A stretch of 64,000 nucleotides of DNA from Candidatus Woodwardiibium gallinarum (GTDB taxonomy: Bacteria; Bacillota; Clostridia; Oscillospirales; CAG-382), in NCBI GenBank assembly GCA_904419545.1, contig CAJFRY010000002.1, positions 1 to 64,000 of the forward strand, given 5' to 3'. Of this stretch, positions 1-64,000 are shown in pieces; position 1 is the first letter of the stretch, and the number at the start of each line of letters is the position of its first letter. Made by a program: the position numbers and the translations under genes. Below the pieces are notes generated by a model. It saw only the letters and a program-made list of their open reading frames with translations, was not told where the DNA came from and did no database searches.

Positions 1-5
1 GGGGA

Positions 6-93
6 GCCGCCAAAATCGCTGATTTTGGCAGGCGGCGATAAGCGCGCGTATCCCCGCCGCGCGGTTCTCGATTGTAAAACGCAGTTTTACAAT
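6..93. repeat. Two short perfect hairpins upstream of accC
   Basis: Two inverted repeats lie side by side. The first has 9-bp arms at 9-17 and 21-29 around a GCT loop, and outer GCCGCC/GGCGGC arms extend it. The second has 10-bp arms at 71-80 and 84-93 around a GCA loop. Neither is followed by a T-run, so they do not look like ordinary terminators. They fill the spacer before accC and may be remnants of small dispersed palindromic elements. Confidence 0.5.
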
Positions 94-130
94 CGGCTAG
101 CTGATGAAATAAGGGAAGGAGAATCACGCC

Positions 131-1465
131 TTGTTTTCCAAGATCCTCATCGCCAACCGCGGCGAAATCGCGCTGCGGATCATACGCGCCTGCAAGGAAA
201 TGGGAATCGCGACGGTAGCGGTTTATTCTGAGGCCGACCGCGAGGCAATGCACGTCAGCCTCGCCGACGAAAGCTATTGCATCGGCCCGGCGCCGGTCTC
301 GGCAAGCTATCTGAACATCGGCTCGATCTTGGAGGTCGCCGTGACCACAGGCTGCCAAGCCATTCACCCGGGTTACGGTCTGCTGTCCGAAAACGCTTCT
401 TTTGCCGAGCTGTGCGGAAAATGCGGCCTGACCTTTATCGGACCTTTGCCCGAGACCATCCGCCTGATGGGCGACAAGGAAGCCGCGCGCCGCACGATGA
501 AACAGGCCGGCGTGCCGGTCATTGAGGGCAGCGACCTGCTGCAAAGCCCTGCCGGAGCGGCCGAGACCGCAAAAAAAATCGGCTACCCCATTATGCTCAA
601 GGCGCGCGCGGGCGGCGGCGGGCGCGGCATCCGCATCGTGGACGGTCCCGAGGCACTTGATGGTGCGTTCCGCGCCGCCTCTGCCGAGGCATCCAGTGCG
701 TTCGGTGACGGCGCGCTGTATATGGAAAAATATCTGCGCCCTGTCAAGCACATCGAGGTACAGATCCTCGGCGACACGGCGGGAAATATCGTTGCGCTCG
801 GCGAACGCGACTGCTCGGTACAGCGCGCCAATCAAAAGCTGCTGGAGGAAAGCCCCGCCCCCGCCCTTCAAGACGATGCACGGAAAAAGATGACCGAAGC
901 GGCCGTCGCGGCAGCGCGGGCGGTCGGCTACGTGGGCGCGGGTACGATCGAATTCCTGTGCAGCGGCGGCGAATTCTATTTCTGCGAAATGAATACGCGT
1001 TTGCAGGTCGAGCACCCGGTCACAGAGATGGTCACCGGCATCGACCTGGTCAAATGGCAGATTCGTATTGCGGCGGGCATGCCCTTCCCCTTCACGCAGG
1101 ACGACCTGCGCGTTATGGGCCATGCGATTGAGTGCCGCATCAACGCCGAGGATCCCAAACGGAACTACGCGCCGTCCGCCGGCACGATCACAATGCTGCA
1201 CACACCCGGCGGCCCGTGGGTGCGCTTTGATACGGCCGTCTATCAGGGCTATACCGTGCCGCCGTACTACGATTCGCTCATCGGCAAGCTGATCGTCTAC
1301 GCCCGCGAGCGGGAGGAGGCCATCCGCAAAATGAAGTCCGCGCTTTGTGAGCTGGTGACCGAGGGCATCGAGACCAACGCCGACCTACAGCTCGAAATCC
1401 TGTCCGACCCGGCGTTCATCAGCGGCGAATATACAACCGATTTTCTTTCGGGGAGAGGAAAATAG
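131..1465 (+). CDS. accC: Acetyl-CoA carboxylase, biotin carboxylase subunit
   Basis: This subunit carboxylates biotin on AccB using ATP and bicarbonate, the first half-reaction of malonyl-CoA formation for fatty acid synthesis. The 444 residues are a normal length. The protein opens with the ILIANRGEIA signature, has an ATP-grasp glycine loop KARAGGGGRG near residue 157 and the metal/catalytic motif EMNTRLQVEHPVTE near residue 287. The start is a TTG at 131, with GGAAGGAG nine bases upstream at 114-121. accD follows after three bases, so the genes form one transcript. No accB is present and it is probably upstream of the window. Confidence 0.97.
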   Translation: MFSKILIANRGEIALRIIRACKEMGIATVAVYSEADREAMHVSLADESYCIGPAPVSASYLNIGSILEVAVTTGCQAIHPGYGLLSENASFAELCGKCGLTFIGPLPETIRLMGDKEAARRTMKQAGVPVIEGSDLLQSPAGAAETAKKIGYPIMLKARAGGGGRGIRIVDGPEALDGAFRAASAEASSAFGDGALYMEKYLRPVKHIEVQILGDTAGNIVALGERDCSVQRANQKLLEESPAPALQDDARKKMTEAAVAAARAVGYVGAGTIEFLCSGGEFYFCEMNTRLQVEHPVTEMVTGIDLVKWQIRIAAGMPFPFTQDDLRVMGHAIECRINAEDPKRNYAPSAGTITMLHTPGGPWVRFDTAVYQGYTVPPYYDSLIGKLIVYAREREEAIRKMKSALCELVTEGIETNADLQLEILSDPAFISGEYTTDFLSGRGK

Positions 1466-1468
1466 CCT

Positions 1469-2320
1469 ATGATCCGCTTCAAAAAGCCGAAAAACGAGCT
1501 GGAAGGGCAGCAAAAGGTCGCCAAAACGCCGCGTCCGTCGATTCCGGCGGACATGTGTGTACTCTGCCCCTCCTGCCGCAAGACGCTCTTCAACGGTGAC
1601 CTGCTCGCCAACCTCTCCGTCTGCACCAACTGCGGCTACCATTTCCGCATGAGCGCCCGCGAACGGCTCTCGCTGCTCTGCGACGAGGGCAGCTTCTGCG
1701 AAATCGGCGAGTCGCTGCGCTCGACCAACAGCCTCGACTTCCCCGGCTATAACCAGAAGCTGGCCAAATCCGCCGCCGAATCGGGCGAGCGGGAGGGCGT
1801 TGTCACCGGCACGGCGACGGTGGGCGGCTATCCCTGCGCGGTTTTCGCGATGGAGCCGCGCTTTATGATGGGCTCGATGGGCAGCGTCATCGGCGAAAAG
1901 CTGACAATGCTGTTCGAGCAAGCCGCCGAGCGCGGCCTGCCGGTCATCGGCTACACGGTCTCGGGCGGCGCGCGGATGCAGGAGGGCATCCTCTCACTGA
2001 TGCAGATGGCCAAGGTCTCGGCGGCGGTCAAGCGCCATTCCGACGCGGGCAACCTTTACGTCGCCATCCTCACCGACCCGACAACGGGCGGCGTGAGCGC
2101 GTCGTTTGCGTTTCTGGGCGACATCATCCTTGCTGAGCCGAAGGCGCTCATCGGCTTTGCCGGTCCGCGCGTGATCGAGCAGACCATCCACCAAAAGCTG
2201 CCCGAGAACTTCCAGCGCGCCGAATTCCTGTTGGAAAAGGGCTTTCTGGACAATATCGTCGAAAGGAGAAAGCAGAAGGAGTATCTCACCAAGCTGCTCC
2301 GGCTGCACACGCGGAAATGA
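1469..2320 (+). CDS. accD: Acetyl-CoA carboxylase carboxyltransferase subunit beta
   Basis: Beta half of the carboxyltransferase that moves the carboxyl group from biotin to acetyl-CoA. The 283 residues begin with a basic N-terminus and the expected four-cysteine zinc ribbon (C33, C36, C52, C55), followed by the crotonase-like core with a glycine-rich SGGARMQEG motif that shapes the oxyanion site. It sits three bases after accC and overlaps accA by four bases (ATGA), so subunit synthesis is probably translationally coupled. Confidence 0.97.
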   Translation: MIRFKKPKNELEGQQKVAKTPRPSIPADMCVLCPSCRKTLFNGDLLANLSVCTNCGYHFRMSARERLSLLCDEGSFCEIGESLRSTNSLDFPGYNQKLAKSAAESGEREGVVTGTATVGGYPCAVFAMEPRFMMGSMGSVIGEKLTMLFEQAAERGLPVIGYTVSGGARMQEGILSLMQMAKVSAAVKRHSDAGNLYVAILTDPTTGGVSASFAFLGDIILAEPKALIGFAGPRVIEQTIHQKLPENFQRAEFLLEKGFLDNIVERRKQKEYLTKLLRLHTRK

Positions 2321-3099
2321 CGGCCTACGAAAAGGTCAAGGCGGCGCGCGACCCTGCGCGGCCGACCGCGACCGATTACATCAACAGCATTTTCACCGCC
2401 TTCACCGAGATGCACGGCGACCGCCGGTTTTCGGACGACGCGGCGGTCGTGACGGGGCTTGCGCTGCTCGGCTCGATGCCGGTGACCGTCATCGGGCTGG
2501 AGAAGGGGCACGACATCAAAGAGCGTGTGGCCCGGAACTTCGGCTGCGCACACCCGGAGGGGTACCGGAAAGCGCTGCGCCAGATGAAGCTGGCGGAAAA
2601 ATTCCGCCGGCCGGTTGTATGCTTTGTCGATACGGCGGGCGCTTACTGCGGCATCGGCGCCGAAGAACGCGGGCAGGCGCAGGCCATCGCGGAAAACCTG
2701 TATGAAATGTCCGCACTGAAAACGCCGATCGTTTCGGTATTTATCGGCGAAGGCGGCAGCGGCGGCGCACTGGGACTGGCCGTGGCCGACGAGGTATGGA
2801 TGACGGAAAACGCCGTCTACTCGGTCATTTCTCCCGAAGGCTGTGCTTCGATCCTCTGGAAGGATCCCGCCAGGGTCGCCGACGCAGCCGAGTGTCTCAA
2901 GCTGACCGCCTCCGACCTCTATTCGCTCGGTGTAATCGACCGCATCCTGCTTGAGACCGGCGGCGAAAGCGTCGTCTTTTCCACGCTCAAGGTGCTGCTC
3001 GCCCGCAAGCTGCGCGCGCTCTGCGCCGTTGACCCGGCCGAGCTGACCGAAAAACGCTACGACCGTTTTCGTGCGTTCGGCAATTTCCTTACGCTCTGA
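2317..3099 (+). CDS. accA: Acetyl-CoA carboxylase carboxyltransferase subunit alpha
   Basis: Alpha half of the carboxyltransferase, the partner of AccD in an alpha2-beta2 complex. At 260 residues it is shorter than the E. coli protein (about 319) and lacks most of the N-terminal helical extension, as in many Firmicutes. The family motif GEGGSGGALG is present near residue 144, as is a VISPEGCASILWKD stretch typical of AccA. Its ATG overlaps the accD stop. It ends the acc operon; a terminator lies 140 bases downstream. Confidence 0.96.
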   Translation: MTAYEKVKAARDPARPTATDYINSIFTAFTEMHGDRRFSDDAAVVTGLALLGSMPVTVIGLEKGHDIKERVARNFGCAHPEGYRKALRQMKLAEKFRRPVVCFVDTAGAYCGIGAEERGQAQAIAENLYEMSALKTPIVSVFIGEGGSGGALGLAVADEVWMTENAVYSVISPEGCASILWKDPARVADAAECLKLTASDLYSLGVIDRILLETGGESVVFSTLKVLLARKLRALCAVDPAELTEKRYDRFRAFGNFLTL

Positions 3100-3238
3100 T
3101 GCTTAAACGCAGTGCAAAGCCGTACAAAAAACCGGGTATGATTATGTACACAAAGTTTTTGTCTTACAGTTTTGCTGCGTTTTCGTACTTATCCGACATA
3201 GCTCCGCTTTGAATATGCGGGGACAATTTACACTGTGA

Positions 3239-3268
3239 CTGCACGGCAAAACGCCGTGCAGTTTTTTT
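3239..3268 (+). terminator. Rho-independent terminator after accA
   Basis: Perfect 9-bp stem (CTGCACGGC at 3239-3247, GCCGTGCAG at 3253-3261) with a five-base loop and seven Ts. It most likely ends the acc transcript. The rest of the 3100-3400 spacer shows no gene. Confidence 0.9.
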
Positions 3269-3400
3269 CAAACCGCCCGCAGCGGTCATATCCGAAAAAT
3301 TCCCTTCGGCCGCCGGGGAAAGAACGGCTCTGCGGCAGACTGAAAAAAACCGCTTGTTTGTATTCAAACGCCTTCCGGATTGCATATTTGAATTTTTCTG

Positions 3401-3429
3401 TTGACAAAATGAAAATTTTATCATATAAT
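3401..3429 (+). promoter_or_regulatory. Sigma-A type promoter for the secreted peptidase gene
   Basis: Consensus -35 TTGACA at 3401-3406 and -10 TATAAT at 3424-3429 with a 17-base spacer, inside an AT-rich stretch about 37 bases before the gene start. Both hexamers are perfect matches. Confidence 0.9.
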
Positions 3430-3465
3430 AATTTTGGAAATTTTGTATTAAGGATGTTCTTTGTT

Positions 3466-4581
3466 GTGAAAAGACATCATACTTTCCGCATCAGCCGCAT
3501 TTCCCGCCTGTGCGCCGCTCTGCTTTTGCTCCTGCTGCTCGTGCCGCCGGCCGTTTCTGTATTTTCCGCCGCGGCGGCGCCCGCTGTGCTTTCGCAGGAA
3601 GAAGCGGTCATCAACGCCCGCTCGACCGACAAGGACGTCTCCTTTACGGTCGCCTCGTCGGTAAAGCTCAAAAGCTTTGCGACGGGAGATTTTGAATATA
3701 CGATGTACACGTTGTCCCCTTACGGCTACGCCATCCTCTGCGACGAAACCGGCGCGCTGATGGAAGCCGTTTTCGCAGAGGACGCCATCGCTCCCTATCC
3801 CGTCATATACGGTAAAACCTTCTACTACAGCGGACCCGGCAATTATATTGTGCTCGAAAACGGCATCTATCGCTCTCTGCTGACCGGTCAGGCGCTTCAA
3901 ACCACGGATATACAGACATTTGCGGCGTTGGAGTACGAAGTACAGTCAACTACCGTAAGACATTACCGGACATCCGCCGCGTTACAGCAGCTGAACGTTT
4001 CGCCCCGATACGGCGGTTCAATTGCCGTATCGGCCGGGTGGGATTATTTTTCCGGTTTATCCGACTTCGGAGATAATAGAGAAGGCACCTGTACGGTGCT
4101 GGCGGCTGCGATTCTATTCGGATATTTTGACGAGTATGTAGACAATGCATTTGTCCCCTCCGGCTATGAACAGGGAAACGGAACCAGTGAAGCATTTCAT
4201 CAATATTTGAACGATCTGGTATACGGCTCGAACCCGCAGGGCGGAATTTACATCCGAGACACCCTGAACGCACTCAATCAATATCTGTCCTCCCGTGGTG
4301 TAAGCGAACGGATGCAATCGGAGTATTCCTCCAATTACAATGCACGGTATAAAATCATCACCGAATTGTCCGACGGGTGGCCTGTCCTTGCTTCAGCCTC
4401 AGAAAGCCTGGGCGCCGATTGGAATCATACCGTCGTCGTATACGGCGCAGCCTTTGACCCCTACTATCCCGTGGAGACAGCCACCCTTGAAATGCATACC
4501 GGCCACCACGGCAGCACCTCCAACTACAGATTCGTCGCCTCAATTCGCTGGTTCTACGAATGCGGATACATCGTGGATTAG
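3466..4581 (+). CDS. Secreted protein with papain-like (C39/C47-type) peptidase domain
   Basis: About 371 residues. The chosen start is a GTG at 3466 with AAGGA about 11 bases upstream; an ATG at 3454 would sit on the Shine-Dalgarno itself. A signal peptide is clear: basic RHHTFRISRISR, a leucine-rich core, then a VFSAAAAPA cleavage region. The C-terminal half resembles papain-fold bacterial peptidases, with a probable nucleophile cysteine in EGTCTVLAAA, a probable catalytic histidine in WNHTVVVYG, and a conserved-looking WPVLAS strand before it. The substrate is unknown. It has its own strong promoter and is followed after 38 bases by a lipoprotein gene that may work with it. The fold is inferred from motif spacing only. 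Confidence 0.7.
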   Translation: MKRHHTFRISRISRLCAALLLLLLLVPPAVSVFSAAAAPAVLSQEEAVINARSTDKDVSFTVASSVKLKSFATGDFEYTMYTLSPYGYAILCDETGALMEAVFAEDAIAPYPVIYGKTFYYSGPGNYIVLENGIYRSLLTGQALQTTDIQTFAALEYEVQSTTVRHYRTSAALQQLNVSPRYGGSIAVSAGWDYFSGLSDFGDNREGTCTVLAAAILFGYFDEYVDNAFVPSGYEQGNGTSEAFHQYLNDLVYGSNPQGGIYIRDTLNALNQYLSSRGVSERMQSEYSSNYNARYKIITELSDGWPVLASASESLGADWNHTVVVYGAAFDPYYPVETATLEMHTGHHGSTSNYRFVASIRWFYECGYIVD

Positions 4582-4619
4582 CCAAGCCGCGACGCGACGC
4601 AAGGAAAGGAGCCTGCACG

Positions 4620-5447
4620 ATGAAAAAGCTGCTGACAGTATTTTTAAGTTCCGTCCTCCTGCTCGGCCTCATCGCCTGCGGTTTGAGTTCGCCCTCCGAA
4701 GCGCCCCATATTCCGGACGGCTCCGACCCGTCGGCAACGTCTGCGTTATCCGAAGCGCCCGATGTTTCCGAAGCGCTTTCGGCCGACACAAGTTCGGAGG
4801 CTTCGACCGTCTCCGATGACGAACCGATTCCCGACGTAAGCATAGCGGCGCCCGGAACGCTCACCGACGTCGACGAACTTCCGATTGCAGATGCGTCGGA
4901 GGTCGGTAAGAAGGTCACCGTCAACCTTGCGCTGAACGGCAAGACGGAAGAAATCAGCTTTGTCTTCCGCCGGAACGCTGAAACCGGCAAGGAACGGCTC
5001 GTAACGATTGAAAACTCGAACGACAGCAAAAACGTCATGCTGCTGTCCGTGTACGAGACCTCGCTCGGCAGCGGTGAAGCGCTGTGCGAAGCGCTGGAAA
5101 CCGGCACCTGTGACGCCGTGCTCGCTGCGCGTGTCTATATCGACTGGATCGAGGGAAAATATACAACAAATTCGTTTCACGGCCTTATGAATGACACGGG
5201 CGCAGACGGATTCGTGCAAAATCCGTTCGAAGCGAACGGGCAATGCTTATTCGGGCGGATTTGCCGCTCGGAAAATGTTTCCGTCGCCGAGGCGCTTGCA
5301 TTGACGTCGGACGGTGAACGTTCCGTTTATCTGTATGCAGCAGACGGGTCAGACAAGCAGCCGCCAAGCATCGCGACGGTTTGGCAGCGCATCTACGAGC
5401 GCTTCGACGAAAAATACGGCCTGCTTGCGCTCATCTCGGTGGATTGA
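4620..5447 (+). CDS. Putative surface lipoprotein, function unknown
   Basis: 275 residues. The ATG at 4620 is chosen because AAGGAAAGGAG lies at 4601-4611. A lipoprotein signal peptide is plain: MKKLLTVFL, a hydrophobic core, then the lipobox LIAC with Cys about residue 20. A Ser/Asp/Glu/Pro-rich spacer of about 70 residues with repeated SEA/DVS units follows, then a folded acidic domain of about 190 residues that I do not recognise. It is probably co-transcribed with the secreted peptidase-like gene, so substrate capture, inhibition or chaperoning of that protein are possible roles, but nothing in the sequence decides. Confidence 0.75.
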   Translation: MKKLLTVFLSSVLLLGLIACGLSSPSEAPHIPDGSDPSATSALSEAPDVSEALSADTSSEASTVSDDEPIPDVSIAAPGTLTDVDELPIADASEVGKKVTVNLALNGKTEEISFVFRRNAETGKERLVTIENSNDSKNVMLLSVYETSLGSGEALCEALETGTCDAVLAARVYIDWIEGKYTTNSFHGLMNDTGADGFVQNPFEANGQCLFGRICRSENVSVAEALALTSDGERSVYLYAADGSDKQPPSIATVWQRIYERFDEKYGLLALISVD

Positions 5448-5513
5448 CATGAAGACTCCTACGGCAAAATAACCGAACCGGCAGTTCCGTTCGGACAATG
5501 CGCAAAATCCCTT

Positions 5514-5550
5514 GAAAGGGGACCCGATTGGAAACAGGGTCCTCCCTTTC
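5514..5550 (+). terminator. Possible terminator hairpin after the lipoprotein gene
   Basis: Stem of 7 + 5 bp with a two-base bulge (GAAAGGG/CCCTTTC outside, GACCC/GGGTC inside) and an 11-base loop, about 66 bases after the stop codon. The T-run is weak, so this is tentative. The 5448-5826 spacer otherwise holds only hairpins. Confidence 0.4.
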
Positions 5551-5710
5551 TGTTCTCCGATACGTTTGGCATCGAGGAAAACGCCTCGGCGCTTTCGCCG
5601 GTTCCGAAGCGGTAACGCCGCACAGAGCGTGCGGGAGAAACGGCATTTTCCTTCCCGACGCGGCCGCCGCAGCGTGCAAAGCTTTGATTTCGATTCACGG
5701 TTTGAATCGG

Positions 5711-5747
5711 AAAACAGGGATTCGGCCAGATGCCGAATCCCTGTTTT
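5711..5747. terminator. Bidirectional terminator between convergent genes
   Basis: Perfect 16-bp stem (5711-5726 with 5732-5747) and a five-base loop, flanked by A-run and T-run so it can work in both directions. It separates the plus-strand lipoprotein gene from the minus-strand ABC module. A further 10-bp hairpin at 5805-5831 overlaps the permease stop codon. Confidence 0.85.
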
Positions 5748-5826
5748 CAAACCGCTTAACATGCAGGGGAACTGCCGTATCTGTCTTTCATACGGCACGC
5801 AGCTGATAAAACGGTTTTAAGCCGTT

Positions 5827-6423
5827 TTATCGGAGAACAGCATGATACCCCATAACCGAGAAGGCGAAAGACACCGGCAGCGCGGCAACAGCCGCGACCA
5901 CGGCCCAAACCGTCATATGCTCTGCCGGCAGCGCAAAAAGCCGGTCACCGAAGCCGATTGCCAACGCGACGAACGCGCCGATAAGGACGATATAGAACAG
6001 CCTCCCTTTTTCTGCACCGAAGCGGAACATCGGCGGCAGCGCGACCGCCAGCATCAGCAGCACAAAACAGGCGTACAGCAGCGTGGCGGAAAAGCTTTCC
6101 GCCTTGAGGACAAACCCGCAAAACAGCCATTCGGACAGCAGGGAAAGCAGCGAAACACCGAGTACGCCGAGTATGCCAAGCAGATACTTGCTTCCCACGA
6201 GCGATGCGGTCGAGTAAGGCATCACGACGGCGGTGCGGTCCCATCCGCTGCGTTCGTCATACGCCAGCACAGACAGCGGCAGCAATACAGCATACAGTAT
6301 TGCGATGCTGCGCAGCACCTCCGGCTTGAAGCCCGAGCAGAGCGCCAGCAGAACGGTCAGAAGCGTGAACAGGCGCGACTGCCGCAGCAGCACCAAAACA
6401 TCTTTCAAAAGCAAGCTTTTCAT
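5827..6423 (-). CDS. ABC-2 type transporter permease
   Basis: About 198 residues from the ATG at 6423 (AAGGA some 13 bases upstream). Six hydrophobic segments can be read, the last ending shortly before the C-terminus, as in small ABC-2 permeases of YtrC/bacitracin-export type. It follows the ATPase gene on the same strand across a 187-base gap that holds no gene. With the ATPase and GntR genes it makes a ytrABC-like module, a class often induced by cell-wall stress in Firmicutes. Its substrate cannot be inferred. Confidence 0.75.
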   Translation of the reverse strand: MKSLLLKDVLVLLRQSRLFTLLTVLLALCSGFKPEVLRSIAILYAVLLPLSVLAYDERSGWDRTAVVMPYSTASLVGSKYLLGILGVLGVSLLSLLSEWLFCGFVLKAESFSATLLYACFVLLMLAVALPPMFRFGAEKGRLFYIVLIGAFVALAIGFGDRLFALPAEHMTVWAVVAAVAALPVSFAFSVMGYHAVLR

Positions 6424-6610
6424 ATCGTTAAAACCATCCTTCTTTCGGAATTCCAATCACAAATCATTTGATGCGCCAAACGCATCCGGCTTTCCGGCAG
6501 TGCCATCCGGCAGCGGAAGTCATTGTACGAGCCGCCGCCAAGGAATCCTTCCTTTTTATGAAGACCTCTTTCGCACAGAGAAAGCATCTTCCTTTGGGGA
6601 TTGGGAATCG

Positions 6611-7465
6611 CTACTCCCGCTCCGTTTCATGCTTGGAAAGCAGCAGAACGATTTCTTCGAGCGTCGTGCGCTCGGCAGTGACCGACGGCGGCAGCGCGTC
6701 GCGGCGGACGAGCGCTTCGGCAGCATAGCCGTTCCGGCGCAGGCCGAGGACGGCGTGCTCGGGCAGGATATCCAGCTCGCGCTCGGGCAGGCGGACGACG
6801 GCACAGCTTTCGGTCAGCCTGTCCTTTTCCTCGCAGAACAACAGCTTCCCCCGACGGAGCAGGGCGACGTAATCGCAGATTTTCTCCAAATCGGACAGGA
6901 TGTGTGAGGACAGCAGCACCGCATGCGTTTCGTCGCGGGTGAAATCGTTGAGGATGTCCAGAATCCCGTCGCGCGCGACCGGGTCCAGCCCGCCGGTCGG
7001 CTCGTCGAGGACGAGCAGGCGCGGACGGTGCGCGAGCGCGGCAGCCAGCGACAGCTTCATCCGCATCCCGCGCGACAGGCTGCGCACCGGCTTGCGTGCA
7101 GGGAGCGCAAAGCGGTCGAGCAGCGCCGCATACGCCGCTCCGTCCCAGCGGGTGTAGGCGCGGGATAGGACGGCGGCGACATCGCGGGGCGTAAGCATTT
7201 CGGGGAAATAGCTTTCGTCGGGCACATAACCCAGCTCCTCCCGCAGCGCGCGGAACTTTTTGCCGCCGACCGGCGCGCCCAATACGCGCAGGCTGCCCGC
7301 ATCGGCCTTTATCATCCCCACAATCAGCCGCAGCAGCGTGCTTTTCCCCGCGCCGTTCTCGCCCACAAGGCCGGTGATGCAGCCGGCAGGCAGCGTGAAG
7401 TCCAGCTCACCGAGCGTAAAATTGCCGTATCCCTTGCGCAGGCCTTTTATTTCAATTGCATTCAA
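6611..7465 (-). CDS. ABC transporter ATP-binding protein
   Basis: 284 residues. Walker A GENGAGKST lies near residue 37, the signature region LSRGMRMKLSLA in mid-protein, Walker B LLVLDEPTGGLDP immediately after, and the switch histidine in LLSSHIL. The C-terminal 70 residues are the variable regulatory tail common in ABC-2 exporters. It starts one base after the GntR regulator stop codon, so the two are translated from one message. Confidence 0.92.
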   Translation of the reverse strand: MNAIEIKGLRKGYGNFTLGELDFTLPAGCITGLVGENGAGKSTLLRLIVGMIKADAGSLRVLGAPVGGKKFRALREELGYVPDESYFPEMLTPRDVAAVLSRAYTRWDGAAYAALLDRFALPARKPVRSLSRGMRMKLSLAAALAHRPRLLVLDEPTGGLDPVARDGILDILNDFTRDETHAVLLSSHILSDLEKICDYVALLRRGKLLFCEEKDRLTESCAVVRLPERELDILPEHAVLGLRRNGYAAEALVRRDALPPSVTAERTTLEEIVLLLSKHETERE

Positions 7466-7466
7466 T

Positions 7467-7853
7467 TCATACGCCTCCTTCTATCGTATCCAGCAGCGTC
7501 AGCAGCAGCTCGCGCAGCGCCTCGCCCGTGATGCCGCAGACGGCCGCCGCTTCGACGGCGGCCTGCATATGCGTTTCGACTTGTTTGAGGTATTCCTCCC
7601 GCACGAGCTGTTCGTTCCGCTCGGCGACGTAGCAGCCCTTAGCTGCCACGGTGTAAATATAACCGTCCTTTTCCAGTTCATCGTAGGCGCGCTTGGTCGT
7701 GATGACGCTGATGCGCAGATCCTTGGCCAACGAGCGGATTGACGGCAGCAGCTCACCCTCCTTCAGCGCGCCCGACAGGATCTGTGCCTTAATCTGCGTA
7801 TAGATCTGCTCGTAGATTGGCTGCGTGCTCGCGTTGCTGATGATGACGTCCAC
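7467..7853 (-). CDS. GntR-family (YtrA-type) transcriptional regulator
   Basis: 128 residues, the short YtrA architecture: an N-terminal winged helix (PIYEQIYTQIKAQILSGAL, then SIRSLAKDLRISVITTKRAY) and a small helical effector/dimer part of about 50 residues, without a large ligand domain. It is the first gene of the ABC module and probably represses its own promoter at 7889-7917, as related YtrA proteins do. The repeated GTATA and CAGTAT elements across the -10 region would be suitable binding sites, which is inference. Confidence 0.9.
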   Translation of the reverse strand: MDVIISNASTQPIYEQIYTQIKAQILSGALKEGELLPSIRSLAKDLRISVITTKRAYDELEKDGYIYTVAAKGCYVAERNEQLVREEYLKQVETHMQAAVEAAAVCGITGEALRELLLTLLDTIEGGV

Positions 7854-7888
7854 CGGCTCTCCCCTTTCTGTATATATTCAGTATTCAC

Positions 7889-7917
7889 AGTATACACGCT
7901 TGATGCGCCGTTGTCAA
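7889..7917 (-). promoter_or_regulatory. Promoter of the GntR-ABC module
   Basis: On the minus strand TTGACA (7912-7917), a 17-base spacer and TATACT (7889-7894). The downstream flank contains repeated GTATA- and CAGTATT-like elements that could be the operator of the YtrA-type regulator. Confidence 0.8.
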
Positions 7918-7954
7918 GTACCTGCGCAAAAAAAGAAAAAACATAAAAAAATAC

Positions 7955-7983
7955 TTGACAAGCCGGATGAAGACTTGTATAAT
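7955..7983 (+). promoter_or_regulatory. Promoter of the pyrimidine operon
   Basis: TTGACA at 7955-7960 and TATAAT at 7978-7983 with a 17-base spacer, 35 bases before pyrC. It is back to back with the GntR-module promoter. The leader is too short for a PyrR attenuator and none is visible. Confidence 0.9.
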
Positions 7984-8017
7984 AAAAAGGATAAAGTGAT
8001 GAAAGCGAGGTAAAGGC

Positions 8018-9286
8018 ATGTCGATGCTGCTGAAGGGCGGAAGGGTGTACACTGCCGGTATATTCGTTCAGCGCGATCTTCTGATCGACAAAGGCATCAT
8101 TGTTTTTCTTTCCGAGCATATCGAAACTTCTCCGTCCCTCCCCGTTCTGGACTGCGGCGGCAAATTTATTTTTCCCGGTCTTGCAGATGTTCATGTGCAT
8201 CTGCGGGAGCCGGGTTTTTCTTATAAAGAGACGGTGCGGACCGGCGCGACGGCCGCCGCTCACGGCGGGTTCACCGCCGTCTGCGCGATGCCGAACCTGA
8301 CCCCCCCGCCTGACAGCGCTCCCCGTCTGCGCGCAATGGCGCTGCACGCGGCGGACGCGCCGGTTCGGGTGTTTTCCTACGGCAGCATCACCGTCGGGCG
8401 GAAGGGCGAAGCCGTCGCGCCGCTGGCCGAAAATGCGCCCTTCGCCGTCGCGTTCAGCGACGACGGCAGCGGCATACAGGACGAGAAGGTCATGGAACAG
8501 GCGATGCGCGAAGCGAAGGCCGCCGGCCGCGTCCTCGCCGCCCACTGCGAGGACAACACGCTCGTCCGCGGCGGCTGCATACACGACGGGGAATTCGCGC
8601 GCGCGCACGGACTGCCGGGCATCTGCTCGGCGAGCGAGTATGCGCAGATCGAGCGCGACCTTGCGCTGGCGAAGAAAACCGGCGCGGCCTACCATATCTG
8701 CCACATTTCCACGGCGGAGAGCGTGGCGCTCATCCGCAAAGCGAAGCGGGAGGGCGTGGATGTCACCTGCGAGACCGCGCCGCACTACCTGTATTTCTGC
8801 GATGCGATGCTCGAGGACGACGGCCGCTTCAAGATGAACCCGCCCATCCGCAGCGCACGAGACCGCGCGGCGCTTTTGGAGGGGATCGCCGACGGCACGA
8901 TCGATATGATTGCTACCGACCACGCGCCGCACGCCGCAGAGGAAAAAGCGGGCGGCCTGCGGCATTCGCTGATGGGCGTCCCGGGGCTGGAAAGCGCGTT
9001 CGCCGCCTGCGTCACCGCGCTCGTCGAGCCGGGCGTCGTCCCGCTCGAACGGCTGGCCGAGCTGATGAGCGTAAATCCTTCGCGCCGCTTCGGGCTGCCC
9101 GGAAGGTTCGGCATCACGCCGAACGCCGTCGCCGACCTGACGGTAGCGGACGTGACGGCCAGGCGCGTGTTCGACGCCGAACAGACCTTCACCAAAAGCA
9201 AGCGTTCGCCCTTCGACGGGCTGACCCTGACCGGCGCCGTCTGCGCCACCATCGTGAACGGAGAGATCGTATGGAAAGAATCCTGA
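8018..9286 (+). CDS. pyrC: Dihydroorotase
   Basis: Closes carbamoyl-aspartate to dihydroorotate, step three of UMP synthesis. The 422-residue length fits the class-I amidohydrolase type. Metal motif DVHVHLREPG is near residue 57, and further metal and substrate residues lie in AAHCED, HICHIST and ATDHAPHA. The ATG at 8018 follows a GAGG/AAAGG purine block. First gene of the pyr operon; its 3' end overlaps pyrK by 16 bases. Confidence 0.97.
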   Translation: MSMLLKGGRVYTAGIFVQRDLLIDKGIIVFLSEHIETSPSLPVLDCGGKFIFPGLADVHVHLREPGFSYKETVRTGATAAAHGGFTAVCAMPNLTPPPDSAPRLRAMALHAADAPVRVFSYGSITVGRKGEAVAPLAENAPFAVAFSDDGSGIQDEKVMEQAMREAKAAGRVLAAHCEDNTLVRGGCIHDGEFARAHGLPGICSASEYAQIERDLALAKKTGAAYHICHISTAESVALIRKAKREGVDVTCETAPHYLYFCDAMLEDDGRFKMNPPIRSARDRAALLEGIADGTIDMIATDHAPHAAEEKAGGLRHSLMGVPGLESAFAACVTALVEPGVVPLERLAELMSVNPSRRFGLPGRFGITPNAVADLTVADVTARRVFDAEQTFTKSKRSPFDGLTLTGAVCATIVNGEIVWKES

Positions 9287-10002
9287 CCGTCGCTGCAAAC
9301 GAACCCATCGCGCCGGGCGTGTTCCGCCTGCTGCTCGACGGCGCCGCCGTGGACGACGTCCGCGCGCCCGGGCAGTTCTTCAACCTGTCGGTCGACGGGT
9401 TTTACCTGCGCCGCCCCATTTCGGTCTGCGACGCCGAAAACGGGCGCGTCACCCTGATTTACAAGGTCGTCGGCGCGGGCACCCGCGCGCTTTCGGAATA
9501 TCGCCGAGGGCAAACGGTCAGCGCGCTCACCGCGCTGGGCAACGGCTACGACCTGAACGAGACCGGCGAACGGCCGCTGCTGCTCGGCGGCGGCGCGGGC
9601 GTGCCGCCCATGTACCTGCTGGCCAAGGCGCTGCTTGCGCGCGGCGTCCGGCCGACGGTCGTGCTCGGCTTCAACACCGCGTCCGAGGTATTTTACAAAG
9701 AGGAATTCGAAGCATTGGGCGTGGAAGCAATCGTTGCCACGGCCGACGGCAGCGCGGGCGTCAGGGGATTTGTCACCGACGCGGCCGCCCCCCTTTCCTA
9801 CGACTACACCTTCGCCTGCGGACCCGAGCCGATGCTGAAGGCCGTCTATGCGATGTCCGACTGCGGCGGACAGTACTCCTTCGAGCGGCGGATGGGCTGC
9901 GGCTTCGGCGCGTGCATGGGCTGCTCCTGCCGGACGGTGACCGGCCATAAGCGCATCTGCGTGGAAGGACCCGTACTGAAAAAGGAGGAGATCTTATGGT
10001 AG
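9271..10002 (+). CDS. pyrK: Dihydroorotate dehydrogenase B, electron transfer subunit
   Basis: FAD/[2Fe-2S] subunit that passes electrons from PyrD to NAD+. 243 residues: a ferredoxin-reductase-like FAD domain with YLRRPISV, a nucleotide-binding [12 protein letters not shown] segment, and a C-terminal cysteine cluster [11 protein letters not shown] plus a fourth ligand in RIC for the [2Fe-2S] centre. It overlaps both pyrC and pyrD, which suggests coupled translation. The partner PyrD is the class-1B type that needs PyrK. Confidence 0.96.
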
Positions 10003-10910
10003 ACCTCTCGGTCACGCTGCCGGGTATGCCGCTGGACAATCCGGTCATCCCCGCCTCGGGAACCTTCGGCTACGGACGGGAATTCGCTTCCTACTATGAC
10101 ATCAACATCCTCGGCTCGTTCTCGATCAAGGGAACGACGCTGCACCCCCGCTTCGGCAACGAAACGCCGCGCATCGCGGAAACGCCGTCGGGGATGCTCA
10201 ACGCCGTCGGCCTGCAGAACCCCGGCATCGACCACGTGCTGGCCTGCGAGCTGCCCGAGCTGAAGGCCTTCTTCCATAAAAAAGTAATCGCCAACATCGG
10301 CGGCTTTTCGGTCGGGGAATACGTGGAATGCGCCCGCCGCGCCGCCAAAGCCGACAACGTCGGGATGATCGAGCTGAACATCAGCTGTCCGAACGTACAC
10401 GGCGGCGGGATGGGCTTCGGCACCACGGCGGAGAGCGCCTACGAGGTGACCAGGGCCGTCCGTGCGGCGGTGGACAAGCCCCTGTTCGTCAAGCTGACGC
10501 CGAACGTGACCGACATCGCGTCCATCGCAAAGGCCGTCGAACAGGCGGGCGCGGACGGGGTCAGCCTCATCAACACCCTGCTGGGGATGCGCATCGACCT
10601 GCGCACGAAAAAGCCGCTGCTGCAAAACACCACCGGCGGGCTGAGCGGGCCGGCGGTGTTCCCGATCGCGCTGCGGATGGTCTACCAGGTCTACGAGGCC
10701 GTAAGCATCCCGATCATCGGGATGGGCGGCGTTTCGAGCGCGGAGGATGTGCTGGAAATGATGCTCGCGGGGGCTTCGGCGGTGCAGGTCGGCGCGGCCA
10801 ACCTCGTCCGTCCGACGGCTTGCCGCGACATCATCCGCGCCCTGCCCGAAGCGGCGGCGCGTTACGGGATCACCTCGCTGCGCAGCATCATCGGCGCAGC
10901 GCACCGATAA
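9996..10910 (+). CDS. pyrD: Dihydroorotate dehydrogenase B, catalytic subunit
   Basis: FMN enzyme oxidising dihydroorotate to orotate with PyrK as electron outlet. 304 residues, TIM barrel. [11 protein letters not shown], the family signature, lies near residue 128; [13 protein letters not shown] and [19 protein letters not shown] are the usual C-terminal flavin-phosphate motifs. The ATG at 9996 precedes the pyrK stop, giving a 7-base overlap. A 139-base spacer with a degenerate repeat separates it from pyrF. Confidence 0.97.
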
Positions 10911-10914
10911 GACG

Positions 10915-11023
10915 ATTTCCTGATCGAAACCGGTTTATCACTCGCGGCAATTGCCGCAGAAAAAGATATCGCAGGGCATATTTCTCCGTGCTTTGCCCGG
11001 AGCGTCATCCGCTTTTGCGAATG
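10915..11023 (+). repeat. Degenerate dispersed intergenic repeat, copy A
   Basis: The pyrD-pyrF spacer shares blocks in the same order with a spacer near ribU read on the minus strand: CGCGGCAATTGCCG at 10943-10956 and GCGTCAT (11002-11008), then CGCTTTTGCG and AATG. In the ribU copy the core is CGCAAAAGCG, the reverse complement. Frame shifts between copies argue against coding. Confidence 0.5.
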
Positions 11024-11049
11024 AAGTGTAAGAAAGGGGACAAACCAAC

Positions 11050-11775
11050 TTGAACCAAAAGGACGTCATCATCGCCTGCGACTTCTCCTCGGCGGAGGAG
11101 ACGCTGGCCTTTCTCGACCGCTTCGGCGGCAGGAAGCCCTACGTCAAGATCGGGATGGAGCTGTACTACGCGGCGGGGCCGGATATGGTTCGCCGCATCC
11201 TCGAGCGCGGGCACCGCGTATTCCTCGACTTAAAACTGCACGACATCCCCAACACCGTACAGAAAGCGATGAAGAACCTCGCGCGCCTCGGCGTGGATAT
11301 GACCAACCTGCACGCCGCCGGCGGAAAGAAAATGATGCAGGCCGCCGTTGAGGGACTGGCCGAGGGCGCCGCAGAAGCCGGACGCGAACGGCCGCTGCTC
11401 ATCGCGGTCACGCAGCTGACCTCCACAAGCGCGGAAATGCTCAAAGATGAGCTGCTCATCGGCACGCTGATGGAGGAGACCGTCGCGCACTACGCCTCCA
11501 ACGCCGCGCAGAGCGGGCTGGACGGCGTGGTCTGCTCGCCGCACGAGGCGGCGGCGGTCAAACGCGCCAACGGGCAGGACTTTCTCACCGTCACGCCCGG
11601 CATCCGCTTCGCCGACGGCTCAGCCGACGATCAGGTGCGGATTATGACTCCCGAGAAGGCGCGCGCCACCGGCACCGATTATATCGTGGTCGGCCGCGCC
11701 GTTACCGCAGCCGCCGACCCGCAGAGCGCCTATCTGCGCTGCCTGGAGGCATTTACCGGCGGCATAAATCTGTAA
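11050..11775 (+). CDS. pyrF: Orotidine-5'-phosphate decarboxylase
   Basis: Decarboxylates OMP to UMP. 241 residues. The catalytic Lys-Asp network appears in [12 protein letters not shown] near residue 58, the phosphate-binding end in TPGIRF and [10 protein letters not shown]. The start is a TTG at 11050 with AAAGGGGA about nine bases upstream. It is the short, group-1 (E. coli/Bacillus-like) type rather than the 270-residue type common in some clostridia. pyrE follows after 17 bases. Confidence 0.96.
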
Positions 11776-11792
11776 ATGAAGGAGAATCACCA

Positions 11793-12440
11793 ATGGATAT
11801 GCAGAATACGGCGCGCGCCGCGGCGCGCGGGCTTCTGGAGATCGCAGCCGTTTACCTCCGGCCGGACGAGCCTTTCACCTGGGCCAGCGGCATCAAAAGC
11901 CCCATCTACTGCGACAACCGCCTCACACTCACCGCGCCGGCAGTGCGCACGGTCATCGAAGAAGGGCTGTGCGGGCTCATCCGTACATACTATCCCGACT
12001 GCGAGGTGCTGATGGGCACGTCAACGGCGGGCATCCCCCACGCGGCCATCTGCGGGCACCTGCTCGGGCTGCCGATGGGCTACGTCCGCTCGTCCGCCAA
12101 GGACCACGGGCGCGCCAACCGCATCGAGGGCAGGCTGCTGCCGGGACAGAAGGTCGTCGTCGTCGAGGACCTGATCTCGACGGGCGGCAGCGTCATCGAG
12201 ACGGTCGAGGCGCTGCGCGAGGCCGGCGCGGACGTGCTCGGCGTCGTCTCGATCTTCACCTACGGGATGAAAAAGGGACTGGAAAAGCTGTCTGCGGCGA
12301 ACGTGAAGAACGTTTCTCTGACCAACTTCGATGTCATCTGCGAGGAAGCGGCCGCAACCGGCTACATCTCCCAGGCGGACGTCGCGCGGCTGAAAGCCTT
12401 CCGCGACAACCCCGCCGACGAGAGCTGGATCCGCCGCTGA
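11793..12440 (+). CDS. pyrE: Orotate phosphoribosyltransferase
   Basis: Joins orotate to PRPP to make OMP. 215 residues with the type-I PRTase PRPP loop [13 protein letters not shown] near residue 124 and the flexible catalytic loop [15 protein letters not shown] ahead of it. It sits between pyrF and pyrB in a tightly packed operon. Confidence 0.96.
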
Positions 12441-12474
12441 ACCGTCTGCCGACAAAAAGGAGGACACTGCCCTT

Positions 12475-13389
12475 ATGCGCCATTTGATTGACATCACCGA
12501 TTTGAGCAACGACGAAATTTCACGCCTCGCCGATACGGCGGATCGGATCATCGCCGACCGTCAAGCCTTTTCAAACGTCTGCGCGGGTAAAAAGCTCGCT
12601 ACCCTCTTTTTCGAGCCGAGTACCCGCACGCGGCTGAGCTTCGAGGCGGCGATGCTCGAGCTGGGCGGCAGCGTCCTCGGCTTCTCCTCGGCGGACAGCT
12701 CGAGCGCGTCCAAGGGCGAGAGCGTGTCCGACACAGTGCGGACGGTGGGCTGCTACGCCGACATCATCGCCATGCGCCACCCGAAGGAGGGCGCGCCGAT
12801 GGCTGCGGCGGCCAAGTCGCCCGTCCCCATCATCAACGCCGGCGACGGCGGTCACTGCCACCCCACGCAGACGCTGGCGGACCTGCTGACCATCCGCCGC
12901 GAGAAAGGACGGCTGGGCGGGTTCACCATCGGCTTCTGCGGCGACCTGAAATTCGGCCGCACGGTGCATTCGCTCATCACGGCGCTCGCGCGCTATGAGG
13001 ACATCCGCTTCGTGTTCATTTCCCCGCCCGAGCTGGTCGTGCCGGAATATATGAAAAACGGCGTCATTCGCCGGAACCGGCTCACCTTTGCCGAGACAGA
13101 CTCGCTCGAACAGGCGCTGCCCGAGCTGGACATCCTGTATATGACCCGCGTGCAGCGCGAGCGCTTCTTCAACGAGGCCGACTACATTCGTCTGAAGGAC
13201 AGCTACATTCTGGAGCCGTCCAAGCTGCGCGCAGCCAAATCCGACCTGTGCATCATGCACCCGCTGCCCCGCGTCAACGAGATTTCCGCTAAAGTGGACG
13301 ACGACCCGCGCGCCTGTTACTTCAAGCAGGTCGAGAACGGCAAGTTCATCCGCGAGGCGCTCATCATGTTCCTGCTCGGCCTGATGTAA
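12475..13389 (+). CDS. pyrB: Aspartate carbamoyltransferase catalytic subunit
   Basis: Condenses carbamoyl phosphate with aspartate, the committed step of pyrimidine synthesis. 304 residues. The carbamoyl-phosphate motif [13 protein letters not shown] is near residue 45; [14 protein letters not shown] and [10 protein letters not shown] are the other family blocks. An ATCase partner, PyrI, is encoded downstream, so the enzyme is probably the allosteric (c3)2(r2)3 type. Unusually, two tiny coding copies of the PyrI N-terminus lie between pyrB and pyrI. Confidence 0.97.
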
Positions 13390-13400
13390 GGAGGTATTCT

Positions 13401-13487
13401 ATGAAAATCGACAGTATCAAAAACGGTTACGTGCCCGAGCACGCCCGGCTTATTGCCGCTCTGAAAGAAAGGCGGAATGCTCTATGA
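13401..13487 (+). CDS. 28-residue PyrI N-terminus-like micropeptide, copy 1
   Basis: ATG at 13401 with GGAGG at 13390-13394, ten bases after the pyrB stop; stop TGA at 13485. The peptide begins MKIDSIKNGYV, identical to the first 11 residues of PyrI here, then PEH where PyrI has LDH, and ends in a Lys/Arg-rich tail with no PyrI counterpart. Its stop overlaps the next ATG (ATGA). Against copy 2, codons 1-14 differ at six synonymous and no nonsynonymous sites, while codons 15-28 carry about six amino-acid changes. That pattern suggests translation and selection on the PyrI-like part. Function unknown. Confidence 0.7.
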   Translation: MKIDSIKNGYVPEHARLIAALKERRNAL

Positions 13488-13570
13488 AGATCGACAGCAT
13501 AAAGAATGGCTACGTGCCCGAGCACGTTCGGACGATTGCCTCGCTAAAAGAAAGGCAAGGTGCTCAATGA
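13484..13570 (+). CDS. 28-residue PyrI N-terminus-like micropeptide, copy 2
   Basis: ATG at 13484 overlaps the stop of copy 1; stop TGA at 13568 overlaps the pyrI ATG at 13567. It begins MKIDSIKNGYVPEH like copy 1, and its first 33 bases are identical to those of pyrI, so this is the younger duplication or has been homogenised with pyrI. The end of the unit (GAAAGGCAAGG) supplies the Shine-Dalgarno for pyrI. The copied segment corresponds to the PyrI region that contributes to the allosteric nucleotide site in E. coli ATCase. Function unknown. Confidence 0.7.
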   Translation: MKIDSIKNGYVPEHVRTIASLKERQGAQ

Positions 13571-13992
13571 AGATCGACAGCATAAAGAATGGCTACGTGC
13601 TCGATCATATCAAGGCCGGAAACAGCATGCGCATTTACAATTACCTCAACCTTGAACAGCTCGAATGCAGCGTTGCCATCCTCAAAAACGTCAAAAGCTC
13701 GAAAATGGGCCGAAAAGACATCATGAAAATCGACAGCCTCATCGACCTCGACTTTGACATCCTCGGCTACATCGACCCCGGCATCACCATCAATATCATC
13801 GAAAACGACGCCATCGTCGCCAAACGGGAGCTGTGCCTGCCCGAAAGGCTGACCAACGTCATCAGGTGCCGGAATCCGCGCTGCATCACCACCACCGAGC
13901 AGGAGCTGGACCACGTATTCAAGCTGACCGACCGGGAAAACCGCGTCTACCGCTGCATGTACTGCGAAGCGAAGGCCAAAAAGGAAGGCTGA
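13567..13992 (+). CDS. pyrI: Aspartate carbamoyltransferase regulatory subunit
   Basis: Allosteric subunit of ATCase that binds nucleotides and bridges PyrB trimers. 141 residues from the ATG at 13567, slightly shorter than E. coli (153). The N-terminal nucleotide-binding strand IDSIKNGYVLDHI and the segment GRKDIMKID are present. The C-terminal zinc domain has its four cysteines in CRNPRC and CMYC. A longer in-frame start at 13477 is rejected because it would read the upstream duplicated units in the wrong frame. Translation appears coupled to the preceding micropeptide gene by ATGA. Confidence 0.95.
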   Translation: MKIDSIKNGYVLDHIKAGNSMRIYNYLNLEQLECSVAILKNVKSSKMGRKDIMKIDSLIDLDFDILGYIDPGITINIIENDAIVAKRELCLPERLTNVIRCRNPRCITTTEQELDHVFKLTDRENRVYRCMYCEAKAKKEG

Positions 13993-14010
13993 CGCAAAAA
14001 GATGCACAAT

Positions 14011-14075
14011 TTATGCATAATATTCGATAATAATTGCATATTACTGCATATTTATTCTGAAATATTCAAATAAAG
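14011..14075 (+). promoter_or_regulatory. AT-rich region upstream of argG, possible ArgR sites
   Basis: Directly before the argG promoter lies an AT-rich stretch with TGCATATT repeated at 14035 and 14045 and TGAAATATTCA at 14058-14068. ARG boxes have the form TGAAT-N4-ATTCA; none of these is a full match, so ArgR control is only a suggestion. Confidence 0.35.
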
Positions 14076-14077
14076 AC

Positions 14078-14105
14078 TTGACAATATACAGAATTGGTGT
14101 ATAAT
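14078..14105 (+). promoter_or_regulatory. Promoter of the arginine operon
   Basis: Perfect TTGACA (14078-14083) and TATAAT (14100-14105) with a 16-base spacer, 39 bases before argG. It gives argG-carB a promoter separate from the pyr operon. Confidence 0.9.
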
Positions 14106-14144
14106 AGTATCACAACAACAATCGAAGTGAAGGAGCGTAAATCC

Positions 14145-15395
<1,251 letters not shown>

Positions 15396-15416
15396 CGGAA
15401 ACAAGGAGTTTGTACA

Positions 15417-16793
15417 ATGGATAAGCTGTGGGCAGGCAGGTTCAAATCGGCGCTGAACAGCGCGGCGGACGACTTCAATTCCTCCATCCGCGTCGATTCA
15501 CGGATGTACCGCGAGGACATCGAGGGCTCGCAGGCGCACGTGCGCATGCTCGCATCCTGCGGGATCGTCACCGAGGCCGAGGCCGACGCGATCCTGCGCT
15601 GCCTCGGCGAAATCCGTGCCGAGCTGGATGACGGGAGGCTGGAAATCGACTACGCCTGCGAGGACATCCACTCGTTCGTCGAAAAAACGCTCACCGCACG
15701 CATCGGCGACACCGGCAAGAAGCTGCACACCGCACGCAGCCGCAATGACCAGGTCGCCGTGGACACGCGGCTTTACCTCCGCCGGATGGCCGACGAGGAA
15801 AAAGCGGCGCTGCTGACGCTCGTCCGCACGCTTGTGAAGCTGGCCAAGGAAAATACCGAGACGATCCTGCCCGGCTATACACATCTGCAGCGCGCACAGC
15901 CCATCAGCTTTGCGCAGCAGCTTTTGGCGTATGCAAATATGTTCCTGCGCGACCTCGAGCGTCTCGCCGACTGCCGCGTCCGCATCAACCGCTGCCCGCT
16001 GGGCGCGGCGGCACTGGCCGGCACGACCTATCCTATCGACCGCACGCTGACGGCGTCTCTTCTGGGCTTTGACGGGATATGCGAGAACAGCGTCGACGCC
16101 GTGTCCGACCGCGATTATATCGCCGAGCTGGCGTTCGTCAACGCGCTGATTGCGATGCATGTCTCGCGGCTGGCCGAGGAGGTGACGCTCTGGGCGTCCT
16201 ACGAATTCCGCTTCGTCGAGCTGTCGGACGAATTCTCGACCGGCTCGTCGATCATGCCCCAGAAGAAGAACCCCGACATCGCCGAGCTGGCACGCGGCAA
16301 GTGCGGCCGCGTCTACGGCGATCTGCACGCCCTGCTGACTATGCTCAAGGGTCTCCCGCTGGCCTACAACAAGGATTTGCAGGAGGATAAGGAGGCTGTC
16401 TTCGACAGTGTCGATACCGTCCTGGCCACGCTCGGCGTGCTCGCGCCGATGCTGGAAACAATGACCGTCCGGAAGGACGAGATGCGGAAAGCGGCCGACG
16501 GCGGCTACATCAACGCCACCGACTGCGCCGACTATCTGGCAAAAAAGGGACTGCCCTTCCGCGACGCTTATAAAATCACCGGCGCACTGGTCGCGTATGC
16601 CATCGACGAAGGGAAAACGCTTGCCGGGCTGTCTCTGGACGAATACCGGACGTTCTCGCCGCTGTTTGAAGCGGACGTGTACGAAGCGCTGGACATGCAC
16701 ACCTGTATGTCGCTGCGCAGCTCGGAGGGCGGAACGGCGCCCGCGCGCGTGGAAGAACAGATCAGAAAAATCGAGGAACACATCCATGACTAA
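15417..16793 (+). CDS. argH: Argininosuccinate lyase
   Basis: Splits argininosuccinate into arginine and fumarate. 458 residues, fumarase/aspartase fold. The signature loop [12 protein letters not shown] with the catalytic serine is near residue 278; [10 protein letters not shown] and YTHLQRAQP are the other conserved blocks. It follows argG after 21 bases and overlaps argC by eight bases. Confidence 0.97.
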
Positions 16794-17748
16794 AGTGTTT
16801 ATAGACGGCTCCGCCGGCACGACCGGCCTGCGGATCGCAGAGCGGCTTTCCGCACGGCCGGACATCGAGCTGCTTTCCATAAGCGAAGAAGAACGCAAGG
16901 ATCCCGCATCCCGCCGCGCGCACATCAACCAGGCCGACGTCGCCATCCTCTGTCTGCCCGACGATGCCGCGCGCGAGGCCGCCGCAATGGCCGACGGCGG
17001 CGTGCGCATCATCGACGCGTCGACCGCACACCGCACCGCGCCGGGCTGGGTCTACGGCTTCCCCGAGCTGAGCGCCGGGCGGCGCAGGGCGGTCGCGGAA
17101 GCGGCCCGCATCGCCGTCCCGGGCTGCCACGCAAGCGGCTTCTGCGCGCTCGTTTACCCGCTCGTCGCAGGCGGCATCCTGCCCGCCGACTACCCCCTGT
17201 CCGCCCACTCGCTGACCGGCTACAGCGGCGGCGGCAAGAAAAAGATTGCCGACTATCAGGCGCGTACCGACGGCGAGGCGATGGACGCGCCCGCACAGTA
17301 CGCCACCGCGTCGGCCCACAAGCACCTGCCCGAGATGGCGCATATCTGCGGCCTTGCGCAGCAACCGCTCTTCAATCCGATCATCGGGGACTTCTACGCC
17401 GGGATGCTCGTCTGCGTCCCGCTTTACGCCAAGCTGCTGCGAAAGCCTGTCACGCCCGCAAGTCTGTACGAATACTACGCTTCCTACTACGCCGGACAGA
17501 AGCTGCTGTCCGTGCGCGAGCCGATCGGCAACGAAACGCTCTACGCCAACGCCTATGCGGGGCGCGACGACATGGAAATCCTCATCAGCGGCAACGACGA
17601 GCGCATCAACCTCTTCGCCCGCTTCTGCAACCTCGGTAAGGGCGCATCCGGCGCCGCAGTGCAGTGTCTGAACCTGATGACCGGCGCCGACGAGACCGAA
17701 GGTCTGTTCTGCGGCCCGACTCCCACGAAAGGAAACGATCAAAAATGA
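16786..17748 (+). CDS. argC: N-acetyl-gamma-glutamyl-phosphate reductase, uncommon (type 2) form
   Basis: NADPH-dependent reduction of N-acetylglutamyl phosphate in the third step of ornithine synthesis. 320 residues from the ATG at 16786, which overlaps the argH stop. The N-terminus [14 protein letters not shown] is typical of the shorter type-2 ArgC, not the GASGYTG form of the common type. The catalytic cysteine is in VPGCHASGF near residue 113, and TGYSGGGKK follows. Type 2 is mostly known from Proteobacteria, so the placement is mildly unusual. argJ starts in an ATGA overlap. Confidence 0.93.
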
Positions 17749-18959
17749 AAGCATGCAACGGCGGCGTCTGCGCACCGGCCGGCTTCCGAGCCGCCGGCGT
17801 GCACTGCGGCATCCGCAAAAACAAATCGAAAAAGGACTTAGCGCTCATTTACAGCGACACGCCCTGCGCCGCAGCGGCTGTCTACACGCAGAACCTCGTC
17901 AAGGGCGCGCCGATTACGGTCACGCGCGAAAATATTGCCGACGGACGCGCGCAGGCCGTCCTCTGCAACAGCGGCAACGCCAACACCTGCAACGCCGACG
18001 GCCCCGCCGTGGCACGCCGGATGTGCGAGCTGGCGGCCTCCGCCTGCGGACTGGACCCGCGCGATGTCATCGTCGCCTCCACTGGCGTCATCGGTCAGCG
18101 GCTGGACATCTCTCCCATCGAAGCCTCGATCGGCGCGCTGAAGGACGCCCTCTCGGAAACCGGCAGCCGCGACGCGGCCGAAGCGATTATGACCACCGAC
18201 ACCGCGCGCAAGGAGGTCGCCGTCGCCTTCACCGTCGGCGGCGTGGAATGCAGGCTCGGCGGCATCGCCAAAGGCTCGGGGATGATCCACCCGAACATGG
18301 CCACGATGCTTGTCTTTCTCACCACCGACTGCGCCATCTCGTCCGAGCTGCTGCAAAAAGCGCTCGCAGCCGACGCGGCGGACAGCTTCAATATGATCTC
18401 CATCGACGGCGACACCTCGACCAACGATATGGTTTCCATCCTCGCCAACGGCAAGGCCGGCAATCCGCCGATCACCGCCGAAGGGCCCGATTACGATGCG
18501 TTTGCCGCCGCGCTCGCGTTCGTCACGCGCACACTCTGCCGTTCCATTGCCAAGGACGGCGAGGGCGCGACCAAGCTGCTCGAATGCCGCGTCAGCGGCG
18601 CGCGCAGCCTGACCGACGCGCGAACCGTCGCCAAGAGCATAATCTGCTCGTCGCTGGTCAAGGCGGCGATGTTCGGCGCCGACGCCAACTGGGGCCGCGT
18701 GCTCTGCGCCATCGGCTACTCGGGCGCCGACACCGACCCGCACGGCGTGGATGTGTCCTTTTCCTCCGAAGCGGGCACGGTTCACGTATGCGAAAAGGGC
18801 GCAGGTGTGGAATTCTCGGAAGAAACGGCGAAGGCCGTCCTCTCCGCCGACGAGATCCGCATCGACGTGACCCTGCACGACGGTAGTGCGGAGGCGACCG
18901 CGTGGGGCTGCGACCTGACCTACGATTACGTGCGCATCAACGGCGATTACAGGACCTGA
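17745..18959 (+). CDS. argJ: Bifunctional ornithine acetyltransferase / N-acetylglutamate synthase
   Basis: Recycles the acetyl group from acetylornithine to glutamate. About 404 residues from the ATG at 17745. The self-cleavage site that splits the precursor into alpha and beta chains is visible in HPNMATML, where the threonine becomes the beta-chain nucleophile. The N-terminal half has the [10 protein letters not shown] motif, and [18 protein letters not shown] is near the C-terminal third. No separate argA is present in the operon, so ArgJ may also supply the first step. Confidence 0.96.
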
Positions 18960-19014
18960 TTTCTCAGCGTCTGCGCCGAAGCGGCATAAATACAAAAGGA
19001 ACGAGGCAAACAAG

Positions 19015-19866
19015 ATGACCGAAAACTACCAGCGCGCAGAGGTGCTCGTCTGCGCCCTGCCCTATATCAAGCAGTACAGCGGCAAAATCGTCGTCGTAAA
19101 ATACGGCGGCAACGCGATGATCAACGACGAGCTGAAAAAGGCCGTGATGGGCGACGTCGCGCTGCTCACGCTCATCGGTGTCAAGGTCGTGCTCGTACAC
19201 GGCGGCGGTCCCGAGCTGACCGAGACGATGTCGAAAATGAACCTTCCCACCCGCTTTGTCAACGGTCTGCGCGTCACCGACCGCGAGACGGCGCAGGTGG
19301 CGCTGATGGTGCTGGCCGGCAAAATCAATAAAAACCTCGTCAACCTCCTCCAGGGCGTCGGTGGCCGCGCCATCGGCCTGTCGGGCATCGACGGACATAT
19401 GATTCAGGCGAAGAAACTCGACGAGTCGCTCGGCTTCGTCGGCGAGATTACGTCCATCAACACCGACCCGATCGTCGACATTTTAGACAAGGGCTACATC
19501 CCGGTCGTCTCCACCGTAGGGTGTGACGACGAGGGCAATGTCTACAACATCAACGCCGACACCGCCGCCGCCCGCATCGCGGCCTCGCTCGGCGCCGAAA
19601 GCCTCATCACAATGACCGACATCAGCGGCATCCTGCGCGACTGCGCCGACGAAAGCTCGCTCATCCGCACGGTACGCGTATCGGAGATTCCCGCGCTGTA
19701 CAAGGACGGCGTCATCACCGGCGGGATGATCCCCAAGGTCGAGTGCTGCGCCGAGGCGGTGCGCCGGGGCGTGCCGAAGGTATTCATCATCGATGGCCGC
19801 GTCCCCCACTCGATCATCGTCGAGATGCTGACCGACGAGGGCTTGGGCACAATGTTCATCAAATAA
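19015..19866 (+). CDS. argB: Acetylglutamate kinase
   Basis: Phosphorylates N-acetylglutamate. 283 residues, amino-acid-kinase fold. KYGGNAM near residue 28 is the ATP-phosphate loop, VHGGGPE binds substrate, and GGMIPKVE near the end is the second nucleotide motif. The 15-20-residue N-terminal helix before the kinase core (YQRAEVLVCALPYI) is the type found in arginine-inhibited hexameric enzymes, so feedback inhibition by arginine is likely. Confidence 0.96.
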   Translation: MTENYQRAEVLVCALPYIKQYSGKIVVVKYGGNAMINDELKKAVMGDVALLTLIGVKVVLVHGGGPELTETMSKMNLPTRFVNGLRVTDRETAQVALMVLAGKINKNLVNLLQGVGGRAIGLSGIDGHMIQAKKLDESLGFVGEITSINTDPIVDILDKGYIPVVSTVGCDDEGNVYNINADTAAARIAASLGAESLITMTDISGILRDCADESSLIRTVRVSEIPALYKDGVITGGMIPKVECCAEAVRRGVPKVFIIDGRVPHSIIVEMLTDEGLGTMFIK

Positions 19867-19883
19867 GAAAGGAGTGCGCCGGA

Positions 19884-21044
19884 TTGAACACATTTGAAAA
19901 GGACAGCACCTATATCGCACACGCCTATGGCCGGCTGCCGGTCGAATTCGCACGCGCTTCGGGCAGCGAGGTGTTCGGCAGCGACGGGAAGCGCTACATC
20001 GACCTCGGCAGCGGCATTGCGGTCAACATCTTCGGCCACTGCGACCCGGTCTGGACGGCTGCGGTCGAAAAGCAGCTCCACACCTTTGCGCACACCTCCA
20101 ATTATTACTATTCCGCGCCGCAGGCCGATCTGGCCGAGCGGCTCTGCACGCGCACGGGTATGGCGCGCGTGTTTTTTTCCAACTCGGGCGCCGAGGCCAA
20201 CGAATGCGCCATCAAGACGGCGCGCAAGTACGCGTTCGACAAATACGGCAAGGGCAGAAGCACCATCGTCACGCTGACCGGCTCTTTCCACGGGCGGACG
20301 ATGGCCACGCTGGCCGCCACCGGGCAGGATGCGTTCCACAACTACTTCTTCCCCTTTCCCGAGGGGTTTGCTTACACGCCGGCAAACGATGCCGAAGCGT
20401 TGAAAGCTGCGCTGGACGGCTCGGTTTGCGCGCTCCTGCTCGAAATGGTGCAGGGCGAGGGCGGAGTGAACGTGCTCGATCGGGATTTCGTACAGACTGC
20501 CGCTGCGCTCTGCGCCGAGCGGGACGTCCTCCTGCTCGTCGACGAGGTGCAGACCGGCAACGGGCGCACCGGCACGCTCTACGCCTACGAGCAGTTCGGC
20601 GTCAAGCCGGACATACTTACAACCGCAAAAGGACTGGGCGGAGGTCTGCCCATCGGCGCGACGCTGCTGGGCGGAAAAACCGCCGGTACCCTTACGCCGT
20701 CCAGTCATGGCTCGACCTTCGGCGGCAACCCGGTCTGCGCGGCGGGCGCGCTGAGCGTGATCGACCGCATCGACGACGCGCTGCTGGCAGGTGTGCGCCG
20801 CAAGGGCGCTTATATCCGGGAAAAGCTGGAAAAGCACCCCGCCGTCGGGTCGGTTTCCGGAATGGGACTGATGCTCGGCATCCAAACGAAAAAGGACGCA
20901 AAGGCCGTCTGCGCACGCGCGCTGGAGAAGGGACTGCTCGTCCTCACCGCAAAGGACAAAGTCCGCCTGCTGCCGGCGCTGAACATTCCCGACCCCCTGC
21001 TGGAAGAGGGACTGGAAATCCTGCAATCGATACTCGACGAATAA
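19884..21044 (+). CDS. argD: Acetylornithine aminotransferase
   Basis: PLP-dependent transamination of acetylglutamate semialdehyde. 386 residues from the TTG at 19884, chosen for the AAAGGAG upstream and because in-frame codons before it lie in argB. Fold-type-I class-III motifs: SNSGAEANE, LLVDEVQTGNGRTG, and the PLP lysine in TTAKGLGGGLP near residue 240. It may also serve as succinyl-DAP aminotransferase, as known for ArgD/DapC enzymes. Confidence 0.95.
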   Translation: MNTFEKDSTYIAHAYGRLPVEFARASGSEVFGSDGKRYIDLGSGIAVNIFGHCDPVWTAAVEKQLHTFAHTSNYYYSAPQADLAERLCTRTGMARVFFSNSGAEANECAIKTARKYAFDKYGKGRSTIVTLTGSFHGRTMATLAATGQDAFHNYFFPFPEGFAYTPANDAEALKAALDGSVCALLLEMVQGEGGVNVLDRDFVQTAAALCAERDVLLLVDEVQTGNGRTGTLYAYEQFGVKPDILTTAKGLGGGLPIGATLLGGKTAGTLTPSSHGSTFGGNPVCAAGALSVIDRIDDALLAGVRRKGAYIREKLEKHPAVGSVSGMGLMLGIQTKKDAKAVCARALEKGLLVLTAKDKVRLLPALNIPDPLLEEGLEILQSILDE

Positions 21045-21070
21045 CGGCGAAAGGACGAAAAAGAACAAAT

Positions 21071-21982
21071 ATGAAGCATCTACTCAGGCTCGGCGACCTG
21101 TCGGGCGAGGAAATCATCGAGCTGCTCAACCTGGCGGACCAGCTCAAATACGAGAGAAGAAACGGCATCCCCCACCCGCATCTGGCGGGCAAGACACTGG
21201 GGATGATCTTCCGCAAGTCGTCCACGCGCACGCGCGTGTCGTTCGAAGTCGGAATGTACGAGCTGGGCGGGATGGCGCTGTTTTTATCCTCCAACGACCT
21301 CCAGATCGGCCGCGGCGAGGACACGGCCGACACCATCCGCGTGCTCTCCCGCTATCTGGACGGGATTATGATCCGCACCTTTGCCCAGAGCGAGGTCGAG
21401 GAAATGGCCGCTACCGGCTCAATCCCGATCATCAACGGTCTGACCGATTACTGCCATCCCTGTCAGGTACTGGCTGACCTGATGACCATCCGCGAGCGCA
21501 AGCGCTCGCTGGCCGGATTGAAGCTCTGCTTCATCGGCGACGGCAACAATATGGCAAATTCCCTCATCGTCGGCGGCATCAAGACCGGTATGGCCGTCTC
21601 GGTCGCCTGCCCGTCCGGCCACAAACCCGACGCAGAAATCGCCGCGTGGGCCGCGTCCAACGGCAGCTACACCTGCACCGAAAACGTGCTCGAGGCCGCT
21701 GCAGGCGCCGACGTGCTTTACACCGACGTCTGGGCGTCGATGGGACAGGAGGACGAGGCCGCCGAGCGCCGCCGTCTGTTCGCCGGCTATCAGATCAACC
21801 GTGATGTGCTCGGCGCCGCCGCGTCCGACGCGATGGTGCTGCACTGCCTGCCCGCGCACAAGGGCGAGGAGATCACGCAGGACGTGTTCGACGCGCACAC
21901 CGACGAAATCTTTGAGGAAGCGGAAAACCGCCTGCATGCGCAGAAGGCCGTTATGGTCCGTCTGATGAAGAACAAAGCGTAA
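21071..21982 (+). CDS. argF: Ornithine carbamoyltransferase
   Basis: Transfers the carbamoyl group to ornithine to give citrulline. 303 residues from the ATG at 21071; the Shine-Dalgarno is weak (AAGGACG, rather far). Carbamoyl-phosphate motif FRKSSTRTRVSFE is near residue 45, DYCHPCQ is the HPxQ block, and HCLPAHKGEEI carries the ornithine-site cysteine. It is followed by carA, so the carbamoyl phosphate source is co-transcribed. Confidence 0.96.
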   Translation: MKHLLRLGDLSGEEIIELLNLADQLKYERRNGIPHPHLAGKTLGMIFRKSSTRTRVSFEVGMYELGGMALFLSSNDLQIGRGEDTADTIRVLSRYLDGIMIRTFAQSEVEEMAATGSIPIINGLTDYCHPCQVLADLMTIRERKRSLAGLKLCFIGDGNNMANSLIVGGIKTGMAVSVACPSGHKPDAEIAAWAASNGSYTCTENVLEAAAGADVLYTDVWASMGQEDEAAERRRLFAGYQINRDVLGAAASDAMVLHCLPAHKGEEITQDVFDAHTDEIFEEAENRLHAQKAVMVRLMKNKA

Positions 21983-22012
21983 AAGGCGCGGGGAAAGGAA
22001 GGATTACCAACG

Positions 22013-23086
22013 ATGAAAGACGCATACATCCTGCTTGAGGACGGGCAGATTTTCAAGGGCAAGCGCATCGGCAGCGAGCGCGATACAATCGGCGAGTTGG
22101 TCTTCACCACCTCGATGATCGGCTGCAACAAGACCCTGACCGACCCGACCTACTACGGGCAGCTCGTGCTGTTCACCTTCCCGTCGGTCGGGAACTGCGG
22201 CCTGATTACCGCCGACTTTGAGAGCGAAGGCGTCCACGCCTTCGGCTGCGTCATGCGCGAGCTGTGCGATACGCCCTCCAATTTCCGCATGGAGGGTACG
22301 CTCGGCGCGTATCTGCAAAAGGCGGACATCCCCGGCATCTGCGGGGTCGACACCCGCCGCCTGACGGCCATCCTGCGCGACTGCGGGACGATGAACGCCT
22401 GCATCTGCGCCGACCCGACGGCCATTGATTTGAACACGGTAAAAAGCTACGCCGTCGGCGACGCGGTCGCTGCGGTCAGCATCCGACAGAAAACGACATA
22501 CAAGCCCGACAAAGCCGCGCGCTGCCGCGTGGCGCTGCTGGACTACGGCACGAAGGCCGAGCTGCTCCGCGAGCTGCTCGGCCGCGGCTGCGAAGTTACC
22601 GTCTACCCGCAGGATACGCCTGCCGACGCCGTTCTTGCCGACAATCCCGACGGCGTCCTGCTCGGCGACGGTCCGGGCGACCCGAAGGTGAACGCACAGC
22701 GCGTCGAACAGATCCAAAAGCTCTGCGGGAAAAAGCCGCTCTTTGCCGTCGGCCTCGGGCATGAGCTGCTGGCGCTGGCCGCCGGCGGCGACACGCTCAA
22801 GCTGCCTTACGGGCACCGCGGCGCCAACCTGCCGGTTACCGAGACGTCAAGCGGCCGCACCGTCGTGACGTCCCAGAACCACGGCTATGCCGTCGCTGCC
22901 GACAGCATCCCCGCGCAGGTCGGCCGCATCAGCTTCTTCAACGCCAACGACGGCACGGCCGAGGGCGTGGAATACACCGCGTTCGACGCGTTCTCGGTGC
23001 AGTTCCGCCCCGCCGTCTCGCCCGGGCCGCTGAACACCGCGATGCTGTACGACCGGTTCGTCGACAGGCTCGCGGACGCGCGCTGA
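22013..23086 (+). CDS. carA: Carbamoyl-phosphate synthase small subunit with degenerate glutaminase triad
   Basis: 357 residues, aligning along its length with CarA, which normally hydrolyses glutamine and sends ammonia to CarB. The N-terminal domain (IGCNKTLTDPTYYGQ, CGVDTRRLTAILRD) and the amidotransferase fold (LGDGPGDPK, SQNHGYAV) are recognisable. The triad is gone: the nucleophile region reads FAVGLGHELL where E. coli has FGICLGHQLL (Cys269 to Gly, Gln273 to Glu), and the C-terminal site reads QFRPAVSPGP where E. coli has QGHPEASPGP (His353 to Arg, Glu355 to Ala). The frame is intact, so the protein is probably a structural or regulatory partner and the synthase ammonia-dependent, as in animal CPS1. 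Confidence 0.93.
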   Translation: MKDAYILLEDGQIFKGKRIGSERDTIGELVFTTSMIGCNKTLTDPTYYGQLVLFTFPSVGNCGLITADFESEGVHAFGCVMRELCDTPSNFRMEGTLGAYLQKADIPGICGVDTRRLTAILRDCGTMNACICADPTAIDLNTVKSYAVGDAVAAVSIRQKTTYKPDKAARCRVALLDYGTKAELLRELLGRGCEVTVYPQDTPADAVLADNPDGVLLGDGPGDPKVNAQRVEQIQKLCGKKPLFAVGLGHELLALAAGGDTLKLPYGHRGANLPVTETSSGRTVVTSQNHGYAVAADSIPAQVGRISFFNANDGTAEGVEYTAFDAFSVQFRPAVSPGPLNTAMLYDRFVDRLADAR

Positions 23087-23104
23087 AGGAAAGGAAGGTT
23101 TGCA

Positions 23105-26100
23105 ATGCCAAAGGATACATCGATTAAAAAAGTGCTCGTTATCGGCTCCGGCCCGATCGTCATCGGACAGGCGGCCGAATTCGACTATGCCGGCGCGCAG
23201 GCCTGCCGCGTGCTGAAGGCCGAGGGGATCGAGGCGGTGCTGGTGAATTCCAACCCCGCCACGATTATGACGGACAAGTCTATGGCGGACGAAATCTACC
23301 TCGAGCCGCTCAAAAAGGAAACCGTCGAGCGCATCATCCTCAAGGAGAAGCCGGACAGCCTGCTCGCCGGGCTCGGCGGCCAGACCGGATTGACGATTGC
23401 GATGCAGCTTTCCAAGGAGGGCTTCCTTGAAAAGCACGGCGTGCGTCTCATCGGCACCAACGCCGAAGCCATCGACAAGGCGGAGGACCGCCAGCTCTTC
23501 AAGGACACGATGGCCGCCATCGGCCAGCCCTGCATCCCGTCGGACACGGCCAACGATCTCGAGTCCTGTCTGGCCATCGCCGACCGCATCGGCTATCCCG
23601 TGATCGTGCGGCCGGCCTTCACGCTCGGCGGCGCGGGCGGCGGCGCGGCGATGGACCGTGCGCAGCTAAAGACGATTGCCGCCAACGGACTTGCACTCTC
23701 CCCCATCCATCAGGTGCTGATTGAAAAATACATCGCCGGCTGGAAGGAAATCGAATTTGAAGTGATGCGCGACGCGAAGGGCAACGCCATTACCATCTGC
23801 AGCATGGAAAACGTCGATCCCGTCGGCATCCACACCGGCGACAGCATCGTCGTCGCGCCGGCGATGACGCTTTCCAGCGAGGAATACGGCATGCTCCGTC
23901 AGGCGGCGCTGGACATCATTACCGCGCTGCAGATCGAGGGCGGCTGCAACGTCCAGTTCGCGCTCAATCCCGACAGCTACGAATACGCCGTCATCGAGGT
24001 CAACCCCCGCGTATCGCGCTCGTCGGCGCTGGCGAGCAAGGCGACCGGCTATCCCATTGCAAAGGTAACAGCAAAAATCGCGCTCGGCTACACGCTCGAC
24101 GAAATCCGCAACGACGTGACGGGCAAGACCTCCGCCTGCTTCGAGCCGGCCATCGACTATATCGTTGTCAAGCTGCCGAAGTGGCCGTTCGATAAATTTG
24201 TCAAAGCCTCCCGCCTGCTGGGCACGCAGATGAAGGCGACCGGCGAGGCAATGGCCATCGGCCAGAGCGTCGAGGAAGCGCTGATGAAGGCCGTGCGCGG
24301 CGCCGAAATCGGAATGCAGACCCTCTCCTGCCCGCTGCTGGACGGCGTTGACGCGCGCGCGCGGCTCTCCGTGACCGACGATCTGCGGCTGTTCACCGTT
24401 TACAAGGCGCTCAAAGAGGGCGTTTCGCCCGAGGAGATCCATGCCGTTACGAAGATCGACCTCTTCTTTATCCATAAGCTCAAGAATCTTGCCGATTACG
24501 AGGCGCTGCTGACCAAGAGCGACCTGACCGACGAGTTGTACCTGCGCGGCAAGAGGCTCGGTTTTACCGACGAGAGCATCGCCGCCATTTCCGGCCAGAA
24601 GATCCGCAACCCCCGCCTGCCGTCTTACAAGATGGTCGATACCTGCGCAGGCGAGTTCGCGGCGGAAACGCCTTATTTCTATTCCTGCTACGACGACTAC
24701 TGCGAAGCGCGCGCACACATCGCTTCATCCAAAAAGCGCAAGAAAAAAATCATCGTCTTGGGTTCCGGCCCCATCCGCATCGGACAGGGCATCGAGTTCG
24801 ACTATTCCTCGGTCCACTGCGCGCAGACGCTGCGCAAGCTGGGCTACGAGGTCATCATCATCAACAACAACCCCGAGACGGTTTCCACCGACTTCGACGT
24901 CTCCGACCGGCTCTACTTCGAGCCGCTGACGAAGGAGGACGTCTGGGGCGTGATTCAGACCGAAAAGCCGGTCGGCGTCGTCGTCGCCTTCGGCGGCCAG
25001 ACGGCCATCAAGCTGGCCAAATTCCTCGATTCAAAGGGCATCCGTATCCTCGGCACCTCGGCCGAGGGCATCGACACCGCCGAGGACCGCGAGCGGTTCG
25101 ACAGGCTGCTGAGCAAATTCCGCATCAAGCGCCCAAAGGGACTGGGCGTCAAGACGATGGAGCAGGCGCTCAAGGCGGCCGAGAGCATCGGCTACCCGGT
25201 GCTGCTGCGCCCGTCCTACGTCATCGGCGGGCAGAATATGACCATCGCCTACGCCGAAAGCGACGTGCGCGCATATATGGACATCATCCTCTCGCAGGGC
25301 ATTGAGAACCCCGTCCTCATCGACAAATATATGAGCGGTATTGAGCTGGAGGTCGACGTCATTTCCGACGGCACCGACGTGCTCATCCCCGGCATTATGG
25401 AGCACATCGAACGCGCCGGCGTCCACAGCGGCGACTCGATCGCAATCTATCCGCCGCAGAACATCTCCGATAAAATGATCAAAACGATCGAGGATTCGTC
25501 CTGCAAGCTGGCCAAATCGCTCGGTACGAAGGGTCTGGTCAACATCCAGTACCTCATCTCGGACAACGAGCTGTACGTCATCGAGGTCAACCCGCGCGCC
25601 TCGCGCACGGTGCCGTATATCAGCAAAGTCACCGACCTCCCGCTGGTCGACATCGCCACGCGCGTGATGCTCGGTCAGAAGCTGAAGGAGCTCGGATACG
25701 GCAGCGGGCTGTACAAAATCCCGCCCTATGTGGCAGTCAAGGTGCCGGTATTCTCGTTCGAGAAGCTGTCGGACGTCAACTCCGCGCTCGGCCCGGAGAT
25801 GAAATCGACCGGCGAGGTGCTCGGCATCGGGCGCACGCTGACCGAGGCGCTCTACAAGGGTATGGCCGCGGCGGGCTTTGCCGTCGGCAACGACGAGCGC
25901 GAGGGCCGCAACGGCGTGTTCATCACCGTTTCGGACAATGATAAATACGAAATCGTCACGCTGGCCAAGAAGCTCGACGACCTCGGAATGAAAATTTACG
26001 CGACCAAAGGCACTGCGGCGGCCATCGCGGCGCTGGGCATCGACGTGACCGTCGTCAACAAGCTCGGCGACGACGACAGCGAGCTGCGGCTGCTGGCCGA

Positions 26101-27148
26101 AAATAAGCTGGGGCTGATCGTCTACACCGGCGCGTCGTCGCGCAGCGCATACGACGACTACATCACGCTCCACCGGCAGGCGCTGCTGTCGTCGGTTGCC
26201 TGCGTGACCTCTTTAGACACGGCCAACGCACTTGCGGACATCGCCGCGTCCCGCTACAATCTGTTCAACACCGAGCTGATTGACATCAACGACATGCGAG
26301 TCGAGCGGCAGAAGATCAATTTTTCCAAAATGCAGACCAGCGGCAACGATTATATTTATTTCGATAACCGCGACGGCAGCATCACCAGCCCCGAGTCGCT
26401 GGCCATTCAGGTCTGTGACCGGCACCGCGGCATCGGCGGCGACGGCATCGTGCTGATCGAAAAATCCTCCGTTGCCAACGCGAAGATGCGCATCTTCAAC
26501 CGCGATGGCAGTGAAGGGCTGATGTCGGGTAACTGCATCCGCTGCGTGGCGAAATATCTGTTTGACAAAAAAATCGTCAAAAAGGATAAAATGAAGATCG
26601 AAACGGCCAGCGGCGTCAAATCACTCAAGGTCTACACCTACGGCAATGAAGTCCGCAGCGTTTCGGTCGAAATGGGCAAGGCGTCGCTGGTTCCGGCGGA
26701 CGTGCCCGTCACCCTCCCGGGCGAAAAGGTGCTCGATTATCCGGCTGTCATCGGCGGGAAGGAATACCGCATCAACTGCGTGTCGATGGGCAACCCGCAC
26801 TGCGTGGTATTCTGTGACCGCGTGGACGCGGTGGATGTGGAAGCCGTCGGCCCGCAGTTCGAAAACGCGGATATCTTCCCCGAGCGCGTCAACGCCGAGT
26901 TCGTGCGCGTGGTCAACCGCCGCACGCTCAAGATGCGCGTGTGGGAGCGCGGCAACGGCGAAACGCTCGCCTGCGGCACCGGCGCGTGCGCGGCAGTCGT
27001 GGCGGCGGTGGAAAACGGCTACTGCGACGCGGGCGTGGATATCACCGTCAAGGTGCGCGGCGGCGACCTGATCGTCTCGTACACACCCGAAGGCGTTACG
27101 CTCACCGGCGAGACGGCGCTGGCCTTCGAGGGCACGGTCGTCTGCTGA
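23105..27148 (+). CDS. carB: Carbamoyl-phosphate synthase large subunit fused to a DapF-like epimerase domain
   Basis: One uninterrupted frame of 1347 residues. Residues 1 to about 1068 are a full CarB: two ATP-grasp halves (VLVIGSGPIVIGQAAEFDY near 10; IIVLGSGPIRIGQGIEFDY near 550) and an MGS-like allosteric domain from about 935. From about 1070 (KINFSKMQTSGNDY) to the end it is a complete diaminopimelate epimerase of about 278 residues, with no linker. DapF substrate residues are kept in GNDY, FNRDGSE, GNPHC, NAEFV, ERGNGE and ACGTGACA (second catalytic Cys). The first catalytic loop, normally CGNG, reads SGNC, so the first catalytic Cys is Ser. An internal ATG near 26294 has no Shine-Dalgarno. 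The pairing of arginine/pyrimidine and lysine/peptidoglycan functions is unusual. Confidence 0.93.
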   Translation: MPKDTSIKKVLVIGSGPIVIGQAAEFDYAGAQACRVLKAEGIEAVLVNSNPATIMTDKSMADEIYLEPLKKETVERIILKEKPDSLLAGLGGQTGLTIAMQLSKEGFLEKHGVRLIGTNAEAIDKAEDRQLFKDTMAAIGQPCIPSDTANDLESCLAIADRIGYPVIVRPAFTLGGAGGGAAMDRAQLKTIAANGLALSPIHQVLIEKYIAGWKEIEFEVMRDAKGNAITICSMENVDPVGIHTGDSIVVAPAMTLSSEEYGMLRQAALDIITALQIEGGCNVQFALNPDSYEYAVIEVNPRVSRSSALASKATGYPIAKVTAKIALGYTLDEIRNDVTGKTSACFEPAIDYIVVKLPKWPFDKFVKASRLLGTQMKATGEAMAIGQSVEEALMKAVRGAEIGMQTLSCPLLDGVDARARLSVTDDLRLFTVYKALKEGVSPEEIHAVTKIDLFFIHKLKNLADYEALLTKSDLTDELYLRGKRLGFTDESIAAISGQKIRNPRLPSYKMVDTCAGEFAAETPYFYSCYDDYCEARAHIASSKKRKKKIIVLGSGPIRIGQGIEFDYSSVHCAQTLRKLGYEVIIINNNPETVSTDFDVSDRLYFEPLTKEDVWGVIQTEKPVGVVVAFGGQTAIKLAKFLDSKGIRILGTSAEGIDTAEDRERFDRLLSKFRIKRPKGLGVKTMEQALKAAESIGYPVLLRPSYVIGGQNMTIAYAESDVRAYMDIILSQGIENPVLIDKYMSGIELEVDVISDGTDVLIPGIMEHIERAGVHSGDSIAIYPPQNISDKMIKTIEDSSCKLAKSLGTKGLVNIQYLISDNELYVIEVNPRASRTVPYISKVTDLPLVDIATRVMLGQKLKELGYGSGLYKIPPYVAVKVPVFSFEKLSDVNSALGPEMKSTGEVLGIGRTLTEALYKGMAAAGFAVGNDEREGRNGVFITVSDNDKYEIVTLAKKLDDLGMKIYATKGTAAAIAALGIDVTVVNKLGDDDSELRLLAENKLGLIVYTGASSRSAYDDYITLHRQALLSSVACVTSLDTANALADIAASRYNLFNTELIDINDMRVERQKINFSKMQTSGNDYIYFDNRDGSITSPESLAIQVCDRHRGIGGDGIVLIEKSSVANAKMRIFNRDGSEGLMSGNCIRCVAKYLFDKKIVKKDKMKIETASGVKSLKVYTYGNEVRSVSVEMGKASLVPADVPVTLPGEKVLDYPAVIGGKEYRINCVSMGNPHCVVFCDRVDAVDVEAVGPQFENADIFPERVNAEFVRVVNRRTLKMRVWERGNGETLACGTGACAAVVAAVENGYCDAGVDITVKVRGGDLIVSYTPEGVTLTGETALAFEGTVVC

Positions 27149-27178
27149 ACGGTCAGGACGCTGTCCCAGTCCCTGTTT

Positions 27179-27208
27179 CCGGGGAGCTTTTTCCAAAAAG
27201 CTCTCCGG
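27179..27208. terminator. Hairpin after carB-dapF, possible terminator
   Basis: 14-bp stem (one G-T wobble) with a two-base loop, 30 bases after the stop codon. No T-run follows, so its role as terminator is uncertain. The rest of the 27149-27352 spacer shows only AT-rich sequence before the LysR gene. Confidence 0.4.
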
Positions 27209-27352
27209 AAGCCCTTCCATGCCTTGATATAGGTCAAGAAATTAAAGCTTTGCAAATATTATTTTGCAAACGATCAGTCATTCCCGAGGGACCAATATCG
27301 GCGGCGTCCGAACAGGCCCCGCCGGGAATCTACCGTATCCGGAAAGGCAGGT

Positions 27353-28282
27353 ATGCGTATGAACATCACACACCTGAAATACGCCGTGGAAATCGCCCGC
27401 ACCGGCTCGATCACGCAGGCGGCGGAGAATCTGTATATGAGCCAGCCGAATCTGTCGAAGGCAATCAAGGAATTCGAATCGACCCTCGGCTTCGCCGTGT
27501 TTAAGCGCACCTCCAAAGGCATCGAGCCGACGCAGAAGGGCCGCGAACTCATTGACCGCGCGCGCGAGCTGCTCGCACAAATCGACGAAATGGACGCCGC
27601 CTTCCTCGCCAAATCGCTGTCGACGCAGTCGCTCTCGGTTTCCGTCCCCCGCGCCAGCTACATCGCGCACGCGTTCACCCGTTTTATCAACCATTTGGAT
27701 ATGGCCGACGGGATGGACATCGATTTTTGCGAGACAAACTCTGTCGCCGCCATCAATAACGTCGCCGAGGGCGAAAGCGCGCTCGGCGTCATCCGCTGCC
27801 CGAAGGAAACCGAAAAATATTTCTTCTCGCTGCTGAACGAAAAAGGACTGTCGCATGAGCTGCTGCTCGAATACAAATACCGTCTGCTCTTCTCCGCAAA
27901 AAGTCCACTGGCCGACCGCCCGGTGATCCGCCGCGCCGACCTGGCCGACTTCATCGAGATCGTCCACGGCGACCTGACCGTTCCCTTCCTGCCCGCAGCC
28001 AAGCAGAGGGCACGTCAGAACGCGCACGCCGTCCGCAAAAAGATCCGTGTCTACGAACGCGGCAGCCAGTTCGACCTGCTGCGCAAATGCCGTGCCACCT
28101 ATATGTGGGTTTCACCGATGCCGAACGAGCTTCTCGACTGCTACGGGCTGATCCAAGCCGAATGCACCGACAACGACGAGCTTTACTGCGACTATCTTAT
28201 CTATCCCGCCGGCGCCGGACTGAAAAAAATTCAGCGGCTTTTTGTCGAAAATCTACGTTCTGTACGAGAAGAGCTGTTCTGA
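27353..28282 (+). CDS. LysR-family transcriptional regulator
   Basis: 309 residues. The N-terminal winged helix (HLKYAVEIARTGSITQAAENLYMSQPNLSKAI) is a textbook LysR HTH, followed by the linker helix and a co-inducer domain of about 200 residues. The start at 27353 follows a GAAAGGCAGG ribosome site. It lies between the arginine operon and rex, both on the same strand, so the usual divergent-target rule gives no target. It could control carB-dapF, itself or distant genes. Confidence 0.92.
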   Translation: MRMNITHLKYAVEIARTGSITQAAENLYMSQPNLSKAIKEFESTLGFAVFKRTSKGIEPTQKGRELIDRARELLAQIDEMDAAFLAKSLSTQSLSVSVPRASYIAHAFTRFINHLDMADGMDIDFCETNSVAAINNVAEGESALGVIRCPKETEKYFFSLLNEKGLSHELLLEYKYRLLFSAKSPLADRPVIRRADLADFIEIVHGDLTVPFLPAAKQRARQNAHAVRKKIRVYERGSQFDLLRKCRATYMWVSPMPNELLDCYGLIQAECTDNDELYCDYLIYPAGAGLKKIQRLFVENLRSVREELF

Positions 28283-28306
28283 AATCCGATTTTTGTATAA
28301 AACGAT

Positions 28307-28345
28307 AAAGTTATATCGATATCGCTATATCGATATAACTTTTTT
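28307..28345. terminator. Perfect 16-bp palindrome, terminator after the LysR gene
   Basis: Arms at 28307-28322 and 28327-28342 are exact complements with a four-base loop and continue into a T-run; the other strand also has Ts. Each arm contains ATCGAT. It could terminate in both directions or, being 8 bases from the rex -35, also serve as an operator. Confidence 0.8.
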
Positions 28346-28349
28346 ATAT

Positions 28350-28379
28350 TTGCTTTTTGCCTATTGTATATGGTATGAT
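28350..28379 (+). promoter_or_regulatory. Probable promoter of the rex-adhE transcript
   Basis: TTGCTT (28350-28355), an 18-base spacer and TATGAT (28374-28379), about 30 bases before the rex start. No clear Rex operator (TTGTTAA-N4-TTAACAA type) is visible here or before adhE. Confidence 0.55.
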
Positions 28380-28410
28380 ATTGGTGTAAAATAGGAAGGA
28401 GGAGAATCGA

Positions 28411-29046
28411 TTGACCGGCGATCCGATATCCAAAAAGACATTGGCACGGCTTCCGCTGTATCTCGGCTATCTGCGCGAGCAGAAAAACGGCGGCCAGCCG
28501 TACATTTCCGCAACGACGATCGCCGACGCGCTCGGGCTGAATCAGGTACAGGTACGAAAGGACCTCGCGCTCATCAGCAATGGCGGCAAGCCGAAGGTCG
28601 GCTACCGCATCAGCGAGCTGGAGGCGGACATCGAGCGTTTTTTAGGCTATGACAACATCAACAGCGCGGTGATCGTGGGCGCCGGGCATCTCGGCAAGGC
28701 GCTGATGTCCTATGTCGGCTTCAAGCAGTACGGACTGGAAATCATCGCCGCCTTTGACAGCGACCCGTCGTTGTGGAACACGACCTTCAACGGCATTACG
28801 GTGTTTCCGCCGGAAAAGATGGCCGATATCGCCGAACGGCTGAAGCTGCACATCGGCATTATCACGGTTCCGGCGCCGCACGCGCAGGAGGTCTGCGACA
28901 GGCTCGTCGAGGCGGGCGTGCGCGCGATTTGGAACTTTGCACCGACGGTGCTTCGCGTGCCGGAGGGCATTCTCGTGCAGAATGAGAACATGGCGTCGTC
29001 GCTGGCGCTGCTGTGCAACCACCTCTCACAGCGGTTGAACGGCTAA
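28411..29046 (+). CDS. rex: Redox-sensing transcriptional repressor Rex
   Basis: NADH/NAD+ sensor that represses fermentation genes when NADH is low. 211 residues: N-terminal winged helix (LPLYLGYLREQ, TTIADALGLNQVQVRKDL), then a Rossmann domain with GAGHLGKAL near residue 90, and a C-terminal domain-swap helix. The start is TTG at 28411 behind AAGGAGGA. adhE, a classic Rex target, is the next gene after 47 bases, so Rex probably governs its own operon. Confidence 0.96.
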   Translation: MTGDPISKKTLARLPLYLGYLREQKNGGQPYISATTIADALGLNQVQVRKDLALISNGGKPKVGYRISELEADIERFLGYDNINSAVIVGAGHLGKALMSYVGFKQYGLEIIAAFDSDPSLWNTTFNGITVFPPEKMADIAERLKLHIGIITVPAPHAQEVCDRLVEAGVRAIWNFAPTVLRVPEGILVQNENMASSLALLCNHLSQRLNG

Positions 29047-29093
29047 TCAGGTAAAAAAGAATCATCATAAACATTTCGAAAGGATCAGGGAAA

Positions 29094-31694
29094 ATGCAGA
29101 AGAACTACACAGTCGACAACGCGGAGGCGTTGGAAAGAAAGATCGCCGAGGTCAGAGAGGCGCAGGCAAAATTCGCCACCTACACGCAGGAGCAGGTGGA
29201 CGAAATTTTCAAGGCCGCCGCTCTTGCCGCCAACCAGCAGCGCATCCCGCTTGCGCAGATGGCGGTCGAGGAAACCGGTATGGGCGTCGTTGAGGACAAG
29301 GTAATCAAAAACCACTACGCAGCCGAATACATTTACAACGCCTATAAAAACGCCAGGACCTGCGGTGTGATCGAGGAGGACAAGGCCTTCGGCATCAAGA
29401 AGATTGCCGAGCCGCTCGGTCTTATCGCGGCCGTCATCCCGACGACCAACCCCACCTCCACCGCAATCTTCAAAACCCTCATTTCGCTGAAAACGCGCAA
29501 CGGCATCATCATCAGCCCGCACCCGAGAGCAAAGCTGTCGACCATCGCGGCCGCGAAGGTCGTGCTGGACGCGGCCGTCGCCGCCGGCGCGCCGAAGAAC
29601 ATCATCGGCTGGATCGACGTGCCTTCTCTTGAACTGACCAATATGATCATGAAGGAGGCCGACACCATCCTTGCTACCGGCGGTCCCGGTATGGTCAAGG
29701 CGGCTTATTCCTCCGGCAAGCCTGCGCTCGGCGTCGGCGCCGGCAATACGCCCGCCATCATCGATGAGTCGGCCGACATCCTGCTGGCCGTCAACTCGAT
29801 CGTCCACTCCAAGACCTTTGACAACGGCATGATCTGCGCCTCCGAGCAGTCGGTGATCGTCAGCGACAAGATCTACGACAAGGTCAAGGCCGAGTTTGCC
29901 GCGCGCGGCTGCTACTTCCTCAGCAAGGACGAGACAGAGAAGGTTCGCAAGACCATCATCATCAACGGTGCACTCAACGCCAAAATCGTCGGTCAAAAGG
30001 CACCCACCATCGCTTCGCTTGCCGGCGTGACCGTGCCCGAAACGACCAAAATCCTCATCGGCGAGGTCGAGTCGGTCGATATCTCGGAAGAATTTGCGCA
30101 CGAAAAGCTCTCCCCCGTGCTCGCGATGTACAAGGCCAAGAGCTTCAAGGACGCGCTTGATAAAGCAGACCGCCTCATCGCAGACGGCGGCTTCGGCCAC
30201 ACCGCCGCGCTCTACGTCAACCCCGTCACCGAAAGGGAAAAGATCGACGAATTCGGCGCGCGTATGAAAACCTGCCGCATTCTCGTCAACACCCCGTCCT
30301 CGCAGGGCGGCATCGGCGACCTGTACAACTTCAAGCTTGCGCCCTCGCTGACCCTCGGCTGCGGCTCGTGGGGCGGCAACTCGGTGTCCGAGAACGTGGG
30401 CATCAAGCATCTGGTCAACATCAAAACAGTCGCCGAGAGGAGAGAAAACATGCTCTGGTTCAGAACCCCGTCCAAGGTCTATATTAAGAAAGGCTGCCTG
30501 CCCGTCGCATTGGACGAGCTGAAGAGCGTGATGGGCAAGAAGAAGGCCTTCATCGTCACCGACAGCTTCCTCTACAACAACGGCTACACGAAGGGCATCA
30601 CCGACAAGCTGGACGAGATGGATATCAAATATACCACTTTCTACAACGTCGCACCCGACCCGTCCCTTGCCAGCGCGAAGGAAGGCGCCAAGCAGATGGC
30701 CGCCTTCGAGCCCGACTGCATCATCGCCCTCGGCGGCGGCTCCGCAATGGACGCGGCCAAGATCATGTGGGTGATGTACGAGCATCCCGAGGTGGACTTC
30801 CTCGATATGGCGATGCGCTTTATGGATATCCGCAAGAGGGTGTATACCTTCCCGAAAATGGGTGAAAAAGCTTACTTCATCGCCATCCCGACCTCTGCCG
30901 GCACCGGCAGCGAAGTCACGCCCTTTGCCGTCATCACCGATGAGACGACCGGTGTGAAGTATCCGCTTGCCGACTATGAGCTGCTGCCGAATATGGCCAT
31001 CGTCGACGCCGACCTGATGATGACGATGCCCAAGGGCCTGACGAGCGCATCGGGTATCGACGTGCTTACGCATGCCCTCGAAGCCTACGCTTCGATGATG
31101 GCGACCGACTATACCGACAGCCTGGCGCTGATGGCCGCCAAGAGCGTGTTCAACTACCTGCCGCGCTGCTATGACAACGGCGCCAACGATCCCGAGGCCC
31201 GAGAAAAAATGGCCAATGCTTCCACGATGGCCGGTATGGCGTTTGCCAATGCGTTCCTGGGCGTCTGCCACTCGATGGCGCACAAGCTGGGCGCATTCCA
31301 TCACCTGCCGCACGGCGTTGCCAATGCACTGATGATTTCCCATGTCATCCGCTTCAACGCCGAAGAGGTTCCGCCGAAAATGGGCACCTTCCCGCAGTAC
31401 GAGTATCCGCACACCCGCGCGCGCTACGCCGAGGTGGCTGATTACATCGGCCTGAAAGGCAAGGACGACGCCGAAAAGGTGGAGAATCTCATCAAGGAAA
31501 TCGAAAACCTCAAAAAGAAAATCGGCATCAAGAGCTCGATCAAGGAATACGGCATCGACGAAAAAGACTTCCTCGACCGTCTCGACGAAATGGCGCTGCA
31601 GGCGTTCGACGACCAGTGCACGGGAGCAAACCCCCGCTATCCGCTTGTTTCTGAAATCAAGGAAATGTATCTGAAAGCCTACTACGGCGAATAA
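29094..31694 (+). CDS. adhE: Bifunctional aldehyde/alcohol dehydrogenase
   Basis: Reduces acetyl-CoA to acetaldehyde and then ethanol with two NADH. 866 residues. The acylating aldehyde dehydrogenase half (about 1-440) has the catalytic cysteine in NGMICASEQ near residue 247. After a short linker the iron-dependent alcohol dehydrogenase half (about 455-866) shows GGGSAMDAAK for NAD and the iron-binding histidines in CHSMAHKLGAFHHLPHG near residue 724. Such proteins form long spirosome filaments. It is placed directly after rex. Confidence 0.97.
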   Translation: MQKNYTVDNAEALERKIAEVREAQAKFATYTQEQVDEIFKAAALAANQQRIPLAQMAVEETGMGVVEDKVIKNHYAAEYIYNAYKNARTCGVIEEDKAFGIKKIAEPLGLIAAVIPTTNPTSTAIFKTLISLKTRNGIIISPHPRAKLSTIAAAKVVLDAAVAAGAPKNIIGWIDVPSLELTNMIMKEADTILATGGPGMVKAAYSSGKPALGVGAGNTPAIIDESADILLAVNSIVHSKTFDNGMICASEQSVIVSDKIYDKVKAEFAARGCYFLSKDETEKVRKTIIINGALNAKIVGQKAPTIASLAGVTVPETTKILIGEVESVDISEEFAHEKLSPVLAMYKAKSFKDALDKADRLIADGGFGHTAALYVNPVTEREKIDEFGARMKTCRILVNTPSSQGGIGDLYNFKLAPSLTLGCGSWGGNSVSENVGIKHLVNIKTVAERRENMLWFRTPSKVYIKKGCLPVALDELKSVMGKKKAFIVTDSFLYNNGYTKGITDKLDEMDIKYTTFYNVAPDPSLASAKEGAKQMAAFEPDCIIALGGGSAMDAAKIMWVMYEHPEVDFLDMAMRFMDIRKRVYTFPKMGEKAYFIAIPTSAGTGSEVTPFAVITDETTGVKYPLADYELLPNMAIVDADLMMTMPKGLTSASGIDVLTHALEAYASMMATDYTDSLALMAAKSVFNYLPRCYDNGANDPEAREKMANASTMAGMAFANAFLGVCHSMAHKLGAFHHLPHGVANALMISHVIRFNAEEVPPKMGTFPQYEYPHTRARYAEVADYIGLKGKDDAEKVENLIKEIENLKKKIGIKSSIKEYGIDEKDFLDRLDEMALQAFDDQCTGANPRYPLVSEIKEMYLKAYYGE

Positions 31695-31719
31695 AGGCAT
31701 AAAGGAGAATAAGGTAACG

Positions 31720-32469
31720 ATGAAACTCGACAACGTGATCGCAAAAAGAGCCGAGAAGACCGTCTACCGCGACGGCGATCTGGCCATCAAGCTGTTTGAG
31801 AGCAGCTTCTCAAAAGCCAACGTCCTCAACGAAGCGCTCAATCAGGCGCGCGTGGAGGAAACGGGATTGAACATTCCCAAGGTCAACGAGGTCTGCAAGG
31901 CGGACGGGAAATGGGCCATCGTCTCCGATTTCATCGAAGGCGAGACGCTCAGCTCGCTGATGGAGAAGCATCCCGAAAAGGAAGACGAATACCTCGAGCT
32001 GTTCGTCGACCTTCAAATTGAAATCCACGGCAAGACCGCGCCTCTGCTGAATAAGCTCAAGGACAAAATGCACCGCAAGATTTCCGAGACCACGCTGGAT
32101 GCGACCACGCGCTACGAGCTCCATATGCGGCTGGACAGCATGCCCACGCATGTGAAGGTCTGCCACGGCGACTACAACCCCTCCAACATCATCATCACGC
32201 CGGAGGGCAAGCCGTTCGTGATTGACTGGTCCCACGCGACGCAGGGCAACGCTTCCGCCGATGTGGCGCGCACCTATCTCCTGTTCAAGCTGGAGAAGAA
32301 GGACGCGCTGGCCGAGAAATACCTCAACCTCTTCTGCCGCAAGACCGACACCGCCAAGCAGTACGTGCAGCAGTGGCTGCCGATCGTCGCCGCCTCGCAG
32401 TCGGTCAAGGGCAAGCCGGAGGAGCGCGAGTTCCTCCTCGGCTGGACAAACGTTGTCGATTACGAATAA
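31720..32469 (+). CDS. APH-fold small-molecule or protein kinase
   Basis: 249 residues of the aminoglycoside phosphotransferase/choline kinase superfamily. The catalytic loop reads CHGDYNPSNII with the Asp and Asn in place, followed by the metal Asp in FVIDWSHA. The N-terminal lobe is short. It begins 25 bases after adhE and is probably in the rex-adhE transcript. Resistance function is unlikely in this setting; a housekeeping substrate, or regulation of fermentation, is more plausible but unproven. Confidence 0.8.
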   Translation: MKLDNVIAKRAEKTVYRDGDLAIKLFESSFSKANVLNEALNQARVEETGLNIPKVNEVCKADGKWAIVSDFIEGETLSSLMEKHPEKEDEYLELFVDLQIEIHGKTAPLLNKLKDKMHRKISETTLDATTRYELHMRLDSMPTHVKVCHGDYNPSNIIITPEGKPFVIDWSHATQGNASADVARTYLLFKLEKKDALAEKYLNLFCRKTDTAKQYVQQWLPIVAASQSVKGKPEEREFLLGWTNVVDYE

Positions 32470-32482
32470 ACAAGGAATAGGA

Positions 32483-32560
32483 AACCCCAATAAAAACTGT
32501 AGGCAAAACCTTCGCAAAATCTGATTGTGCCCGGTTTATTGCACATTTTTCATTGGGGTT
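32483..32560 (+). promoter_or_regulatory. Structured leader before the hydrogenase operon
   Basis: AACCCCAAT (32483-32491) pairs perfectly with ATTGGGGTT (32552-32560), the stem continues inward after one mismatch through an A/T run, and an inner hairpin TGTGC/GCACA lies at 32526-32545. No T-run follows, so it is not a simple terminator. It sits 33 bases before the first gene of the cluster. It matches no riboswitch I recognise. Confidence 0.4.
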
Positions 32561-32592
32561 CAGTAAAAGGAAATTTCCGGAGGTCCGTTTTT

Positions 32593-32838
32593 ATGACAGT
32601 AAACGTTTGCGTGGGCTCTTCCTGCCACCTCAAAGGCTCTTATAAGATCATCAGCCTCTTGACCGAAGCGGTGAAGGCCCACGGGCTTGGGGACAAGGTG
32701 GAACTGGGCGCCGCCTTCTGTCTGGGCAAATGCACGGACGGCGTGTCCGTCAAGGTGGACGACGAGGTCGTCTGCGGCATCTGTCCGGAGAATTTCGACG
32801 CCTTTTTCGCCAAATACATACTCGGGAGGGTCGGCTGA
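32593..32838 (+). CDS. Thioredoxin-like [2Fe-2S] ferredoxin (NuoE/HndA C-terminal type)
   Basis: 81 residues from the ATG at 32593, behind GGAGG. The four cluster ligands are visible as CVGSSC near the N-terminus and FCLGKC in the middle, the spacing of thioredoxin-like [2Fe-2S] proteins and of the E subunits of NADH- and bifurcating hydrogenase complexes. The N-terminal helical domain of full NuoE is absent. It probably shuttles electrons to or from the hydrogenase-type proteins downstream. It overlaps the thioesterase gene (TGATG). Confidence 0.88.
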   Translation: MTVNVCVGSSCHLKGSYKIISLLTEAVKAHGLGDKVELGAAFCLGKCTDGVSVKVDDEVVCGICPENFDAFFAKYILGRVG

Positions 32839-33242
32839 TGCTGCACGCAGGGCTCGAAGGCGAAGGCCGCCTGACCGTGACCGAAAACGATACGGCCGCT
32901 TCGGTCGGCAGCGGTTCGCTGCGCGTGTTTGCCACCCCCGCGATGGCCGCGCTGATGGAAAAAACGGCTCTGGACAGTGTCGCGCCCTTCCTTGAGGAGG
33001 GCGCGACGACCGTCGGCACCGCGCTGGACATCCGGCATATCGCCGCCACGCCGGTCGGGATGGCGGTCACCTGCCGCAGCACGCTCACCGCCGTCGAAAA
33101 CCGCCGGCTGGTCTTTTCGCTGTCCGTTTCGGACGAATACGGCCTCATCGGCGAGGGTACCCACGAACGGTTTATCGTTGAAGCCGCCAAATTCCAGCGC
33201 AAAGCCGAGACAAAGGCCGACAGGGAGCGCAACGGAAAATGA
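32838..33242 (+). CDS. FlK-like hot-dog thioesterase family protein
   Basis: 134 residues, single hot-dog fold of the fluoroacetyl-CoA thioesterase family. The family residues appear in order: Thr in VFATPAM, Glu in ALMEKTA, and His in DIRHIAATPVG, which match the Thr-Glu-His set of Streptomyces FlK. The C-terminal strand GEGTHERFIV is also typical. Fluoroacetate is not an expected substrate here; a short acyl-CoA, or a ligand-binding role, is more likely. It is locked between the [2Fe-2S] gene and the sensor hydrogenase by overlaps at both ends. Confidence 0.8.
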   Translation: MLHAGLEGEGRLTVTENDTAASVGSGSLRVFATPAMAALMEKTALDSVAPFLEEGATTVGTALDIRHIAATPVGMAVTCRSTLTAVENRRLVFSLSVSDEYGLIGEGTHERFIVEAAKFQRKAETKADRERNGK

Positions 33243-34912
33243 ATGAATATCTCAGACTCAAAAAATCCAACTGCAAGAACTGCTATAAGTGCATCCGCCA
33301 ATGTCCGGTGAAGTCGATCAAATTCCAGAACAATCAGGCGCACATCATTGAGGACGAGTGCATTCTCTGCGGCCAGTGCTTTGTCGTATGTCCGCAGAAT
33401 GCCAAGGAGATCCGCAACGACACCGGCGCCGTCCGCGAGCTGATCGCCGCCGGGAAGCCGGTGTACGCAAGCGTCGCGCCCTCGTTCGTAGCCAACTATC
33501 CGGGCGCGACCATTGCCGGTATGGACAAAGCCCTGCGCGCGCTGGGCTTTGCGGGCGCCTCGGAGACGGCAATCGGCGCGACGTCGGTCAAAACGCTCTA
33601 CGACGAGATGTGCGAGCGCGGGACCGACGACGTGATCATCTCCTCCTGCTGCCACACGGTCAACCTGCTCATCCGTAAATATTTCCCGCAGGCAATCGGC
33701 TGCCTGGCGCCGGTGCTTTCCCCGATGCAGGCACACTGCAAATCGATCAAGGCCGCGCATCCGAACGCTGCAGCCGTGTTCATCGGTCCCTGCATTTCCA
33801 AGAAGGACGAGGCGGCACAATACCCCGGTATCGTCGATTACGCACTGACCTTTGAGGAGCTGACCGAGTGGATGAACGGCGCAGGCGTCGCTGTCGAGCC
33901 CGAACCGGACGCCGAAGCCGGCGGCAAGGCGCGCCTGTTTCCGACAACGGGCGGAATTCTCCGCTCAATGGAGCGCCGCGCGGCTGATTACACCTACATA
34001 ACCGTAGACGGCATCGACAACTGTGTCCGCGCGCTGCGTGAAATCTGTGAAGGCGGCCTGAAAAAGTGCTTTATCGAGATGTCCGCCTGCGTGGGAAGCT
34101 GCGTCGGCGGTCCGGCGATGGACAGACACGGCAGCGCCGTGCGCGGGACAGCGGCGGTCGACCGCTACGCGCCGGATGGCGATTTCACCATCGATACGCC
34201 CGACGCGGACGCCCTTTCCAAGCCGCACAGCTACATTGGCGTCCATCGGACGATGCCCGGCTCGAAGGCGATCGAGGAGATCCTGCGCCAGATGGGCAAG
34301 ACCAAGCCCGAGGACGAGCTGAACTGCGGGAGCTGCGGCTACAACACCTGCCGCGACAAGGCCGTCGCCGTCCTCAACGGCAAGGCGGAAATCTCGATGT
34401 GCCTGCCCTATCTGAAGGAAAAGGCCGAGAATTTTTCGGACAAAATCATCAAAAACACGCCCAACGGCATCATTGTCCTAAACGAAGCGCTTGAGGTCCA
34501 GCAGCTCAACGCCGCCGCCTGCGCGATGCTCAACCTCAGCGGCGCGCAGGACATCCTCGGCGGTCAGGTCGTGCGCGTGCTTGATCCGCAGCCCTTTTTG
34601 GAGGTCATGGAGACCGGCCGGTCCATTCGCGGCAAGCGCGTTTATCTGGCCGAATACAAGCGCTACGTCGAGCAGACGGTAATCTATGACAAGGCCTACC
34701 ACATCATTATGGCAATCATGCGCGACATCACCGACGAGGAAAACGCGCGCGAGCGCAAAGAAAGCATCAGCCGCAGCACGATCGAGATCACCGACAAGGT
34801 TATCGAAAAGCAGATGCGCGCCGTGCAGGAGATTGCCTCGCTGCTCGGCGAGACGACGGCCGAAACGAAAATCGCGCTGACAAAGCTCAAGGAGTCGCTG
34901 ACCGATGAATGA
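33239..34912 (+). CDS. PAS-linked [FeFe]-hydrogenase-like sensor protein
   Basis: 557 residues. Order of domains: two [4Fe-4S] ferredoxin motifs (CKNCYKCIRQCP, CILCGQCFVVCP) in residues 10-60; an H-cluster-type domain with SSCCHTV, GPCISKK and ACVGSCVGG, so all four cysteines for the H-cluster cubane are kept although the TSCCP proline is His; an extra Fe-S motif CGSCGYNTC...C near 360; a PAS domain (about 390-500); and a C-terminal coiled helix. This is the architecture of putative sensory (group C-like) hydrogenases. It overlaps the phosphatase gene that follows, a natural output partner. Confidence 0.87.
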   Translation: MNEYLRLKKSNCKNCYKCIRQCPVKSIKFQNNQAHIIEDECILCGQCFVVCPQNAKEIRNDTGAVRELIAAGKPVYASVAPSFVANYPGATIAGMDKALRALGFAGASETAIGATSVKTLYDEMCERGTDDVIISSCCHTVNLLIRKYFPQAIGCLAPVLSPMQAHCKSIKAAHPNAAAVFIGPCISKKDEAAQYPGIVDYALTFEELTEWMNGAGVAVEPEPDAEAGGKARLFPTTGGILRSMERRAADYTYITVDGIDNCVRALREICEGGLKKCFIEMSACVGSCVGGPAMDRHGSAVRGTAAVDRYAPDGDFTIDTPDADALSKPHSYIGVHRTMPGSKAIEEILRQMGKTKPEDELNCGSCGYNTCRDKAVAVLNGKAEISMCLPYLKEKAENFSDKIIKNTPNGIIVLNEALEVQQLNAAACAMLNLSGAQDILGGQVVRVLDPQPFLEVMETGRSIRGKRVYLAEYKRYVEQTVIYDKAYHIIMAIMRDITDEENARERKESISRSTIEITDKVIEKQMRAVQEIASLLGETTAETKIALTKLKESLTDE

Positions 34913-36077
34913 CCTGTTCTGCGACATCGGCTACCACAGCCTGAACAAAGACGGCGAGACGCTCTGCGGCGACCGCGTGCAGTGCGTCTCCCCGAACGAG
35001 GACGACGAGGTCATTGTGCTGGCCGACGGCCTCGGCAGCGGGGTGAAGGCCAACATCCTTTCCACGCTCACGTCGAAAATCATCTCCACGATGGTCGCCG
35101 GCGGTATGAGCATCGAGGACTGCGTAGCGACCATTGCCGCGACGCTGCCGGTCTGCAAGATCCGCAATGTTGCCTACTCCACGTTTACGATTATCCGAAT
35201 CCTCGGGAACAATGAAGCGGAAATCATCCAGTACGATAACCCGCATGTCATCGTCCTGCGGGACGGAAAGTATCTTCCGTTGCCCGAATCGAGTATGACC
35301 ATTGAAAACAAGGTCATTTATAAGTCCCGTCTCGTACTGCGCGAAGGCGACGTGCTTATCGCGATGAGCGACGGCTGCATCCACGCCGGTGTGGGACTGG
35401 AGCTGAACTTCGGATGGCAGCGCGAGAACATCATCGACTATATGGAGAAGATGTACAACCCCGACTTTACGGCCAAAACGCTCGCCACGCTTCTGCTGGA
35501 TGAATGCGAGCGCCTTTACGGCGGCAAGCCGGGAGACGACACCACCGTCTGCGCAGTCAAAATCCGCCCGCGCCAGAGCGTGAACCTGATGATCGGTCCG
35601 CCCGCCGACCCTGCGGACGTCAACAAAATGATGTCGCTCTTTTTCGCCAAGAGCGGCAAGCATATCGTTTGCGGCGGCACGACAAGCACGCTCGCCGGGA
35701 AGTTTTTAGGCAAAGAGGTCAAGGCGAACCTGGAATACCTCGACCCCGAAATCCCGCCGACCGCGACCATCGAGGGCGTGGATTTGGTTACGGAGGGCGT
35801 CATCACCATCAACCGCGTCCTGACCTACGCCGAGAGCTATCTGGCCGACAACAAGTTCTTTGCCGACTGGAGCTATAAACGAGACGGCGCCTCGCTCATC
35901 GCACGAATGCTGTTCGAGGACGCGACCGACATCAACTTTTTTGTCGGACGTGCGGTCAATCCCGCGCACCAAAACCCCGATCTGCCCATCAATTTCAGCA
36001 TCAAAATGCGGCTCGTAGACGGTTTGTCCGAGGCGCTGCGGAAGATGGGCAAACGCATCAAGGTCAGCTATTTCTAA
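34905..36077 (+). CDS. SpoIIE-type (PP2C-like) serine phosphatase with extra C-terminal domain
   Basis: 390 residues. The first 225 are a SpoIIE/RsbU-type phosphatase: metal motifs VLADGLGSGVKA, AMSDGCIHAG and PGDDTTVCAVK are all intact, so it should be active. The last 160 residues (from DPADVNKMM) are a separate domain I do not recognise, beginning with a CGGTTSTLAGKFLG segment. The gene overlaps the sensor hydrogenase gene by eight bases, which points to coupled synthesis and a signalling pair. It is more likely a redox or H2 signalling phosphatase than the sporulation SpoIIE, since it lacks membrane segments. Confidence 0.88.
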   Translation: MNDLFCDIGYHSLNKDGETLCGDRVQCVSPNEDDEVIVLADGLGSGVKANILSTLTSKIISTMVAGGMSIEDCVATIAATLPVCKIRNVAYSTFTIIRILGNNEAEIIQYDNPHVIVLRDGKYLPLPESSMTIENKVIYKSRLVLREGDVLIAMSDGCIHAGVGLELNFGWQRENIIDYMEKMYNPDFTAKTLATLLLDECERLYGGKPGDDTTVCAVKIRPRQSVNLMIGPPADPADVNKMMSLFFAKSGKHIVCGGTTSTLAGKFLGKEVKANLEYLDPEIPPTATIEGVDLVTEGVITINRVLTYAESYLADNKFFADWSYKRDGASLIARMLFEDATDINFFVGRAVNPAHQNPDLPINFSIKMRLVDGLSEALRKMGKRIKVSYF

Positions 36078-36127
36078 TCCGCACCACAAACGAGCCCTGC
36101 CGAAGCAGGCGGGCACTCACAGATTCC

Positions 36128-36172
36128 AAGGAGGAAGCTTTCGCGCTGCGAAAGCAAGCGATTACACCTATG
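36128..36172 (+). promoter_or_regulatory. Ribosome binding site split from its start codon by a hairpin
   Basis: A perfect AAGGAGG (36128-36134) lies 35 bases before the ATG at 36170. Between them is an 8-bp perfect hairpin, GCTTTCGC-GCT-GCGAAAGC (36137-36155). Folding shortens the gap to about 16 bases; an alternative CTG start at 36146 would have normal spacing. Confidence 0.6.
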
Positions 36173-37648
36173 AGAAAGTTCGATACCAAGGTACAGCTTC
36201 TGAAATACAAAGTCCTTCGTGAAGTCGCGCGGCTGGCTTTCGAAGACAGACTGCTCGACTGCTACACCGAGATTCCCAAGATGATCGTCAAGGGACCGGA
36301 GGCGACGATGCGCTGCTGCATTTACAAGGAGCGCGCCATCGTCGGCGAACGCATCCGCATGGCGCTCGGCGGCAACAAGGAGAACCCCAACGTCATCGAG
36401 GTCATCGACATCGCCTGCGACGAATGCCCGGTGAGCGGCTATACTGTCACCGAGTCCTGCCGCGGCTGTATCGCACACCGCTGCGAGGACGTCTGCAAGC
36501 GCGGTGCCATCAGCTTCGACAAGCACCAGCGCGCCGTCATCGACAAAGAAAAATGCGTCGAGTGCGGCGCCTGCGCCAAGGTCTGCCCCTACAGCGCGAT
36601 TACCAACCACAAGCGCCCCTGCGAAAACGCCTGTAAGGTCAAAGCCATCTCCCGGGACGAAAAAACGCTTGCGGCTTCGATTGACAACGACAAATGTATC
36701 GCCTGCGGCGCCTGCGTATATCAGTGCCCTTTCGGCGCCATCACGGACAAATCGTATATACTGGACGTCGTCAACCTTATCAAAGGCAGTGAGGGCAATA
36801 CCAAATACCGGCTGTACGCCGTCGTCGCGCCCTCCATCTCCAGCCAGTTCTCCTATGCAAAGCTCGGACAGGTCATCACCGGCATCGAGCGGCTCGGCTT
36901 CCACCACGTCGTAGAAGCCGCGCTCGGCGCGGATATGGTCGCCTACACCGAGGCCAAGGAGCTGGCGGACAAGGGCTTTCTCACTTCCTCCTGCTGCCCG
37001 GCATTCGTGGACTACATTGAAAAGGCATTCCCGTCGCTGAAGCAGCACATCTCCCACAACCTCTCCCCTGTCGCGACCATCTCCAAGTATATCAAGGAAA
37101 CTGACCCGGACGCGCGCGTCGTATTCATCGGTCCCTGTACAGCAAAGAAGGCTGAATTTCAGAAGGAGCGCGTGCGGCCGTACATCGACAGTGTCATCAC
37201 GTTTGAAGAGCTGCAGGCGCTGTTTGACAGCCGCGACCTCGTCATCGAATCACTGCCTGAAACGATTCTGGACAACGCCTCCTATTTCGGACGCATTTTC
37301 GCCCGCAGCGGCGGCTTGACCGACGCGGTTCGGCAGGCGCTCATCGAGCGTGGGCTGGACAAAACCTTCGAATACCGCCCCATCTCGTGCGACGGCATCG
37401 AGCAGTGCCGTGCGGCCCTGTTCCGTGCGTCGAAGAACGTGCTCCCCAACAACTTCATCGAGGGGATGGCCTGCGTGGGCGGCTGTATCGGCGGTGCCGG
37501 CTGCCTGACCCACGGAGAAAAGGATAAAACCGAGGTCGATAAATACGGACAGGAGGCGTTGGAAAAGCGCATCTCCGACTCCATCGGCGTGTATTTTGCA
37601 TCCAAAGACGCCCCCAACCTCGAAAAAACGTCCTCAGAATCCGAATAA
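36170..37648 (+). CDS. [FeFe] hydrogenase, group-B-like, with N-terminal Fe-S clusters
   Basis: 492 residues. After about 85 unassigned residues comes a cysteine-rich electron-entry region: CDEC, CRGC with CEDVC, a ferredoxin motif CVECGACAKVCP, CENAC, and a second CIACGACVYQCP. The H-cluster domain (about 215-470) has TSSCCPAF, GPCTAKKAE and MACVGGCIGGAG, the group B variants of the L1-L3 motifs, with all four ligands present. It probably makes or consumes H2 with ferredoxin or the [2Fe-2S] protein encoded upstream. Maturases HydEFG are not in the window. The start is uncertain because of the hairpin before it. Confidence 0.9.
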   Translation: MRKFDTKVQLLKYKVLREVARLAFEDRLLDCYTEIPKMIVKGPEATMRCCIYKERAIVGERIRMALGGNKENPNVIEVIDIACDECPVSGYTVTESCRGCIAHRCEDVCKRGAISFDKHQRAVIDKEKCVECGACAKVCPYSAITNHKRPCENACKVKAISRDEKTLAASIDNDKCIACGACVYQCPFGAITDKSYILDVVNLIKGSEGNTKYRLYAVVAPSISSQFSYAKLGQVITGIERLGFHHVVEAALGADMVAYTEAKELADKGFLTSSCCPAFVDYIEKAFPSLKQHISHNLSPVATISKYIKETDPDARVVFIGPCTAKKAEFQKERVRPYIDSVITFEELQALFDSRDLVIESLPETILDNASYFGRIFARSGGLTDAVRQALIERGLDKTFEYRPISCDGIEQCRAALFRASKNVLPNNFIEGMACVGGCIGGAGCLTHGEKDKTEVDKYGQEALEKRISDSIGVYFASKDAPNLEKTSSESE

Positions 37649-37652
37649 ACCC

Positions 37653-37691
37653 AAAGCCGGTGCAGGGATGCAATTCCTGCACCGGCTTTTT
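37653..37691 (+). terminator. Terminator of the hydrogenase operon
   Basis: Perfect 14-bp stem (37653-37666 with 37676-37689), nine-base loop, ending in five Ts, a few bases after the hydrogenase stop codon. Confidence 0.95.
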
Positions 37692-37815
37692 GATTGCAGC
37701 GGATACTCAGCATTTTTATGCGGGACGGCAGACCCGAGCAGGAAGTTCTGCCTAAAGGACGAACCCCGATATTGCTTTATGACCCCGCTCCTGCGCTTCG
37801 CTTGGATGACGATGC

Positions 37816-37853
37816 AAAAACTCCCGATTCCGGTTTCGGAATCGGGAGTTTTT
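37816..37853. terminator. Terminator of the minus-strand surface protein gene
   Basis: Perfect 17-bp stem (37816-37832 with 37837-37853) with a four-base loop and A/T runs on both sides. It lies 22 bases beyond the stop of the surface protein gene and can also stop plus-strand read-through. Confidence 0.92.
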
Positions 37854-37875
37854 TATCCTTTTATGCGCGATTTAC

Positions 37876-39798
37876 TTACGCGTTTCTCTTACGAAGCACA
37901 AGCACCGTTCCGCCCACGCAGGCAGCAGCCAGCAGGAGCCAGATCAGAGCGCTTGAGCTGCCCGTATCGGGCGTCTCGCTGCTGTCCGTGCCGCTCGAGG
38001 CAACAGACGAAGCATCGTCGGACGAAGCATCATCAGACGGAGTATCCGAGGACACATCGGACGAAGTATCATCAGACGAGGTATCCGGCACATAATTCGG
38101 ATCATCCGCACCGCAGACTTCACACTTGCCGTTGACAAACGTGTGTTCCTTCATCGGGATTTCTTCACCGGCCTCTGCGACTTTGCCGCAGTCCTTGCAG
38201 ACCTTGTCGCCGGTATAGCCCTTCTCGGTGCAGGTCGCTTCCTTCGCATTCTTCAGTTCGGTTTCACCGTGCGCATCCTCATCGATGGCAAGGGTGATTT
38301 CCTTAACATCGGAATATTCCTTACCGCCGAAGGTGACCTTCGCGGTGTAAACGGTCTTGCCCGCCGCGATGCAGGTCGCAGGCGTCGTCTCGCTGGTGAT
38401 CGTCGCATTGACGACCTCCGTATAATCGCCGCTCTCGGTGCAGGGGAACGAAGCCGTAGCCGAGGAGCCGTCCTCTGCCCACGTCCAAGTCGGCGTCTCG
38501 CCAAAGGTGTGCTTGCAGACAACAGCCGAGCCGGTCAGCGCATTGCCTTCTTCATCCACAAAATAGGTCTTGGTTTTCGTGCTGCTGAGGCTCTCGCTCT
38601 TAAGCGTCGCACCGGCAATTTCAAAATCTTCGCCCAGCGTGATGGCTGCTTCAGCATCCTTCTTCACGCCGACGATCAGATTCTTACCCTCAACAGTGAT
38701 TTTCGCATCAAGGTGAATACCGCCGTCGCCGAAATCCGGGTTGGAAGGGTTATTCGCGTTGCTGATGGCAGCATAGACCTCCGAGCCGGTAATCGCGGTG
38801 ACCTCGGTCGAAGCGCCCGTAACGGAAACGAGCCCTTTCGTGCCGAGAATCGCATAGCTGTCCTCCGATTCCGCCTTGACAGTGCCGCCGGTGATGGTCA
38901 CGCCGTTGTAGCCGAGCAGCGCCGTACCGTTGGACTTGACGTCAACCTTGCCGCTCTCGATTGTAATCGAATCAGCGTCAAAACCGACAGCGCCGGTGTG
39001 CTTGATATCCGTTTTTTCTCCCTTGATAAGGATTGGCCCGACCACATACAAGCCATAGCCCTCAATCTCCTCCGACGTCACCTTCGTCTTCGTCGTCAGA
39101 GCCGTGTCCTCAATCGTGACGCTGCCCAGCGCGCAGAAAACCGCCTGATTCGTACCGGCAGTAACGTCGATGTTCACCGTCGCGTTGCGCATAGTGATCT
39201 CCGTGGGCGTGGATTCATCTTCGACCTCATCATAAATTTCCGTGAACAGCCCGACCTGATTGCCCGTGATGTTGAGCGTCGCGTCCTCTATCGTGACATC
39301 CCCTCCCACGTACAGCGTAGGCCAACGGTAAACCTCTTCTGCATCTTCATCGTAAATTTCACCGTCGGTCTCCAGCGTCAGCGTGCCGGCGCCGGACACG
39401 TTCAAGTCGCCGGACGGAATATAGATAGCATTCGAGGTTTCAGCGGAGATGGTGAGCGAAGCACTCTCCTCCAGCACGATTTTCAGCGAGCCCTGACGAA
39501 CATACAATCCGAGCTCGTTATTATTGCTGGGTATAATCGAGTTTGTACCCTTGGCAATGAGAGTGAAGCCATCTGTCTCAATATCCACCCAGCTTGTGAG
39601 CGCGACATTCTCCAGCGTCAGCGTCTTGTTTTCCGCATCCAATGTGACCTTGCCTTCGCCGATGGTCGTCTCGCCCTCGCTGAGCCAGGCATTGTTCAGC
39701 CAGACGAGGTTATTCCCCGCTGCGAACGCAGCCGTAGGCAGAAGGCAGAGCATCAGCGCCACCGCAAGCAACGCGACAGCCCATTTCTTTGTACGCAT
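37876..39798 (-). CDS. Cell-wall-anchored surface protein with beta-helix-like repeats and PDTG signal
   Basis: 640 residues. A signal peptide (MRTKKWAVALLAVALML, cleavage after AAFAA) is followed by about 400 residues of short beta-strand repeats (units such as VTIEDATLNI, SITIESGKVDV, GVTITGGTVKA) that suggest a right-handed beta-helix. Next come about 130 residues with paired cysteines (CTEKGYTGDKVCKDCG, GKCEVCGA), a module seen in many Firmicute surface proteins, then a Ser/Asp-rich wall spacer. The end is a sorting signal: TPDTG, hydrophobic ALIWLLLAAACVGGTVLVL, then RKRN. A sortase probably anchors it to peptidoglycan. It is monocistronic and its ligand is unknown. Confidence 0.85.
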   Translation of the reverse strand: MRTKKWAVALLAVALMLCLLPTAAFAAGNNLVWLNNAWLSEGETTIGEGKVTLDAENKTLTLENVALTSWVDIETDGFTLIAKGTNSIIPSNNNELGLYVRQGSLKIVLEESASLTISAETSNAIYIPSGDLNVSGAGTLTLETDGEIYDEDAEEVYRWPTLYVGGDVTIEDATLNITGNQVGLFTEIYDEVEDESTPTEITMRNATVNIDVTAGTNQAVFCALGSVTIEDTALTTKTKVTSEEIEGYGLYVVGPILIKGEKTDIKHTGAVGFDADSITIESGKVDVKSNGTALLGYNGVTITGGTVKAESEDSYAILGTKGLVSVTGASTEVTAITGSEVYAAISNANNPSNPDFGDGGIHLDAKITVEGKNLIVGVKKDAEAAITLGEDFEIAGATLKSESLSSTKTKTYFVDEEGNALTGSAVVCKHTFGETPTWTWAEDGSSATASFPCTESGDYTEVVNATITSETTPATCIAAGKTVYTAKVTFGGKEYSDVKEITLAIDEDAHGETELKNAKEATCTEKGYTGDKVCKDCGKVAEAGEEIPMKEHTFVNGKCEVCGADDPNYVPDTSSDDTSSDVSSDTPSDDASSDDASSVASSGTDSSETPDTGSSSALIWLLLAAACVGGTVLVLRKRNA

Positions 39799-39903
39799 TC
39801 TTTCTTTCTCCTTTTTTATGTTGTCTTACCTGCAGCATCAGGAACTGCGATTTCCCTACATTTTATTCTATCATACATCCAACATTTTTGCAATAGCAAA
39901 TTC

Positions 39904-39939
39904 AAAAAATTTGAGAGCCGGCAGCGTATGCCGGCTCTC
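39904..39939 (-). terminator. Terminator of metK
   Basis: Perfect 10-bp stem GAGAGCCGGC/GCCGGCTCTC (39913-39939) with a seven-base loop, followed on the minus strand by a T-run (A/T-rich 39904-39912), 12 bases after the metK stop. Confidence 0.92.
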
Positions 39940-39951
39940 GACGAATCCGTA

Positions 39952-41136
<1,185 letters not shown>

Positions 41137-41159
41137 TTGTTGCATTCTCCTTTTTACAC

Positions 41160-41198
41160 AAAACAAAATATCCTTCCGGCAGAGCGCCGAAAGGATAT
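41160..41198 (-). terminator. Expression-platform terminator of the S-box
   Basis: On the minus strand a 13-bp stem with one mismatch (arms 41186-41198 and 41168-41180) and TTTGTTTT. It lies between the SAM aptamer and metK. Confidence 0.88.
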
Positions 41199-41216
41199 CT
41201 ATCATCAAAATATATA

Positions 41217-41323
41217 CCTTCTCATCTGCCGATCACGGTCGCTGATTTAACACCTTGCGCAAGCAATCCGGCGCGCAGGTTGTCGGGCTTCACAGGGCAG
41301 GTCCCTCCACCACTCTTGATAAG
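41217..41323 (-). ncRNA. SAM-I (S-box) riboswitch upstream of metK
   Basis: Minus-strand sequence has the S-box core in order: CTTATCAAGAG, GTGGAGGGA, CTGGCCC-type CTGCCCTGTGAAGCC, the P3 arm, GGTGTTAAATC, and the closing AGATGAGAAGG. Binding of SAM should favour the terminator at 41160-41198 and so reduce metK. Confidence 0.95.
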
Positions 41324-41343
41324 AATACTGTTCAGTTTTCTCT

Positions 41344-41372
41344 ATTGTACCATTAATCATCCTGTTTGTCAA
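41344..41372 (-). promoter_or_regulatory. Promoter of the S-box/metK transcript
   Basis: Minus-strand TTGACA (41367-41372), 17-base spacer, TACAAT (41344-41349), about 20 bases before the aptamer. Confidence 0.88.
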
Positions 41373-41394
41373 TAGGCTTTACAAACTTTCCGTT

Positions 41395-41943
41395 TCAAAG
41401 CAGGCGGGAAAGCGGCACGCGGACGGCACGATAGAGCGCGCAGGCAAGAATGCCGTTGGCGGCGAGCTTGATGAGGTTGAACGGCAGAATCACCGGCAGC
41501 AGCATATCGCGCACCGCCTCGACGGAAACGCCCATAAACGCAGGCGTGATAACCATGTTTGCGCCCAACATAACAGCGGTGGCGGCCAACACGCCACAGG
41601 CGACAGACAGCTCAGAACTCAGTCGGCTCTTGAACAGCCGCTTGACAAACGTGGCGACCAGAACAAGCGTACCGGTGGAGATAATATGCATCAGGATTCC
41701 GTAAAGCCCACTGGCTGCGCTTACGGTCACGCCCTGTACAAGCGAAGCGACCAGCGTAATGCCAAGCCCCCACCATGGACCGAGCAGCAGACCGGCCACC
41801 AGCACGAAAATATCACCCGGATCATACTCCAAAAACGGAGCCGCCACCGCAAAAATCGGAAAATGCACCGCGAGCACGGCGACGACAGCCAGCGCGCAGA
41901 TGACGGCGGAAAACGAGAGCTTTTTGATGTTTTGCATTTGCAT
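41395..41943 (-). CDS. ribU: ECF transporter riboflavin-binding S component
   Basis: 182 residues with about six hydrophobic segments. The FPIFAVAAPFLEYDPGDIF stretch near residue 28 matches the S-component helix 1-2 region of RibU proteins, in which a Pro-Phe-Leu-x-x-Asp motif is typical. An RFN element (FMN riboswitch) lies upstream on the same strand, which supports riboflavin as substrate. The aptamer ends 475 bases before the start codon, with two terminators and a repeat between them, which is unusual. Energy-coupling EcfA/T genes are not in the window. The ribosome site GGAAGG lies 13 bases before the ATG. Confidence 0.8.
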   Translation of the reverse strand: MQMQNIKKLSFSAVICALAVVAVLAVHFPIFAVAAPFLEYDPGDIFVLVAGLLLGPWWGLGITLVASLVQGVTVSAASGLYGILMHIISTGTLVLVATFVKRLFKSRLSSELSVACGVLAATAVMLGANMVITPAFMGVSVEAVRDMLLPVILPFNLIKLAANGILACALYRAVRVPLSRLL

Positions 41944-41977
41944 AAGTAATCAGAGTCCTTCCATTATACTTATATTT

Positions 41978-42125
41978 GATGAAAATGCGAAAGCATTTTC
42001 ATCCGCCATTCGCTTTTGCGTATGACGCCCCGGACAACGCGTTGGGGAAATACGCCGTACAATACCGATTTCCTGCAAGTCCAAAAGGATTTGCAAACTA
42101 CGGCATTTGCCGCGGTTGATCGAAT
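41978..42125 (-). repeat. Degenerate dispersed intergenic repeat, copy B, with 11-bp hairpin
   Basis: Read on the minus strand it has CGCGGCAAATGCCG (42101-42114) and GCGTCAT-A-CGC...GCGAATG (42007-42028), in the same order as the spacer before pyrF. At its gene-proximal end is a perfect hairpin (41978-41988 with 41993-42003, GAAA loop). No coding sense is preserved between copies. Confidence 0.5.
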
Positions 42126-42304
42126 CGTTTGCGCAAGAAATCGTATTATAATACCGGATATTCGGGAACGGAAGGGAGTTTGCGAAAGGTAAGCGCCTCT
42201 GACGGCACTTTATACGGAAACGCAATACAAAACCGTACCAAAAACTGAGCATAATCAGTTATGTTGGATTTTTTTCCAAGCCGGTTTTCATGCGTTTTTC
42301 GTAC

Positions 42305-42334
42305 AAAAAGCCGCAGCGCCGGAAAGCGGCGGCT
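42305..42334 (-). terminator. Second terminator-like hairpin between RFN element and ribU
   Basis: On the minus strand AGCCGC/GCGGCT plus an inner CGC/GCG pair with a two-base bulge, followed by TTTTT (42305-42309). Confidence 0.55.
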
Positions 42335-42368
42335 GCAACAGGCTTTTCACCTGCACCGCACAAAGGAC

Positions 42369-42401
42369 AAAAAAGGGCCCCCATACACACGGGGACCCTT
42401 T
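42369..42401 (-). terminator. Expression-platform terminator of the FMN riboswitch
   Basis: Minus-strand 11-bp stem AAAGGGTCCCC/GGGGGCCCTTT (one T-G wobble) with a nine-base loop and six Ts, 16 bases after the aptamer. Confidence 0.92.
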
Positions 42402-42417
42402 CCAACCGAAGTCGTTC

Positions 42418-42527
42418 GCTTCTTCCATCCAGACTTTAACTGTCGGTATGGGAATTTCACCCATTCATGCGGCAAAGCCGCTCGCAGACTATACTGCCGG
42501 TAGGGAATTACACCCTGCCCCGAAGCT
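42418..42527 (-). ncRNA. FMN riboswitch (RFN element)
   Basis: Minus-strand sequence carries the RFN core in order: CTTCGGGGCAGGGTG, AATTCCCTACCGGC, AGTCTGCGAGC, a GCGGCTTTGCCGC arm, GGGTGAAATTCCC, ATACCGACAGT, AAAGTCTGGATG and closing GAAGAAGC. It begins about 27 bases after the tuf stop codon and is followed by a terminator. The next gene downstream is ribU. Confidence 0.95.
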
Positions 42528-42553
42528 GAAATATAAAATTGAACCTGCGGCGA

Positions 42554-43759
42554 TTACTCGACAATCTCCGCAACGACGCCCGAGCCGACGGTTCTGCCGC
42601 CCTCGCGGATAGCGAAGCGGAGACCCTTCTCAATCGCGATCGGCGCAATGAGCTCGACGGTCATATCGACGTGGTCGCCGGGACGGCACATCTCCACGTT
42701 CTCAGGGAGCGTGATGACGCCGGTAACGTCGGTCGTTCTGAAGTAGAACTGCGGACGGTAGTTGGAGAAGAAGGGCTTATGACGGCCGCCTTCCTTCTCG
42801 GTCAGCACGTAGACCTGACCGACAAACTTGGTGTGCGGCTTGATCGAGCCGGGCTTCGCAAGAACCTGACCTCTTTCGATATCGGTCTTCTGGATACCTC
42901 TGAGCAGGCAGCCGATGTTGTCGCCGGCCTCAGCGAAGTCAAGCAGCTTACGGAACATCTCGATGCCGGTAATGACGGTCTTGGAGACCTGCGGCTTCAG
43001 ACCGACAATTTCGACTTCGTCGGACATCTTGACGGTGCCTCTTTCCACTCTGCCGGTGGCAACGGTGCCGCGGCCGGTGATGGAGAAGACGTCCTCAACA
43101 GGCATAAGGAAGGGCAGGTCGGACTTTCTGTCCGGCGTGGGGATATATTCGTCGACGGCCTTCATCAGCTCGAGGATCGGCGCGTAGACGGGATCGTTGA
43201 TATCCTTGCTTTCAGAAAGGAGCGCCTCGCGGGCAGAACCCTTGATGATCGGAATTTCATCACCCGGGAAGTCGTACTCGGAGAGCAGCTCTCTGACTTC
43301 CATTTCGACAATCTCAAGCAGCTCGGGGTCGTCGACAAGGTCGGTCTTGTTCATAAACACGACCATCGCGGGAACGCCGACCTGACGGGCAAGCAGGATG
43401 TGCTCGCGGGTCTGCTGCATCGGGCCGTCGGTCGCAGCAACGACGAGGATCGCACCGTCCATCTGCGCGGCGCCGGTGATCATGTTCTTGACATAGTCGG
43501 CATGGCCCGGGCAGTCCACGTGCGCGTAATGACGGGCTTCCGTCTGATACTCAACGTGTCTGGTGTTGATGGTAATGCCTCTTTCCTTCTCTTCAGGGGC
43601 GTTGTCAATCTGGTCATACGCCAGGAATTCGACGGTGTTGTCCTGAAGCGCGAGGGTCTTGGTGATCGCCGCCGTCAGCGTGGTCTTGCCGTGGTCGACG
43701 TGGCCGATCGTACCAATATTGACATGGGGTTTCGATCTTTCGAACTTGGCCTTTGCCAT
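42554..43759 (-). CDS. tuf: Translation elongation factor Tu
   Basis: GTPase that delivers aminoacyl-tRNA to the ribosome. 401 residues. G1 GHVDHGKT near residue 19, G3 DCPGHADY, G4 NKTD and the domain II/III blocks are all intact. It follows fusA in the usual str order but has its own promoter in the 95-base gap. An RFN element, rather than a clear terminator, follows its stop codon. Confidence 0.98.
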
Positions 43760-43806
43760 TTTTCATTTCCTCCTTAAAAATAGATGCTTTTGCCTTTATA
43801 CATCCT

Positions 43807-43834
43807 ATTATATTGAATTTTCCAAAAGTGTCAA
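43807..43834 (-). promoter_or_regulatory. Promoter of tuf
   Basis: Minus-strand TTGACA (43829-43834), 16-base spacer, TATAAT (43807-43812) in the fusA-tuf gap, about 50 bases before tuf. Confidence 0.88.
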
Positions 43835-43854
43835 GAGCTTTTTTGAAAAAGCCG

Positions 43855-45936
43855 TCAATCCTTCTTGGCGCGTGCGTTGGAGATCGTCTCGGCAATCGAC
43901 TTGGGCACCTCGGCGTAGTGGTCGGGCTCCATAGTATACTGCCCGCGGCCCTGCGTCTTGGAGCGCATATCGGTCGCATAGCCGAACATCTCCGACAGCG
44001 GCACCATTGCGGTGATCTGCTGCGCGCCGCCGACGTTCTCCATTCCCTGAATGGCGCCGCGGCGGGAATTGAGGTCGCCGATGACATCGCCCATATATTC
44101 CTCAGGCGTCGTGACAACGACCTTCATAATCGGCTCGGTAAGCACGGGGTCCGCCTTGCGCATCGCTTCCTTGAAGGCCATTGAACCGGCGATCTTAAAC
44201 GCCATCTCGGACGAGTCAACCTCGTGGTACGAACCGTCATTCAGCGTGACCTTCACATCCACGACGTTGTAGCCGGCCAGAACGCCGGACTGCATCGCAC
44301 CGCGGATGCCCTCGTCGACGGCGGGGATATATTCCTTCGGAATATTGCCGCCCACGACCTTGTTGATAAATTCGTAGCCCTTGCCCTGCTCGTTCGGCTC
44401 AATGGTGATTTTGACATGGCCGTACTGGCCTTTACCGCCCGACTGACGGGCGTACTTGGTATCCTGATCGGCAGCGCGGCGGATCGTCTCGCGGTACGAA
44501 ACCTGCGGCTTGCCGACGTTGGCCTCCACCTTGAATTCGCGCAGCAGGCGGTCGACGATGATCTCGAGGTGCAGTTCGCCCATACCGGCGATGATGGTCT
44601 GCCCCGTCTCCTCATCGGTGTAGGTCTTAAAGGTCGGATCCTCCTCAGCCAGCTTGGCGAGCGCGATACCCATCTTATCCTGCCCGGCCTTGGTTTTCGG
44701 CTCGATGGCAACGCGGATAACGGGCTCGGGGAACTCCATCGACTCGAGGATGATCGGCGCCTTCTCATCGCAGAGCGTGTCACCGGTCGTTGTATTCTTG
44801 ATCCCGACGATACCGGCAATCTCACCCGCCATAACCTCGTCAAGGTCTTCACGGTGGTTGGCATGCATCAGCACGATGCGCCCGAAGCGTTCCTTGACGT
44901 CCTTGCCCGGGTTGTACGCCGTGCTGCCCGCCGTAATCTTGCCCGAATACACGCGGATAAAGCAGAGGCGGCCGACAAACGGGTCGGTCATAATCTTGAA
45001 CGCCAGCGCGGAGAACGGCGCGTCATCCGAAGTGGGACGCTCCTCCTCTTCGCCGGTCCTGGGATTGACGCCCTTGATATGCTCCACATCCAGCGGCGAA
45101 GGCATATAATCCACAATGGCATCCAACAGCTTCTGAACGCCCTTGTTTTTATAAGACGTACCGCAGACCACGGGCACCATCGTGTTGGCGATGGTCGACT
45201 TGCGGATCGCCGTCTTGATTTCATCAATGGTGAGCTCTTCGCCGTTGAAGAACTTTTCCATCAGCGCCTCGTCGGTCTCCGCCACGTGCTCGATGAGCTC
45301 GTTGTGATACTGCTGCGCCTTCTCGGCCATATCCGCAGGGATCTCGGTCTCCTGGATATCGGTTCCGAGGTCATTGGTATAAATATATGCCTTCATCAGC
45401 ACAAGGTCGATAATCCCCTTAAAATCCGCTTCCGCGCCGATGGGAAGCTGAATCGGGACGGCATTGCACTTGAGGCGGTCCTTCATCATGTCGACGACGC
45501 GGTAAAAGTTGGCGCCGTTGATGTCCATTTTGTTGACATACGCCATACGGGGGACCTTATACTTGTCCGCCTGCCGCCAAACCGTTTCGGACTGCGGTTC
45601 GACGCCGCCCTTCGCGCAAAGCACCGTGACGGAACCGTCCAGAACGCGGAGCGAGCGCTCCACCTCGACGGTAAAGTCGACGTGACCGGGGGTATCGATG
45701 ATATTGATCCGGTGATCCTTCCAGAAGCAGGTCGTTGCGGCGGATGTGATCGTGATACCGCGTTCCTGCTCCTGTTCCATCCAGTCCATGGTCGCCGCAC
45801 CCTCGTGCACTTCGCCGATCTTGTGCGTCTTACCCGTATAGAACAGGATTCTCTCCGTGGTCGTTGTTTTTCCCGCGTCGATATGCGCCATAATTCCGAT
45901 GTTACGGTACTGCTCGAGCGGACATTTCCTCGGCAT
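43855..45936 (-). CDS. fusA: Translation elongation factor G
   Basis: GTPase that drives translocation. 693 residues. G1 [13 protein letters not shown] near residue 17, G3 DTPGHVDF, G4 NKMD, and the conserved domain IV loop region ([16 protein letters not shown]) are visible. AAAGGAG precedes the ATG at 45936. It is in the order rpsL-rpsG-fusA-tuf. Confidence 0.98.
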
Positions 45937-45986
45937 AGAACTTCTCCTTTAGTTTCGGTTTGATATACTGCGCCCAGCCGCCGGGA

Positions 45987-46457
45987 TTACCAGCGGTAAT
46001 GCGCAAAGGCCTTGTTGGCTTCGGCCATCTTGTGCGTGTCTTCCTTCTTCTTGACCGCGCCGCCGAGGCCGTTGGTCGCGTCCACGATTTCGTTGGCCAG
46101 ACGCTCGCTCATCAGCCGCTCCGACCGCGCTCTCGCATAATTCGTCAGCCAGCGCAGACCGAGGGTCTGGCGTCTTTCGGGCCGTACCTCCATCGGGACC
46201 TGGTAGTTGGAGCCGCCGCGGCGGACCGCTTTGACCTCCAGACTGGGCATGATGTTCTCGAGCGCTTTCTGAAACTGCTCCAGCGGGTCCGCGCCGGTTT
46301 TTTCCTTTACGGTCTCAAACGCATCGTAAACGATCCGCTGTGCAACGCCCTTCTTGCCGTCCAGCATAATGTTATTGATCAGCTTGGTCACGAGGACCGA
46401 GTTGTAAAGCGGGTCCGGCAGAACTTCTCTTTTGAAGCCATGCTCTCTTCTTGGCAC
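45987..46457 (-). CDS. rpsG: 30S ribosomal protein S7
   Basis: 156 residues, normal length; nucleates assembly of the 16S rRNA 3' domain. The core reads [23 protein letters not shown] and [17 protein letters not shown], typical of S7. The start is GTG at 46457. A gene-free 200-base gap separates it from rpsL, longer than usual for this operon. Confidence 0.97.
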
Positions 46458-46657
46458 TGTAACTTCCCTCCTTCATAAAAATGAGTTCACAGGTACTCGA
46501 AAAATCCGATTTCCGTCCAGTGCCGAAGCCACAGCCTCCCGCGCACGGCTTTTCGGGAAAAACGTTGCGGTCCCGAAGCGCGCGGTTTTCATCTATGATT
46601 TTCAGCACGAACAAAAAACTTTCTTTCAATCCCCAAAGCTTGACCGGAAAATCGGCC

Positions 46658-47065
46658 TTACTTGCGCTTCACACCGTACTTGGAGCGCCCCTGCTTTCTC
46701 TTGTCCACGCCCTGCGCGTCAAGAGTGCCGCGGATGATGTGGTAGCGCACGCCCGGGAGATCCCTGACTCTGCCGCCGCGAATGAGAACGACCGAGTGCT
46801 CCTGCAGATTGTGGCCGATGCCGGGGATATACGACGTGACCTCGATCCCGTTGGTGAGCTTGACTCTGGCGATTTTTCTCTGCGCGGAGTTCGGCTTCTT
46901 CGGCGTTTTGATGGCAACCTTTGTGCAGACGCCGCGCTTCTGGGGGGACGAAAGATCGGTCGAAATGTTCTTGATCGTATTCGTGCCCTTCTGGAGCGCC
47001 GGAGACTTGGACTTATAGGTCACCTTTTCTCTGCCGTGCTTTACCAGCTGATTGAATGTAGGCAT
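46658..47065 (-). CDS. rpsL: 30S ribosomal protein S12
   Basis: 135 residues; decoding-centre protein. [13 protein letters not shown] start and the streptomycin-region motif KTPKKPNSA with wild-type lysine, plus [20 protein letters not shown], are intact. First gene of the str operon, behind a consensus promoter. Confidence 0.98.
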
Positions 47066-47101
47066 TTTGTTCCTCCTTCCGAAAATATTCGCAACAAATT
47101 G

Positions 47102-47130
47102 ATTATAACCGAAACGACCTTATTTGTCAA
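47102..47130 (-). promoter_or_regulatory. Promoter of the str operon
   Basis: Minus-strand TTGACA (47125-47130), 17-base spacer, TATAAT (47102-47107). The -35 hexamer lies inside the last codons of the upstream L7Ae-like gene. Confidence 0.9.
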
Positions 47131-47423
47131 TAGATTTTGCCGTTTTTTTACCTTTCGGCCCCGACGTATCGCCGTATGAGGCGTCAAACTCGGTGACAAC
47201 GGCAGTCGGAACCTCTACTCCGGCCATTTCGGCAAGCTCAGCAGCGGTATGCGTCATAACCAGCTCGCAGCCGGCGCTGTTCTTCAGCTCATCCAATATG
47301 CGCATAGCGAACGCACGGTCGGCGTCACCGGCGAGGTAGACCCGTTTGGCCCTCCCCTGGCGGATGAGCCGCAGGGACTGGTTCAGCCCTGCGACCCGGT
47401 CCGCACCGGTACTGTGACCGTCG

Positions 47424-47437
<14 letters not shown>
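47120..47437 (-). CDS. L7Ae/YbxF-like RNA-binding protein
   Basis: 105 residues from the ATG at 47437, inside the 3' end of rpoC (14-base overlap). The L7Ae/L30e core shows [25 protein letters not shown], and the rpoC-[L7Ae]-rpsL position is the classic place for this small protein in Firmicutes (YbxF in Bacillus), where it binds kink-turn RNA. It has an unusual Lys/Gly-rich tail of about 15 residues. Confidence 0.85.
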
Positions 47438-50993
<3,556 letters not shown>

Positions 50994-51009
50994 TCGTGCT
51001 CTGTCCTCC

Positions 51010-54744
<3,735 letters not shown>

Positions 54745-54852
54745 TCAGATCACTCCTATTTATATTTTTGCAAATCTTCCGTGAAATTGTACACAAACGC
54801 GCAATATACCGTCCATTTTCGGCTTTTTTAGGGCAACATTGTGCAGTTTATT

Positions 54853-54881
54853 ATTTTAGCATTTCCGCCCGCCACTGTCAA
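54853..54881 (-). promoter_or_regulatory. Promoter of rpoB-rpoC
   Basis: Minus-strand TTGACA (54876-54881), 17-base spacer, TAAAAT (54853-54858), giving a leader of about 100 bases before rpoB. Confidence 0.85.
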
Positions 54882-54944
54882 GAGGAACGCAGAAATATAT
54901 GTTAATATTTTGTAAATTCGCATTTGCGTGCACCACGGATTTAT

Positions 54945-55022
54945 CCCATCGCTTTGCGCCTGACGCCGCAGCGGCCCGCTTCGAAGCACGCGCAAGAGGC
55001 GATTCCGCCTGCGGCCCGCAAA
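54945..55022 (-). repeat. Degenerate dispersed intergenic repeat, copy C
   Basis: The plus-strand block CATCGCTTTGCGCCTGACGCC (split as CATCGCTTTGCG and CCTGACGCC, 54947-54967) nearly matches 42007-42029 of copy B, with two single-base deletions and two substitutions. A GCCGCAGGC block lies on the far side, as in copies A and B. Confidence 0.45.
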
Positions 55023-55026
55023 GGAT

Positions 55027-55512
55027 TTACGCCATTGTCAGTGCTGCAAATACACCGTCCACCGCACCGGCGAGGTCGGCAGGCGCAAGAAAAAGCTGCA
55101 CCCCGCGCGCACCCGCAGAGACGGCAATGCGCGGCAGGCGCTCGGCCGACGCGTCGATGTAGGTCGGGAAGCGCTTCTTCATTCCCACCGGACTGCACCC
55201 GCCGCGAACGTAGCCGGTGACGGGAAGCAGCTCTTTGAGCGGCAGCAGCTCGACGCTCTTGTTCCCGCTCACCCGTGCGAGCGCCTTCAGGTCCAGCTCG
55301 GCGGCGACGGGAATACACGCGACTACGACGCCGTTGCGATCGCCGCGCGCGACGAGAGTCTTAAACACACACGCCGGATCCAGTCCGAGCGCAGCGGCGG
55401 CATGGACGCCCGACAGGTCGCTCTCGTCCACTTCGTAAGTCAGCAGCGCATAATCGATCTTCCGCCCGTCGAGCAGCCGCGAAGCGTTCGTCTTGATTTT
55501 CTTTGTGCTCAA
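55027..55512 (-). CDS. ybaK: YbaK/EbsC-family Cys-tRNA(Pro) deacylase
   Basis: Trans-editing enzyme that removes cysteine from mischarged tRNA(Pro). 161 residues. The catalytic/binding lysine region reads CVFKTLVARGD near residue 48, followed by IPVAAELDLKALARVSGNKSV broken here as two family blocks, and GYVRGGCSPVGMKK near residue 105, the glycine loop of the family. It lies alone between rpoB and a long gene-free stretch. A 24-base perfect palindrome is found at 55541-55564 just upstream. Confidence 0.93.
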   Translation of the reverse strand: MSTKKIKTNASRLLDGRKIDYALLTYEVDESDLSGVHAAAALGLDPACVFKTLVARGDRNGVVVACIPVAAELDLKALARVSGNKSVELLPLKELLPVTGYVRGGCSPVGMKKRFPTYIDASAERLPRIAVSAGARGVQLFLAPADLAGAVDGVFAALTMA

Positions 55513-56455
55513 ATTTGAATGTACTCCCTTCGTCAGCGAAAGGGCCGCTTTGCAAAGCGGCCCTCGGCCTATCGGTCAAATCCTTGCCCCCAAACTTCCC
55601 GAAAACGGATTTTTATGGGGCATCACCTTTACAAGCGGGACACAGAGCCCCGTGCAAGTTCCTTTTTCGACGTGCAAAGCAATTAAGCCAAAATGAAGCA
55701 AGCAGCGATTGCAAACGATACGGCACCGAAAGGGCGCGAAGCTCGAAGCCTCCCTGCCCGTCCTCTGCGGAATCCCCTGCCGTCCCTGCAATGTCCGCCA
55801 TCCGTCCTTGCGGAGTCGATTGCTTCGCTCGCCCCGGCTTTTTCCAAACCGGCTGATGCAAGCCGTCTGCGGCAATTATCCCATCGGGCGAATCCCTCGC
55901 CGAAAGACCGCTCCGGCGCGCGCCCGACGCACCGACGCGTTCCCACGGAATCGGTGCAGAGAGGCGCTTTGTTGCCATCCCGGTTTCATCGGAAGCGCGC
56001 AGCGGTTTCGGGTGTCCCTGAGGACAAGGCGCTCTGCCTTGGTTTCGAGGAATGCTGCGCAGCCAAGAAAAATACGGAAGGACTGAAAAATCCCCGCCGG
56101 CTCCCACAAGACGCCTTTATGCCGACCGCCGGTTACAAGCACGAGAGCTTCTCCACAAACGGCCCACGGCCGTTTGAAACAGGCCCGGCGTCGTACCGTT
56201 TCTGTCCGGCAGAGCGAAAGGCAGGGGAGTCCGCCCGAAGTGCAAACTCCCCTGCTCGGTCTTCGGAACGTATATCGGCGTGCTTGGTCTTCCGGATACT
56301 TTTTCACCCCGTGGGGCGCCCGCCCGACTCCCGAACCGGGCATCCGCTTAACGCCCCATACGAACATCTGCCGGACGGAACTCGTTATCTAAAGCCCCAA
56401 AAGCTCGCCGGCGCCGAAGCTCGCCAAACGATTTCAGCCGCTTCTAACGGCAGGA
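55513..56455. other. Gene-free stretch of about 940 bases
   Basis: No frame here looks coding: open frames on both strands are Arg/Pro/Ser-rich shadows without domain features or ribosome sites. It holds hairpins at 55541-55564 (11-bp arms, GC loop), 56157-56175 (8-bp arms, CAC loop) and around 56221-56255 (10-bp arms GCAGGGGAGT/ACTCCCCTGC), plus an AATTGCCGCAG block near 55870 on the minus strand shared with repeat copy A. It may be decayed sequence or a reservoir of short repeats. Confidence 0.6.
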
Positions 56456-57442
56456 TTACAGCAGCTCTCTGCGGAGCTCCTCGCCGCTCTTCGGCGAAAG
56501 CAGCGCGGGTGCGACATCCAGCACCGTATGCGCGCCGAAGGAGCCGGCTTTCGCCAGCCGGTACGCCGCGCGGGCGTAAGCGACGAGCACGCTGCCGGTA
56601 AACTCGGGATTGCTGCCGAGGTTGAGCGAATGTTCAATCACATGACTGGTCTCGCGCTGCACGCCGGTCCGGCCGCTGCGGATGACGAACCCGCCGTGGG
56701 GCAGTCCCGAATGGTCGCGCGCCATCTCTTCCGCCGTGATAAAGACGACGGTCGTGTCGTAATCGGCATAGTAGTTGGGCATCTCCTTGATCTCACGCTC
56801 GATGCGCGCCTTGTCTGCGCCCGGCTCGGCGACGACATAGCAAAGCCGCGTGTGCTTCTGCCGTGTGGTCAGCTTAGGCATCTCGCCGCGCCGCACCGCC
56901 TCCACGGCGGACTCAACGGGAACGGTGTACTGCCGCGCGTCCAGCACGCCGGACACGCGCCGCGCCGCGTCGGAATGCCCCTGGCTGACGCCGCGGCCCC
57001 AGAAGGTGTAGTCGGCGCCGTCGGGCAGGACGCTCTGCGCGTACACGCGGTTGAGCGAGAACAGACCCGGATCCCAGCCGACCGAGATCAGGCTGGCGTT
57101 GCCGCCGGATTTGGCAGCCTTGTCCACGGCCGCGAAGTAATCGGGGATCGCCGCGTGCGTATCAAAGCTGTCGACGGTGTTGAACAGCTGCGCGAAGCGC
57201 GGCCCCTGCGAAGGCAGGTCGGTCGCGCTGCCGCCGCAGAGCAGGAGCACGTCGATCTCGCCGCGCAGCCGCTCGGCTTCGCTCTCGGCATACACTGGCG
57301 CGGGCAGCACAGGCGCAACCGACGACGGGTCGCGGCGGGTAAAGATGCCCGCCACCTTCATATCCGGATTCTGCGCAGCGGCCAGATGGGCGCCCTTGCC
57401 CAGATTGCCGTAACCCAGAATGCCGATACGGATCTTTTCCAT
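56456..57442 (-). CDS. ddh: meso-Diaminopimelate D-dehydrogenase
   Basis: Converts tetrahydrodipicolinate, ammonia and NADPH directly to meso-diaminopimelate, skipping the acylated intermediates and DapF. 328 residues, close to the Corynebacterium enzyme. The Rossmann motif GILGYGNLGKG is at the N-terminus, and SVGWDPGLFSLNR, WGRGVSQGHSDA and HGGFVIRSG are the family blocks for substrate binding. GGAGGG precedes the ATG. It follows leuS after 33 bases. Its presence bears on the altered DapF domain fused to CarB. Confidence 0.95.
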   Translation of the reverse strand: MEKIRIGILGYGNLGKGAHLAAAQNPDMKVAGIFTRRDPSSVAPVLPAPVYAESEAERLRGEIDVLLLCGGSATDLPSQGPRFAQLFNTVDSFDTHAAIPDYFAAVDKAAKSGGNASLISVGWDPGLFSLNRVYAQSVLPDGADYTFWGRGVSQGHSDAARRVSGVLDARQYTVPVESAVEAVRRGEMPKLTTRQKHTRLCYVVAEPGADKARIEREIKEMPNYYADYDTTVVFITAEEMARDHSGLPHGGFVIRSGRTGVQRETSHVIEHSLNLGSNPEFTGSVLVAYARAAYRLAKAGSFGAHTVLDVAPALLSPKSGEELRRELL

Positions 57443-57475
57443 ATGTAAATCCCTCCAAACGATATAGGCGCGGCG

Positions 57476-59881
57476 CTATTTCGCCACGACATTGAAGATA
57501 CGGCCGGGGACATAGATGCGCTTAACGATCGTCTTGCCCTCGAGCGGACCGGCCAGCAGCCCGGCCGCCGTGACCGCATCCCAGACCTCGTCCTCGGACG
57601 CGGAAACCGGGACGGTCACCGTACCCTTGAACTTCCCGCAGAGCTGCACGGCGACCTCGGCCGTGTCGGAAACAAGCATCGACGCGTCGTAGGTCGGATA
57701 GGGCTGCAGCGACGCGAAGCCGTCACCGCCGAGCCTTTCCCACAGCTCCTCAGCCAGATGCGGCGCGAACGGGCAGAGCAGCAGCACAAAGGTCTTCAGT
57801 TCTTCCTTCGGAATGCCGCCGTTGTCGTACACGTCGTTGACAAACGACATCATCGCCGCAATGGCGGTGTTGAATTTCATATTCTCAATGTCGTCGGACA
57901 CCTTTTTGATGGTTTTATGCAGCGAGCGGGTGAGCGCGTCGCTCTGCTTTTCGGGCAGCTCCGACATCGCGTACACGCGCTCGAGGAAGCGGCGGCAACC
58001 GCGCACCGACGCGGTCGACCATGGCGCGCTCTTTTCAAAGTCGCCGATGAACATTTCATACAGACGCATCGTGTCGGCGCCGTAATCGCGGATGACGTCG
58101 TCGGGGTTGATGACGTTGCCGCGCGATTTGGACATCTTCTCGCCGTCCTCACCCAGAATCATCCCGTGCGAGGTGCGCTTGAGATAAGGCTCGGGGCAGG
58201 AGATCAGTCCCTCGTCATACAGGAACTTCGCCCAGAAGCGCGAATAGAGCAGATGCAGCGTCGCGTGCTCCATCCCGCCGTTGTACCAGTCGACAGGCAT
58301 CCAGTAATCCAGCTTCTCCCGCGCGGCGAAGGCCTTGTCGTTTTTCGGGTCACAGTAGCGCAGGAAATACCACGACGACCCCGCCCACTGCGGCATCGTA
58401 TCGGTCTCACGCTTAGCCGGACCGCCGCAGTGCGGGCAGGTGGTGTTGACCCAGTCGGTCATCGCGGCCAGCGGGCTTTCGCCGGTGTCAGTCGGCTCGT
58501 AGCTTTCAACCTCAGGCAGCGTCAGCGGCAGCTCGGACTCATCCAGCGGAACCCAGCCGCATTTGTCGCACCAGACCAGCGGGATCGGCTCGCCCCAGTA
58601 GCGCTGGCGCGAAAACACCCAGTCGCGCAGCTTATAGTTGACCTTCTTCCGGCCGATGCCGCGCTCCTCGAGATAAGCGATCATTTTCTCCTTCGCCTCG
58701 GCAACCGACAGGCCGTTCAGGAAGCCGCTGTTGACGAGCGTCCCCGTCGCGGTGTCGGTGAACGCGGCCTGCGTAACGTCCCCGCCGGCAATGACCTCGA
58801 CGATAGGCAGGCCGAACATCTTCGCGAAATCGTAGTCGCGCTCGTCGTGCGCGGGGACGGCCATAATCGCGCCGGTGCCGTAGGTGATCAGCACGTAATC
58901 GGAGACGAAGATCGGAATCTCCTTTCCCGTCACGGGATTGACCGCCGCCACGCCCGCAAGGCGGACGCCGGTTTTGTCCTTGACCAGCTCGGTGCGCTCA
59001 AAATCGCTTTTGCGCGCGGCCTGCTCACGGTAGGCGGCAACTTCATCGTAGTTGGTCAGCCTCTCGCGCCATTTTTCGACCAGCGGATGCTCGGGCGCGA
59101 TGACCATGTAGGTCGCGCCGAAAATCGTATCCGCGCGTGTGGTGAAAACGCGCAGCGCGTCGCCCGCCGTGGTCGCGAAATCGATCTCCGCGCCGTAGGA
59201 GCGGCCGATCCAGTTGCGCTCGGCCGTCTTGACGCGCTCGATGTAATCGACCGTATCCAGATCGTCGACGAGGCGGTCGGCGTATTCGGTGATCCTGAGC
59301 ATCCACTGGCTCTTGGCGCGGTGCACAACCTCGCCGCCGCAGCGTTCACAGACGCCGTTGACGACCTCCTCGTTGGCCAGCACCACCTTGCAGGAGGTGC
59401 ACCAGTTGACGTTCATTTCCTTCTTATAGGCCAGCCCCGCCTTGAACAGCCGCAGGAAGATCCACTGCGTCCAGCGGTAGTAAGCCGGGTCGGTGGTGTT
59501 GATCTCACGGTCCCAGTCGAAGGACAGCCCGAGCGCCTTGAGCTGCTCGCGGAAGCGTCGCACATTGTTCTCCGTCACCACCGCCGGATGGATCTTATTG
59601 GCGATGGCGTAATTTTCGGTCGGCAGACCAAACGCGTCCCACCCCATCGGGAAGAGCACATTGTAGCCCTGCATCCGCCGCTTGCGGGCAACGATATCCA
59701 GCGCCGTGTAGGGACGCGGATGCCCGCAGTGCAGCCCTGCGCCCGAAGGGTACGGGAACTCGACGAGCGCGTAATATTTTTTCTTCGTCAGATCGTCCGA
59801 TGCGTGGAAGATGTCCGAAGCCTCCCAGCGCTTCTGCCACTTTTTCTCGGTGGCCGTAAAATCGTACTTCATCCTAAACAT
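57476..59881 (-). CDS. leuS: Leucyl-tRNA synthetase
   Basis: Class I synthetase of 801 residues. The HIGH motif appears as HCGHPRPYT near residue 56, KMSKS as [10 protein letters not shown] near residue 580, and the CP1 editing domain (about 225-420) with its threonine-rich region is intact; paired cysteines (CTSCK...CERCG; CDKCG; CPHCG) suggest zinc sites. The start may be 59881 or the ATG three codons later. No T-box is visible in the 86-base spacer before it. Confidence 0.96.
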
Positions 59882-59967
59882 CCTATCCTTCCCGGCGCCC
59901 GACTGTCGCGCCGCAGTAGTTTTCTATCCCAGCGAAAGCGGGTTCCCCCGCCTGCGTTTTTACCTGC

Positions 59968-60345
59968 TCACACGTCCGCAGAAGGGGCCGCCTGCGCGTC
60001 CTCCCAAAGCTTTTCAAGCTTGTAGAATTCTCTCGCGCTCTGCGTAAACACGTGCACGACCACGCTGCCGTAATCAATGAGCGTCCAGGCGTTGTCCGAG
60101 AAGCCCTCGACCCGCAGCGGCTTGAGCCCGAGCGTTTCCTGCACGTGAAATTCGGTCTCGTCGGCCAGCGTGCGGATATGCGTGGACGACGTGCCCGTCG
60201 CGACGACGAAGTAATCGGCCAGCACCGTTTTGCTCGCGACGGCGAGCGTTTTGACCTCTACGGCCTTTTTCGCATTCAGCGCCTCGACGACGGCTTTTGC
60301 CAGCGTCAGCGCGCTTTCCTGCTGTTTCTTTTCGTTTTCGTTCAT
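59968..60345 (-). CDS. rsfS: Ribosomal silencing factor RsfS
   Basis: 125 residues. Binds L14 of the large subunit and blocks subunit joining under starvation. LADYFVVATG near residue 43 and TLIDYGSVVVHVF near residue 87 are the family blocks. It lies between yqeK and leuS, the usual neighbourhood (nadD-yqeK-rsfS). Confidence 0.95.
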   Translation of the reverse strand: MNENEKKQQESALTLAKAVVEALNAKKAVEVKTLAVASKTVLADYFVVATGTSSTHIRTLADETEFHVQETLGLKPLRVEGFSDNAWTLIDYGSVVVHVFTQSAREFYKLEKLWEDAQAAPSADV

Positions 60346-60378
60346 ATCGGTATTCCTCCTTTCCGGACAGCGGCCGCT

Positions 60379-60990
60379 TCAGGCCTGTCCGTCCGCTTTC
60401 TGCAGCAATGTATATAAGATCGCATTCCGCGATTCAAGCGTATCCTTCAAAATCAGGTTTCCTTCTTCAAGATTTTCCCGAATGACCGCGTCCAGTCCGA
60501 ACACGAGCGCCTTTTCCAGCGCATCCGTATCGCCGCAGCGCCAAAGTCCCTCGTAATACTCGCGGCAGCGCACACAGGCCAGCGAGCGGCGGTTTTCTTC
60601 GATGAAATCGGCCAGAAAGAGCACCGCGTCCAGCGGCGCGCAGCCCGCGCGCAGCGTGGAATGCCATCGGATCGCGTCACAGACCGCCGGCGGCAGTCCG
60701 TACTCCCGCTTTGCCAGCGCAGCCGCCGTCCAGCCATGAAGGACCTTGATGCAGCGTCTCTCCTGTGGACCGAGTTCGATCCCCAAATCCGCGCAGAGAT
60801 CAAGCTGCTCCCGTTCCGTCAGCTCCTTCGTCCAGTCGTGCAGCAGCGCGGCGGCCGACACCTCGGCTTCAGACAGTGCCGGAAAGTGCCGCGCGGCGAT
60901 AGCCAGCGCCGCCTTCTCTACGCCAAACGTATGCGTCAATCGTCTGTCCGACAAATGCAGGCCGGCGATCCATATTTCCCTCTCGTTCAT
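60379..60990 (-). CDS. yqeK: YqeK-type HD-domain hydrolase
   Basis: 203 residues with an HD phosphohydrolase core: the metal pair in ALLHDWTKE and histidines in RHFP and IRWHST. YqeK proteins hydrolyse diadenosine tetraphosphate symmetrically. It overlaps nadD by four bases (ATGA) and precedes rsfS, as in Bacillus and clostridia. Confidence 0.92.
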   Translation of the reverse strand: MNEREIWIAGLHLSDRRLTHTFGVEKAALAIAARHFPALSEAEVSAAALLHDWTKELTEREQLDLCADLGIELGPQERRCIKVLHGWTAAALAKREYGLPPAVCDAIRWHSTLRAGCAPLDAVLFLADFIEENRRSLACVRCREYYEGLWRCGDTDALEKALVFGLDAVIRENLEEGNLILKDTLESRNAILYTLLQKADGQA

Positions 60991-61580
60991 CGGTAAAGCC
61001 CCTTTTCGCGTATATAATCCGCCACGGCGCCGTCCAGCAGCGGATGCGTCCGCCCCGCACGCAGCGCCTCCCGCACCTCGGTGGAACTGACCTCCACCGG
61101 CTCGTAGGGGATGAAGCGCACGACTGCGCCGAAATCCCGACGCAGCGCCTCGGCCTTCGCTGCCGCGCGCCCGTCCTCCCCGCTGCGCCGCAGCGCCACG
61201 CAGACATTGACCGCCCGCAGCAGCCCGGCAGGGTTCCGCCAGCGGTCCAGCTGTAAAAGCTGGTCGGTGCCGATGAGCATGAACAGCGCGCCGTCCGGGT
61301 GCAGGCGATGCAGATATTCCGCCGTTTTATACGTATAGCTCACGCCGCCGGATTTCAATTCAAAATCGCAGACCGTACAGCCCGGGAAAGCAAGAGCCGC
61401 CATCGCCAGCCTGTCCGCAGCCGGTGCGGGAACCCGTCCGTCCTTGAGCGGCGGCAGATAATTGGGGATGATATACAGCCTGTCCGGCCTGACCGCAGCG
61501 GCAAACGCGGCTGCGGCGGCCGTATGTCCCATATGCGGCGGGTCAAACGTGCCGCCGTAGAAGCCGATGCGCGTGCCCAT
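60987..61580 (-). CDS. nadD: Nicotinate-nucleotide adenylyltransferase
   Basis: Adenylates nicotinate mononucleotide in NAD synthesis. 197 residues. The nucleotidyltransferase motif GFYGGTFDPPHMGH is near residue 6 and the C-terminal ATP motif SSTEVREALR near residue 164. It overlaps yhbY by one base (TAATG) and yqeK by four. Confidence 0.95.
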   Translation of the reverse strand: MGTRIGFYGGTFDPPHMGHTAAAAAFAAAVRPDRLYIIPNYLPPLKDGRVPAPAADRLAMAALAFPGCTVCDFELKSGGVSYTYKTAEYLHRLHPDGALFMLIGTDQLLQLDRWRNPAGLLRAVNVCVALRRSGEDGRAAAKAEALRRDFGAVVRFIPYEPVEVSSTEVREALRAGRTHPLLDGAVADYIREKGLYR

Positions 61581-61867
61581 TACAGCTCGATACGCTTATT
61601 CGTTCTGCTCTCGCGGTAGACGACCAACCGGCGGCCGATGACCTGCACCGGCTCGCAGCCGAGCCGGTCCGTCAGCTCGCCCATCGCCTCCTTCGGCGTA
61701 AGCGGCGCGTATTCCTGCACCGTGATTTTGATCAGCTCGCGCGCTTCAAGCGCGTCGGACAGTGTTTGGAGCAGGTTTTCGGTGATGCCGTTCTTCCCGA
61801 TCTGGTACAGCGCCTCCTCCCGGTTCGCCAGCGAACGGAGGGCGGCGCGCTGCTTTGTCGTAATCAT
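61580..61867 (-). CDS. yhbY: YhbY-type CRM-domain RNA-binding protein
   Basis: 95 residues, a single CRS1-YhbY domain linked to large-subunit assembly. TKQRAALRSLA at the N-terminus and a QIGKNGITENLL loop (the GxxG-like RNA loop) are diagnostic. First gene of yhbY-nadD-yqeK-rsfS-leuS-ddh on the minus strand. The 250-base spacer before it holds no gene that I can see. Confidence 0.92.
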   Translation of the reverse strand: MITTKQRAALRSLANREEALYQIGKNGITENLLQTLSDALEARELIKITVQEYAPLTPKEAMGELTDRLGCEPVQVIGRRLVVYRESRTNKRIEL

Positions 61868-62117
61868 CCCTTTGGTCTCTCCTTTTTATATGAACTCCAC
61901 ATCGGACCGGCGTTCGGCCCAAAGCCGCCTGCCGATCCACCCGATATGCCTTCCCCGCACAAATCTGAAAAAGCGGTTGCACCGTCGGATTTTTCGTCAA
62001 TAAATACGCGCGGACAGCAGGAAATTCTATACAAAGTATTTTTTGGTGCTGGGTGAACGGAAATGCCGCAAGCCGCCGTGCCGTCATAGCTTCAGCCGTG
62101 CATTGTGCGGGAAAGCC

Positions 62118-62888
62118 TCAACGTTCCGTATTTTTTCGCCGGCGCGGCGCGGGCCTGTCCCCGCCGCGCAGCGCGCGCACCTGCTGCGGCGACAGCTCCT
62201 TCCAGCGGCCGGCCTCCAGCTCACCGAGCGTCACGCAGCCGACGGCGACACGGCGCAGCACCGTCACCTTCAGGCCGACCCGCTCGGCCATCCGGCGGAT
62301 CTGGCGGTTCTTTCCCTGCGTAAGCACGATGCGCAGCCGGCTGCTGTTCACGTTCCGCTCGAGGATGCGCACCTCGCAGGGCGCGATCGGCTCGCCGTCC
62401 AGCTCGCGCATTGCACGCAGCCGGTCGGCCTCCCCGTTCCCGACGCAGCCGGCAACGGTAACGACATACACCTTCCGATGGCCGAAGGACGGGTGCGCGA
62501 GCCGGTTGGCGAATTCGCCGTCGTTGGTCATCAGCAGCAGCCCCTCGCTGTCCATATCCAGCCGGCCGACCGGATAGACCCGCGCCGGGAGGTCGGACAC
62601 AAGCTCGGCCACGCTTTTCCGGCCGCGCTCGTCGGCCATCGTGGTGACGTAGCCGCGCGGCTTATTGAGCATAATGTACCATTTCCGGCCCGGATCGTGC
62701 AGTTTCCTACCCCGGTAGCGCACGACGTCCCGCGAAGGCAGCACGCGGTCGCCGAGGGACGCGGGCAGGCCGTTGACCGTGAATTCCCCGCGCACGATGG
62801 CCGCCTCGGCGGCGCGACGCGACATCAGCCCGCAGTCGGAAACATATTTTTGCAGTTTTACGGTCTGTTCCGTCATCTTTTTATCCAA
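62118..62888 (-). CDS. Pseudouridine synthase, RsuA/RluB family
   Basis: 256 residues. An N-terminal S4 RNA-binding domain (VKLQKYVSDCGLMSRR) precedes the synthase core with the catalytic aspartate in GRLDMDSEGLLLMTNDG near residue 108. RluB (23S) is the more likely assignment in Firmicutes, but RsuA or RluE cannot be excluded. It overlaps the carboxypeptidase gene; the start may be 62888 or the ATG at 62876. Confidence 0.9.
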   Translation of the reverse strand: MDKKMTEQTVKLQKYVSDCGLMSRRAAEAAIVRGEFTVNGLPASLGDRVLPSRDVVRYRGRKLHDPGRKWYIMLNKPRGYVTTMADERGRKSVAELVSDLPARVYPVGRLDMDSEGLLLMTNDGEFANRLAHPSFGHRKVYVVTVAGCVGNGEADRLRAMRELDGEPIAPCEVRILERNVNSSRLRIVLTQGKNRQIRRMAERVGLKVTVLRRVAVGCVTLGELEAGRWKELSPQQVRALRGGDRPAPRRRKNTER

Positions 62889-64000
62889 ACAGCCTTTCCC
62901 AGAAGCTCAGACGGCGCACCTCCACCGAGGAGACGGCCGTCAGCGGCTCCACGGCGATGCGCTCGCCGTTGCAGTAATATTCCGCATAGCCGAGGACGTC
63001 GCCCTGCTCGACCGGCGCGTATATGAACTGCGGCATGACCAGCCGCCGCGTCACCGTCTGTCCCTTCGGAAGCACGACGGTTCCGTCCGGCGCGCTGACA
63101 GACACCGATTCCGCAATACCGCCGACGACGGGCAGCGGCATATCCGAAACGCCCTCGAGCGCCACCGATTCATAATTTGCGAACCCGTAATCCAGCAGCT
63201 TCGTATGGTCGGCCCAATCGCTGCGGTCGTTGAGCGTGACAGCGACGAGCGTCAGCCCGTCCCGCTCGGCGGCGGTGACGAGCGTGCGCCCGGTGGCGAT
63301 GGTATAGCCGGTCTTGACACCGATGCAGCCCTCATAACTGCGCAGCAGCCGGTTATGGTTGGACAGGTAGCGCTTGCCGTCCGAAATTGTCTTCGTTTTG
63401 CAGGAGACGATTTCGGCGAAGGTCTCGTTCTCCAGCGCTGCGCAGGTCAGCCGCGCAAGATCGTAGGCAGTGGTGTAGTGGTCGTCGGCCGAAAGCCCGT
63501 GCGGATTGGAAAAATGCGTGTCTTCCAGCCCCAGCTCGGCTGCGCGCTCGTTCATCATCGCTACAAAATGCTCCACCGTGCCGCCCGCCGCGATGGCCAG
63601 CGCCGTCGCCGCGTCGTTGCCCGATTCGAGCATCAGGCCATACAGCAGGTCGGAGACGGTGATCTGCTCGCCCTCAATCAGATAAATCGACGAGCCCTCG
63701 ATGCCGACCGCCTCCTTCGGAACGGTGACGACAGCCTCCGGTTCCAGCAGCTCGATAGCCAGCAGCGCGGTCATGATTTTGGTCGTCGACGCCATCCCCA
63801 GCCGCACGTTTTCGTTTCCGGCGGAGAGGACGTAGCCGCTCTGCTCCATCACAATGTCGGCAGCGGCAGCGGTAGCCACGGCGTTTTCCCTATAATATAC
63901 GCCCGCACGGTCGACTGCCGCGGGGACGACCGGCGCATTCTCCGGAAGGTCGGGAGCGACCAGCGGAAGAAAACCGGCTGCCAGCAGAAGCGCGGCCAGC
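62881..64000 (-). CDS. D-alanyl-D-alanine carboxypeptidase (DacF-like), 5' end outside window
   Basis: S11-family penicillin-binding protein that trims the peptidoglycan stem peptide. The frame is open to the window edge and begins there with a hydrophobic signal-peptide core (LAALLLAAGFLPL). The SxxK motif is in ASTTKIM, SxN in LESGND, and KTG in GVKTGYT; the C-terminal beta domain (VTRRLVMPQF, YAEYYCNGER) follows. The C-terminus is cut short after SFWERLFG without a long amphipathic anchor. A GTG at 63879 is not the true start. Confidence 0.93.
   Translation of the reverse strand, partial: LAALLLAAGFLPLVAPDLPENAPVVPAAVDRAGVYYRENAVATAAAADIVMEQSGYVLSAGNENVRLGMASTTKIMTALLAIELLEPEAVVTVPKEAVGIEGSSIYLIEGEQITVSDLLYGLMLESGNDAATALAIAAGGTVEHFVAMMNERAAELGLEDTHFSNPHGLSADDHYTTAYDLARLTCAALENETFAEIVSCKTKTISDGKRYLSNHNRLLRSYEGCIGVKTGYTIATGRTLVTAAERDGLTLVAVTLNDRSDWADHTKLLDYGFANYESVALEGVSDMPLPVVGGIAESVSVSAPDGTVVLPKGQTVTRRLVMPQFIYAPVEQGDVLGYAEYYCNGERIAVEPLTAVSSVEVRRLSFWERLFG

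Follow-up and report, generated by a model that had tools for sequence, protein, structure and literature searches.

Loss of the glutaminase triad from the CarA of an arginine cluster in Candidatus Woodwardiibium gallinarum, and a probable switch of its carbamoyl phosphate synthetase to ammonia

The carA gene in the arginine cluster of Candidatus Woodwardiibium gallinarum encodes a carbamoyl phosphate synthetase (CPS) small subunit whose glutaminase site is dead, Gly, Arg and Ala standing in place of the Cys-His-Glu triad of class I glutamine amidotransferases (GATases). Glutamine is the textbook nitrogen donor of bacterial carbamoyl phosphate synthesis. The loss of the glutaminase together with a putative switch to ammonia is strongly supported by comparison, namely by the repeated loss of the triad, the intact state of CarB, the signs of purifying selection and the existence of relatives that have CarB but lack CarA. 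It is quite likely that the CPS encoded here works with ammonia only, with CarA as a non-catalytic partner, and that it represents one stage in a series running from intact through dead to deleted CarA. The window, i.e., the whole stretch of 64,000 nucleotides analysed, corresponds to positions 1-64,000 of the forward strand of contig CAJFRY010000002.1 (GCA_904419545.1), from a draft genome of 69 contigs that is 98.6% complete; the relatives considered are mostly MAGs.

The gene (22013..23086, forward strand) is an intact ORF of 357 codons, assigned by profile, alignment to E. coli CarA and an AlphaFold model. Its product scores 374.6 bits against TIGR01368, above the curated cut-off of 307.35, both the PF00988 and PF00117 domains are detected, and E. 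coli CarA (1t36_B) is matched with E=1.4e-77; the protein is hence an otherwise intact CarA, as the initial annotation had described it. The alignment to the E. coli sequence is gap-free around all three active-site blocks, which excludes misalignment, as had also been claimed. Gly247 (codon GGC, 22751..22753) occupies the position of the catalytic Cys269, Glu251 (GAG, 22763..22765) that of Gln273, Arg332 (CGC, 23006..23008) that of the catalytic His353, and Ala334 (GCC, 23012..23014) that of Glu355; codons and alignment agree on the four replacements originally reported. Both Cys269 and His353 are indispensable to the E. coli enzyme (PMC6245113). Two further changes, S47 to Thr and SNGPGDP to GDGPGDP, were absent from the initial annotation. 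G359 and P360 are both retained, and tunnel position 293 carries Ala, a residue shared with many intact relatives. The model shows a confident CarA fold (pLDDT 93.5), with E. coli CarA (1cs0_B) as the best PDB match (TM 0.93) and human CPS1 at TM 0.90-0.91; these values describe the fold and do not bear on activity.

The alignment with relatives, proposed as a check beforehand, bore out the reading: in 109 triad-intact CarAs, position 269 is always Cys and 353 always His, both absent in the window, while 355 is Glu or Asp (the His-Pro-Asp of Lactobacillales was first flagged as a loss and then counted as an intact triad). An error of sequencing or assembly at the four codons, which had been raised as a refutation, can be set aside almost entirely: three of the four changes are each reachable by one base, but the reading frame is unbroken, the changes fall at four sites, and the same sites are changed in dozens of other, unrelated assemblies.

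The window carA closes a series of arginine genes, all on the forward strand and named from sequence: argG (14145..15395), argH (15417..16793), argC (16786..17748), argJ (17745..18959), argB (19015..19866), argD (19884..21044, start approximate) and argF, for ornithine carbamoyltransferase (21071..21982), whose orthologue at locus L319 was named by NCBIfam. The resulting order is argGHCJBDF-carA-carB::dapF on one strand, with 30 bp between the end of argF and the start of carA, and with the carA stop at 23086 adjoining the carB ATG at 23105. The argF product is the consumer of the carbamoyl phosphate made by the window CarAB. The carB part of the fusion (23105..26239), recognised by profile, retains every one of the 279 residues that do not vary among CarBs paired with an intact CarA, and it can be aligned with E. 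coli CarB from end to end, so its catalytic sites look complete. It continues in frame into a diaminopimelate epimerase, dapF (26315..27148; TIGR00652, 264.7 bits). The carB::dapF fusion (23105-27148 in the window) recurs in arginine clusters of the order, beside both intact and dead CarA.

A second carAB, also absent from the initial annotation, lies on contig 34 of the same genome, with purF and pyrG as neighbours and a separate dapF downstream; its CarA carries GICLGHQ and YHPES, a normal triad. The claim that one enzyme serves both arginine and pyrimidine synthesis therefore fails here, while it would hold for genomes elsewhere that have no CarA besides a dead one. Judging from gene position, this organism probably has a glutamine-dependent CPS copy for one pathway and a different copy for arginine.

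In the arginine-cluster enzyme, glutamine hydrolysis would be gone, and CarB would take free ammonia as its nitrogen source and combine it with bicarbonate, at the cost of two ATP, to give carbamoyl phosphate. CarA would persist as a folded protein without catalysis of its own, docked on CarB as a structural support and perhaps lining an ammonia path; the use of ammonia in vivo, the docking and the role in ammonia entry are what we infer. The likely setting would be a habitat rich in ammonia, e.g., the gut, in which a glutaminase may be dispensable, with the contig 34 copy retaining it. According to a review, E. coli requires very high ammonia, and thus an ammonia-rich niche or a better Km for ammonia must be assumed.

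The parallel with animal CPS1 drawn in the initial annotation applies to the presumed way of working and not to family membership. In both cases a GATase-like domain is kept, the catalytic Cys is replaced (by Ser294 in human CPS1) and the synthase is intact; animal CPS1 uses ammonia as donor (PMC4655335), as the window enzyme presumably does. On the other hand, CPS1 is a single mitochondrial chain requiring N-acetylglutamate, whereas carA and carB::dapF are separate ORFs; Gln318 blocks the old tunnel in CPS1, while the window CarA has Ala at tunnel position 293; and Cys, His and Glu are all lost in the window. With E. coli CarAB the window enzyme shares the subunits, the fold and the conserved CarB positions, but it lacks C269, H353, E355 and Q273 and has CarB fused to DapF. 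The E. coli CarA mutants C269S and G359F (PDB 1c30, 1m6v) are laboratory versions of positions changed in dead CarAs, although they are engineered single changes, unlike the natural proteins. A CarB without CarA recalls NadE, the single-domain NAD synthetase, an ATP-dependent amidotransferase without a glutaminase that was shown to use free ammonia in vivo, although fold and pathway are different (PMC3376133). Table 1 of the same survey, which covered about 600 genomes in 2012, gives no glutaminase-less CPS (PMC3376133), and in the open-access literature we found no report of a triad-less bacterial CarA or of a CarB without CarA. The best reading of these comparisons would be that an ammonia-dependent CPS, known in animals and hardly described in bacteria, arose many times in the latter. 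Databases label the dead CarAs as glutamine-hydrolysing; should ammonia-only CPS prove common in Clostridia, such annotations would have to be revised, along with metabolic models of nitrogen flow. Moreover, intact, dead and deleted CarAs offer a natural series for asking what keeps a dead glutaminase in place and how the two activities become independent.

Regarding the distribution of the losses, the family of the window genome includes several further CarAs without Cys and His and many others that are intact. A dead-site codon pattern matched 40 of 395 genomes of the order. An earlier pattern, GSNNYNGGNYTNGGNCAYSARNTN, was dropped because it matched mostly ObgE (GVGLGHQFLRH) and not CarA; the stricter one, with a leading Phe/Leu codon, worked, some of its matches being other proteins. 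After alignment, 42 dead CarAs were obtained, with Gly (39), Ser (2) or Arg (1) at position 269, a majority of Gly that is partly made by the search, since the pattern favours these three residues; in sets collected independently of the pattern, the dead CarAs are nearly all Gly at position 269 as well. His353 is kept in two of the 42, and eleven residues replace it elsewhere (Tyr, Arg, Thr, Glu, Asn, Asp, Lys, Val, Ile, Leu and Gln). Dead CarAs occur both in arginine clusters and in pyrimidine clusters with an ATCase-like gene. Named GTDB genomes add loci L066, L070, L092, L093 and L108, from MAGs labelled Oscillospiraceae, Clostridiales or Clostridia; the stated sources of L066 and L093 are goat cecum and cattle rectum.

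The phylum-level sample yielded four more single cases and one further family, with Gly269/Asp353/Glu355 in all eight members read and an ATCase-like gene in the context of four of them; the loci of this separate family are L343-L350 and L355-L358. Two CarAs have lost only Cys269 of the triad, replaced by Gly in L066 (6001-7074) and by Arg in L226 (8805-9908), while His and Glu remain; they are possible early stages of triad loss. Very divergent CarA remnants were also observed in L351 (8404-9432), in an arginine cluster beside a lower-scoring carB::dapF, and in L352 (7463-8497), beside a CarB remnant of 46 bits.

The losses were counted on quick or FastTree builds, which imply at least 11 changes of state of the CarA triad on the CarB tree and at least 13 on the CarA tree, built with the active-site columns left out. 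Under irreversible loss, the full trees give 16 (CarB) and 17 (CarA) losses, which become 14 and 14 when branches with support below 80 are collapsed most favourably, and 12 and 6 when those below 95 are collapsed, the CarA value being the strictest. The nearest relatives of the window CarA are intact and belong to another genus (L240, L012 and L015; SH-aLRT 96), and the window CarB groups with L240 (support 100); the triad was thus lost in the window lineage after that split.

Dead CarAs elsewhere are under purifying selection. Their pairs show dN/dS values of 0.05-0.23 in both the N-terminal and the GATase domain, overlapping the 0.02 to 0.30 of intact pairs; these values refer to CarAs outside the window, whose own CarA has no relative close enough for a dN/dS estimate. 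They bear on the unlikely alternative that the window CarA is decaying toward a pseudogene, with the intact carAB of contig 34 covering both pathways. That second copy would allow it, and unique changes are about twice as numerous in the window CarA as in its intact sister; the window CarB, by contrast, has about an equal number, i.e., it is not accelerated, and keeps all its conserved positions. Furthermore, carA is a full-length ORF in an intact arg cluster with a confident predicted fold, and the dead CarAs elsewhere, with dN/dS below 0.25 in every pair, are often the only CarA of their genome.

The positions conserved among intact CarAs are kept by the dead ones at 95% in the N-terminal domain and at 77% in the GATase domain, those lost including 205, 240, 268, 359, 360, 362 and 367. 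Position 269 is changed in all dead CarAs and 359 in 46% of them, G359/P360 being lost in about half. A changed G359/P360 loop could, as a suggestion, open an entry for ammonia; the window CarA keeps both residues. The persistence of selection on the GATase domain, with G241, Q310 and Q351 retained in all dead CarAs, might also be read as the mark of a regulatory or sensing role, e.g., glutamine or another ligand bound without hydrolysis. We regard such a role as improbable, since the pocket residues S47, Q273, N294 and N311 are partly lost, in a manner that differs by lineage, and some relatives have done away with the subunit altogether.

A dead CarA is the only full-length one in 19 genomes of the order, and in nine, the window genome included, it is accompanied by a second, intact copy. 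In genome G154 both CarAs are dead by motif, the second (L254, contig 24) having Ala at 269 and Cys at 353 (FGIALGCQ, QFCPES). In addition, 80 of the 395 genomes gave no CarA match, and 53 of these carry a full-length CarB; a profile search of 47 such CarA-less, CarB-bearing genomes recovered no CarA above the cut-off, with a CarA fragment beside the CarB of one of them (G197). The context was viewed for 17 CarA-less genomes and for the CarA-less second CarBs of three others. At most of these loci, a gene of about 360-460 codons directly precedes carB and a run of genes with the sizes of pyrimidine genes follows; the operon of L302 was named as pyrC, carB, pyrK, pyrF, pyrE and pyrB. In two arginine clusters (G026, locus L319, and G007, locus L317), argF runs straight into carB, and the carA that lies between them in the window is missing. 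In the tree, the CarBs of the CarA-less pyrimidine loci fall into a single clade, surrounded by CarBs that mostly have a dead partner, and the two arginine ones are separate from it; the 18 pyrimidine sequences being a single clade, only three independent deletions are seen. Relatives with a dead or deleted CarA very probably use free ammonia directly.

A glutaminase acting in trans, either the intact CarA of contig 34 or an unrelated amidase, could in principle dock on the window CarB, the former being present in the genome. We consider this very unlikely: many genomes lack any intact CarA, the window CarB has its own CarA encoded next to it and keeps a site associated with having a CarA partner, and in a CarA-less operon pyrC directly precedes carB, with no new gene between them.

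The site in question is Glu517 of CarB, in the motif VDTCAxEF, where the oligomerisation domain ends. It is kept in all aligned CarBs with a CarA partner, whether the latter is intact or dead, and altered in 20 of 20 CarA-less CarBs, which belong to three separate lineages. The E. coli small subunit contacts the oligomerisation domain of CarB (PMC6245113), and E517 itself may touch CarA. For the order and the second family of the phylum, we lean towards a scenario in which CPS repeatedly became ammonia-only in stages: Cys would be lost first and then His, CarA would persist as a scaffold, and it would finally be deleted while the CarB surface changed to match, leaving whole genomes that make arginine or pyrimidines without a CPS glutaminase.

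In the CarA-less CarBs L302-L318, L320 and L321, encoded in operons of pyrimidine type, the two residues EF after VDTC are absent, and changes at R428 and E534 are mostly common to them, the exception being L317, which differs and lies in an arginine cluster. Finally, in L203, L204 and L206 a dead CarA stands beside a degenerate CarB that has lost ATP-grasp residues conserved elsewhere, among them E298 and N300 (window numbering); both frames are open there, and another intact CarA is present in these genomes. These three loci, left out of the later CarB comparisons, indicate that a dead CarA is not always paired with an active synthase.
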